Source: Branchiostoma floridae
Taxonomy: Eukaryota; Chordata; Leptocardii; Amphioxiformes; Branchiostomatidae
Assembly (NCBI RefSeq): GCF_000003815.2
Contig: NC_049992.1
Location: forward strand, 15,048,603-15,112,602
Direction of reading: 5' to 3'
DNA: 64,000 nucleotides
Every line of letters starts with the position of its first letter. Within the stretch, counting starts at the first letter, position 1. The notes under the pieces are model-generated. The model ran no database searches. It was not told where the DNA came from and saw only the letters and a list, made by a program, of their open reading frames with translations. A program made the position numbers and the translations under genes. Below, piece by piece: positions 1 to 64,000 of the stretch.

Positions 1-549
1 GCTATTTCAGTACTTTTTTTTTACAGAAATGATGATGAAAATACAATAATTTTCGTCAGTTTGCAACTTCTGCACTCATTTTTCAGTGCAAGTCAAAACG
101 ACAATGTAAATAGTAACCAACTTTTGACATAACATGATTTTTCAAACTATCTGTACTAGCAGGGTTCTGTGGATGAGGACTACCTATTTGTCATGACGAA
201 CGTTATCTGTTCTGCTTCATTTTATCTCACGCACCTCAAGAAGTTCTGCATGCCCACAGGGGCCGTGCATCTAACGGCAAAAGACGTTCAGTGAGGGCCG
301 CTACGGGTAAAAAGCATTACCTAAATCGTGGACAGCGCCAACGTGTAAAACGAGTCAATACAGGCACGCCAAGGGGCTATTGAACATATGTCCAACTGTC
401 ACGAACACGGCCTTCAAACTTGCATCGCATACATTTTCCAAAGATGCCTTGACCTTCAGACCACGTCTTGGTGATCAAAGTGGCAAGGTTAATGTGACTC
501 TGGTGTCACACTGGCGCCAATGGTGTAGTTGCCAATGTCTTACTGGATT

Positions 550-1024
550 TGCAGAATGTCTGATATGTAAAGGTGGTATGTTTGCATTTAAAATCGGAAG
601 ACATCGTAACCGCACTCATCTGGAACAACGAATATGTAGATGTTGTGATCTAGACAATAGAAGATGAACAGCATCTTGCAGCAGAATTTCATACAACAAA
701 GAGAGAGCTGAACTTCATAGATTGATAGAACTTCATACATCTGAGCAATACAGACAAATTCATATTTCTTAAGGATTTAGACAATTCTTTGATTGTAAAA
801 CATATCTGTTCCTGCATTTTTGATATCACGAAGTCGAAGAAGTCGAAGTCAATTCATCATCGCGGGCTGCTTGCCTGGACCAAGTCCACCCTCTCAATTA
901 ACAGAATATTATTATGTTGGTTAACACTGTAAATGTTTCACGTATCTGTCAACTATCATTCTGTTGTGACTTGTATTTAACTCAGTGGGTATATATGTAC
1001 AATAAAGGGTTTCATTCATTCATT
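550..1024 (+). pseudogene. LINE reverse-transcriptase C-terminus and 3-prime end, broken
   Basis: The frame reading FKIGRHRNR..LEQRICRCC resembles the C-terminal Cys-containing region of non-LTR retrotransposon ORF2 proteins. It ends at a stop, but after a frameshift the next frame continues IEDEQHLAAEFHTTKREL, the usual (V/I)EDExHF..C..Y continuation with its Cys lost. Downstream sequence ends in ACAATAAAGGG and a TTCA/ATTC simple tail at about 1007-1024, as in CR1/L2-clade ends. The element is truncated at the 5-prime side and inactive. Confidence 0.6.
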
Positions 1025-1668
1025 TATTCCTACTTACTTTGTCAGATAGAGGACCGTGTTTAGAACGTCATCGTAGAAAGATTGGCATTGACAAGAATTA
1101 CTGTTGCTGGGATGCTCAGACCAGATGCCAACTATGACGTCTATAATGTTAATTGCAATGTGATGAAACCCTTTATATTCTGGCTGCACATTCTTAAGCC
1201 AACATCTGACTATGATCCATCTCATTTCTAAATATCATGTAGATTTTGCAGCAATGCTCATATTCTGAACATAAAGACGGACGTAACAGCCGGTGCTTTC
1301 TGTTAGCGAATACACCCCGTCATTGACGTTACAAAATGCATTTTCATATACTAAGAGTGATCTTCATTCATCATGTGTCCCCTATGGACAAGAGGACATC
1401 TCGCCATGTCCCACAGCAACTTTCGAACAGCACATTGGACTTTCTGTCTTTCCTGTTGAACGTGTACAACATTGCATATCCATTCCATGCTGTGTTTGAA
1501 TATACTGTAAATAATCTGAAATGTATCAATCAACATGTTCGCCACTGTGGGGAGGAAGAAAAAGATGAAGAAACTTTAAAAAATACAGTATTAATTATCA
1601 AACCAGACAATACTAGTTGATCAGTGTCATGTATCAAAAAATGTTATCTTTGAGACTCAATCTTTGAT

Positions 1669-1730
1669 ATGCAATTAGTCTTCTGGCATGGTTTTACAAA
1701 TAAAACATTATCATCATTATTGCCAGAGGG
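1669..1730 (+). repeat. Retroelement 3-prime tail (LINE-like)
   Basis: GCAATTAGTCTTCTGGCATGG followed by CAAATAAAACATTATCATCATTATT resembles the segment at about 43737-43790 (GCAATCAGTCTTCGGGCATGG, then GCAATAAAGGTATTATTGC). A shared terminal segment ending in a microsatellite-like tail suggests a non-LTR element family. Confidence 0.4.
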
Positions 1731-4700
1731 GTTTATGTCTTATTCACATCACATAGTAGCATATCCACACATTACGGATTGTCGCAAAGCCAACTCCGTG
1801 CATGTTCAATGCATGCTCAACACATGTAACGGCGACATACGTAGATCTCGCCTGTCACCGAAACAGATATGTTGCCTAAGAGCTTTTAGAAATAGATAAC
1901 GCGCCAGTTCCATTTACACATGGCACATGGGGATTAGAGTGCGAAGAAAGGGAATGATTAAACTCTAAGGACGTCAGTCTGCAGATCTTACTCCATTAAC
2001 TGACCTACAAGAAGGATTAAGAGAAAATGAAGCAAGATAAATCATCAAGAGGGTTAAAAGAGCACACTCTTCACAAGTGTAGACTTTTTGCATTAAAGTA
2101 ATGTAACACCCCATCAAAGGTAATGTCTACGTAATAGTCCTGTGTTTTTTGGACATCATCCAAGTTTGGGCAATTAGAGATAGAGAGGGGAGCTGTAACT
2201 CTCAAGTCTGCGATGACAGGGCGCTTATCAAGAATTCAGACAATATGCAGTGCTACCAGTCATTTCTAACAGGTTTGGGTCTGTATTGGCGCAATGTTCA
2301 CTACCATCATTATCCTCGCCATTATCATCATCATCACCACATGTCCAACCATTTTCCTCAGCATCTATTTGTCATTAATGTGGATTAGAATTCCAAACAC
2401 TTTCTGGATACCCATATGTGTGGTATCATCTTTAAGCCAATGTCGGATGTGCAGGATCCCCACATGAGCCCGTAACCACCGACTGCATGGAAATGTAGTT
2501 ATAAAATGTAAAATCACTACGGGTGTTCAGCTCATGTATTGTGCTCTCGTGGCGTAACGCAGATTTCTCCTAATTCTGTGACTTGTGAGAGTCAATGTTT
2601 AACAAGCTCCCTGTCGTATGCCCGGAATCGTTCACTGCTGCAATCCCTCCCAACCATCGTGCAGAAGCTGCTGTTGAATAAAAGATGTTGCATTTGACTT
2701 CGACAAATTCGGGTGCCTCGGAGGTATCGTGGTGTGAAAAGTACCGCCGTCCCATGATGGCTATATCAATTATCCTGTTTGACCAATGGGGTTATAACAG
2801 CGCTTCAGATTGATGGTGCGAATGCCTCGGAGGTTTTGTGATTGTCAAAGAATGGGGCCTAACGTTACTCTAACAACTTCATCTTCAAAATGATTTCTTT
2901 TTTCAGTTGGTGGTGAAACCTTTACAAATCAAGCAATAAAAGGTGGATGTTTGATTTCAATGGAATTTATAGTCAATGGTTACTCCAAATTTGGCGACAT
3001 TGCTAGCTGGTATCATCGTGGGAATTCTAGATCTGCATTTATCATAGCAAAATGAAGTAAAACTGAGGCAACTGCACCATGGATGCGGCATCTCCAGCAG
3101 CTTGGACGTTACACCAGGCAGTAACGCCGAAACCAGACCTCTCAGGTCCTGTGAAAATGCGTGTTTGACAATGTTGCTATGCGAGGAATATAGCCTGTGC
3201 ATGTCAAGGTAAGCAAGGAGAGTCTGGAGAGAATAATTGATCAAGACATCAGACGTTGAATCTGAATATTCTGGTCGTTTGAGAGCCCCAGAGAGCTACT
3301 GACCAAAGTGTAAAAGCCACAGTTAGTTGATTACAGCCCCATCAAGTTTTACTGTCGGCGTCACTGCTAGGTATGGCATACATCAACGTACCGAAAGGGC
3401 TTAGAGGCCATCACCGTGGGGTGTCAGAAATTCAAGATTAATGAAGAACAGACAGCTACCTCTGCGCCAGAAAAACGGCGTCCATATATGAAGATCGCAA
3501 GCAACCATGCAGATCGCTATGTACAGATCCGTGCAATACTGCATGTGGGACTATGAATATGTACACGCCTCAACAGCTTTGTCTAGCTTTAGCTATGAAA
3601 ACAATATCACGTACTTGTTAAAACTCCCATTTACACGAATTCGACACTTGGCTGTTTCAAATCAACTCGAATCTTTGATGACTCTTTCGACTGCTCCTCA
3701 TATATATAATAGTACATGTATTTCTGGAAACGGCAAGTAAAATTTCCTTGTTGTGGTAGAGCTCAAGTTTTCGTTAATGAAATAGTTTTGCAACAAACAT
3801 ATAAGTTACAACCGCAAGATGCAATTGTTGCCGGAGAAGACAAGCTTCATATCTGTTACATTTAACTGTATGGAATTTCACACAATACTGTCAAAATCAG
3901 AGCCATGATAAGTCAGGTTATTAACAGTCTTATATCTAAGCTACATCTAATGCTGTGTGTGCTGCAGATGAGAATTTTGCTTCAAAACATCATCTGCCAC
4001 GTACACGCGGGACTTCTAAAGTCCTGTTTTGGGTATCTGCTAAGTTAATGTATTCGACGGATGACTTAAGCTTCTTTTAGAGACCGACAATAACACAGAC
4101 GAACGACTTTTCGAAAGATCTATTCCGTCACACCACAGGTGCGTCTCGGCCAGACTATGAGTCATGACTTCCTGAAATAGCAACACAAAAAATACTAGTG
4201 CCATGACGTATGTCTTATACATCATAACGTCTGAAACCAATTGGACATAATGAATCAACGTTCATTGATGATTTGTCGTGATTGCTTAAAGGTAAAAAGA
4301 TAAGCAGACATCTTGTCTATCTCGGTTAATTGAGTTCCCTTGACTCGGATTAAAAGTTCCTCTCTGACACGCCCTGGGTTACGCTTCATTGCTCTGTAAA
4401 TACATTTTCATTGCCTTGTAACTTCCTGCCTTCTCTTTCTATTGGCGAAAGAGAGATTTTTGATCACATCCAGTAGCTCTGACGCCTTAATGTATCCGCT
4501 GTAAAAAATTCATGCACAAGATGGGATAGTAAGGTACGCATCGTAACACTTTATTGGATTTCAATATTCCAGCAACCGCCGCAGACTCGGCGTAGGCTTT
4601 GCCACGTAAAACTCAGACCAATATCCATTAGGCAGATAAAACTGTTTTAATAGGTATTTGCGATAGCGACATATTGTCGTACAATCCGTGCCTTACCACA

Positions 4701-6240
4701 GATCGAAGGTTGAAATACTATCTATCCATGCCATGATAAAACAAAACGTACTTACATATTGTACTTATACATGAGCTCACGTATTTTGGTAACTCTGATT
4801 TTTGATAGGCGAACTTGGTAAAACGAAAATGGCTGAAATGTTTAGCTAAATATGGAAACGATACTAAATATTGCATTTAAATAGTTGTATACATGCGCTT
4901 GCGAGCTGAGGTTTTAAAAAACGTTGAGAAACCTACTCTTTAGCATGGCGCAATCAGTCTGGTAGATTATCCAACCACTGAGCGTACTTAGATAACAGTT
5001 AATTATCATCTCAATTTGAATTTCAACGGCAACCTTTGCTTTAACTTCCAATACGGTGGTCACCAGAGGCATCATTTATCGCTCAGCGTACAATGAATTG
5101 GTTATAGTTTCAATTTGTCTAAAAATCACGCAGCCTTTTGACACTGTGATTTCTTCTCACATCCAAAAGCCTAATTTCGACTCTCGCCGACTCAATCCAA
5201 TCAATTCATGTAGCCGTATATGTAGCAAAGGGGCATGTTGATAGGAAATACTCCCACAACGACACGCCAGTCAGCCGTACGTGCTATAACCCTGAGCGCT
5301 GCATGCAGTCAATCCTGGGGCTGTTTAATCTACGGAGAATTTTCAGGTAATGAAAAGATAACGTCTGCTTCTGGCACCTGCGTTTTACCCCTACGTAAAC
5401 CCCTTAGCGGTTTCATAAAGTTCGGTGTGACATATACGAAACTCCACATATTTGCAGTGTAACGTAATGAGTAGTAACGTAATTCCTGTGAGATAAGAGG
5501 CAGGCACTGACCTAAGGCCTTGACGGAATGAAGTGATGTGAAGTGCGGCCTTCGGGAGGACTCTCGTAATAACATAACGTACCACTGAGACTTTATCTTC
5601 AGCATCTACGTCTTATGGCAGGTCAAAAGACACCGAAGTTCATTAGAATCCTTTACAAGGTGTTCCCCCCGATATTAAGATCCTTTGATGATGAAAAGAT
5701 TGCATCTTGCCAATAGTTACAAAGCCACCTTCTGGAGTGCCGAACTCTTCAGCTTACGTCCACAAAACAGGATCCTAGAATGTTTCTTGCCGTAATACGA
5801 AGAACGTATGTGTGTTTCTGTGTCTGAAATAGTGAATAAAGTGACCTCTGATACTGTTAACGTATAATATTTAGACAAACAGGGATCACTTTGCCTTTTA
5901 TAAGTGTGTATATGTCTTTTTGCATTTGTTCACACTTTACGTCCTACGGAAAACTTTGCACTCCTATGAATAGGGGGTGGGGGTGCTCAGCAAACTGACT
6001 TATCTGGCATTACCTGAGATTTGCTACCTACGAGATGGGGTTGTGATCTTTAGAGAAGTGTATGGCCTTGGTCGTCCACTAGAAAAACCATCCCTGCAGA
6101 AAACGACCGCATCTCTCGAAACCATGTCTCCGATATGATCAGATCAACCCATCAGTGCTGCGACCCGTGTCGTATTGAGGTCAGCTGAGTTAGTGCGGAA
6201 TGGCAGCCAGTGTGAAGGCTAGAAGCTTAGCTCCGGCCGC
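1731..6240. other. Intergenic, nothing recognised
   Basis: There are only short open frames without domains. A frame at 2570-2755 (minus) has coding-like composition but lacks convincing splice sites. Confidence 0.4.
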
Positions 6241-7471
6241 TGAAAGCTAATGAAATCTATCCCGCGGGAACTGATACATAATTCGGCCTCCCACAATGTC
6301 AGGCAACACGGTACGATACATTATTGTATAATTGAATACATGACTCATATGTTGAACTAGAAGATTGAACTGTTAAGTGTGAACAACCGATGTCTACAGA
6401 ACAGAACAGAATATAAACCTTTACCACACGAGTGAATCCATGTTGTTACTGCACCAAAGCTATACTAGAGGCCTCATTGTGGTGATCAAGCCCTAGCGCG
6501 TGTTGAAGTTTTTTTAAAGTTGATCATCTTGGCTCATATGTAAAGTGCTGATGCCAGGAAGGTAGTGATGTTCCAGCACATTTTGTATCCGGCCATTTGA
6601 AAAATCCCACAGGTGTAATTGTGTCTTGCCTTTATTCACATTCTCAAAGGCTACTACACAGCCATTGGACATGCCATTGCTGCCATTTTGTTATCGGCGT
6701 TGCCTCTTCGCTAGCATCATAGCTTTATGTTATGTGGATGTGTTTAATATTTTTATTGATATGCCATAGAACAAGCAACTGTGCTGCCAGTGACCGATGT
6801 GTGCTTATTTATTTATCTATTGAAAGCTAATGAAATCTATCCCTCGGGAACTGATACATAATTCGGCCTCCCACAATGTCAGGCAACACGGTACGATACA
6901 TTATTGTATAATTGAATACATGACTCATATGTTGAACTAGAAGATTGAACTGGTCAGTGTGAACAACCGATGTCTACAGAACAGAATATAAACCTTTACC
7001 GCACGAGTGAATCCGTGTTGTTACTGCGCCACAGCTATACTAGAGGCCTCATTGTGGTGATCAAGCCCTAGCGCGTGTTGAAGTTTTTTAAAGTTGGTCA
7101 TCTTGGCTCATATGTACAGTGCTGATGCCAGGAAGGCAGTGATGTTCCAGCACATTTTGTATCCGGCCATTTGAAAAATCCCACAGGTGTAATTGTGTCT
7201 TGCCTTTATTCACATTCTCAAAGGCTACTACACAGCCATTGGACATGCCATTGCTGCCATTTTGTTATCGGCGTTCCCTCGCTAGCATCATACCTTTATG
7301 ATATGTACTTGCTTTAGTAATTAGGGTGATAAGTTTGTTTCTTCTTTTTTCTGCCGTACATTGTACCGTGTACGATCGTTGCGCAATAAAGTTCTACATG
7401 TGTATGTGTTAAATATTTTTATTAATGTGCCATAGAACAAGCAATTGTGCTGCCAGTAACCGACGTGTGCT
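6241..7471. repeat. Direct segmental duplication, unit about 580-650 bp, two copies
   Basis: TGAAAGCTAATGAAATCTAT opens both copies, at 6241 and 6821. They stay near-identical, with few substitutions and small indels, through CATTTTGTTATCGGCGTT. The second copy carries about 100 extra bases (about 7300-7400, containing GCAATAAAGTTCTACATG) that the first lacks; both end with the AGAACAAGCAA.TGTGCTGCC segment. No coding frame is seen. Confidence 0.85.
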
Positions 7472-10089
7472 GTAATGTTAACAATTTGATTAAAATCAAA
7501 GTCAAAACATAGTTATATTAGACATTTATTTACCAGGTAAAGGCACTGTGGAGCATTTTTTAAGTCGAGCCCTACGCATTCGGTGTCCGGCATTGCAAAA
7601 TTAGTACAAATCATTCCTTGTTTTTTCTTTGGTTTCTGTTAGATCTACTCCCAGACAATGAAATTAGAGAAATGCATTTTCAATCCGTTTGATGCAATTC
7701 GATTGTCTTATAAAATACGCACACATCACTTTATTCGTGATCGTATTGGATATTATTCATGGCTGGCACAAACCATGCCGCCCTATCTGCACGTATGCGA
7801 ATATTGAGATGACACATATGCAATACGAATGGGGCCCTAGAGATCACAACTCATAACGTGCAATGCGGAATAATTTGCTATCTCCTTGACCGCAGCCCAG
7901 AGGATGTTTCCAACTAGGCTTTCAACGAACAGATTCTTAAGAAATGTGACACAATTCATTATTATTTCATATGAATACCATACAAAATCAATGAGTGCTC
8001 TTAGATCAAATAAGAATTTAAATAATTCACTTTCTACGTGCCTTCCTTTCCACATGTTACGATTATGAAGTGCACTAGTAAATGCGTTCGCATCTCCTAA
8101 AGTGTAATCAAATTTTAAAGAGGCACTTTCGGTGCATTACCCTTCCAGTCGTTGATCTTAAAACACCTCTACAATAAAGTCCATAAAACGTACTCCTTCT
8201 TTTGATGATAGTTTGTGGCCCTCAGCAGACAAAAAGGAGCCCGAAAGATAATGTTCTATTAGAAATGTTTGCAAAAGTATGAGTCTCTGTTTGTGTAATA
8301 AAGATCTTAGACTCATCTTATTTCTCGGCGGGGCAATTTCTGGATATTGAACCCTTCCTGTGTGAGACTAAGGTCGATGGGAGCGAAATAAGAACAGCAA
8401 ATGGCCTTCGACCCGAGTGGGTATTCATATCGACAACTTTATGGGATTCAGATGAATGTATTTGATATCGCCTGCGCTGCCTTGACATTATCTATAGACA
8501 TTGTTGGAGGACAGGAAACAATGGAACCGCAACAATTGTATTCTGCAACTTATTTCACATATTGGCTGTGTCATGTATGAAGTTGGTACTGTCATATTAT
8601 TACTCTTTATTCATAAATGAGTCGCCGCACTGGAACGGGAAGGTACTGGTAACATATATTATGGTTGGACACGGTATTTGAGTCATGAAAACTAATATGG
8701 GAAGCCATCAACATAGGAGGGACTGTGAATAAAGGACCCTCATTTACGAACCAGATTCCTGGTATGATGGAAGAGAGCCGTCTTGTACAAATTAACAAGA
8801 AACCCATGGGCGACTACACACAAAACAAACGTCCACAAATCAATGGCACTGCAAAACATTTGTATGCTGGAGAGGTGCAAATCACCCCCACGCAGACTCT
8901 GGCGAATACATACGGCGAAGTAGAGTGATGTGAACAACTTTAGGATTCGGTACTTTGAGGCAAACGGTATTCCTGGAGGAGCCACACATTGAAGGTTAAT
9001 GGGCTGTGGCTGTTATCGATCAGTCCAGCCCATACCACGCACACCGCTCCCTCCAAATACCACCCTCCAACTCATATCCCTGCAAAACGGCGTCGTTACG
9101 TATGTGACGCACAGGTACTTGAGACATTGAGCTGTCCCAAGGCTGTATGGATGCTACTTGTCAGGCCGAAACGGCCATGACCGTGTCGAGGCCCACGTCC
9201 TTTCTAACACTTTACACGAGCAATCGCCATCATTCACGTCCTATTCATGTGACACTGAAGCACGTCCAGAGGAAACCAATTACAAAATACGTGGACATTA
9301 ACTATGTAGTATTTGTGTTCAGGTAAAGGTCACTAAAAAATGTCTTTAGCTAGTTTCATAGTTAAATTAAAATGAATACTTCCATTGCCACAGGTCGATC
9401 GTAAAACCTCTTTCTAATGGCCCCTGACACCAGAAGGAGTAAAATAAAAGTGCAATTCACTAGGTGCCACGGTCCAACACCTTCAATATAAGAAAGGAAA
9501 ACAATGTCGACATGTATTGCACTGGACGCTTCATCAGTATTTACCAATGCCAATATTACCTTACGTTTATCGTTGCTTTGCCGGCCCAGCAATACTTTAT
9601 TACGCACAGTCTATGGCGGTGTTTCACTTTATAACGTTCACGTCTGCACAGTAATTCAGTTTGATATTATCGAACGTATCGGAATGGCAGACCGCCAGTC
9701 TTATTACTGTGTAACAATTTGACCACAAGGCTTCAACGGGATGTATATATTTCAATTCAACATGAAAAAAGATCGGTACGTTTCCATGTAGAAATGTCCT
9801 AAAATTAAAAATAAAGAGTCTCTGGTCAAGAAATAATACTTTATTGTCTCCTGTATACTATACGATGTATCATGTATTGTAAGTGGAAGGCATTGCAGTT
9901 GCTTGTGTGCATCTCGATGGATCAATATTTGCCAAATAGAGAGTTAATGCTCCTATTGAAGTTCAAGTGGCACGGCGTTTATATGAGGTTGTTGAGCATT
10001 GCAGCTCACTATAGAGAAAATGAAAGCATATCAATAAAGAAAGAAAGTCCTTACAATAATACCTACATGCTGAATGTTTCACTTAAGCG
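7472..10089. other. Intergenic, nothing recognised
   Basis: AT-rich, short overlapping frames on both strands, no repeat structure seen by eye. Confidence 0.4.
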
Positions 10090-10325
10090 CCTCTTTTCAC
10101 TAGACGGCGATCGCCAAGCGTCCGTGCAGCATCCAAAATTAGGTTGGTGTGATCTTTGATTTCGTAATTGGAATATGATGAAAGACGTAAAAAATGTATG
10201 ACTAAAAAGTAAGAGATCATACAAAACGTGAAAATAATAGTTTTTTTTTGTCTAGAGAAATTCATTTAGCGATCTTTGGTCGTACGACGGTCGCAAGACG
10301 GTCGCAGACTCTAGTGAAAAGAGGT
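10090..10325. mobile_element. MITE family B-prime (related TIR)
   Basis: The ends are CCTCTTTTCACTAGACGG and GACTCTAGTGAAAAGAGG. The interior (GACGTAAAAAATGTATGACT, CATACAAAACGTG) is a diverged version of the A/B core. It lies downstream of the gene A stop codon. Confidence 0.65.
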
Positions 10326-10517
10326 TGTTAAATGTATCCATAGCTATATCATGTTACACGTGTTATCGGAGATGTAACTTAAATATATACCTTTTTGCAC
10401 ACCCCTATATGTTCATTGCTTTCAGTAAATGATGTTAACATAATTATCTTCACTCACATGACGTCATGGTACCCATTTCCGTCATTTTTACATTCACTAC
10501 GTTACAAACACGTATCT

Positions 10518-10523
10518 TTTATT
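10518..10523 (-). terminator. Possible poly(A) signal of gene A
   Basis: AATAAA on the minus strand (TTTATT on plus), about 515 bp past the predicted stop. It is the nearest exact hexamer I noticed; an ATTAAA near 10754 is an alternative. Such hexamers are frequent by chance in AT-rich DNA. Confidence 0.2.
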
Positions 10524-11037
10524 ATGTACACTTACGAGTATATACATTGTTGCGCTGCTCCGATGTAAATTTTATATGTCATCTGTTTTAAGTCACTATG
10601 AAACTAATATTTAAATCTTCTTATACATTCTTTACAACACAGTGCAGTATTCTTACAATCTAGCGCCCTAGGAAAGGGACCGTTTTGAAAAAAAGCAACA
10701 ATCGTAATATTTGTACTGCCTTCCGTATGTGTAGAGTATATCGTAATGTATATTTTAATACATAATATAGATAAACTGATACACAATATCATTGTAATTG
10801 GTCCACGTTTCATCCCGTTCTAACACATCGATGTTGATATCCATTTGCTTTTTTTTTTCAATTCTTTGGAAGCCAGCAAAAAAAACAGCCCTAAAATATT
10901 GCAACTTGTATTTCACAACTAACGCATACTAACGTATTTCTCATTGTGAGGCACGGGTTGAACAATGTACCATTGGTCAAGTATCAATAAGCCCGGCGTT
11001 AAAACCATTGTACTTCCAGGTTTAGATCCTACATCGT

Positions 11038-11102
11038 CTAGATGATCAGCTCGCCATTTTCCAGTCTTCTCTGTTCGAAGGCAACATTGGAGCTTTTTCT
11101 TT
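11038..11102 (-). CDS. Gene A exon 6 (probable): C-terminal cytoplasmic tail and stop
   Basis: The acceptor TTTTCATTATTTACAG is followed, in the phase required by exon 5, by a 21-residue hydrophilic tail E-RKSSNVAFEQRRLENGELII and then TAG at 11040-11038. The tail repeats the RRSNVA/SSNVA flavour of exon 5. There is no direct proof that this is the exon used. The alternative reading in another frame (RKKKLQCCLRTEK...) is longer but does not fit the phase of exon 5. Confidence 0.5.
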
Positions 11103-14100
11103 CTGTAAATAATGAAAACTTCAGTTAAGAATAAGGCATTCCTACGAGTTATAAATGGAGAAACTTCGACAACATCCACATGCAGTACATGCTAAGACAA
11201 AGCTGATGGCTATCTCGAGCATAAACAGGTATACGACGAATATGCCCAAAATTAATTACCTTTAAGGTGGTATCTCACTGCTCTTGGGGCACTGGCGCGG
11301 CACCGCGGGGTTCATTCAATGCGACAGTGTTGTGTCATTTTCGCAGTTTTTTTCTATAATTTACATATTGCGTGATACGTAAAAGTATGACAACAAAATA
11401 CACAAAACGTCAGAAAATTCTTTCTTTATCTCTGAAATTCGATGAGTAATCTTTCCAATTCCGCAGTGCCGCACCTGTGCCCCAGGTGCAGTGAGATACT
11501 ACCTTAATCCAGCAAGAAAGCACAAAGCCATCCGTTACCTGTTAAGAAAACCTGCCGTCTATGTTCTGATCCGCCCCCTTCACTTGTTGCAACATTACTC
11601 CGTCTCTGTACATCGCTATAGTAATACGTAAACTTCTTCCTCTCTCCGCCGCGCCGCTTCCTTAATAGATACACCAGCAGACACAGACATATCAGCAACC
11701 ACAGGCCGCCGGCAGCTGCACCACTGATAATGGCGACTGTTGTAGACGTGAAACCGCCATCGAGAGCTGAAACGTAGCAACAATACAGAATTATTTTTTT
11801 CGGCAACCTACAGAACCTGCTAGGCAATACTCTTGACTTCAATAGTTTATCCGAATCAGCCCGTATCCATCTACTATTAAGGGGTTCACCTTTCCTGTCA
11901 CATTCTACAGACTGCAGTATCTTACAGTTAACCCAGTTATATATTGTACATACGAAACGTTTTGCAACTACCTTGTAACCTGACTTATATGTAAATAGCT
12001 GTGAACTGTTTGTTTTGATATTGTCATCTACTTGTTCTTGTCAGTTATCTTATTTTTGAGAGGTGATGTGAATATTAGCGTACTGCTAGAGTGTAGTACC
12101 TCTCTGTCCTGTGTTGTACTTTGATGTTGAATAAATAAAGAAATAAAATTTAAAAATTAAAAAAAACGTAGCATGTTTGTACGTGATGAGGGCGCGGTCA
12201 CATAGGTCGTGCGATCGTCGTGCGATTTTGATGCCATGTGATTTTCAAGCAGGCCGTGACAGAACCACCCACCGAGATGAATTGAAAGTATTCGTGTTCC
12301 AAGACAGTTGAACTTTGCAGGACACGTACATTTTCGTCCTGCAAAACGCCTGAAATTGGCGATCGTACGACGTCGACGATCGCACGATCTATGTGACCGC
12401 GCCCTTATGCCCCCTCACATTAGGCGAAAATCGATCGAACGACGAGTCTGTGAGCTCTAAATTACGAAGAGGCATGAACCTGCCATTTCTTCGTCGGCAG
12501 CAGGGTCATGCCTCCTTGTAATTTAGAGCTCGCAGACACGTCGTCCGATCGATTTTCGCCTAATGTGAGGGGGTCTAATCTTCTGATTTTCTTACCATAA
12601 TATCTTGGTAAATCACTGGATAAGTGTTACACAAAATTAAGAGGAAAATATAGTTTCAGTTCAGTATGGACTGAATTGCAACTATATTTTGCTAATTATA
12701 TTGTAGGTATCATGAATACTTATGACTTAAAACAATTCGTGTACTTACGACTACGAGGTAAGAATTATTGTTTCTGATTAAATATTATTAGGCTCTAACG
12801 AATACCTTTAACTAACATTCAATCAATAAGCGCATGCTAACCTATAGTTTAAAAGATGGTGATGGAAAATTCGCCGGAATACCCGCCAAGATAAGCATGG
12901 CGTATCGTGCAAGTTATAAGTACTAGAGCATAGCATTATGATATATTCTTTCCACTAGGACGACGCTCTCGCCGTGCTTTCTCTGCGACCTAAGATTTGA
13001 CAGCAAAACAAATTTTATAGAAAAGAAACGAATCTTTCCACACTTTGTGTGTTTTGTTGTCTTCTCAGTCACACTTTTACGTTTTGATACATCCAGCGTG
13101 AAAATGAAGGTTACACATCATATTTAGGTCGCAGTGAGAGTGCAGCGCGATCGCCGTCTAGTGGAAAGGGGGCCTTACCGACGACGTCGACATGTGTATT
13201 TCTGGTCCGTGGTCCACCGATTCCGTTCCGTGCAGTGCAGGAGTATGTTCCGGTATCAGTAAGTGCCACACCGCTGAGGACCAGGGCACTCGTTCTGACG
13301 TCACCAACGGCTTCATCCGAACTAGCTTTAAACTTCAAACCGTCTCTAGACCACGTGATGTTCGGGGTGGGACTGCCCTCGGCAACGCAACGGAAAGTCA
13401 CATGATCGCCGACGGTTACTTCCACGGGCTCTGAGATGCTTGTAATCGAGGCAAAATCTGTGGAACAGGGCGGCAAACCCATTAGTGTTTCCTGTGGTAT
13501 GTAACAAGTAGCATTACGGGTATGATACATGTGCAGGCTTTCAGACAGTACACATACATGCTGACCTCTAGACCACACTGTAGATGAAAACCACACCATT
13601 TTGTATCGATTGATGAAGTGTCTTCTTTTCTGGTTCTGGCCAATTTACAAATGTCGAAAATGAAGAAGTGGTATCTGGAGTGGGGTTTTGCTGAGAATTT
13701 AAGTCGGTTCTTGCAGGTGGTTAGTCCGACGTCTTGTGAATTCCAAATTAAGTACTGGTACTTTATCTTCATTCGTATATCTGTGGTCTCGTAAGAATAC
13801 CTTCTAAGAAGTCGACAGGATAACATTATAATTGCCAAATTATGCCCAAAGGCTAATTGCAAAGTTAGACAGTGGTGATACAGTATACTTTAACAAAAAA
13901 TGAAAATGAAATATATGGATAAGTAAAAAGGGAAATGATATCTATTCAAAATATCTGGAGGGTTTGACTTCTTTTTCGTATGCAGTGGGAGAGGAATTTT
14001 TCAACATTTTCGTAGATAAATGGGTACTTCAATAAGTAGATTATGTTTGTTGAACGTTAAGATGTGAAAAGCTTGGGAAAATTTTGTAGATTTCTAGGAA

Positions 14101-17100
14101 TAGGTTTTTTTCAGGATTGTATTGTGAACTTTGACAGATAAAATGCACCTTGATGTTAACATCCAAATATAATTACAAAGCCAGAAGAGCAAAACATTTT
14201 CTGCATGGGTGCAGCGCCTGCGGATATTCTCGTGTGGACTTCATATTTCATAAACGATTCTCTCAGTGTTTTAAGTTTGGCATTGATAAATCACAAACAA
14301 GCTAAAATAGAAGATATTAAAGCAATCTATTCAATCGTTCTTCAGTTATCTTGGAAACAGACATCCCCGTGCCGAACAAACAACAGTCACTACAATACCA
14401 CCGAGGCAACGAAACAAGGATCGCAAAAGGACTACAGTGCAAGCCACAAAATGAACTGCTTCTTTTAGGAAAATTCCCTAACCTTTTTCGAAGACGCAGT
14501 ATTCTCTATTGTAAACGTATACTGGGACGACGCATTCGATAGTTACATCTATGCAATTGGCTGCTCATTACATTGAATAATGGATTCATTAATTGATTAT
14601 GAGATGATTTATAGGACAGTGGTGGCTTTTCTCCCGTGATAATACTGGTGGACTCCAACAAGCTACAAAATCAATATGCTCTTTTATGAGGTCATCAATT
14701 GTTCCAGGGTGTTTCGAACTATTTCGTGGCCAGCCGAAGTCCATAGGGAACTCGCCAGACCCATTAGTGAGAAGCGTAGATCAATGATTCTTTAATATTG
14801 AATCTTTGTCGATTGCTTTTTCAATGTTTGCCTCCAGGGAAGGAAACCATATTTTTGTTCCATTTTTTCCCCTTCACCTTCGTCTTATTTTGTTGAGGTC
14901 AATGACTTGGACCAGACGGCTGTCGCCATGGCAAATGGGAAAGTAGCAAGTGTCAGGATATAGCTAGAGGTGTCTGTTACCATATAGTGTGAATGCTATT
15001 AATATATTATATGTTTGGGAAATTATAATAATTAAGGCAGAAGTTTCTTAGGATAGACTATGTGCAGGTAAACACTGTATTTTCTTGCAAATGCTACCTT
15101 CTAAGTTTAATATTCATTTGTATCCCTAAGGAATATTGCACGACTATGTTTAAACTATATAGAACATCGATTTACATACAATGTACTCGCAGCTCGATGT
15201 GCCCCTCTCCAGACCGCACGGAATTCTGGGCGACACATGTGTACACTCCGGCATCCATCCTCATCACGTGACGAATAGTCAAAGATGGCGTCCCGGCATC
15301 TCCTCCGGAATATTTCCCCAAGAAGCTGCTCGCCTCGAGTCTCGCACCGTCTTTCTCCCAGTAAAGTGAAGTTATATTAGGCTTGGCATCAGTGACCTTA
15401 CACGCTAGGGACACCGATTCGCCCACAACTGTAACATACGGGTTCCGGGGTCCCACCGAGACCCGGGGTGCCACTGCAGAATAAAGATGAGTTCAAAATG
15501 CATTAAACCAACAGATAGTATCGATTACAAATGACCCTGCATATATTGCATTCATCACAAGCATATTATGTACATAGTAAAAATGCAGATCCCAATATGG
15601 TATCCAGGTATTCTATATATTACCAATGAAACGGCTGCCAGCCTTTATGAACAAAAGATTGAGGTCAAGGGCTACAAGATGACAATAACTTTCAGAGTCA
15701 GGGTGTGTAAAATGCATTTCATTGATGTTTTGGGTCAAGATCAGCTGCATGAGAAAGTTTAGCTAGCAATTTGCGTCAGATATTTCCCGTCTACGATAGA
15801 ATACCACTGTTGCTTTGTTTAGTCTCACTTTTGACAGACCAGCACATTTTCAATGACAGAAGAACGATCTATGGGTTTGAGGGTTTGCATTAGAGCTTAC
15901 GTTGATGAGAGAGGAAGAACTCGGGTGTGTGCAATCTTTTAGCCTTAGGCTTTCACTGCTTGTGCGCATTCAGAACAAACTACTGGAATAAATGGCAACC
16001 TCAAATGGATTCGGCTGTCATATCTGTCATGCCAGAATCCTTATTCCATTCAAAATGTCATATTCTTTCTCATAGATCTCTTTGGAGTCTGGCATTTAGA
16101 CCGTCCGGGAAGATAAGGGACATTGAGCCTCGCATCAAATCGTTTAAAGTGTCGTGCACATCCCCCATATCGTGGCGAAAGACAAATAGAGGATTCGTAA
16201 GGCTGTTCCAAATAATAGGTTTAAACTATTACTTTTCTGTCAGCGCCTGTATATCTGCACAGATTCGTTTTGACATGAAATGAAATAAGGCAAGCCAAGC
16301 ATGAGTAAGCCTACAACATTGGCAATAAATCAAGTCGTCATGATTTTATGTTCAATTAAAAGTGTTGTGTAACACGAACCCTGTAAAGCCAGGTGGATGA
16401 ATTTTTCTGCTGTGCCACGTTCGTCGGTCATGATTGACAGGGCATACGTGCCCTCATCTTCAGTTTTGGTGGGATCAATCCGCAGGGATGCCATTCCCAG
16501 AAGTTTTGCCCTTTCCTTGTAAGATCCGTATGCACGGTTGATGTTCAAGTCAGGCACATAAGAGAGAACGCTTGTCCTTTTCTGGGATGTGACGTTTCCG
16601 TGTAGTTTACTCCACGTGACGGAAACAAGTCTGTAGCTTGTGTCGAAGGCAGCTTGCAAAGTCACTCCGTCACCAAGAGTTGCCACGGCCTCTTCCGGCA
16701 GTGTAATAGCTACTTCTTTCTCGGCACTGCATACTGGAAGATGAAACGAGAAAATCGATATTTGCAAGCCATAAATGGTGCACACAGAACAGTTATAAAG
16801 TTGAAAGGAATATGCTTTCCATCATTGAGAGACATTAATGCCGCTAGTTTTCTATTTTGGCTTTAAGGTATGTGGGCATCTCGACCACCTGTGTCGCGAC
16901 ATCTACATATAGATAACACCGCACGTCGGGAAAGTGGCCCTTAACAGTCGTTCTTTTCCTCCCACACCAGAATCTCATATATGAGTGTCATCTTTTGTGC
17001 AATATCACTTTCTAACTGGTAATTTTGAGACGGGAGCCCCATTCTGAAGAACTCCATACGCGTAGGGATTTTTAGTAGGCGGACACTCTACAATGTCGGT

Positions 17101-20100
17101 CCCATAACATTAATGGAGCGTAAAATTAGAATAATCGGGACGTCGTAAATGTTGAGGTAGACGTCCAAAATTTAATGTTAATTTCTCCGTGCGTGACCAA
17201 ACTCAACTTTCTAGATATAAATACATCGCACAATCTGCTCTGTATTATAGCATGATTACTTCTCAATAGTAAAACGGCCAATAAACTGACAATCTTGCCG
17301 CTTTCATGATTTATTTCGTACCGGTTCTATCGTCTTCATATGAAAGTTTTACATCAATAGGTGTGAAACAAATAGCACCTTGTCTCACGTTCTTTATCAA
17401 ATGAAATTTATTGTAGAGGAATTGATTTTACACAGTCCAACATCTAACTATGTACTATGTAAGCCTAAGGGTATTACACATATACACTATCACATATAAA
17501 AACATTAGGTCCTTTGGAATGATTTGTCACTAATAGAAAGGAAGGATGTCTAATTCTTCTCTTGTCATTACTGTACTCTACCGCTACAGTACTATATCAT
17601 TATCAAACACATCCGGAACTTGTGGACCACAATCATGTTTTCACGCGTGTTAGTCGTTGAATGTGGTGGTACCGACCGCCGGTAGGTTCTGACCTTCCTT
17701 TTACCAGTTTGATATGGTCTTATATCTCTCCTGGACTCATTATCACGTTAAGGCGGCGGTCTTATGTTGACATGGGAGATAACGCCTCACCTTTGGCGCG
17801 CACAACCCTGCAACAAGGATCCTCCAAGAAAGCATAGTGAAGGTCACCACAAGGATGGGTTCATACGTGTGCGGACTTCATTAGTAGGGTTATATATTCT
17901 ACATGTAGCAGGCAACCGCTGCTCCCACAGCGAGGTCGCACAGGAAAATTGACAAGACTCAATAGCTGCTGCCCTGAGTACACACTACGTGGATATAGTT
18001 AATGATGAGGCACCTCACAAAAAGACTACCCTTCCGAGGTATCTTATCTAAGAGAGTAAACACGCTGAAACCGGCCATGTAAAATACCTGTTATCTCAAC
18101 AGTGACATAGTGGGAGGTTTGGAGAAAGCAATTGGCTACAGTCGTTACAGTTGTCTCTTTTGCTGTTGACCCGCATAAAATGCCCAAAATTGCGTACTCG
18201 GCATTAAATTACTTGCACAGGCTTCCAGAAACCATCGGTCACAGTGTTATTAAGGGTGGAGAATGGATTGCTACGGCTTTTAACAACTCGTTTGGACCGA
18301 GGAACTGACGATGATGAGTGACAGAAATTACAGGTATCTGGAACCCCATACTCATCAATCTTTCCTCGCCCTCACGTTTCTAACTACGCGATGACGTAGC
18401 ATGTGATCCCTATCAGTGATTGAGTAATGCACACCACGTTCTACACAAATAACATCATGGTTCAGTTCGAAATAAAGACTAGTTTGCTCATCACAGGGGC
18501 AACGAGACCATAGCATGTCCAGAAAAAAATATATGGAAAATCCGGATGCCGTGCTGAAGTACCGATGGTACACAGTAGGGGGCCCAAACTTTCCCTCAAC
18601 CTTCGTCTTCCTGTGACTTACCCATAAACAAAGATCATCACAATTCATTCAGTCGTTCTGTTGGTCATGAATATCTGGAAAAAAAAGCAGGCAAGCACAT
18701 ACACACGAGCTCACACAAACACACATACATACCTACATACATACAAGCACGCACACGTTTACACACAAACACACACGCTCACACACACACATACACACAC
18801 GCACACACACACACACACACATGCCCACACACACACCTACATACGCTCACACATACACATGCTCACACACACACACACACACACGCTCACACACTAACAC
18901 ACACACACAAACACACATCAAAAACTGTACCTCCATTTTTGCAATCATCGCTTACAGGTCCTGTCTAGATTTTATTCAACCTACCCGGAATATGGGCGAT
19001 CTGGGGACAGTGAACATTCGTAGACAGATTAAGGTCTGTGTCTGCGTGAACTCAGCCAGACCAATATTTACTTGACCTTGGACCAACAGATTAGAGTGAA
19101 TAACAAAACTGTAGCCGCAGCGGTGAAATATGACACCATAGACGCTTGCTTCACGAAGAGCCCTCCACAAGCATAAGAATTATTGTCTGTTCTATTCGAG
19201 CTCACTTCCTTCAGGACACTGCAAATCCAAGATAAGAAAAACTGGATTCAGAGATAGCTCAAATCTCCTCCCTTTTTATTATTGCTGACATATTTACATT
19301 GACGAGGTAGATACAATCACTATCTTTAAATAAATCTGACGTATGCTGAGATTACGAACGGCTAAAAAAACGGCTACATGTCAAAGGGAGATACAAACAA
19401 GGTAATTAACTACTAGTTGATTGTTTTTAAGAGACTACGGATTCCCAACTGAGACAGCAGGCAGTTGGAAGTTATTACATGGATCATTGGTGTTCTTAGA
19501 AAGGGACGTTCATTCCCCTTGCAATTGCATTTACAAATATTTGACACTTTTGGGGGTTTTATCATGTTTTTATCCAAAATAAAATATGTGAGAGAAGTAT
19601 GTTACAATTTTAAACTCTACATCCGTGCAAAAAATAAAGCGCTTACCAACAAGCTTTCGATCAGCCCTCGTAAAGATCCTTGTAAAGTGGAAATGACCCA
19701 AAGCCTAAGTCACACATCCAGACCGGAAGTGTGACGTCAGCAATGGGTCGAAAGCTATTTTGTTATACCCCCTTTCCACTAGGACGGCGCTCTCACCGCG
19801 CTCTCTCTGCGACCGAAAATTTGACAGATCGTTCAACGAATTCTATAGAAAAGAAACGAATCTTTTTACACCTTGTGTGCTTTGTTGTCTTCTCAGTCAC
19901 ACTTTTACATTTTGTATGATATACCAAGTGTTAAAGTAAAGATTACACATATCCTATTTAGGTCGCAGTGAGAGCGCAGCACGATCGCCGTCTAGTGGAA
20001 AGGGGGCCTAAGCGATTTTGTGTGCGGATATAAAGTGTAATGTTGACTACATTCACAGATGTAACTTACACTAGAGTATATGTGAGAGCAGGTTTATTTT

Positions 20101-22028
20101 CAATATGCTCAAGCTAGAACTACCCTTCTGGCTAACCGTATTCAGAGGGTATTTTGAGAGGCCGGCAGGCAGTAGTACGCTACCGGATGTTTTAATGCTG
20201 ACCAATATACGTACCAGACAAAGAGTAAAGTGCATTTATCTTCCCCGTAGGAAAACTATAGATGAGCATAAACCCATTTCTGAGACACTCCTTTTACAAA
20301 GTCAAGTCCATACCATTTTGCTGTGGGTCAAGCAACGATATGCAGCACTCAGCGCTCCTGAAACTTTTAAAAGTCTTACCTGAAGCGATAGATGCAACAG
20401 AACGTCCCTGTGGATTTGCAATGTAATGGATGACTATTTTGTGTGGAAGTTATCATTTATGTTTTTTTTTTTCTTTTATTCCTTTAGGTTTTGTCCGTGT
20501 CTTCTGCACATCATCTATGCGGATAGCGTTGGGCAGTGGTGAATATTCAAAATGCAGCCTCTCTATCTATTGTACTCTCTTCAAGGCAAGTAACATCCAC
20601 TATCAACTCCTGCATCTTGGAAGGTTTTTGAGCCGCCGGGTAGCGCTGGAATGGTAGATGGAATCATCATGCCATCTTGAGAGAGAAAAACACAAAGCAA
20701 AAGACGTATCCATACATGTTTGCCTGATGCCTAAAAACACAAAGTCAGTCTACATAAAGGCAAGATAATAGATCATATTCTGCCCTGGGTCAGACACAAA
20801 AAAAGCCTTAATGGTTCTCTTACCTTGTAGGCAAACCTAAATGCGTCGCCTACATAGAGAGATAAAGATGATGCATGTCGCCACATCTCTTGATATTATT
20901 AAGTAAATACATTTTTACATCTTAAGTTTTTTTCTTACATTTCATCTTCCTCGCAGGACGGCCTGTAGGTAAAAAATAGTTCAGCCCAATGGTAATAACA
21001 TAGTCCTTGAAAATGTTTTTCTACGCACACTTTAACATAGATGTATAGTCCTTGACATATACTTGATCCCATGAGCAGTGCAAAATAGGTAGCGACAATC
21101 CCCCGGCTGGTAACGATGTGGTCTGTGCGCTGTTTTCCTAAAGACCTGTGGACCCTGCGAGACCGAACCGTTACCCTCTACATTCTGTTAATTGCACCGA
21201 CTGGGACCCGGAATCAACACGTACGTGAGACGGGTTTCCCAGGCGGCACTACTTTCCACAACAATGTGGAGAAGATTTCCATCAACCAGATGTTCACACG
21301 AGCAGGAGTACTCGTATAATATAGCGACCCAGGTCGTGTTACATACAAGCCAGGTGTTATATATCGACACAGCCTGCTTACATGTGGCATAGGAGCCCGG
21401 GCTACGGGGAAACATAGAGTTATTCCAAGCAAATAGCCGGTCGAAATTTAGACGTCTCTGAAAAATGACGAACATCTACACCTAACCAATGGCATAACGC
21501 AAGGCTAGAGTAATCATCAGCTCATCCCATGACGAAAGATATAATAAATATTTTGGATCATTTTTAAACCTTTGCGTGCCTGATGTATATAGCGGTTGTT
21601 GTTGTTTTGGGGGGGAGGGGTGGGTAGAGAGAAATTTTGGTTCCAAGTCGAAAGGAAATACAACATCATGCCACGTTGATATAAAATGCAGTCGACATTG
21701 CTAAAGTGATTCTGTGAATGGTAATTGCGGCCGTGCAACATACCATTTTCATTGATCTCTTCTCCCACTTTCCCTAACCCCTGCAGATGAGAGTAAGATA
21801 TTACTGTGTCAACTGGAGAGACACATTCGATTGATTGTCGGAATTGTTAATTAAGATCATTAAATCTTTCCCATGGACAGACGAGAAGTAATCGAAAAAT
21901 AGATAAAAGTGTTCGGACTCATTACATGCGGCGATGTTGGGATAACACAAGGAGCGTAGTGACTTACCTTTCCACAGCACAATACTAGCCGCGATGTGCA
22001 CGAGTAGACTGGTGGTAGGACGTCCCAT
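11038..22028 (-). CDS. IgSF type I receptor, cysteine-less V + two C2 Ig domains + TM (gene A, whole gene)
   Basis: Six exons join in frame: 22028-21968, 16733-16380, 15473-15180, 13457-13179, 11766-11539, 11102-11038. Lengths 61, 354, 294, 279, 228 and 65 nt give 1281 nt, or 426 residues plus TAG. Every intron is phase 1, the usual pattern of shuffled Ig modules. Domain order: signal peptide (about 1-20), V-set-like domain (21-138) without the canonical Cys pair, Ig with C163/W177/C218 (139-236), Ig with C260/W272/C310 (237-329), TM helix about 340-364 followed by the basic stop-transfer RKRRGGERKK, and a cytoplasmic tail of about 60 residues. Potential N-glycosylation sites are N67, N171 and N269. 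It is probably a surface adhesion or recognition receptor; no orthologue is assigned. A partial paralog lies head to head at 58171. Exons 1-5 are strong and the last exon is less certain. Confidence 0.85.
11264..11507 (+). mobile_element. MITE family A, copy 1
   Basis: Terminal inverted repeats begin AAGGTGGTATCTCACTGC and mirror at the right end (GTGAGATACTACCTTAA). The internal core includes ACGTAAAAGTATGAC and GACAACAAAATACAC. TTAA is present at both edges. It lies inside gene A intron 5. No transposase is encoded. Confidence 0.8.
11539..11766 (-). CDS. Gene A exon 5: transmembrane helix and juxtamembrane tail
   Basis: A 228 nt, phase 1-1 exon for residues 330-405. After a short GGFTSTT linker comes a hydrophobic segment of about 25 residues (VAIISGAAAGG...LLVYLL, about 340-364) with a Gly/Ala-rich first half, then RKRRGGERKK, giving type I topology with the C-terminus in the cytoplasm. 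The tail has FTYYYSDVQRR; Y379 sits in a YxxV context resembling an ITIM core but with Tyr rather than S/T/I/V/L at -2. The acceptor is TACGTTTCAG and the donor is ACAG followed by GTAACG. Without splicing the frame would continue 12 codons and stop near 11504, a possible alternative end. Confidence 0.8.
11860..12165 (+). repeat. Probable retroelement 3-prime end in gene A intron 4
   Basis: A non-coding stretch ending in TTGAATAAATAAAGAAATAAA and a run of A (to about 12165). A polyadenylated 3-prime end inside an intron and antisense to the gene suggests a retroposed copy. The left boundary is a guess. Confidence 0.35.
12189..12406. mobile_element. MITE family C
   Basis: The left TIR GGGCGCGGTCACATAGGTCG is mirrored by CGATCTATGTGACCGCGCCC. 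Subterminal CGATCGT/ACGACG motifs are present. The interior is non-coding. It is located in gene A intron 4. Confidence 0.8.
12410..12574. mobile_element. Foldback MITE family D, copy 1
   Basis: A near-complete palindrome. The left arm is CCCCCTCACATTAGGCGAAA, through CGAGTCTGTGAGCTCTAAAT; the right arm is GAGCTCGCAGACACGTCGTC, through TCGCCTAATGTGAGGGGG. The short loop holds CCATTTCTTCGTCGGCAG. A second copy is at 37516-37704. Confidence 0.85.
12948..13174. mobile_element. MITE family B, copy 1, abutting gene A exon 4 donor
   Basis: The left TIR is CTTTCCACTAGGACGACGC and the right TIR is CGATCGCCGTCTAGTGGAAA, then GGGGGCC. Internal sequence (TTGTTGTCTTCTCAGTCACA) is homologous to the family A core in reverse. 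Its right end lies directly beside the GTAA of the gene A exon 4 donor. Confidence 0.8.
13179..13457 (-). CDS. Gene A exon 4: canonical I-type Ig domain
   Basis: A 279 nt, phase 1-1 exon for residues 237-329. It shows VTVGDHVTFRCVAEG (C260), NITWSRDG (W272, N-glycosylation site N269) and DTGTYSCTARNGIG (C310), the hallmarks of an I-set Ig domain. The acceptor is CTGTTCCACAG. The donor is GTAAGG at 13178, and a MITE terminus abuts it: the end of the element at 12948-13174 begins at intron position +5. This membrane-proximal Ig domain is followed directly by the TM exon. Confidence 0.87.
15180..15473 (-). CDS. Gene A exon 3: canonical C2/I-type Ig domain
   Basis: A 294 nt, phase 1-1 exon for residues 139-236. 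It carries VSLACKV (C163), LYWEKDG (W177) and DAGVYTCVAQN (C218), all Ig core residues with normal spacing, plus an N-glycosylation site NIT at 171. The acceptor TATTCTGCAG is good. The donor GTATGT follows the bases CATT. The SLTI...MDAGVYTC pattern and the short C-to-W spacing favour the I/C2 set over the V set. Confidence 0.85.
16380..16733 (-). CDS. Gene A exon 2: V-type Ig domain lacking the canonical disulfide
   Basis: This phase 1-1 exon of 354 nt encodes residues 21-138. V-set landmarks are GDGVTLQA (B strand), VSVTWSKL (C strand, W61), ASLRID (E strand) and DEGTYALS (F strand, D113/Y117). The B-strand Cys position is Ala48 and the F-strand position is Leu119, so the intradomain disulfide is absent. 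The only Cys is C22 next to the signal peptide. There is an N-glycosylation site at N67 (NVT). The acceptor reads TTCCAG at 16739-16734. The donor is GTTCGT, weaker than the other donors of this gene, but the exon length matches the gene B V exon exactly, which supports this boundary. Confidence 0.8.
18695..18920. repeat. (CA)n-rich microsatellite
   Basis: About 220 bases of CA repeats interrupted by CATACAC, GCTCACAC and similar variants, in gene A intron 1. The Thr/His-rich open frames across it are artefacts. Confidence 0.95.
19768..20008. mobile_element. MITE family B, copy 2
   Basis: CCCCCTTTCCACTAGGACGG at the left and CGTCTAGTGGAAAGGGGG at the right, with the same internal sequence as copy 1 (TTGTTGTCTTCTCAGTCACA). 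It is in gene A intron 1, with TA near both ends. Confidence 0.82.
21968..22028 (-). CDS. Gene A exon 1: signal peptide
   Basis: The ATG at 22028-22026 has a strong context, with A at -3 and G at +4. It opens 20 codons starting MGRPTTSLLVHIAAS, a short basic N-terminus followed by a hydrophobic stretch typical of a signal peptide. The exon ends in AAAG followed by GTAAGTC, a near-consensus donor, leaving one base (phase 1). This joins to the V exon at 16733 as a GTA codon. Cleavage probably falls near residues 21-24, in the first residues from exon 2. The gene B signal exon has the same phase and similar length (52 nt). A 5-prime UTR exon further upstream cannot be excluded. Confidence 0.7.
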
Positions 22029-22424
22029 GGTTACTGCCTGTTTCCCTCGAGGGGGACCCCTAGCCTGAACTCCACACGAAACACCAAATGGGTGAAAAAC
22101 TGCAAACCATCACCATCAATACACCTTTTCACCGCGTTTTTCCAATATAACGATCCTTTGGTCGTACGCGGGTATTCCGATCGCGAAAAGCCTACCGCAC
22201 GCACCGACACGCAGGCTCTGCAATGAGCCAGCAGATGCTAGCGGAGAGATAAAGCAAATCCTAACGGAAGGCGGAGCGATATGGCCCATCATCGCAGCTT
22301 CTGCCGCTGCGTTTTAACTTCTCTGTCCCACGAGGGAAGTACCAGTAAATCCTCTCCAACAACCACCAACTGATTTCATTATTGCAATATTCCTGAAATA
22401 TATATCCAAGACTCTCGTGTGTGG

Positions 22425-22432
22425 ATTTGCAT
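22425..22432 (-). promoter_or_regulatory. Octamer motif ATGCAAAT upstream of gene A
   Basis: An exact POU/Oct octamer about 400 bp upstream of the gene A start codon, reading ATGCAAAT in the gene direction. The octamer occurs several more times in this window (near 29303, 30205, 31937, 37215, 56496 and 57843), so this one may be chance. Confidence 0.15.
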
Positions 22433-25400
22433 TGTGTAGTTTCTGTGGGTACATTTGTGGGTATTTCAGATTCGGGATGTATGAATATGTTAACAATAAT
22501 GTCGGCCTGAATCATAATATATTACATCGTCACTTGCACATCACATAAACCTAGACATTACCTGGATACTTTTGGTATGAATTATTACATAATTTCAATC
22601 ATCTTTGTAAATTTTTGTATCAAATATACCTTAGAGTCAAACGAAGTAATCATACTCTAGATTTGAGTAAATTTAATTCCGCAGTATTTTAGTTTTATCT
22701 TAAAGCCAGTTAGACAGACTAATTTCATATGGATGCAAAATACCTTACAGCAAAGCAGCAATGTTGTTTCTAAATTCTATTAAAAGTTTTAATTAATCAT
22801 TAATCAGTTAATAAAAAAAAAAGCCCAGAAGTGATATCAGATGAGTTTGGTTGGCAATGATAAATTAGGCAGAAAAAAATGCATCGGGTTTGGGAATTTG
22901 ACGGTGGCTGTATTTACACCTCATATTCCCGCCTTCGACGGTTTAGTGTTCTGGTGGCTCTGGGGTCTGGTTAAATGGTTTCCTCGCTTGTCAGAAGAGC
23001 TTTGTACCTTTGATGGATGAGCCAATAAGGGGACGTCGATGCGACACTTTGTTCGTCTCCGTGGATATAGATAACGAAATAAATCAAATATTCATCCTCT
23101 TGCCGATGCGTCGGTCGAAAAAGTGCCGCTGTGTTTTATCAAACTGTTGATCGACCCAAGCGAGGTAGTCACGTTATTAATGTAACTTAGGCAATCACGT
23201 GTCAGCTTCGGTCTGTACGTCTTGCTTTCATGTGACCAACTAGGGTCAGTACAGAGCGAGGATGCTGCATCATTTATACGTTTCATGTTCACAGGTTAAG
23301 GAGAACAAAAGAGATGATACATGCCTTATTAGCATTAGGTAAATAAGACTCGTGACCAACAGGTTGCCACGCATGTTCTGAGATCCGTGAGCGCCATCGC
23401 TTGTCTGCCGGTGCGACACACCATTTGTAACCACTGACAGCTGTTACGGATGCTCCACTGAAAGCAGGGCGCGACAGTTGGAAAAGTACCGCTGAGAAAA
23501 TCTATTATTTTGTGCGGCATGTCACAACTTGCTTGCAAATATCGTATGTCTGCAATTGTTCAATATAGAAATTCAAACATATAAATGCAGGTTAGATATT
23601 TTGCCCTAACGTTCGTTGACCACGTTCTGAATCGAGTGCTTACCTGTGCAATAACCTTACCTTGCCAGCTAAGCGGTAACGGTTCTGCCAATAACGGCAC
23701 GGAATGTCTTTGAATATAGAGAGGATTTCGGACGCGCCATGAGGTGCCAATAACTAAGACTGCGCCTGACATCCACAAGGTGCAAATGGGAATTACCATT
23801 TGTTCGCGGCATGGCAACGAATCCCTGAGATTACCACCTTTGACTGGGAAGAATCAGCGGTGTCTGTAACTACTCACAACACATTTGGGTCGCCTTAGAT
23901 GCTACAGAAGGGCAAATGCCACGCGTAATGGGCAACTCCAGGCGAGAACAAATAGAGGGGTCTGACCGGCACACTATCAATCCTTGATCGCACAGAATTG
24001 TCAGAGGATGCCGGTGACCTTCGGTGAGGATAACGTGTCATAAATCCATAACTACACGTTGGATTGTAAATAGCACAATCCTATACCGTAATTTGGACGG
24101 GAGGTCAGGTGGAAAATAAAACAATCTAAGCTTAGGGAAGGTTTTACTTTTGAGGACACTAACTTTTTTCTGACAAATTGTTGCCAAGATATCAAGTTGT
24201 TTATATGCAAAATATTGCCCTCAAGTTTAACTGCAATTTAATACCCTTGGCTTAATGCAATCAACACAAACATAGAAAAATAAGAACACACGGCTTATAA
24301 ACTACCCTAAATTGATCTCTATTAAGTTAGTCCATCGATTACTTTTAGTTCATTTGTGCTTTTCATAAACCAATATCCACAACACCAATAATAAAAAAAT
24401 AGCGGGGGGCCAGAGGATTCGATTGAACAAGATATTGAAACATGCGTATACGTAGCTCGTTTTGAAAATTGTGCGCTTTCAAACCTGTCAGACAAAGGGT
24501 GGAAATGTCAGCACAAATGCCTCTATTCCAAGGGTATATGATCACTAACCCCCTCATAGACTCTTGCTGTATTAGCCTTCAATGCAAATAACCAAACAGG
24601 GTTTAGCACTGATCCTCGCCACTAATGAAATAAAGATTACTGACGTGAAGATTGCATTCGCAGTAAATGAGCCGAAGATAACGGGAATAGCTCTGGGTTT
24701 GTGATGTGTACCCAAAACCACTAACCTAAATCTAATTAAACGAGAGACCACAAAGTTTGATAGAAGCCAACTAAAAGGTGGGCAATGCCCGTCACGTAGA
24801 ATTACTTTCTGCATTTCTCTCTTCAAAGGGTTGAGGCCATATCGACTGTTATTGCAGCCTTGAAAGGGGGCCAAGTAGTCTCTGTAATAAAAGATTAATC
24901 GCATTTACGCAGCAATTGGGGAATCAATACAAGGTCAATGATACAAGGGACACAACTAGCGGAATAGTGGAAACGTGTCTTGACTGGAGTGCACCTGGTT
25001 GAAACCCATCCAAACATGGAGTTGATGAAGGCATCTAAAAATATCTATGGTGTGTTCCTCTCTCAGAACGGTGGACAAAGGGTCAAGCTCAGAGGTCGCG
25101 AAGTGGACCAACTGTGACTAAACGTTTTCTGGTGATCAAAGGGAGAACAATTCCGTGTGGTTTTAGGATTAATAGAAATGCTGCGCCAGTGGTATTCATT
25201 CATCAGCAAATTACATTTAACTTCTGACCTTACGTGATGTGGAAAAGCACCCTGGTATATTGGGTCGTTCGTCTTAGGAATGAAACGAAGCGTGCATTCC
25301 AGAGGAACCATCGCTATCTTGTGTGTTTAGCCCGCGTGTGGGGAAGATGCAGAGGTAGTGTCAAGAGTTAAGCATTCCCATGACTTGCTAGCGAACTTCC

Positions 25401-26680
25401 TGAACTTATTCAAGTTATTCTCGACACAAGGCTCTGTGGGCGTCAGGAGGCAGCGTGGCGGAAAGGTTATCTTGGCGGGATTGCCTCCACACGCCACGGT
25501 GTTCATCATACACAAACCCGCTAACATTTACGGACAAGGGAACACTGAGTGGATAGGAAGGACCACTTCTCATGAGTTGTTTCCAGGCAACAATTACATC
25601 GGCCCTCTGCTACGGGAGCTCACGAGATGATTACTCAAACCTGGTGGATTAATTTGGGGGACTGATAGATTTGTTGTATGCCACATGGCGCCGGTGTAAT
25701 TAGACAGTCGAACAAGCTTAAATGCTTGTGAAGAATTCTGAAATGGAAATGAGATGACACGCCGGTATGTATTAATAATCAACGTGGAAGGATACAAGCT
25801 AGGCGCTTTGTAAAGATTGATTCACAATTTTTCATTGAACGGAAGAGCAATAAGCTCTTATAGCTGATTACGTATATCGTGGTCACCAGTTCTTGCACAA
25901 GATCCAAACGGAAAATACGGATCAACAGTGTAGCAAGTCGGCGCATAACCTCTGCTTGGAGAATAGCTGTTTGGGTCCAGATTGCATAAGACACGTATCA
26001 GACAAGTAATAAACACAGGTCTAACCTCTGCTTGGAGAGTGGTTATTTTACTACTGCCAGGGAAAGTTTGCATAACACAAACGCCAACTGTGGACTGTAC
26101 CACACCTTCAAGATAGGGGTTTCGATCTATAATACTCCCAAACCTGAAAATATTGCTTCGGTGCCCAAATTCTGCATCATCGGAACCTCAATAACATCTG
26201 ATATGCCAAAATGAAAATAGATTTGTCTTCAGGATCTTATGTAGCTGCGAATACACAAACACGGACAAAAACAATACTCCTGCCTGAGGTTACTGACCCC
26301 CATTACGGAGTAACAGCAAGCAAAACACCGCCAATGTTCCGGCTACATCAGAATGCATGCCAAGTTCGCCAATGAAAAAAAAAAGAAAATAATAGAGTTC
26401 ATTTCCTCCTCTACTGAAGACATCCACGTGCTTGCCGACCGGAGTCTAGACTCAATTATTGGTTTCAAAGACTCGGAGGAACATTGTCTTTCATGTTCGA
26501 TTGAGCTTTCCTTTGGTTCCAGAATTATTGATTAGCCAGTCACAAAGTGTGTGTAAGTAATGAGGTTAATTTAGTACAGTTGAGCTTGGTGCTCAAGTCT
26601 TGCTCACATATTTACATAAAGAGAGCTATCTACGCACATACTAACTACTAGTATTACAGCAAATTCCTGGCAGGTGCTTC
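22433..26680. other. Intergenic, nothing recognised
   Basis: No domains seen. A short direct repeat TAACCTCTGCTTGGAGA occurs at about 25946 and 26022. Confidence 0.4.
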
Positions 26681-26929
26681 AAGGTGGACTCTTACTGCAC
26701 TTGGGGCACCGGTGCGGCACTGCAGGGTTCGCTCACTGCGACACTTTTGTGTCTGTTGTTTTCGCAATTTTTAATTTATATATTGTGTAATATGTAAAAG
26801 TATAACTTAGAAGACAACAAAATACACAAAACAGAAGAAAATTCGTTCTTTATCTCTAAAACTCGTTGAGTCATCTACGAACCTTGCAGTGCCGCACCGG
26901 TGACGCTAGTGCAGTGAGAGTACACCATA
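26681..26929 (+). mobile_element. MITE family A, copy 2
   Basis: The left end AAGGTGGACTCTTACTGCAC and the right end GTGCAGTGAGAGTACACC form the inverted repeat. The core is intact (TAGAAGACAACAAAATACAC). Intergenic. Confidence 0.8.
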
Positions 26930-27764
26930 AGAGAGTAAGTGTCCACATGCGTGAACACTAGGGGTCCTGCATTTAGCCGGAAAATGAGGTTTTATTTATA
27001 CTCTCTGCTTATCCCCGTTTCCATCATTAGTCGCCGTTTGTGAGATCCACTTTTCAAGAGACTACAGAGTTCTGCAGATTCTTGTCAGTTTTCCATGGCG
27101 AACTGACAACATTTCATGTACATCAGCTTCATCTTCTATCATAAATCCTTCCGCTTGCTGAAAGAAGAGACAGCGATACGTCGGTTGTTGTATTTTATCT
27201 ATGGGAGGCATTCCCGATCTTACAATTCATGGCTAGTTCTCTCTCGTATTCTACGCTTTGATGAATAAACCATTGCCCTAGGCCACTACTCCCAAGTTCT
27301 ATACCCTGCACATTTTAAGTACCGCCATACCAACATCTCCAACATATATTCTAGACGTGCGTTAAAAGTACACATTTAAGACCGGCATGTATTTTTAATG
27401 AGGTGTATGATTTCCTTTACAGAAAGGTGCAATAAAGTTTGTAGGCTGTCCTGTAAGCAGACCTCACGTTTGAAGTCCACAAAGGCACGTGTATTATATG
27501 GTTGTAGGAGATACTTCAAGTGCCTTTCATGTCATACATAAAATGCGAGAAGTGTATAAATTTTACGGACGGGATGTCCAATTTCTGTCTTATATGACCA
27601 AAAGCACATAGTGCAGCAAAGCTCTAAATGCACAGAGATGTTTTCCAACTGTATAAATGCAGTAACTACAGGAATGATATTAGGAAAGGACAACAAAACT
27701 CGATATTTGATGGCACGTGGCCCTTAGCATACTACATGAAATACTGTTTGAAACTGAATAAGCT

Positions 27765-27966
27765 AAGGCGGTATCTCACAGCACCTGTGTCAAGCTTGCG
27801 TCACCGCTGGGTTAGTTCACTGCGTCACTCTTTCGATATTTTCTCTGATTTGTTATAGTTTAGATATTGCTTAATACGTACAAAAAGCATGGCTTAGAAG
27901 ACGACAAAATATACAAAAAGTAAGAAAATTCCTTTATTATCTCAGGTGCAGTGATATACCACCTTA
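27765..27966 (+). mobile_element. MITE family A, copy 3, internally deleted
   Basis: The left end AAGGCGGTATCTCACAGCAC is followed by a diverged TIR and core (AGAAGACGACAAAATATAC). Much of the right TIR is deleted: the core runs almost straight into AGGTGCAGTGATATACCACC. Confidence 0.7.
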
Positions 27967-30070
27967 ACCATTCATCAAGGTGTGGCATAACTTTCCATGT
28001 CAAATAAAACACCCTCATTTACCCTTACCGCCCAAGGAACCATCACACCCGCATGATTCTACCATTTGACTGATATGCAGGAAGCCACATATGAATAATA
28101 CCATCGATAAGATTTGATAGTCGAACAGCGCGAACCTGCGTCAAGAAAAACAGCTCAATAACGTCGTTAAGGAGAAGACGTTGAACGATGTGCAGGCGCG
28201 TCCGTTAATGTACCACTCCATTGCCAGCGTGTTACTTGACACATTACACGATGGGGTGGAACTCAGGAAGGTATTCATAGCTCTGGTTAATAAGTACGTC
28301 ACTTCTCCCGCACGAGCCGAGATACCGTTTAGTGCACAACATATCCTAAACCTAATGTATACTTCTCTGCCGCTCCCTTGAAGTATTGAAAACATCATTC
28401 ATTGATGTTTTTATTCAGGATGTCAGTCCGGTCAGTACTTGGATAGGGAGACCATCAAGGAAGACTGGATGCTGTAGTCCGACCATTTATTCACGAATTC
28501 GTCTTTCTGAAGGGACACAAAACGGGGGTCCCGTGTTCGAAGAGGTGCCTCGAACACGTCAAATCAGCCTCATTACTAAAAAGGATTGGGTACCTACTGG
28601 CTGTAAAAAATACAACAGATACATTATGGCATACAGTTCTTATAATCCCTTCCTTTTCAGCTGTATACCCATGCATAATTCAAGAATTCTTCGAATTCAG
28701 ATGTTTGTGCCGTATGTAATGCCACGTCGGCGTCAAAAGAAGAATCATTATAGATACGCCTCATGTTGAAGTGACGAATCACCTGTCACTCGGTATCAAT
28801 AGCGTGTGCGCGAATCCTGTTTACCTTGATAATCCGTGTCACGATGATTTCAACCTCGCCAACCCACATTCAAGAAGAAAGCATGTGTAATATATAAGGC
28901 GCCACAAAATTCAGCGGTTCTTAACAGAGCGCGCAATTCTAAGGCTCATCGCAGACGAGTCGTACCAACTGTCTGCTCCAGTACAAAACACCAATGGTAG
29001 TCTGAATTTCATCATCAGAACGAACGTAAAAAGACCACAGAATGAAAATTTCATGGATGACATCAGCGCGCGCATTCATTTTCATCTAATTTCAGAACCT
29101 TTTTTTCTTCTTCAGAGATGGTCAACATGACAAGAAAGAAACTAAAATGGATATGTTATGTTTTAGGCTAATGATTGTACTTGTAGAAGTACCACCAGCG
29201 AGGTAGCTATAACTGTAGTTGTAGTTGTAGTTGTGCAACAAGTTGGATAGTTGTAAAAATGGCATCACTAGGGAAGTTAAGTTGCCAAATTCTTTAGTGA
29301 TGCAAATCTACCACACTAGCGTCACTTTTACAACACTTGTTCACTTCTAAAATAGAGATAGATGTGCAGTTGACTGTAATACCCTGTTTATTCCTTCAAT
29401 TACTGTTACAGCCTTTTATGGTGTCTGTTTTGAAAATTAAACTATTCTAGGCTTTCTTCACCCATTTTGTTTCTTTGTCCTATCTGAATATCTTTACAGT
29501 CTGCAGAGGAATTGTCATCCATAAAGATTTACTTGCTATGACCTTTAAGCCGTCTTAGTTAACGTTCCTCGGTTTTAAGACTATTGATTGTAGGTTTCAA
29601 CCCGTCAGGAGACGTTGTGGGATTCACTTTACACAGTAGGGAGTGTTGTTTGGGCTCTGCCCTCCCCCTATCCACTCACCAGTTCACGTGCTAGATCTAT
29701 ATCCACTAACTGATACCATCGGGACTTCATTATACCTTTACATGGCACAGAGTTGTCTTATTCTTTCTCCTTTTGACACGGTTTACCTGTATCTACAGTC
29801 AGTTTTAATTCTCCTTGTCATCACAGCTTACGATGAATGTCCTTGTTAAGACCCTGCCAGACTTTTTCTTACCATAACACATTTCCAGATTTTCATATGA
29901 GACATACGGTGGTTCCTAAAATGGTGTCATAAATAGTTTTATATACATAGGGTATAGGAGATTGAGCTCAGCAAGAACGGGTTACCCATTTGTAAAGAAG
30001 AAAGAGAAACCAGCTAACGTAGAAAGTATATAGTGATGAATCCGATCTGAAATCTTCGTCATTACATCTA
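27967..30070. other. Intergenic with a weak foldback
   Basis: Contains a GTTGTA tandem (about 29213-29235) and a loose inverted repeat AGTTGTAAAAA / TTTTTACAACA at 29247-29330. Otherwise nothing recognised. Confidence 0.35.
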
Positions 30071-30230
30071 CAGGTAGTATCTCACTGCAGTTGGGGCACC
30101 GGTGCGGCACAGTGTGGTTCGTTAACTTCAGTACTGTTTCGTTATTTTCGTCGTTTCTTTTTTATGTGGGCGAAGCCACACATTTAGTTTTTCCCCAGAT
30201 ATTTGCATATTCCACCCGGAAATAAAAAAG

Positions 30231-30530
30231 AATGGAAACTGTAAACATGTACTCCAAGTTTCAAGCTTTTTGATTGGCTTAAAGTCTCACTTTGTCGGTT
30301 TTACGTCAAAGGTGAACCTATCAACGCACAGAACACAATCGGCGTCGAGTTTGATAATAGCCAATCAGAACTCAGAAAAAATGGAAGCTGTAAACATATA
30401 CTCCGCGTTTCCAGCTTTTTGATTGGAACAAAGTCGCGGACTGTCTCGGGTGTACGCAGAGGTGAACCAATCAACGCACAGAACACAAAATGGCATTCGG
30501 CATGCAGTTGGATAATACTATATAATAGCA
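30231..30530. repeat. Direct tandem duplication of about 150 bp inside the nested insertion
   Basis: ATGGAAACTGTAAACATGTA at 30231 and ATGGAAGCTGTAAACATATA at 30380 begin two copies. Both continue with AGCTTTTTGATTGG, AGGTGAACC and ATCAACGCACAGAACACAA. Confidence 0.7.
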
Positions 30531-30724
30531 GCTGAGACGACCAAACAGGCGCTCAAGGGAGAAGTTGCCCGCCATAGAATGAACGAGATTGATAAATTTT
30601 CACACAAAAACATTATGTTCAGAAAATTGGACCTTGGAATCTTGCAAATTCAACGGTGAATGGACATGTTCAAGCTACGCAATACATTTATCTATACCTG
30701 TTAAAACGTGTGCCTGTTACATGT

Positions 30725-30800
30725 TGTAGCACTGGCTCAGTGGTATCATTCACGCGTGGTAATCCAACGCTCCGGGATCGAATCCGTGGACATATAATGT
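30725..30800 (+). repeat. tRNA-like SINE head
   Basis: An A-box-like TGGCTCAGTGG (30733-30743) and a B-box-like GGGATCGAATCC (30774-30785), spaced as in a tRNA gene. No cloverleaf with paired acceptor ends is evident, so this is a tRNA-derived SINE promoter rather than a functional tRNA. Confidence 0.5.
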
Positions 30801-32015
30801 TTTTATTTTTTTTACTGCATTTTCGCGAAAATGTTGCCTTTCTTGTTCTTGTTTTTTTGCGATTTTTGCTTTCTTTTCCCTTCGCCCACATCCTGCATTT
30901 TTTTTGCCTTGCCGCCAGGCAAGGCTTTACGCCAGCTTTTTTCCATGGATCAATGGACGGACCTTTTAACCCAGCCCTTCCAAAGCCCCTTCCAAAGGCC
31001 CTTCTTTCCTTGCCGAGATTCATGGCTTAGTTAGACAATGGTACATTCCAGGCGAGTATTAAAACGCTCTTCTAGACGCATGTTACTGTATGTGGTCCAG
31101 CGTAATAAATCTACGCTTTAACTCACCATGTTTATATAAATATATATCACAAATTGCATCAGAAGGAACTTAGTTTGTAATAAAAAATAATGCATATTCA
31201 TTGTGGGTCAAAAAGTTTTACAAAACCTGTTTAATGTGCCAATAATTCATCTGACATAAATTATGATAATGAGGGGGGGGGCGACATGTGGAACTCGGGA
31301 TTTTTAAGCGTAGAATCTAGTCTAACTTACCAAAATAACATAAAATACGCGGCAAGGCACAGCTTTTTTAAAAAGATTTCTTGTTTCAAAAATGTTGCCT
31401 TTCTAGTTACAATTAAGATATTGCGTAACAAAATACACAAATCGCAAGAAAATTCGTTCTTTATCTCTGAAATTCGTTTAGTCATCAACGACCCCCGCAG
31501 TGCCACACCGGTGCCCCAAGTACAGTGAGATACCACCTTAAATCATTCGCCCTTCTGCGGGTTGGACAGGGGCAGCTGAAATGAAAGGTCTGCATATTCT
31601 GTACCTCCAAGATTGAAAACGGATATGCAATTTTTAGTTTGTTTGTTTGCTTGTTTGTTTTGGTGTGTGTTCGCACCAGTCCGAATGGCAAAATGTAACT
31701 CCACAATGGCGTAATAAGGCACTTGTTCATAATTACGTAGATGAAAGATCATCGATGGCAGGCAGGTTTTGATGTCAGGGCAAGGTGGAGGAGGTTTATC
31801 CCCCTAACGTTGACTTTTGGAACTGCAGAGCAATTTGTGCAAAAACATTCCAGAGAAAATAACTTTGGAACAATAGATTTCCATCATTTTGGGCATGCAG
31901 ATAGCTTAGGCAAGGTGTTTACTATGATATGCGCGCTATGCAAATGAGGACTTAAGTTGCATATTTAGTGAGAAACTTAATGATTCCATTGTTTTATATA
32001 TATATATATATATAT

Positions 32016-32151
32016 GGATAAAACTTAAATTGGCAAATGTATATATATATATATATTTCATGGAGGTACGGGTATTAGGTCGCCGAACTGTAGTCTTTGT
32101 TATATTTTTTGTTTGAAATACCATTCAAATTTGCCAATTTAAGCTTTATCC
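32016..32151. mobile_element. Inverted-repeat element with (TA)n tracts
   Basis: GGATAAAACTTAAATTGGCA at 32016 and its inverted partner at 32129-32151 match over 23 bp with one mismatch. (TA)n tracts lie just outside the left arm (about 31996-32014) and inside it (about 32040-32055). Confidence 0.5.
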
Positions 32152-32460
32152 AACTTGAACTTCAAGACACGATGTCACGTCCTCAACGGCAAGCATTTAT
32201 GGTTATATTATCTATAATAGCTTTACTATTCTTATGAAAATCCGGGAAGTTTGCTTCAAGGCAAAACCTGTTGAAATACTACAACGCATCCGACACTAAT
32301 CCTTATCCTTTAGGCCACCAGCTTTAAAACGCATGGATTTAAAACGGATAATACCAGTTATGGCTTGTTCCACATCAGCTAACTAACTCAAACACATCGC
32401 AGCATCTACTTTACGGTCTTGTAATAAGCATAATCTGGGCAAGCCCCATGAAACGCTCCT

Positions 32461-32728
32461 TACGTGGTATCCCACTGCACGGGGCACTGATGCGGCACTG
32501 CGGAGTTCGTTCACTGTGGCACTGTTGTGTTATTTTCGCCGATTTTTTTAATAATTTAGATATTGTGTAATACGTAAAATTATGACTTACGAGACAACAA
32601 AATACACAAAATGTAACAAAATTCGTTGTCTATTTGTTTAGGAAAATTTGTTTAGGAAATTTGTTTAGGAATCTTTTGAACCCCACAGTGACGCACTGGT
32701 GCCCCAAGTGCAGTGAGATACCACCTTT
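32461..32728 (+). mobile_element. MITE family A, copy 5
   Basis: The left end is GTGGTATCCCACTGCAC and the right end is GTGCAGTGAGATACCACC. A short internal triplication of TTTGTTTAGGAA sits at about 32635-32670 in the right part. Confidence 0.8.
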
Positions 32729-34170
32729 CCGTTCCCTTTGAGACAGCCTAACGCAAAGGACAGGAACGACGTGGGACAACATGATGAACATCATACCCAA
32801 GCCCTCGAACGTCACTGTCATATCCTTCAGCTTGATGCATGCAACTTTTTATTCCTTTCCTTCAGCTTCTCAATCATTTTAGCTTCTTAATGCCATTTTT
32901 AGTCACACAGACAGAAGTATCATTGCTCCAAGCTAGCCACATTTGGCAACGTAAGATACTTGGAAACAGCACATCAGTCAAATGTCCCATGTCTGTCTAA
33001 TGTCAGTTCTGCTCGGCCTATATACCTGAATATGAAACGGGGTAACGTGATTACATCGTTTCTTTGACATCATGTGGAAAATACATCACTATAGCATCCG
33101 TATGTCTGAAACAGATAATGCACATGAGCATTTCTGTAGTCCTTTATGTGAATACATGTGACGGCTGGAGTTTGATAAAACAACCCATAATGGGCCTCCG
33201 GCGCGTCCCAACAAACTACTGGCTTAGGGATGTGGCCAAGTAGCTTAGGGCTTCGTCTTGTTCCTACAGAAAATCGTTGCAACGTATCGGCCATGGTGTA
33301 TCCACGGATTACATACCACAGAGTTGGGCTTTGCGGAGCCAAATATGCCATTGGCAAGGATCAATGATGTGGAAAGCCCGTGTTTAAGTCTTTGTAGAAG
33401 CCTAATGCTATGATAAACTCCGATGGTCCGCACCTTCCTGTTTCTTTATCGAAGCCGTAGGTGTACCTCTCGTAAGTAGGCTATTTGAAGACAGGTGTGT
33501 AAATTAGCTTTTCAGTTGTCACATCACCAAAGCTGACAGCTAAGCCTGCATGTTCGTTAATACATACCCTGGGGATGGAAAGGGCCAGATTTTACACCAT
33601 CTTTAAGCATATGGTTTAGGTTTATGGTAAGTGGCTCCATCTATAAAGATTAAGATCGTGATGAGGCATGTGCTTGTTATAATGCCGTGATACATGTGGT
33701 TGAGAGAAGTACGGCCTGTCAGTGCTTTTAAAATGTGGACGGATTTCACGCAACGTAGAGAGAATGATTACAGTCTATGGTTTAGATACGAGGCCAAATT
33801 AGGGTGGTTTTCGAGAAAAACGTCTGCAGTGCCATTGGTAAAGGCATCTTTCCTAAATACCTTCCCTGCTTTGTTTTCTAATGATGCGTGTGTAAATCCA
33901 ATCACAGAGGTGATTAATCATCAAGTGCAAAATTAGTATCGACATTTGAATTAGTACACAATATTTGTCACAATGACCATCTTTATCTTTCCGACATATA
34001 TGTACTTGTACCGGCTAAAATGACCCATGAAATTATACACTCAAGTATGGAATCAAGCTACGGCATAGTCGGAAATTAAAGTTATTTTGATGAAATCAAA
34101 TCAAGAGTTTTAAAGGCAAAAAGCAGCAGAACTAGAAAGAGGTATCTCCCCATCCTAAGCTATTATCAAT

Positions 34171-34425
34171 GGTAAGTATCTCACTGCACCTGGGGCACCG
34201 GTGCGGCACTGCGGGGTTCGTTCACTGCGGCAACGTTGTGTTATTTTCACCGATTTTTTTTTTAATTTAGATATTACGTAATACGTAAAAGTATTACTTA
34301 GAAGACAACAAAATACACAAAACGTAATAAGGAAATCCGTTCTTTATCTCCGAAATTCGTTGACTAATCTTTCGAACCCCGCAGTGCCGCACCGGTGTCC
34401 CTAATGCAGTGAGATACCACCTCAA
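34171..34425 (+). mobile_element. MITE family A, copy 6
   Basis: GTAAGTATCTCACTGCACCT starts the left TIR, followed by GGGGCACCGGTGCGGCAC. The right TIR ends GCAGTGAGATACCACCTCA. It has a full core and is one of the best preserved copies. Confidence 0.8.
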
Positions 34426-35174
34426 GTACGAACTACATTCACCAAATTCACATGTAGTTGTACCACTCGTACTTCTCCCCGGAGTAGATTAAACACGCGG
34501 TCACTGCCAGGCTGGCACGTAACTCATTTGGTGCGGTATAATCCATTACGTGTTCTTCCTAATCCAACACGATCCCTTCGCGTGCGCTAAAAGTCGGAAG
34601 AATCGATTCTTCATAACAGTGGATTTTGTCAGACACTCCTCCATCACTCAGCCGAGGTTGTAAGTATCCTTCATCAGTGACCCTTGCGCACTGCATCTAC
34701 TACTGGAGATGGGCGACAAGAGCTGCCGCACAGCTTCAACAGGGATTGGAGAGAACTTATCTTAGGCACTCCACGTGCATGCATTATCTTAATGGCGCAT
34801 CTGAGAATACACTTGAACTAATACCATTGCAAACCTACCGACATGAGAGTGTTTCCTAATTGAAGCCGGCATAACGTCGACTACACCAATAATTCTCACA
34901 CCGTGTTGAGGTAGTTTTAGTGCATGATGTCGATTGATTGACAGACGCCTGCTCACTGGACCTCATCTAACAAGATTAGAGCATCCCTTAACAGTCCTTT
35001 GTAATATTGGTTTGTATAAGAGGAGAATGAAACTTTTCTTGTCAGAATACAACGGAGGAAGGCAACTAGCGCTAAGAAGTCTTTTAGTTTTTTAAGTCAA
35101 ATTTAAATGTTATGCTAAAAGAGCATTGCACAACGCAAATCGTTCTTTATACCTACATTCTATGATCCTAAAAG

Positions 35175-35340
35175 TCAAGTCCTCACTGCGACCTAAATTC
35201 TGACAGAGCTAGCAATGAAGTTCATAGATAAAACGAATCCTCTTACGCGTTGTGTGTTATGTCACCTATTCAGTCAACGCTTCAACACGTTGTATAATAT
35301 TCCAATTCTGAAGTCAAGTATTACACAAATCCAACTTTTG
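35175..35340. mobile_element. Degenerate family B fragment
   Basis: CACTGCGACCTAAATTCTGAC, then AGATAAAACGAATCCTCTTA and TGTGTTATGTCACC, follow family B order (12985-13075) with many changes. No terminal repeat is visible at either end. Confidence 0.4.
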
Positions 35341-37386
35341 TGTAATGTTCCCATATGTTACAATTATGAACTCAATACCATTTATACACTTCTTTCTACG
35401 TGTAGTGATCTCCCTATCTCTGCGTTCCCTCAACTTATATACTCGTACATATAGAAATCACGAAATGCGCACATTATACTATCAAAACGATGAAGCTAGA
35501 TCAGGGCTTTGCCAAGCGCAAAGCCACCTGCTTTCAAATATTTTGGATAGTCAGACGCCCGCAGGTTACAGTAGACATGTCCACGAACAGATAGCAGATA
35601 CACTTGTCTCCGGGTATAAAGTGTAGCTTCCGTAAATTGAATCACTCCATCGCTTCCCATTTATATATGCCATGTTCTATGACAACTATATATTACCGCT
35701 GCAGTTCATATATTGACTTTGGAAGAAATAAGTTACTAAGATAAAGTTCATATTTCGATTTCTGCATCCCATAACCCGGGGTGACCATGGAACTCACATA
35801 CAGTTACAGATTACACAAGTTTGGACGCCTTGCTCGGGGCACTCGTTCTGCCGACATTGCTAGTGATTATTTCAAGGTCTCTGCTCTAAAGCACTTGAGC
35901 TGTGTGATAACATTTACCACACTGTTTTATCTCTTTAAGGCAGACACAAACGCACTGCTGAGACAAAGGTGTCCCGCCCAGAATACAAAAGAAGCCTGAC
36001 TATAGGAGATATCATTCAATATTACCAAGATCAAGTCCTGTGCCAAAAGATGATTCCCTTGAGCGGAAATGATTTTCATTTCAATTGAAATACATAAAAC
36101 CTCAAGGCACAGGAATAAATATGGTCTATTGGAATCATCTTCAATATCCATCTATATACAATCAAGATATAACGCTGTAAGGGATGGCACGCCATTTTTA
36201 GAACTCTCTGGTTTCACATTTACAGTGATTAATCGTCAATGCATACTTATGAACCAGCTTTGCAAAGAAGTTACTTATCGTTCATCTAGATACCTAGCTT
36301 TGCATAGCATTGGTACCATCATATTCATAGCACTTCTACCTCTAAGCCTCAAGCTGCGACATTGTATCAGGAGACTTTTTCCTCGCTTACGCTTTGTTTC
36401 TGTGTAAGCAAGAATACCTAACCGGTTTAAACTTGCTTTAATCCCTCTGTTTTAGTCGTTATGTACCATTACGTTCCAATAGAAGAGGTTTGGCACAGTT
36501 TTCAGATGAATCCGTTCAAGGAAAATGTCAACAGAAAGCCCTGTAGGCACTTTCATTATAGTAGAACGCTAAATAGCTGTTTTTGGCACATGCTAACACC
36601 ACCTTTATTAACAAAGGGCAGGCAGGCGTAAAGCTTACTGTAAGCGGTCTAGGATGCCATAACAGGCGGCAACAGCATGCCAAGCCTTGACCAAGTCTGA
36701 TACGGCATTACCAAACTTGGCTGAGTTTCTTTCACCAAGGAACATGCCAAACCCATTAGATAACGCCTACAGGCTCTTAAGGGCATCCGCCAGTGATTCA
36801 ATACACAGCCTCTTAACAATAGGTTCCTATGCCAAAAAGAGGAGAAAGCAACTGTTAGTAACTCAACTTTCTGACGTTACTGGCACACAAACATACCCTC
36901 ATTTGAAAGCCCTACATCTCAGCTATCCAAACAAACACATCTCGGTATGAATCTAACGGCACAAACTTCCGGGAAACTGAAAGATTGACCCATGACCTCA
37001 AAACCGCACCACAACCCAGTGAGGAGGCCATGTGCTATGACAAAAAAGTCCCAACTTTATACCCCCTAACAACCACAAAAACTCAGCTTTTTGGCCCTAT
37101 CAGAAAGTAGAAACCCTCCCCTGTCACACCCACCTCAAAACTGCCAGGATTTCTACCCATTTGACCAGGAAAAAAATCTTGAAGTTTTAGGCCCTGAACT
37201 ATAATCTAACTAAATTTGCATGGCGGATTGACTGGCGGATCCCCTTAAAGACCACCATGCAGTAAAATAGTCTATGGGACATCTTTAAACAAGATACCAG
37301 AGTTAACATACAGGTGATAGGGTAACTTAACTTCAAGTAAAAGTTCTCAAGCAACTGGATGTGATTTTGGAAGCGGCCAAATGTTT

Positions 37387-37510
37387 AAGGTAGCGTGCGT
37401 GGTCCAGTAGTTAGCGGCCCTGCCTTTCGAACTAGAAGCCGTGAGTTCGATTCCGACTGTGTCTCTTACCCGACATGCACGCTACCGGAAATTTTAAAAG
37501 GGTTGCAGTC
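37387..37510 (+). repeat. tRNA-derived SINE head
   Basis: TGGTCCAGTAGTTAGCGGCC resembles an A box with D-loop. An anticodon-arm-like stretch follows, then GAGTTCGATTCC (B box/T-loop, 37443-37454). Outer GGTAGCGTGC and GCACGCTACC are inverted. The acceptor stem does not pair as in a real tRNA. Confidence 0.5.
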
Positions 37511-37515
37511 CTTAT

Positions 37516-37704
37516 ACCCCCCTCACATTAGGCGCGATTCGATCGGACGACGAGTCTGCGAGCTCTTAACTACGAGGAGGCATGACCCTGACGGGAAGGG
37601 GGGAACTCTGCCATTTCTTCGTCGGCAGCAGGGTCATGCCTCCTGCGTAATTTAGAGCTCGCAGACTCGTCGTCCGATCGATTTTCGCCTAATGTGAGGG
37701 GGGT
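37516..37704. mobile_element. Foldback MITE family D, copy 2
   Basis: The arms CCCCCCTCACATTAGGCG and CGCCTAATGTGAGGGGGG are flanked by TA on both sides. The central CCATTTCTTCGTCGGCAGC is identical to copy 1. It sits just downstream of a tRNA-like SINE head. Confidence 0.85.
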
Positions 37705-38079
37705 ATTAGGACGGGACACTAAGCCTTGGTCCACTGTTCATTGTGCGTGTCGTAAAGAGCTATATGAGTGACTATTATTTGGTGAACTGATAAAGTTACG
37801 CACATCCATCACAGTCACGCGTCATACATTTTGGTTGTCGTATGGATGATTCAAAGCGATACCAATGTCTGATCAAACGTTATATCGACTTGGGATGACA
37901 GCCAAATATGATGGAAATCTTTCTTCCTTTATCATTTCTTACCGGCTATACGTTGCCTCAGCCGATCAGATTTGGCTCATGCGAATTCCTCCTTGTACTC
38001 GGAGATTGCGTCTTGCTTTCTTTATTTTATTCGTGCCATTTCCATGAGCTTGGGTTCTGTCACTGTTCTTAAGACTAGC

Positions 38080-38545
38080 TGTAGCAAACTTCATACAATA
38101 TCTATGTGGATGTCTAGGCCTGACACCGTTGTTGAACCTATCTTATTTACCCTTTCATATCTCCCAAATCTAATGTATGTAGTGTGGCATTACCTGCTTG
38201 TCTTATACATCTCTTTTATGGAAAGTTGCATAATATTATATGCATGCACTTCTTCTTGTGTTACAGTTCTTAACTTAAGACTAGGCAGCTGTAGCAAACT
38301 TCATACAATATCTATGTAGATGTAGGCCGGATACATCGCTGTTGTACCTACTTTACCCTTTTATATCTCCCAAATCTTATGTATGGGGGGTGGTATGCAC
38401 TGCTTCTCGTCTTAGCTATAGCTATAGCAAATCTAATACAATACATGCATCTATGTGGAGGCCGGAGACACCGTTGTTGTACCTATATCTTACCCCCTCC
38501 ATAACTCCCAAACCTCATGTATGCAGAGTGGCATGTATAGTGCAC
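38080..38545. repeat. Degenerate tandem repeat, three copies
   Basis: AGCTGTAGCAAACTTCATAC, then TGTGGATG..GGCC..GACACCGTTGTTG, CTCCCAAATCTAATGTATG, occur near 38082, 38290 and 38420. The units are separated by unique spacers of unequal length. Confidence 0.7.
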
Positions 38546-41500
38546 ACTCGGCAATCCGAATCACCATGCTTCCTCAAGCACAAAGACCACCGATTGAGCC
38601 ACCTAATACAGAAATGCCATTGATCGCCACGTTAACTTTCTCTTATGCTTATGCCTGTACTTTCCTTCACTACTTTCTTTATTTCTCATTCATAGGAGCA
38701 CCGTTAGCGCTAACCACCGAAGACATCCTCTGCCGCAGGGAGTCAGGCAGGTCAACAGTGTGCGTGCGAAATTGAACAGTCGTGTCCCTCTATGCTGACT
38801 CCGGGCTTTCTGTACCAACTGAGATGCCTACAGACGTATTCTACCTGTCATAACTTATGTTTGAAGTTAGATCAGCTTTGTATGAGACAGGGAAGTTGTA
38901 CCTTTCCCACGCTAACTTTTAACCAATAGAAAACGGAGCGCGCTGCCGGCTGTCGCCCAAGATGGCATTTCCTTATTGAATCAGATACTGAGAAACTACC
39001 TCTGGGAGTTTGTGTATTGATTCAAAAAAATTGACCCACCGTTGAATTATTACCGTTGACATGTTTTGATACAGGATATGGGGAATTGATTGTGCGGTAG
39101 AGGGAACCACATCGACTTTCCCTCAGCGTGGTCTGATTTAATAACCTCGGCTTATAGCATTTAATAATGTAATATCAAGACTTTAACCATAAATTTTGGA
39201 TGACGTGAATGGGACCTTACTAAACATGTCATCCTACAACCTTATTCTTTATTAGACAGAGGCGAGGATAATATGAGAAGGGAAGGTTGCTATCATTTAC
39301 AAACGTAATTCAATAACTAATGTCTTGGAAAACTAATTACACATCACTGTAAGGATCCTTCCGAAATATGAGCTTGTTACATCGGTATTGTAATTGCTTG
39401 TGACAAATAGACGTGTACAGAAAAAAGATACCGACTACGCGAAACAACCGTTACACTAATACATTGCCGTGCCGGTATATTTCGTGTAGGTAAAATCCCA
39501 CTATTTGCAGTAAAGATTTTACGTATATATAAGCCCAGCACGATTCCTACTTTGATGTGTGCTTTGACTTATGTTGGATCAATGTTGGCTTGGGTACAGA
39601 TGTGCACGGCCACATTACGTACTGGCAGTCTCAAATGCAATTCGTATTGTAGAACGTCTTTTTGTTTCTGGCTTAGTCCGTAATTTTATATCAACATGAA
39701 TATTAAACATTACCTACTTCCAATTCTTGAAGTGTCATGATTATCCACGTAGTTTGAACCTCCTGATTATAATCTAATCAACATGGCTGACCTGTTTGCC
39801 TGATTAAGTAGATGATTCCAACATTTGACATCGTATAACACTGAATTACCCCAATGACAAATGCATCCGTCGGATACAATTTACTGTGGAGCTTAATGAT
39901 ACTTCACGTGTCAGCCCTACAGTACGACTTTATTAAAAACCGGTGCTCCAGGATCATTCTGAGTGTGAACAGTTGTCGTAGCTCCACATTGATAACGTCT
40001 GCGTTTTCATTTCGCACGCGATTGTCTAATCTGTGGAGTTAAGGAGATGATCACTACACAAGGAAAATGAAATAATTGAATGTGGGAGGGCGACAGGGTG
40101 TTTCTGGTCTGCTTTGATGATTTTAATTTCATATCATAGGAAAATTACACCCTGTGGGTGTATTGTTGATGAGGTGGTGCCTTTGGGACAACAAATGGAA
40201 GATTCGTCCTTGAAGAAGTAGATAATGTATTGTTGTAGCCTATAAAGGTATATCGTCGTACATGTTCATCACTGAACAAGACCTCAATCAATTTTAATGT
40301 GATGAAAACTGAGTATTTCTCATGCTGAGACTAATATTACAAACAAAATAAGGTCAATGACTTAATATTAGATAATAAAATTATGCATATCAATTTTGGT
40401 CAGTATGATGTCAAGTGATAACATTACATGTCAATATCATAGGTGACGTAGCTACGTAGGCATCTTGAGGTTACTATCAGTTTACTTCTTTAATCTATCT
40501 CCTACAATTTTTGCAAAAAGAACGATGAAAAGAGATCACTAATTATAGCAAAAAATAGCTAACCGTTTGTAAATCTATGAAGATACAGAGGAATACTCCA
40601 GCTCCAATGGTCTGTAAACAATTAACCTAAAGTGCGCTTTTGTCAAATCAATAAAAGTATAGGCCTATCATGAAGTCATTTCCAAGTTGCAATATCCCTC
40701 CCATTACACGCTATAATGTGACATTTCAGACCAGATTATTGGAGAACTTACGAATAAATGGCGCTGGCCATTTTCAATAAATGAAGCACCTTTTAACGTT
40801 CCATATGTTGTAATATGAGGGCATGGGAGGGCGAAGGCACGCAGATATAATAGATGTCACAGGTTAATTGCGGAGAGAAAATTGGCCTTTTATTGCCGAA
40901 TGTGTCCGTTCTACCACTAAAAGTCACACCATTATTTCTTATTTATCACGGTGACCTGAATATGCCATGTCAAAGCTGATTTGTTCCGCTTGCAAGACAC
41001 CCCTTCCATAGTTAACAGCGCCCTTTGGTGCTAGCATGCCCCATCCGTCTTCTCGTGGAAACCAGACACTTAAGAAAAGTTGTCTGTATGTCCTCACTTG
41101 AAAGACTGTATGATTTGTGTGACCTCTGTTTAGAATAGCGGAAAATGGCAGAGATGTATAGATACGCGGATCAAACAGGACAGGGATAACTCCAACCTCC
41201 ATATACGAAGCGAAAATGGAGTCTCTAAAACCGTGTCAGCCGTTACAAAATGGTATGGGATGCTTAAGGTGGTATCTCACTGCACCTGGGGCACCGGTGC
41301 GGCAGTGCGAAGTCCAAAGATACTAAACGAATTTCAGAGATGAAGAACAAATTTTCTTACGTTTTGTGTTGTTTTTTAGTCTTCTAAGTCATACTTTTAG
41401 GTATCATGCAATGTCTAGATTTTAAAAACCCGGTGAAAATAACACAACAGTGCCACAGTAAACGACCCCCGCAGTGCTGCACCGGCGCCCCAAGTGCAAT

Positions 41501-43639
41501 GAGATACCACTTTTGCAACATGACAAGGTATACTTAGAATAACCCCACAGCTACACTCTCACGTACAGAAGAGAGTAATGTGGAACATCAACTGCAGTAA
41601 AATGTCGTTGAATCGTCGTTGATGAATAATTACTGCACTTTACCACCGTGACGCGGCCGCCATGTTAATCCTAATGCAATGTCGAGCTAAAAGTCATAGC
41701 TGGCATAACAAGCTTAAGGTTACATTCATCATGCAGCACTGGACGCTAATGAATATTCACTTAAGCCATTCTTCCCGTAGTGCCTTTAAAGTAGGCGACT
41801 TTATACCCTGGGAATGCCAAATGAATGTAGATTGGCAAGTCAAACGCAGTTTGTTATTTCGACTTTACCGTACTCCACACGGCTTACGCGCGTTACTGTT
41901 CAGACGTATGTAAAAGTATTCACATTAAGGATACATCAATAGACCAAAAAAAAATCTATACCTTCTGGGCCAAGAGCCAGTCTCTGAAGGAGTGCGGTGG
42001 TACTTTATCTACATGTGGTCTTATCAACAGTCGGTCAGTCAACCCACCGGCGGACACAACGAAAATAGCAGCAGCTACAATTCTGCATCTAAAGTAACAG
42101 CTACTGCTGCTGTGGCAGCTAATAGCAACATATATCGTATTGTTGAATGATGAGAGTATGGGTGCGTTTAGCTACAACGGTTTTTGGATATTCTTTTTTT
42201 AGAGTAGAACAGTCTTTTGTGTATTCTAAATGTATACGTAGCAACACGCAGTTGGTATTTTAGCAGACCTAATTGCGGAACAGAATAGCTGTACCTCAAA
42301 TAGTTTTTCTAGTCGGAGGTTAAGACTCAAGTTTCTTTTAGATATCCAGTTTTAAACATACGCTGCATATGAAACAATATAGAAAGGTCTGCAGGCAAAC
42401 ACATAATGTTTGCTTTCACATGGTATGATATAAGAAAGTACTGCTCTGTTTATTCTAACTGAAACACATCCGTACATATGCTGACCACCACCTCCAGCTT
42501 TGTCCTACCACTTGCTACATTCTATTTTGTGTAATCGAATACCACAGGGTGTCTACTACTTACCAGTAAATATGGCGCCATTCGGTCCAGGTCATTGACT
42601 TTACTTGTTTTGAGCACAAAAGGAAGATGAAAAGGAGCAAAAACAAGATGTTTCCCTTTCATGATGGTAGATGTAATGAACTGTGTGAAAGTTGACTTTT
42701 CTGACTATCCAGGCCTTACTATGTTTTTGGCACCCGTGTAACCACTGTGTTGTCTGAAGTTCTACGCAATGTTACAGTCTTGCCAACATCGGAAAACGAT
42801 TTTTCTGGACCTCATTCTTGTCTGTTGTCTGGGGTTACCTGAAATGTGCAACTGTCCATGACGCTAGATAAACTGAAGCTAATTCTCGTGCCATATAGTC
42901 GTGTTGGACGTGACCCAAATCATCTAGCAAGGCGCTTAATACACAGACTGGATGTTGTAGTCGATCGATGGTACAGGGGATATTCTTTATAGTACGTATC
43001 TGGGCTTTAGAAGTTTTAACCTTCATTGTCAGTCTCCCTGTGTACATATACTCCAGCTTACCGCGGTGATGCATAAGCATCCAAGTCAAAACTGACCTCA
43101 GAGAGTTTGCTTCAAAATGGCATAAAGTTCAAAAGCATTACGTGCAATTTTGAAAGTAGGAAACAGAATTTTAATTGGGTAGGAGTGAAATTGACGCCCG
43201 GTGTAGAAGCGCATTACAGGATAGGGACAGGTCAGTCTAAGTCTATATGCATGGACCACCCCAGGGCCTCACCTCAATTTCGTTACCATGGTAATATCTC
43301 GACCTGTTTACCCCGGTGACACCTGGGTAAAAGCGCTGCATTTATCTTCCGTTGCAGATTATTGTAGTGTGGGAAAGTTTACTGTAGTTAAAACGGTTTT
43401 ACTGTAGCAACGCCATTTACAACTGAACAAGATTACTAAAAAGCACTGTACGTTGAAAAACTTTATTTGTTATTGTCAACATTACAGTACCAAAAGAGAC
43501 AAACTATTTGAACTAGTTAACAATTTTTTCCAGCTTTTCACATCATACCGAATTAAAAAAAACACGCAATGCGTATGTCTCCCAAAATGTCGGGAATTTA
43601 ATCCTACACTGCATACAGAAAAGAAATCAATCCCGATAG
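38546..43639. other. Intergenic apart from family A copy 7
   Basis: AT-rich, short frames only. A small inverted repeat ACAGGGTGT / ACACCCTGT lies near 40093-40155. Confidence 0.35.
41266..41513 (-). mobile_element. MITE family A, copy 7, reverse orientation
   Basis: It has the same TIRs (AAGGTGGTATCTCACTGCAC and GCAATGAGATACCACTTT). The core reads as the reverse complement of the other copies (TTACGTTTTGTGTTG, AGTCTTCTAAGTCATAC), so it is inserted on the other strand. Confidence 0.8.
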
Positions 43640-43792
43640 CATTCGTTTTAGTTGACGACTTTGATTTCACTTTATGTTCATTTCATTATTGTATACTATA
43701 CCGCATTACTATTAACATTGTATTTCCATCTATACTTGCAATCAGTCTTCGGGCATGGATTTGCAATAAAGGTATTATTGCTATTACTTGAG
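43640..43792 (+). repeat. Retroelement 3-prime tail, same family as 1669-1730
   Basis: It contains TGCAATCAGTCTTCGGGCAT, GGATTTGCAATAAAGGTATT and an imperfect ATT-rich tail. It matches the piece at 1669-1730 with moderate divergence. Upstream sequence has no recognisable coding frame. Confidence 0.4.
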
Positions 43793-43993
43793 TTTAGCTT
43801 GGGAAGTTTTCTGGGATTTGTCGTAAAGCGTGTTTTAGGAGGGCTTTTCCGATGTGAGGATCATACCTATTTAAGTTTTGCCTTACGCAACTTGAGATTC
43901 ACGTTCAACATACTGGTTTGTTCTGGCTTAAGCCGATCTTTAAATTATAAGTTGTGACTTAGTTGTGTCCCTAACAAGTATTATGATATTCTT

Positions 43994-44217
43994 GAACTAG
44001 TTTGACTGTAATATCCAGATTATCCACGTTATGCAGATAGAACACGTGACTCAGTGAGCAGCGGATCATAAGTTGCAGGAATTTGCAGTTCTATCTACAT
44101 AACGTTACGTCACGGCAGCAATGAATTTTTCATTCCTTGACACAAAGACTGGTGCTGTTCAGTCGAAAATTTGTGCGAGTCCAATTTTTGTGTTGGATGT
44201 TACAGTCAAACTAGTTC
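43994..44217. mobile_element. Foldback element family H
   Basis: GAACTAGTTTGACTGTAATA at the left matches the reverse complement of the right end (TGTTACAGTCAAACTAGTTC) over about 24 bp with one mismatch. A second inner inverted repeat (CGTTATGCAGATAGAAC / GTTCTATCTACATAACG) lies at 44029-44104. Confidence 0.7.
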
Positions 44218-45154
44218 ACTAGTAGATGACTTCTACCAAGTTGAACACAGATGAACTTTCAAGTTAAGTATTATAATAGTTCCACGAGAAACCCCCACAA
44301 CATGTTCGGCAATGATTGCGCTTCTTCAAAGAACATCATGACGTTTTCGTTTAGAATAACGTTCGGGGATGTGTGACCATCCCTCATGCAACTCTGGTTC
44401 CTCTCCATAACCGTGAAATAGGTTGTGACGCGTTTTCCCATCCTGGCGGCAACCGACAATTACTAGTATGAATAGCAAATAAATCATTCTTCTTCAGCGC
44501 TGATACGCCTTTCAAGGTGATTTAAGTCAGTGCTGTTTGCTGGTTCCGCCGTTGATTTGTGAAAATTCTAGGCCAACATTTGATCGCATGAGCTGCCGTC
44601 AGTATATGAGACAGTTTTGTTAACGTTGCTAAAGTTGATAGTGGTCTATGGCGGCCTGCTGTCTAGTTCCTCGTTAACATGTGAGGAATCTGTTGTGTAT
44701 TATATCAACTTATTGGGTTCAGGGTCTAGCTCGATTTATTGAGTAAACAGAAGGAGACAACGCTAAAATGATCATTCAAATGTACATTGACACGTAACAA
44801 CTAATAAACAGTTATGAGAAACGGTTCATCATAAGTACATGTGCAGAAATGTAACATGATGCCATATGGTCTAGAGCTAGAAACAAAGGCACCTATTCCA
44901 ACCCCAAATAGTCATTGTAATAACAATGATTAAAGTTTAGTGCACGTTCTTGTCCAAGGGCTAATTGCAAGTGACAGAAAACGGAAGACAAATGACGGTT
45001 AACAGTACAGTAAGCAACTACTGTTATTAGTCTAAAGTCTAATGCTAAACTAATTTGGGTTTGACTTCTTGTTCTGAGACAGTTGAAGATGAATGATCCC
45101 ACCCTTTCTGTAATGTGTGGGTTTTTAACAACACCTGTTGGGGGTTCGTTTGCT

Positions 45155-45267
45155 TAGCCTGGTATCCAGCCGTAATATAGCTCCCAAGTCTCTTCTCTCC
45201 TCTTCGCAAAATTTACGAAGAGGCGAAAAGAGACCCTGGAGCTATATTACGGCTGGATACCAGGCTA
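45155..45267. mobile_element. Foldback MITE family F, copy 1
   Basis: A perfect or near-perfect inverted repeat: TAGCCTGGTATCCAGCCGTA at the left, TACGGCTGGATACCAGGCTA at the right, with a short central segment (CTCTTCGCAAAATTTACGAAG) that is itself palindromic. 113 bp. Confidence 0.88.
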
Positions 45268-46139
45268 CGTTCGCTCGCTAGGGCCTATGTAGTGCTTAAC
45301 ACATAGGACAGCAAGTTTCCTTGTTGTTTCAGTAGCAGGGTATATTTTACAGGAAGTGGTTGGCAGCCCTTTTCTTTTTCAGTGCTAACACCACTTCCTC
45401 GAACACTGGACGCCTATTTACATCCGGAAGATGAGTGCAGTCCCAACCGAGATGTCATATCTAGGATCAAAACTGGGTTTCCAAAGTTAGCTCAACTGTG
45501 AGGCTGTTCCCTATTGCACTACTTGCACTACTTAGTTTAAGGTGAGGGTCGAGTAGTCCCGGGACATACATCATTTTTACATGTATCTGTCTCATGACCT
45601 TTTCAACACAAATTACACTGACGGGAACATTGGAATACTGGGAGGTTTTAAAGTACAGCAATTAATCAACACTAGACAGACAGAGAAGTGTCGTAGGATA
45701 ACGAATCACTTACAAAAAGGTTAAAGCTCTTTGTCTGCGCACTTGAGATCAATCACATCTAGGACCATAGTGGCAAGGCCACAGTGTTTGAGGGACGCAA
45801 TGTCTTTTCTCATTTCATGGTAAACAGCAATGCACCAGAGTTATGTGCCATAGGGCACGGTACGCGGTAACTTTTCATAACCGCTGCGTATATTGCTATG
45901 TAAGCGCATCACTATCGTTACTACTACTCCTTTTTTCATAACACTGTCTGCTGTATAGTCGCAAGGTGGTACATATGACAGTACCCAATTCTAGTCTAGG
46001 CGGTTAGAGACACATGTGGGGGAGCGCCTCCTTGTGACCCACTAGCCTACTGCAGTATTTCTACTGTTGGAAAAGCAGATCATGCTTAGGTGAGTTTATA
46101 AGGGCCCGAAATGTCATGGAGGTTATACTTTCACTAGCG

Positions 46140-46183
46140 TTTGTGTGTGTGTCTGTCTGTCTGTCTGTTTGTGTGTGTGTGTG

Positions 46184-46227
<44 letters not shown>

Positions 46228-46228
46228 A
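46140..46228. repeat. (TG)n / (TCTG)n microsatellite
   Basis: Alternating GTGTGTGT and CTGTCTGTCTG runs, followed about 55 bp later by a perfect hairpin. Confidence 0.95.
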
Positions 46229-46283
46229 ACAAGCTAACTCAAGAAAAACTAACCCTGGGGTTCGTTTGTGGGAGTAGGCGACT

Positions 46284-46330
46284 AGTGTACTTCGAACAAA
46301 GCAGGACTCCTACCTTGTTCGAAGTACACT
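46284..46330. repeat. Perfect 16-bp inverted repeat with 15-bp loop
   Basis: AGTGTACTTCGAACAA (46284-46299) and TTGTTCGAAGTACACT (46315-46330) are exact reverse complements. No flanking T run or gene supports a terminator role. Confidence 0.8.
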
Positions 46331-47658
46331 TATGCGAAAAATTCATTCAGTTATTCATATATTCACATCAACATATCCTTACAAAGATGTTTGACGGGTG
46401 AATATACCACTCCTCTAGAGTAAACGCACACATTCGATTATTCACGTTACTTCCACTTCCACTTAATCTACTCCCACTTAGGTAATGTTACACCACACAC
46501 TCAATGATACAACTTAAACTAGGCAGATTCTCCTTGCTGCGAAGCCCATTTGAAACTACAGCATTATTCGTATGCTCGCATTGGTGTTGAGGTTCCCATT
46601 GGCTTTCATCCATCTAATAAAATCAGCATGGCCTAATCTAACCAAACCAACCATGTTTGCTATTTGTTTAATTTATTGGCACATGTGACAAGTACATTAC
46701 ACAGACTCTCAGGCAGAGTTGCTGATATTGTAGAGTCTACAAGTAGGGACAGACAAATGTACAGGAATAATGATATAACATTACACATCACTAGCAGTAT
46801 CAATAACTCCACAGCATATCTAACAAGTTGATTTCAAATCATTCTACAATATATTTGGGTTGAGATATTAGAACTTCATTACAATTGAATTACACCAAAA
46901 TAGTATGTGCAAATTTTGAGGGTCAGATGTCAAATGAAAGAAAAGCCTATTTATGTACAAAATGATGGAAGGTTCACGGGTGACATCACAGATGTCAAAG
47001 GATAGGGGAACAACTGGAAGTAGCTAAAGCCGTTTTGTTGACAAAATGTAGGTCTGAAAAGCAACGAAAGACTTGTGTTTGTATTGTAGTCGTATCCCGG
47101 AGACGCATTGAGTTGGACGGTTTTCTAGTTAAGATAGACTTCTTACTCTGGCTTTTCAAATTTTTGACTACAACACTGTCTGCAAGATAACCAGTAGCAC
47201 ACACTGAATAATCTTCTTGTTCAGAAGACAGGGCATATTAAAGTGCTATTTCGCCGTTGCTCGCAAGGTGCGCTGATAATCAATCCTATGCTACAGACGG
47301 CTATGTTCTGTTTTCAACTATTGGTATCCTTAATTTTCTTCAATTCATGCTAACTTGGCAACCCTTACAGAATGTGTGACTCGACATACGTACACGTGTC
47401 GACAATGTTTGACAGACCTGCATATAACATAAAGATATTTTGAAATATTATGTCATATCTGCAAATAGAATCCCTGAAGATATCTGTTGATACATTAGGC
47501 AACAAGTCCCCTTGCTGCTTCAGTACCTTTACTGCAAGCCAGTTGTATTTAGTATACAAGACTATGTTTCAGTAGCACCAATTTTATCAGTTACCACCTT
47601 GGTTGGAATCAAGAGCTCAATTGTACTTCCAATTTAGCTACAGGGACATCCCCCTTAT

Positions 47659-47870
47659 ATACTGTAAATGCAGAAATGTTCGCGGTGGATTAATGTTCGC
47701 GGTTTTCGCGGTGACCACTTTACCGCGAATTTAAAACCACCGCGAACATTTTTTTATGATATTAGATTGCAGTCTATGGTGTTACCGCGAACTTAAATCC
47801 ACCGCGAAAAGTCCTTTTTCCCGCTACCGCGAAATTAAATCCCTGCGAACTTAAAAACATTTACAGTATA
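47659..47870. mobile_element. MITE family G with Ax/T-rich and CGCGG subrepeats
   Basis: The ends are ATACTGTAAATGCAGAAATG and AACATTTACAGTAT. The interior contains repeated CACCGCGAA/TTCGCGGT blocks in both orientations. Non-coding. Confidence 0.75.
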
Positions 47871-48759
47871 TCCTGCACCTTGTTTCATCTTGACCATAGA
47901 ATGAAACCAAGCGTCTTAAGATAAATGATGCGTGTCGAAGAAATGCTATTGCACAAAAGGAAGTAACACTCGAGCCATTTCACATCCAAGCAGAGCTTTT
48001 CTCTATGATCCACAAAGAAAATGAGGCAGTATCAGGAACAAGGACGAGATAACCAGAGAGAGAATGGCTGGCCTCAGGCTGTTATTACTGAACTGAGCAC
48101 CGACGCGATAATTGAGGACATTAATCAAAGTAATTACGACAGAAAAGGGCAACATGTGCCGTAAAGCCTCCGGGAAAAGCGTGCTTATTGTGGTTGGGTT
48201 TGCATCGTTGAGTTTGAAATGTCATCTGCTGTTTCTTGTGTTTGCTATAATATACAGGTGGATGAGCAGACAATTGGGGTCTATGTGATAGTTTGATTGA
48301 CGTGTAAAGGGCTAAAGATAAGGCTTTTAATATTCCAAATTTTGCAATCGCAATAATGGCAATATAGGAGATATCCGAACGGTATTTTTTTTAATATGGA
48401 ACTATTGCCTTTGACAAGAACAGTATTGGAATTGCAAGCTAAATAACTGGATGTAAAATGTTTAGGCTACAAAGATAGCTCTAATTTTCAAAGCTCTTTA
48501 TGTACTAGTACAAACCGTTGCTTACTTTGTTGTTCCCTGTTCGTCTGTTTGGTCTATTTCTAACAATAAACGTCAAACTACGCTTCTTTCAAGCGCAACT
48601 AGAACTCTTCTTTTATTCATCTCGTTACATTTTACACCTGAATATATAACGCTACGTACTATATAGATTTTTTTGGACATGCCCTTTATTGCGGGACGCT
48701 ACTCTGGGCCTTTAGATAAAAGCTCTTCTGACTTTCATGTGGACACAAGAGGATACAAG

Positions 48760-49010
48760 GCTTTTGAAAAAGCGGGACGGCTTGAATCGATGTCACAGAT
48801 ATTGCCCATTCTGTCCGAATGAAATTGAAGATGAACGTCACTTTATCATGGAATGCTCACAATATGATGATAAACAGTGACAGCTGTTCACCTGCCTTTC
48901 CTCTTGTTCAAAAGAATTCAATACATCCCATCCTTCAGGAAAATTCAATTACATTCTTGGAGGAGATATCCCTTACTACATGTATGTATAAATAGATAGA
49001 TACGTCAAAG
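48760..49010 (+). pseudogene. LINE ORF2 C-terminal fragment with stop codons
   Basis: The frame starting near 48773 reads CHRYCPFCPNEIEDERHFIM followed by ECSQYDDKQ and TGA. This is the CxxC...EDExHF..xC..Y zinc-knuckle-like end of non-LTR retrotransposon ORF2 proteins. In the same frame after the stop it continues through NYILGGDIPYY to a TAA. The 5-prime part (endonuclease, RT catalytic core) is missing. It is a dead-on-arrival insertion on the plus strand. Confidence 0.7.
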
Positions 49011-49473
49011 AATGTCATGGTGATGTAGTATTCATATGAACTTTATCCGTGTGATAACGTATATCCGTTGTATTTGAAAATAGGGTATTTTGGGAACGTC
49101 GAAAGACGGTAGTTTCACACTGCAATGATTTTTAAAGTATTTCAATTTGAAACCCACGTCCTTTGACCTGAAATCCCTAGATACACATTTTTAAAACAAC
49201 GGAAATAGGTTACCCCACGGATAAAGGTGACCTAACGTTACTGATATAGGTTAACTCATTTGTACCTACTTATTGGTAGGAATATTTATGTATAGAGAGA
49301 GATCTTACGAAAGTCATCGTACTTTTGATTAGTCACTAAAGATTGATATATCCTACTGCGCCCCCCACCCGCATCTTCCATTGTTGACCGGGTTGTTACC
49401 CTTCCCATCGTGCCTTACGCACGTGTGCTCCTCTACAGAGTGTGTTTAATTTGTTAATATATAAAGAGACATA

Positions 49474-49635
49474 ATGAGGTTTTATGGCGTCCCGGGGGAC
49501 CTGATTGACTCTGAGCTGTGCCTCGACATCATAAAACGCCTGGCCCACGCCCACACGGGCGATTTCCCGTGGGACCCCGCAGGTGAACGCTGCACCTGTC
49601 GCGCACAATTGCCCGGATGTTCCGACAGATGGCCT
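49474..49635 (+). CDS. Orphan exon candidate, unknown product
   Basis: An ATG opens 54 codons with balanced, coding-like composition (MRFYGVPGDLIDSELC..., then FPWDPAGERCTC..., ending DRWP). It ends exactly before a consensus donor GTAAGT at 49636. The local sequence is clearly more GC-rich than its surroundings. I do not recognise a domain. No partner exon is convincing: a possible acceptor TTTCTACAG at about 49813-49821 would give only a short tail before a stop. It could be the first exon of an unknown gene, a pseudogene piece or chance. Confidence 0.25.
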
Positions 49636-50309
49636 GTAAGTAGTTGTCTAGTCACGGGGCTATGCATCACTAGCACGCCACAAACGTCGATGAAACGCCA
49701 CCGAATCATAAAACGTCAGCTTTCTGCACATCAATGCCACAGTAATGAAATATCGAATCTTATAATTAATGAACCTGTACTTTCTTCCTGATGAAAATCT
49801 GAAATATTGGCGATTTCTACAGGTAATGATTTACGACCACTTGTCTCATCAGAGTTTACTTTGTTCATATAGAGAGGGGCAGCGCTGATCGGTGTTTTGC
49901 TTTTCTACTGTGACGCATTGACACAAAGGCAACGGTAATTGCCACCTCTTCATAACGAGGTATTTCAGAGTTGAATGCGATCTTGATGAACAATACATTG
50001 ATGAGTGATAAACAGAAAATGACAGTGTCCATTCCATGGGAACAGACAGCGGCACGTGCCAGTTGCCACGCCCGTATTCAACCAGACAATACCGTGAATA
50101 ATGAGGCCTTGATGTGCCATTGTTCTTTATTTCCTCCTTTGTGAGTGAGGATCACTACATGTCTGACCATTGCCTCGAACACCTGAGTCTGAATGAAGAT
50201 ATTCTTCGCCAATAGAAAATATCTCTTGTTATTCGCCTTCAGATGGCTTTGAGCTAGGCTTGCAATTATGTCTTTATCTCATTTTTTTTCGATCAAAGCT
50301 CTCTGTGTG

Positions 50310-50408
50310 TAGCCTGGTATCCAGTCGTACTATAGCTTCCGAGTCCCTGCAAATAGCAGAGAGGACAGAAGAGACTCCGGAGCTATATTACGGCTGGATA
50401 CCAGGCTA
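50310..50408. mobile_element. Foldback MITE family F, copy 2
   Basis: TAGCCTGGTATCCAGTCGTA at the left and TACGGCTGGATACCAGGCTA at the right. It is 99 bp, shorter in the loop than copy 1. Confidence 0.88.
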
Positions 50409-51479
50409 CTCAGTCTGTGTGCAAAACGGAGCCTGGCATAGGATATGGAGTTCAACAGTCGTTTCGCTACAGAGAAGAGTGCGGTCCGCTCTTCATCTTC
50501 CAACACATGCGTATGACATATTCCCTCCCCGTAACGATTATAGAGATCAGTTATATGGCGAACGTCCAACTCACTGACACCGTCAAGCGTCGCGTAGACG
50601 GTATTGCCAGACTATATATCACAGCGCCTTTATACAGAATGCTAATTGACAGGGCGATGATCATGGTGATATTGGCGGTTTGGAGCACTCTCTGACAACA
50701 TAAACACATGCACCAATACCTGACACTGTGTTATCAATCGCTTTCAAGCGTGACTGATATCTAAGGTTGCCCTACATGTAGTTTAACCTACACGCTCTAC
50801 CGCGCATATGGCAAGGCAGTGATCTTCACTTTGGGATAATGAACATATACGGCTGCAGTTGGAAAGGGCGAATACTTAACCTTTAACATTATTGTATAGC
50901 TGTTCAAGACACCATCTTTATCACGCTACTAGTGAATCGACGTTCACAACAAGTGAAATTGTGTAAAAAATTGACTTGCTTCCGGACATGAGGTACTAGT
51001 AGTCTGTTTGAAGAGGGTACAGGTGGTACCATCTGCACAAGTGCCAATCATCTCATAAGTACGGTTTGTTTGACTTACTGATTATCACAGGCGGGGGGTC
51101 TGTGACGAACGCGGAGATTTCATTTTTTTTTTAAATGAAATATTTTTGCGCTGTTGTTTACAAAATATTTAATAGAAAAATTTACTCTAAGTAGTGTTAG
51201 TCAGCATTGCACACAAAGGCAAGGTACAGAAATAGGTGTGTATCGTAAAACAAATGGGGTGATACTACCCCCCGTCGTATCTAAAATGGATGAGTCCGGT
51301 ACAGAAAAGAAAGGAGTTTTGAATAATACTCCACTCAATTCTCAGAAAGTGTTGCTGCGTTTGTGGGTTTAGAGTTTCCGTCTTGTATTCACAGTGCTAC
51401 GAAAAATGAGTGACGCAAATCTAAAAGCTTGACACAGAATGGGGTACAGAAGTGTCGGTCGATAACTGTCGTCTGTGGT

Positions 51480-51614
51480 GTAAACAAGTGGCGATCATTG
51501 TACTACAGACGTCCTGACGTGGACAGGCGGGGCGTAGGTGGACCGCCGCCGCCGGAATAGGACCTGTACCTCGGTGTACGAGCACACACCTTCACCCATT
51601 GACATTGTACAAAC
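51480..51614 (+). other. Possible noncoding first exon / GC-rich promoter segment
   Basis: A GC- and CpG-rich island (GGCGGGGCGTAGGTGGACCG) in AT-rich surroundings ends at ACCG followed by GTAAGTCT, a good donor at 51615. It is on the same strand as gene B and 6.5 kb upstream, so it could be a distant 5-prime UTR exon. There is no transcript evidence. Confidence 0.2.
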
Positions 51615-54600
51615 CGGTAAGTCTGTTGTTTTCTTCTGTCACCGACTGTACGGTAAAATTAACTGTCACACGAGAAAATAGTATTTTTTAAAGCTGGCAT
51701 ACGGTTAATACTTACTTGTGACAATCGTTAAAAGGACATCTGTCATATTATCGCATACGCCTATGTGTACATTATACATAGCGTGTATTCTATGCCTTTG
51801 TTTGGAAGTTGTTTTCTCACATTTTCAACCGTTTGTAGTGTAGCGTTCCATTTCCGTACCCAAGGTAAACCGAGTTAATGGCTTTAAGAAAGCAGGGCAC
51901 TTTAAAAATGTCCGCACCTGCTTCTCTCTCCGTCGCCTCTTTGCACAAAGCCGGGGATTTTATCTGCCATATCATATTCACGTCACCATAGCGTTTAACG
52001 CGCCAAGGATAATCCCGTATTTAGTCTCGCACAAACTCCAGGCGCTTGCTTAGTCCAAAAGTAATTTGTACCACTCAATAGCCAGTTTTAAATGCTATCC
52101 CCGTCGCTTTGAAAGGCTGGCGAAGTAATAGATTTTATATACACTTAGCTAAGCGTGGTGGATTTGCGTTGGTAAGGTGTAACAGCAGGAGTTGGAAACA
52201 GCAGCCGTTCTATTGACCTTTAGTGACCTTAGTCTCAGCACAAAGTGCCACATGGTGCGGCACGTATACCACACAATAACGATCAACTCTACACCGGCGG
52301 GTAAACAAACTGTTTTCTAATCTTCCTTGTGGGGGTAAGAAGACTCAGTCCAGTGACTGAAAGAGATATGACTATAGTATATAGCAAGGGGATCGTTTCA
52401 AACTCAAGTGTGGAAAATATCAATTTCATACTACAAAATTAAAGCAAATGGCGTAGATAAACAGATCGGTACTTCAGTTATAGTGACATGGTTGTTAGAA
52501 CATGCTTGGAGATGAAATTCTCATTGTTTTAATGGTTTTATTTGTGACGATCCATGTGAAATTATATGGTCTATTATCTGTATGCGTGTGGCTGAAGGCC
52601 GAACACAATCCATTCATGTAACGTAATTATTATGATGCATATCAAAAGAACAATGGTGGCCCCGGCCGGCTTTTCTACCCCGTCTGTTCATAGGCGTTGT
52701 TCTCATTGTCTGGGACTCCAGTATTAAAACATTACCTTTGGTACAATCTGTCTTTCTCTAGGCATGGAATAGTTGTTATTGTTTGCATAGGAGGATGTTC
52801 TTTTTTAGGTGGGAGCAGAATTATCTCATGACTTCCAAACAATGTCCCATATTGCAAGTTTTTAAGGATGGTACTTTTTCACTATGCACTGGGTGTATAT
52901 GATCGTAGATACATATGCTGTAATTCTTTTATATAGCAATTTGGGATTCTAATATCCATGTATTAAAACAGTATTTTGATAGACGAACAATAAAATGTGT
53001 TAGAATACATAGAACAAAACGTACATTAACTTTCGTACGGTCGGTCAACAAAAAACAACAACATATAGGCCAGATAATATGCAGTGCATTCGCAATTTTG
53101 TGACACGATTGGGTAGAGATAATCGTGGATTAAATTGAAAGCAATTTAACCTTTTACAAGGAAAGAAAACAGTTCTTCTGCGTTAACGTTCCTTGCACCC
53201 GTCCATTGATCCGATCATCACCGGCTCAGCTTGTCATGCATACATTTGAAATACTTCGACAAGTAGGATGACACCGACGCGAAGCTTTTGAAATCGATTT
53301 GTCCAACACATGTATACCGGAGAAATCGACCTTTGAGCGGGTTGGAGTGGGGCCGGCACCGGTTTCCTCAACCTTTCCGCCGTACCCCACGGACATACAT
53401 GATGTGTGGATAAGAGAAGGTTTCTTCGCACGCCATTTGTATTCAGAGCATGGCCAAAGAAACAAAATATGTGTGAAAGACGCCACTTGTCTGGTATCGA
53501 GTAAAAAATTGAGGTTTAGTTTTTGAGTTTTTTGTGTGTCTGTCTGTCTGTGTGTTTGTGTTTCCGGATATTTGTGGTCAGCATAATTTAAGAACCTCTT
53601 GATAAATTGTGATGATATTTGGTTTGCGGATAGGAGTTGGGAAGACGAAGGCCAAGGTCGATTATGAACCCCCTGGTATGTGACCGTGGTACTGCAGCAG
53701 AATTTCCATTTTTGTATCTTTTGACCTAGACATGCTATAATCTTGATTTTTTTATGGCACGTAATTTGTGATCGATGTAAGAAAGAAGTGATTATGTTTG
53801 GGCCCCTAGCAGCTTGCTCTGGAACTGTAGGGGCATTTTCTAGTTTCCATGATGAACAAATCAACAAATGACGCACGCGACCGATTGATTGATTGATGGT
53901 GAACGACTCTAAATCTTTGCTAGTCTCCACAGACCATTAGTACCTTGCTTTCCGAAAATAAATAAGTACAGACACGGCAAATAGGGTGAATGTTTCAACC
54001 GAAGACTTAGTCGGCCATAAAGGTTACACATAGTCAAACCATGGCCAGCATTCTTGTTTTAAGATCCATGTACCCAACCACCCCATTAATACCAATTGCA
54101 GGATATGTCTGAGTGCGCTTAAAGAAAAAGAAAAAGATATGACTTTTCTAGAGCATGTCAAACATTTTTATCAGCTACTATATGTTTCTCAAATGAAATT
54201 TTAGAAAAAAACGCACGAATTCTAACTAAGACAGCGAGACATAACGAGGCAAGCTTTCCTATCTTGCCAGTAAGACTACTTCCGCTCAGTGACTTTCATA
54301 CAGTTCAGCGCCGAACAAGGGTTTAATTGGGCGGAAAAGTCAACCAACCGTTCATTATATCTGCACGGTCAGTGTGGGCTCACAACAATCAGGAATAACC
54401 GGGCTCAACAGTGTTTCCGCATCAGATGGCTTCAGTCGCGTGGCAAGTAAACTTCTACAAACAACGTAAATGAGGTAGACAAGTCTATCGACCCGCCCAC
54501 ACTACTGACTCAGCAGTGAGGGCCCTGTAACCTCAAGTGGCACGAAATGGCAATAGGCTTAAAGTCTGAAGGGACCTTTCCGTACAGTTACAAGTGGCAT

Positions 54601-55244
54601 ATGCATTGCATGCAATAAAGCTTAATTGAAGTTGGAGCTCTGGACACAGAGTTGCGGATAGAGGTTATGCTGTTAAACGGATTGTACGTTTGAGAAGAGA
54701 TTAGTGAGAAAAGGACAGCACTGTGGTTAACATCAGAACTCCCATTGTTGAGCTCTATCAACATGTACAATAGAAGAAGAAGAAGAACATGTACAATCTT
54801 TATTGACACGACAAAAGTACAGCGACTTTCGTTAGGTCTACATGTATAACAACTACTTACAGTACAACTTAACACATATATATGGATATCTATAGGTATG
54901 GATACATCAACATAAAGGGTCTAGCATGTCATTTACACTATTGGTTCCAACATGTGATTCTATGTTCACCCTCGAGGAAGATAAACTTAATTGTTTTTGC
55001 TCCGTTTCTTCTCCCTCTCTTCTCCAAACGAATAAGGTCAATGGATTGAACCAAACGGCTGTCACCACGGTAACTGAAGACTCAGTTAGCAGACACCCAG
55101 ATTACATCATGTAGCAAGTTGCCGGACACAGTACTTTAGGACCTGGTGTCCATTTATTTATACATGGATGCTTTAAAGTAAGAATACACTACTAGGGTAC
55201 TAGTTTGTCAAACCAGAACGTGTTATTATACATTTGCTTGCAAA
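51615..55244. other. Intergenic, no confident gene
   Basis: It includes the long minus-strand frame at 53226-53930 and a GTCTGTCTG tract near 53536-53560. Nothing else is recognised. Confidence 0.35.
53226..53930 (-). other. Longest open frame in the window, probably repeat-derived
   Basis: A 234-codon frame with no recognisable domain, low-complexity QTHRQTDTQ translated from a GTCTGTCTG microsatellite, and no splice or start support. The composition changes along its length. I treat it as non-genic, possibly overlapping an old repeat. Confidence 0.3.
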
Positions 55245-55890
55245 TGTTTTTCAAGGTAGCACAATACTTCATCTACGTCGCCATTCTCAAGGCGATATTG
55301 GTTAAAATTGCATGCCATACTCGTTGGAGCACTTGAAAAAAAAGCATTCCCATGCAGAAATAAGAGCCTGCGAATTTTTTTCATGGTAGCGCAGTACTTC
55401 ATCTACATCGCCATTCTCAAACCTATTTTGGTTAAAATTGCATGCCATACTCGTTGGAGCACTTGAAAAAAAAGCATTCCTATGCAGAAATAAGAGCCTG
55501 CGAATTTTTTTCATGGTCCCATAGTACTTCATCTATCTCGCCATTCTCAAAGCTACATTGGCTGAAATTGCATGCCATACTCGTTTGAGCACTTGAAAAA
55601 AAGCATTCCCATGCAGAAATAAGAGCCTGCAATTTTTTTTCATGGTAGCACAGTACTTCATCTACGTCGCCATTCTCAAAGCTATATTGCTTAAAATTGC
55701 ATGCCATACTCGCCAGTGGAGTACTTGAAAAAAGCATTCCTATGCAAAAATAAGAGCCTGCGAATTTTTTTCATGGTAGCACAGTACTTCATCTACGTCG
55801 CCATTCTCAAATCTATTTTGGTTAAAATTGCATGCCATACTCGTTGGAGCACTTGAAGAAAAGCATTCCCATGCGGAAATAAAAGCCACG
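55245..55890. repeat. Satellite: five tandem units of about 130 bp
   Basis: Units start near 55245, 55375, 55504, 55632 and 55764. Each contains AGTACTTCATCTACGTCGCC, AAAATTGCATGCCATACTCG and AAAGCATTCCCATGCAGAAA with scattered changes. The minus strand frame is open across units and yields repeated peptides, which I take as a consequence of the repeat. Confidence 0.9.
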
Positions 55891-56676
55891 CTGTAAAATA
55901 TGTATGGATTCCGCATTGAAAAAAATGTGAGAGAATTACGTCGCACTTAGGGCTTACTTGAAAATCCAGAACTTGTTTCATGTCAGGACAGATTAGCGAG
56001 GTGGCGGCACAGGGTATTGAAGAATTGGCAGTAATGAGTACGTTACGACGTGAAGATCTGTCACTTTGCAGAAATCGCAATAAAAGCCAGACTTTGAACG
56101 ATATCCTGACGTACGGAACCTGACTCGCGGTCCTTTGTGACAAGTCTACCGCCTTTATTCGTAATGCGAGCTATATTTCTCAGCCACATCAATGGCATTT
56201 GTCTTTCCCAACTCTTGTCAAAGTTTTACTGAATATGGAAAAAACGTGGCATGGATAAATGTGTTTATTTCTCTGTACGAGAATAATGCAGTCGAGTTTC
56301 TCAGACATCTATATTTTGTTATTCTAAGCTTAACCAACTACTTTCTTTCACTGATCACCTAATCTCACTATAGCTACAGTTAGCGTGGAGAACGTTAGAC
56401 TGACCACGGAATGCAACCATGAAGCCTGAAAACACCAACTACCATTCAAGTCTTCGCATATTCTCTCTTGTGATGATAAGACCAATTTGAAAGTACATGC
56501 AAATTCAAACTTCATATCGAAGTGGATAGCATTTCCACAGTACCAGAAACGGCAAAAAAAGAAGGATTCTGATTAGCCGAATTGTGTCTCTACATAATTA
56601 CGTGAACAACCCAACCGATAGCCATGGTCTAACTTTAAATTAAATGCATGTTAACCTCAGTTGCAAACTTAAGGGA

Positions 56677-56922
56677 CATTGGTATCTTATTGCGCTTGGG
56701 GCACCGATGCAGCACTGCGGGGTTCGTTCACTGTGGCACTGTTGTGTTATTTTGTCCGATTTTTTTATCATTTAGATATTGCGTAATACGTAAAAGTATG
56801 ACTTAGACGACAACAAAATACGCAAAACGTAGAAAATGTTATTTATCTCTGAAATTCGTTGAGTAATCTACGAACCCCGCAGTACCGCACCGGTGCCCCA
56901 AGTGCAGTGCGATGCCACCTTT
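56677..56922 (+). mobile_element. MITE family A, copy 8
   Basis: The left end is TTGGTATCTTATTGCGCTTG, then GGGCACCGATGC. The core ACGTAAAAGTATGACTTAGA is kept, and the right end is GTGCAGTGCGATGCCACC. Confidence 0.8.
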
Positions 56923-57842
56923 ACGCTCTCAATTCTCGCTATATAAACACTATAATTTCCTTTAACGTAATACTACTCAACATCATTTCCTTTTCACGAA
57001 TACTACAACACTCTCGACTATTCTTTATTCAATAGAAGCTACAACCTGATCCCTAATTGAAATGTATGATGAGCCGAACTCTTACTACTCTCCCAGCTTC
57101 ATGTAATGCATTTAGTTGTCCTTAAATCCCTCAATTGCATTTGAGACTAATGCCTACATCATTGTGATGTGGATGGCGGATAATGGGCAGACAAATTAAC
57201 TGCATCAAAAACAAGTCGGTACGCATCTTGATTATGATGTCATATCACCTAACACCCCATGATTACTCATGTCTATTTCATCGCGGTGAAATGAAATTAA
57301 TGTATTCATTAGAGCTGCATGACATTCGTGTGGCTATAATTTGTATGAATACCTGCTCCTGTGGTTAAATATGTTCTCGTCAACACAAAGGCTCCAGAGT
57401 GCTTGTAACAGCGGGCGGTTTGTATGTTGTGGCTACAATCAGATGGAGGCTCGGCAGGGATCATAAATACATCTGCATATACGTTATCTTCAAGATACGT
57501 TTGAAGATGCTGGCCTGAGGCGATAGCGTTGGAATAGGCCATCCTCTATCTCTTTCGTCTGAGTACGTAACGTAACGAGGATGCTGTCCTATTTTACGGC
57601 AAAGCCTTGTTACAAAATAGCGTTACGTAGAACTACTAGTGGTTTTTGACGTCCATTATACTTATTGCGAGAAGAAAATGAGTCCCAAGGGATCGATTAA
57701 AACGTCATGTTGCCTGAACAATTCTGATTGTTATCTTCACAACAATAAGTGAGAACCCAGGCCCCATTTTTGCTCGTGAAACATGCATGAGGATTGTCGT
57801 CTGCAATTCGGTTGTAAAAGAGGCGGCGTGAAGGATGCCCTC

Positions 57843-57850
57843 ATTTGCAT
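57843..57850 (+). promoter_or_regulatory. Octamer motif ATTTGCAT upstream of gene B
   Basis: An exact octamer about 320 bp upstream of the gene B ATG. Vertebrate Ig V promoters use this motif, but usually much closer to the start site, and the background frequency in this window is not low. Confidence 0.15.
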
Positions 57851-58170
57851 ATCTCGAAGATCATGGGCAGAAGAAAATCCTCCGAAAAGTCCCCTTAACT
57901 TAAAACGTGACCATTAGAGCCTATTCATAGCGGAGGTTGGCTCAGGGTGCATATCTCCTGTCGCCAGGTGGGGTCCTTTTAAACACCCCATTGCCATTCT
58001 GGGTCTAATGTTATCCCGTGAAGTAGGGAGATGATTTTCTGTCAAAATTTGATCATCACAGGTGGTCATTCGTCGTAGGCAACCGATTGTGGGCGTCGAC
58101 GGAACGGCTTCGCTGCTGCCCTCATCCCTTGCGGACTATCTTCTGAGACTCCAGCAAGACAAGACTCAAG

Positions 58171-58222
58171 ATGAAGACACCGTACATACTTGCCTTACTG
58201 TGGATTCTAACTGGAAACACTG
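58171..58222 (+). CDS. Gene B exon 1: signal peptide
   Basis: The ATG at 58171 has A at -3 and is the first ATG in frame after a TGA at 58144-58146. It encodes MKTPYILALLWILTGNT, a textbook short signal peptide with a Lys and a hydrophobic core. The exon ends ACTG followed by GTGAGTG, a good donor, after 17 codons plus one base. This phase matches the V exon acceptor at 63150-63151, creating a Gly codon across the junction. Confidence 0.72.
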
Positions 58223-61200
58223 GTGAGTGAAATACCTTGATAGTTGTGTTGCATACCGTGATGATTTCTGTTTCGTCGCCTTGAGTATTGAGTGACACGT
58301 TATGGGTGAACTGTTTCCGATACGAGACCTACTTTGGCTGATTGGAAATGCACACAATGCAATTAGCTGTGAATTCGACCTAATCTGTCCACTCAATTTC
58401 AATTTAGTCGTTTTACTAGTTTATTTAAACATTTCCAACACCTTCATAACTATGCATATACCACGGCATCACTGCAATATATAGATCTGCCCGTAGTTAC
58501 ATTTCTGAAATGTTGAATTAGTATATGAAACAATGAGAAACAAAACGTATTCCACAAGCTGAAATATCTAGTTACGGTAGCAGTGACCGAATTGTAATGC
58601 GCCTGTGAGAAACACTTAACCCAGAACACGTCTTCTGTGCGCTACTTAACAATTGTCTCTTAACGTTGAGGTCCGCCCATGTCCTGTCATGTTGGGTAAA
58701 AAAATTACCCAATAAAAATACAAGAACTGCTGACAAGCAGTTACAAGGCCGCAAAAAGATACGTGTCTATTAAAGAAGGCTCGCCGTGTTTTATTTCTCG
58801 GTCGAACTGGAATTTGCCAGTGTCGCGTTTCGCCCCAGTGAAACCTTTCACAGCCAAAGGTCAGTTCAATTTCGATTTTATACCAGTGTAGCTACAGCAG
58901 CCCATTTGACACCTGCTTCCTGTGTACATACGGGTCTCAGGGGGAAGGCAGGGGATCGCAAGCCCGGGCTGAAACTCTAAACCATTTTCCACCGTCCACT
59001 GGTCATTCGTGATCTTTTTAGCCCCACCGTGGCTCGATTCAAAACTTCGGGCCTTCCCTATGTGCGGTCAATGTTCGCATCTACAATGTACCTGCGTGTT
59101 ACAATACAGATCGACAAGTAACAAAGGCGGTCAAACTGTAATTTACATTTAAAATGTGTTTAGGCGAAGGGAAAGACGGATTGCCAGGAATCAATATGTC
59201 ACCCGTCAGTCGTGATAAAAGGGGGAAACCTTTTACAGAACTCTAAGAGGAGATAGGCCGAGGTGATGGATGTATTTGTAGGTTACGATCTCTTCTTGTA
59301 GCCACCCATCTTCCTCGGCCAGCCCAAACATATTAAAACAAGGACTATCTCCAGGAAAAAGTACAACTTATCAGCCAGTGGTGTTCATGCGCATCAGTTT
59401 CAACTTTGTCTGGTTTCAACTGATACATGATAAACAGTAGTTTCGTATTGGCAACAAAGTTAGGGAGACATGCCTCCAGTTTACGAATTCAAAGCATTTA
59501 ATGCATGTTATAATGTTGAATATGCGTACTCTTTTTGCACCGGAAATCTTTCAAGGATAGAAATGCAGAATTGCATAGTGTGTTATCATACCATCAAAGA
59601 ATACATATAGCTTTCAGGCATTGACGTATAGCCCCTTAGCCTGGTACTGTACAGTAATTGTAAGTTTTTCTTTGTGTCGTCAGAAGTAGAATAAGCATTT
59701 CGAAGCTGGCCTTCCCCATATACAGTACCTGGCCCTTCACCAACACTTTATTGATGTCGATCCCCTTCAAACATGGGGTTGTGAACCTGAGGAGCTTATG
59801 TGTTTCCAAGTAGAACGCTTATTATTCGGGGTAAAAAGGATTACATCCTCAAATCCCTCCCCACTTTGAGATGTTAGTGTTTAACAATTAACGAGGGAGG
59901 CGGTTAAGTCGACAGGGGCGCCCTCCGCTGAATGTGGTATTCAATACGCCCTGTTTGCGATATGAAAGATTGATGAAAACAGGGCTGATAATATCTACTT
60001 ATTTGTGGCGCCTTTGTCGAGATGCAGTCAAGTATGCTCCCCTCAGAAGACATATTCCCGGGGCTTAACTCGCACTGTGCGGCTCTATGCAGCAACACGG
60101 GAGGGAATTACACGCAACAAGACCCCAAACCCTCAAGCGGAACTCCTAATATTGGATTTTTGCGAGAAGAGCTAATTTGCGGGTGGACGGCTACATGTAA
60201 CGATTTTATGACGCTTTGAGGGTTGATTTATGTCTGCGCTAACTGGCTTGTGGCTTGAGCCGTCACCAACAAAAAAATGAGTGTCTGAACTCAGGTAGAA
60301 TTTGAAGTACCGGTGTTCCCTTGGGCTTGTGTCAGCCTGTGTGCCAGTTGTCAAAAGGACAACTCGTGAAACGCCCTGTACCCGCCAACAGTCAAGTTTT
60401 ATTGCCTCAGATTTAGCTGTTGACACGAAAATTATAGGTTAATATACGCACTACAACAGCAACTCTCTGAACATTGCCTGTTTCTACCTGATACCTCTCG
60501 CACACTGAGTAACAACAAGTGCCTGAACATTTAGTGCCACAACGACTTAATTTTATGGATGACATCCTCTGGAGACCCTAAAACAAATGTGCGCGGGAGA
60601 AAAAGAAGAAAAATCCAGCAAAACAATCCTGCATACCTGCATACACCTGCATACCATCTTCAATCGAGGGAGGAGTGGACTCCCGTAGTGGACTGATCTT
60701 GTCACTTCAGGTCATCGGCTAGGCATGCTCATACATCAGATGGCTCCAGTGTTTGTCTAGTTGGTTTTTGAATTGGAAGTTGCTAAACCACAGGATTTAA
60801 CATCCAGTCAATGTTCACTTTCAGTAAGACTGTGAGAGACATTTAATCAACAGTTCAATCATGTTTATATTGCTATTCTTGTTTTAAGAAGGAACAAGGT
60901 CGCTGCGGTCCCACGCCCTGACCATTTGCCCCCTTACCCTGGAGAACAGATCCTCTGGCAAGCATGAAATTCTGATGGACCGGTAGACCAGGGATGCTAT
61001 TGTGTATCATGTGGCCAACTTATTTTTAGAACAGGCGAAAATTAATGCTCGCGCGGATGGCATCCATAAAATTAAGTGTGGCCTTACCTGTTTTCTATAC
61101 CACCTACCAAACATGCACCTCTACGTCGTTATGATTATTGTAGGCTTGTTCTTAGAGGATGTAAAGAAAGGACAAGTAATATGTGCTTGACTGCTAACCA

Positions 61201-64000
61201 ACATAATGAATGATTTAATTTCTATGCCATTGTTTTTAATGCCTTGAACAAAAATGCATGAATGTTTTCTACCACATCCCCACACTACGTCGTTATAATT
61301 ATTGTAGGCTGGTTCTTAGAGGACGTAAAGAAAGGGCAAGTAATCTGTGCTTGACTGCTAACCAATATGATGAATGATCTAATTGCTATGTCATTGCTTT
61401 GAACGAAAATGCATGACATTGTAGAGGGTATTTTTAATCAACAAATGATGGACGATACCACCACCCACTATGTGCTACCCACATTCATTATTGATCACCA
61501 GTAGTTGAAGCAGCGTGTGAACATACGGCATCCATAGAGCACACGGGTGTGATAACAGAGTGAGTTGTAGCAGGGAAAAGATGCTAGCTCTGCAACAATT
61601 GTAACGGCCGCTCAATACAGGCCTAGGGGAGAGCGGACATGATGTATGGCAGCATGACCAGGTGCCCTTTTTGCTGTAAGCAGATCAAGGGACGATATAC
61701 GTTTTCCTGGACTTTTGTCAATTTCAGATTCACACGACTCATCGTGGTGCTATCAACCTGTAACATGCCAGCAACCCCATCATAAATCAAACTTGTGTTC
61801 ATGATGACTGTAATCTTGCTTCTTTAATGAATTCAACTTTACAATATACAAAATATAGCTTGTTTTCTTGCCGCAAAACGTAGGTGTTATCAACTGTAAC
61901 ATGCCAGAAACCCATCGTAAATCAAATTGCAAACTTGTGTTTTATAAAATACTTTTAAGTTTTTTGGATTCTTCCGGTTTCTATATTAAATTTGTGACAG
62001 CCAATTCTGAGTTGTGTGATTGCCCTACGAACGTCAAGGCTCTTTATGGTTGAAATGTAATTTTCTTGCTTGTAATGCTTGTTCAATGTAGAAAGAGATG
62101 AGAGTTTGTAAGATACGTTTTAAGTCATGATGATTGTGAGCTTACTTCTTTAATGAATTGAAATTTACAATATGCAAAACATTGCTTATTTTTTGCCTCA
62201 ATACGCAGGTGTCATCAACTTGTAACATGTCAGTAAACCCATCAAAGTAAATCAAACTTGTGTTTTATAAAATACATTTCAATTCACGAGGAATGTGATC
62301 TTGCTTCATCATCAAAATGGAAAATTTGCAAAGATCATATATTTTCTATACAAAGCATAGCTTCTTTTCTTGCCTCAAAACGCAGTAGTGTTTCCCATTT
62401 AAGTTTACCAATTTATTTTGTCTTCTTGGTTGCTTTCCTCTACCAAATTTATGATGTTCATAGTCACCTTAACTACGCTACAGAGATGCACAGGAAATAA
62501 TGGGCTGAATTTATTGTCCACTGGCATCGGTTCTCGATAGCCAAGCTCTACAAGAAAATAAATTGCCGGCGCGCGGATATCATAAAGCAGGTAAATTACT
62601 ACCATCACCCGCCCGTAGGTGATACTAAGTGCGGTAACACACGACCGAATGCACTTCAACGTGAAAGGCCTTCAATCTGCTTAGTCATGTTCATCAAGTA
62701 ATCTGTCTGTATATATTATATGTACATCAGAGCGTTTGATGAAGATAGGCATACGAGGACCTTTTGGGTTGCACTCTGATAAGTGTATGTCAGTATGTAT
62801 GAGTATAGGATATATTGGAGAATAATACTTCCATTAACTATAATCTAATACATAGACCCGCCACATCGTAATTTGATAGATAAACTAGACAGTTCAATCA
62901 AGTAAGAGAGGCAAGGCAGTGAGCATACATACATGCTATATATTTCAAACTTTTATATCAACAGGCTTTTTGAAACTTTGACGTGCGTTAGAACGTATTC
63001 TATGAACTTGTGAATCCAGAGACTCTCGCTTCACTTGTTGGATGTCCATCGTCACTTTATCTAACATTACATATACGTTATGTTTCTTAATCTAATGTTA
63101 CATATACGTTATGTTTCTTAAACTAATGTTACATATACGTTATGTTTGCAGGAACAGCGAATTCGCAAAGCCAGATTGGCTTGGCTCTACCGGACGATGT
63201 CAACACCGTCGTCGGGGACCCCTCCGTCCTTCCCGCCGACTACTCCACGGAACTGCCGGTGATTTCCATCACGTGGAGCAAGCTGGCCAGTGATAACGAA
63301 AAGAGAAGAAGCACCATAATGTCGTATGACCCTAACACTGGCACAGTGAACGCGTTTGGTGAGTACCAGGGACGAGTCAGCCTGACGGACAAGGCCTCCC
63401 TTCGCATTGACTCCACCGAACTTTCTGATGCTGGAACGTACGTTTTGTCTCTTCTCATAGAGAACATAGGCACAGAGGAAGGATTCATCACACTCAACGT
63501 CATGGGTAAGTATCTGCTTTTTACATAGACTGGTTCTATGTTTGAACAATACAGTGGCAACGATCTTGTGAACTTAGGAATGGCATTTTACACGAATTTC
63601 CTCACTTCACTCATGTTAAAATTGGGACTCTCTTTGCGCATGGGATTATATTTTTTTCATGTCATTCAAACTAATAGGGTACTTAGTGGTCTATTTTTCA
63701 TAAAAACATGTTTTCCAATTTATATCTAAAATGAAATTGATCCCGATGTACTAGTATGCAATTCTATGCTGACAATATCATCAAAGCTCATCTTAAGACT
63801 GTTTCATAAAATGAAAGATGTATGACATAAACCATAATATGGTAGCAATAAAAGGTGATATCATCCTTATACATGCAGACTTATTTCTGCTACTGCTATT
63901 ATGTTCAGTTAATAGGATGATAATAGTTAACATTAATTTTGCCCAGTGGTAGTTTTTTCATGATGAAATATAGATGTACACATACGAAACCATAAAGAAA
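58171..64000 (+). CDS. IgSF receptor paralog, 5-prime part (gene B, partial)
   Basis: Two exons lie in the window, 58171-58222 and 63152-63505, joined in phase 1 across a 4929 bp intron. Gene A has a 5234 bp intron at the same place. The predicted N-terminus is a signal peptide (about residues 1-17) followed by a cysteine-free V-type Ig domain (residues 18-135). The V exon donor is phase 1, so further phase-1 exons (C2-type Ig, TM) are expected beyond base 64000. No second Ig exon is visible in 63506-64000. Orientation is opposite to gene A, so the pair is head to head. The intron is rich in local duplications. Confidence 0.8.
61100..61415. repeat. Tandem duplication in gene B intron 1
   Basis: CGTCGTTATGATTATTGTAG at 61122 and CGTCGTTATAATTATTGTAG at 61288 begin two copies. 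Both contain TTCTTAGAGGA.GTAAAGAAAG and GTGCTTGACTGCTAACCAA and end with AAAATGCATGA. Confidence 0.85.
61749..62390. repeat. Three-copy repeat in gene B intron 1
   Basis: Each unit runs from TATCAAC.TGTAACATG.CAG through AATCAAACTTGTGTT and CTTCTTTAATGAATT to a TTGCCTCAAAACGCAG-like end, near 61749-61884, 61885-62207 and 62208-62390. The middle unit carries extra sequence. Confidence 0.75.
63061..63151 (+). repeat. 31-bp triplicate ending at the gene B V exon acceptor
   Basis: CTAATGTTACATATACGTTA plus TGTTTCTTAA occurs at 63061, 63092 and 63123. Only the third copy ends GTTTGCAG, forming the splice acceptor. Confidence 0.9.
63152..63505 (+). CDS. Gene B exon 2: V-type Ig domain lacking the canonical disulfide
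   Basis: A 354 nt, phase 1-1 exon, identical in length to gene A exon 2. It shows GDPSVLPADY (B strand), ISITWSKL (W59), FGEYQGRVSL, KASLRIDSTE (E strand) and SDAGTYVLSL (F strand, Y114), then the G-strand end GFITLNVM. There is no cysteine in the exon: Ala46 and Leu116 occupy the usual Cys positions. No N-glycosylation sequon is present. The acceptor is TTATGTTTGCAG, which lies in the last of three 31-bp tandem repeats. The donor is ATGG followed by GTAAGT. It shares the WSKL, SYxP, ASLRIDxT, DxGTYxLS and GTxExFIxL pattern with gene A. Confidence 0.85.

Follow-up and report, generated by a model that had tools for sequence, protein, structure and literature searches.

A disulfide-free V domain marks an expanded family of receptor-like genes in amphioxus, most of which seem to carry a cytoplasmic SH3 domain

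Gene A, which lies on the minus strand of the 64-kb stretch of amphioxus DNA analyzed here (the window, on contig C14), was found to encode a V-type immunoglobulin domain lacking both cysteines of the usual, though not obligatory, V-set B-F disulfide. The most economical account of the genome searches described below is that the disulfide-free V domain marks a lineage-specific, clustered, and expanded family comprising dozens of receptor-like genes. Taken as a whole, we regard as rather probable the reading that these are lineage-specific V receptors whose disulfide-free V domain is held together by an Ala/Leu pair and an Arg-Asp pair, and which mostly signal through an SH3 domain, gene A being an SH3-less member. 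No published account of a Cys-free V receptor family in amphioxus was recognized among the titles and abstract openings surveyed, which covered part of the literature.

The exon joins read from splice signals suggested that gene A specifies a type I membrane receptor of approximately 426 residues, consisting of a signal peptide, the Cys-free V domain, two I-set domains with canonical cysteines, a transmembrane (TM) helix, and a short tail. The coding part of exon 1 (21968..22028), with the ATG and the putative signal peptide MGRPTTSLLVHIAASIVLWK, ends in phase 1 at a GTAAGT donor, from which it would be joined to the V exon (16380..16733; protein residues 21-138) delimited by Pfam, the fold model, and splice signals. 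The V exon is open over 118 codons and is in phase 1 at both ends, with the acceptor TTCCAG and the donor GTTCGT, the latter deviating from the usual GTAAGT. Exons 3 (15180..15473) and 4 (13179..13457) were shown by Pfam to encode I-set domains 2 and 3, each having both cysteines, and hence the two normal Ig domains that had been placed behind the V domain in the preliminary description were borne out. Exon 5 (11539..11766; exact donor tentative) supplies the TM helix and the juxtamembrane stretch KKFTYYYSDV, while exon 6 (11038..11102), predicted from splice signals, would add the short tail ERKSSNVAFEQRRLENGELII and the stop codon. All of these exons lie on the minus strand, the coding exons are open, and with the joins in phase 1 the frame closes at 426 codons. 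No canonical ITIM was seen by eye in this predicted tail, the tails of the paralogues having been read in part. A dispersed repeat resembling stretches in many of the fetched loci was observed at window positions 11264-11505, between the TM exon and the tail.

With exon 1 and the V exon joined, the B-strand Cys position is occupied by Ala48 (codon GCT, 16651..16653, minus strand) and the F-strand Cys position by Leu119 (CTG, 16438..16440, minus strand); numbered along the V exon, these residues are Ala28 and Leu99, which fall in strands B and F, respectively, of the predicted fold. Pfam V-set (PF07686) matched the domain with an E-value of 5.5e-9 and 36.6 bits against a cut-off of 26, and Trp41 (TWSKL) and the F-strand motif DEGTYAL were both present. 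The position of the exon, the Ala and Leu residues, and the retention of the Trp and the DxGTY motif had all been described correctly from the letters of the DNA, as the open frame, the Pfam match, and the recurrence in the family confirmed. Structure prediction, which had been proposed as a check, yielded a V-type beta sandwich in an AF2 prediction based on two sequences, the five models of which had pLDDT values of 73.1, 66.4, 59.9, 51.2, and 38.2.

To place gene A within the genome, 513 Mb in 431 contigs were searched. tBLASTn with the gene A V exon returned 54 places, 32 of which are on C14, and the use of two other members as queries returned 63 and 58 places that largely overlapped this set. 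After exclusion of seven fragments, 47 full-length exons remained, and both cysteines were absent in 45 of them; the two Cys-bearing rows, weak matches on C1, were set aside. Together with one further exon, the resulting 46 Cys-free rows contain no Cys after residue 5. At the B position they have Ala (37), Val (6), Gly (2), or Ser (1), and at the F position Leu (33), Ile (5), Met (4), Val (3), or Gln (1), while Trp41, Arg75, Asp93, and Gly95 are invariant. In gene A, the Arg and Asp of this alignment are encoded by AGG at 16510..16512 and GAT at 16456..16458 (both minus strand). All 22 family members scanned matched Pfam V-set at E ≤ 0.01.

Since 45 of the 47 full-length exons share the absence of both cysteines, it is very unlikely that this feature reflects chance or an error of assembly. 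The in-frame Pfam match, the 46 Cys-free rows, and a window that contains no N ruled out a frame or assembly artefact, so that sequencing, assembly, or frame error is an extremely improbable explanation. The possibility of a one-gene oddity was likewise discarded on the grounds of the paralogues without cysteines found by tBLASTn. The proposal that the V domain of gene A has an unusual stability design consequently stood in part: hydrophobic residues do occupy the place of the disulfide, but this is a state of the whole family, seen in 46 of 46 aligned Cys-free rows, rather than the speciality of one receptor.

The window holds a second V exon of the family, also Cys-free, at 63152..63505 on the plus strand, its ends assigned by eye where the automatic pick used a nearby AG. 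Neither a domain 2 exon nor any further exon of this gene was found in the 7 kb beyond the window, and the nearest downstream SH3 exon on the same strand is 14.7 kb away, beyond the window.

For a view of Cys-bearing V domains, 40 places, nearly all outside the tBLASTn places, were picked from a genome search with Pfam V-set that gave at least 120 matches (from 150 scored of 694 candidates). One of them (L069) was dropped for a wrong frame, and the 39 usable rows comprised 37 with both cysteines, one Cys-free, and one with the F cysteine only, so that intermediates between the two states were nearly absent from the picked set. A V domain with the F-strand cysteine only and Trp at the B position was observed at L099 (C17:13373846-13374151). 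The Arg-Asp pair was present in all 46 Cys-free rows and in 33 of the 37 Cys-bearing ones; the pair is therefore common in V domains and merely fixed in the Cys-free family.

In the genes that were read, the loss of cysteines is limited to the V domain. Both cysteines were present in 11 of 11 aligned rows of domain 2 (18 sequences collected) and in 10 of 10 aligned rows of domain 3 (14 sequences collected). The V domain is also the most divergent part of the ectodomain, with a mean identity of 45% as against 57% for domain 2 and 53% for domain 3 among the 14 genes having all three. The median Ka/Ks of the V exon was 0.29 in the 31 of 91 pairs unsaturated at synonymous sites (60 being saturated), and therefore there was no sign of positive selection. 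With the faces assigned from strand alternation, the GFCC' face was more variable than the ABED face, but not significantly so (p = 0.14), in an entropy set of 27 rows from which near-duplicates had been removed.

In two pairs of paralogues (L009/L011, with the V exon near 4741-5103, and L022/L030), the V exons are nearly identical from strand B to strand G and their exon starts differ, a pattern of tracts that could fit gene conversion. Separately, about 5 kb of L024 (C9) and L026 (C14) were seen to be 91-93% alike, which may reflect a family gene duplicated between chromosomes or a copy created in assembly. The conversion-like tracts bear on whether these genes are plain cell-cell adhesion molecules, that is, nectin-like V-Ig-Ig proteins of epithelial or neural contacts with no role in immunity or allorecognition, in which the cysteine loss merely tunes the stability of the V domain. 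This explanation appeared somewhat unlikely, as dozens of clustered copies with such tracts would, in our judgement, be unusual for housekeeping adhesion genes, and as nectin V domains carry the canonical disulfide.

In a tree of 84 V rows from which the two Cys columns had been removed, the Cys-free label required two changes, with two long-branch Cys-bearing rows placed among the Cys-free ones. Two changes were still required after removal of six rows flagged as long, and a single Cys-free clade was not rejected (AU p 0.42).

The paralogues of gene A share its ectodomain and TM architecture, and in L009 and L011 the TM exon was found to be followed by a conserved SH3 exon (Pfam SH3_9, E 7.6e-18). 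Of the 20 loci initially retrieved, each over roughly 9.8 kb, seven contained this exon, and it was present in 12 loci (L009, L011, L013, L016, L017, L027, L028, L106, L010, L012, L020, and L023) once L010, L012, L020, and L023 had been extended and L106 (C16) added. A phase-1 AG acceptor precedes it in each, i.e., in 12 of the 12 TM-exon loci read far enough downstream, gene A apart; the joins to the TM exons are predicted from these acceptors. Altogether, TM exons were seen in 14 loci: the 12 with SH3, gene A without it, and L022, whose downstream sequence was covered over too short a distance. Neither a TM nor an SH3 exon was found in the 9-kb C15 locus L107. In the PDB, the best match of the L016 SH3 domain was the C-terminal part of GRB2 (E 5.9e-14).

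The coupling of V and SH3 exons was also evident across the genome, in which 70 places matched SH3. Counting the 54 tBLASTn places and one on C2, 42 of 55 V places are followed by an SH3 exon on the same strand at a distance of up to 50 kb and with no other listed V exon between, although some of these pairs lie 20-37 kb apart and are less certain, and two of the V places (C14:15896649 and C14:15897375) are fragments sharing one SH3. Within 17 kb, an SH3 match lay downstream on the same strand for 32 of the 55, compared with two on the opposite strand and two upstream. By contig, the V places with SH3 amounted to 31/32 on C14, 5/5 on C16, 4/10 on C15, 1/2 on C2, 1/1 on C18, and 0/1 on C9, and the Cys-bearing places on C1 and C7 gave 0/4. 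Under this rule, no SH3 partner was found for 13 places: the four with cysteines, six on C15, and single ones on C9, C2, and C14, the last being gene A. Most family members thus seem to carry a cytoplasmic SH3 signalling domain, provided that the exons are spliced as their acceptors suggest.

Seven of the 13 TM exons seen on C14 (L013, L016, L017, L020, L023, L027, and L028) further encode a juxtamembrane FYYNM, in place of which gene A has YYYSDV. The motif is reminiscent of the CD28-type YxNM, which would suit the SH2 domains of GRB2 and PI3K.

Of the 32 V places on C14, gene A alone has no SH3 exon following it on its strand over a distance of 50 kb. No profile signal for SH3 was obtained in the 64-kb window, which has no N, and tBLASTn gave weak, scattered matches with a best E-value of 0.06. 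A short repeated peptide-like sequence, ENGDVDEVL, was observed on the minus strand at window positions 55262-55823, and its weak tBLASTn matches to the query SH3 sequence (E-values of 0.08 or higher) were taken as chance. The predicted exon 6 occupies the place that the SH3 exon has in the paralogues. Gene A may have lost or replaced the SH3 exon, and its role could be that of a decoy or a partner subunit. The missing SH3 exon, together with the off-consensus GTTCGT donor of the V exon and the dispersed repeat between the TM exon and the tail, could also mark a decaying copy, an incipient pseudogene whose features need no function. We consider this unlikely, however, given that the coding exons are open, the core residues intact, and the 426-codon frame closed.

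Returning to the reading of a functional receptor family, a working model can be outlined. The V fold would be held without the disulfide by a small residue in strand B and a large hydrophobic one in strand F, presumably packed beside the invariant Trp, and the conserved Arg-Asp pair, observed as a sequence pattern, would help to hold it through a salt bridge, as in CEACAM N-domains. Weak contacts, homophilic or heterophilic, are the most likely role of the membrane-distal V domain, and the GFCC' face would be the expected site; ligand binding by the V domain of gene A itself is presumed. For most members, the proposed path of the signal on clustering is a cytoplasmic SH3 domain that belongs to the receptor itself. 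This domain and its genomic coupling are observed, its splicing to the TM exon is predicted, and it may directly recruit proline-rich partners of the actin or Ras pathways. We tentatively propose, with rather less than even confidence, that cephalochordates evolved, independently of CEACAM/CD2, a large family in which conversion-shuffled, disulfide-free V domains are combined with a built-in GRB2-like SH3 domain, in effect a receptor fused to its own adaptor that could signal on V-domain clustering with no need of a tyrosine-phosphorylated docking site, and in which SH3-less members of the gene A type are natural decoys or regulators.

Disulfide-free V sets are known from vertebrate CEACAMs, and dozens have now been found in the genome of one invertebrate chordate. 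As all of the aligned Cys-free rows share the Trp and Arg-Asp core, the family offers a natural test of the residues that replace a disulfide. If true, a transmembrane Ig receptor with its own SH3 domain would link recognition at the surface directly to adaptor signalling, and the existence of the family bears on the number of origins of CEACAM-like recognition in chordates.

Among known systems, the preliminary description had pointed to CEACAM N-domains and CD2-family V domains. The likeness in pattern held, in that the F-strand position is Leu in 9gh5_D, a chain of CEACAM1, and an Arg-Asp salt bridge (R64:D82) is described in place of the disulfide of CEACAM1 (PMC7979749, PMC4079198); kinship with CEACAM/CD2 was not demonstrated by the searches, the matches of which were mixed. 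With the gene A V domain as a phmmer query, CEACAM1 (3r4d_A) was the best single-sequence PDB match (E 0.0013). In a profile search of the PDB, JAML ranked first by whole-chain E-value and CEACAM chains second, fourth, and fifth, with CD48 and 2B4 also listed. Considering single-domain chains, the Cys-bearing domain 1 of nectin-1 (44.0 bits) exceeded every N-only CEACAM chain among the matches listed, namely CEACAM15 (38.7 bits), CEACAM6 (35.5), and CEACAM1 (33 or less). HEPACAM, the V domain of which lacks canonical cysteines, was absent from the PDB matches listed.

These results bear on the explanation that the amphioxus genes are true members of the CEACAM/CD2 lineage, having inherited the Cys-free V domain from a chordate ancestor. 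The shared Cys-free V domain, Arg-Asp pair, Cys-bearing Ig domains, and TM helix accord with it, as do the CEACAM1, CEACAM, CD48, and 2B4 matches. Nevertheless, it appeared very unlikely in light of the higher nectin-1 score, of the first rank of JAML, which has cysteines, and of an SH3 tail that is not known to have a CEACAM counterpart. A 2014 survey likewise reports that CEA homologues were not detected in cephalochordates (PMC4079198).

The poliovirus-receptor and nectin family gave the best fold match of the gene A V model and has the same order of a V domain, two Ig domains, and a TM helix. It differs in that the gene A V domain is without cysteines and that I-set is the top or nearly the top Pfam match of domains 2 and 3; a C-terminal motif of the nectin type was not seen in the predicted tail of gene A. 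CD2/SLAM receptors, two of which appeared in the profile search as CD48 and 2B4, have a two-domain ectodomain and ITSM tails, whereas three Ig exons precede the TM exon of gene A. As for their likeness, CD2 has been cited as departing from the rule of a B-F disulfide (PMC12051499). The family resembles GRB2-type adaptors in the match of the L016 SH3 domain, but the amphioxus SH3 exon appears to be part of a membrane receptor gene rather than of a soluble adaptor. With CEACAM, finally, the family shares a disulfide-free V domain at the N-terminus, an F-position Leu (seen in the CEACAM1 chain), the Arg-Asp pair, Cys-bearing Ig domains behind it, a TM helix, and expansion, and it differs in the SH3 exon coupled to most paralogues and in the mixed CEACAM-specific sequence matches. 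Without claiming membership in that lineage, we regard CEACAM, by analogy, as the closest analogue of the amphioxus family in its presumed working mode.
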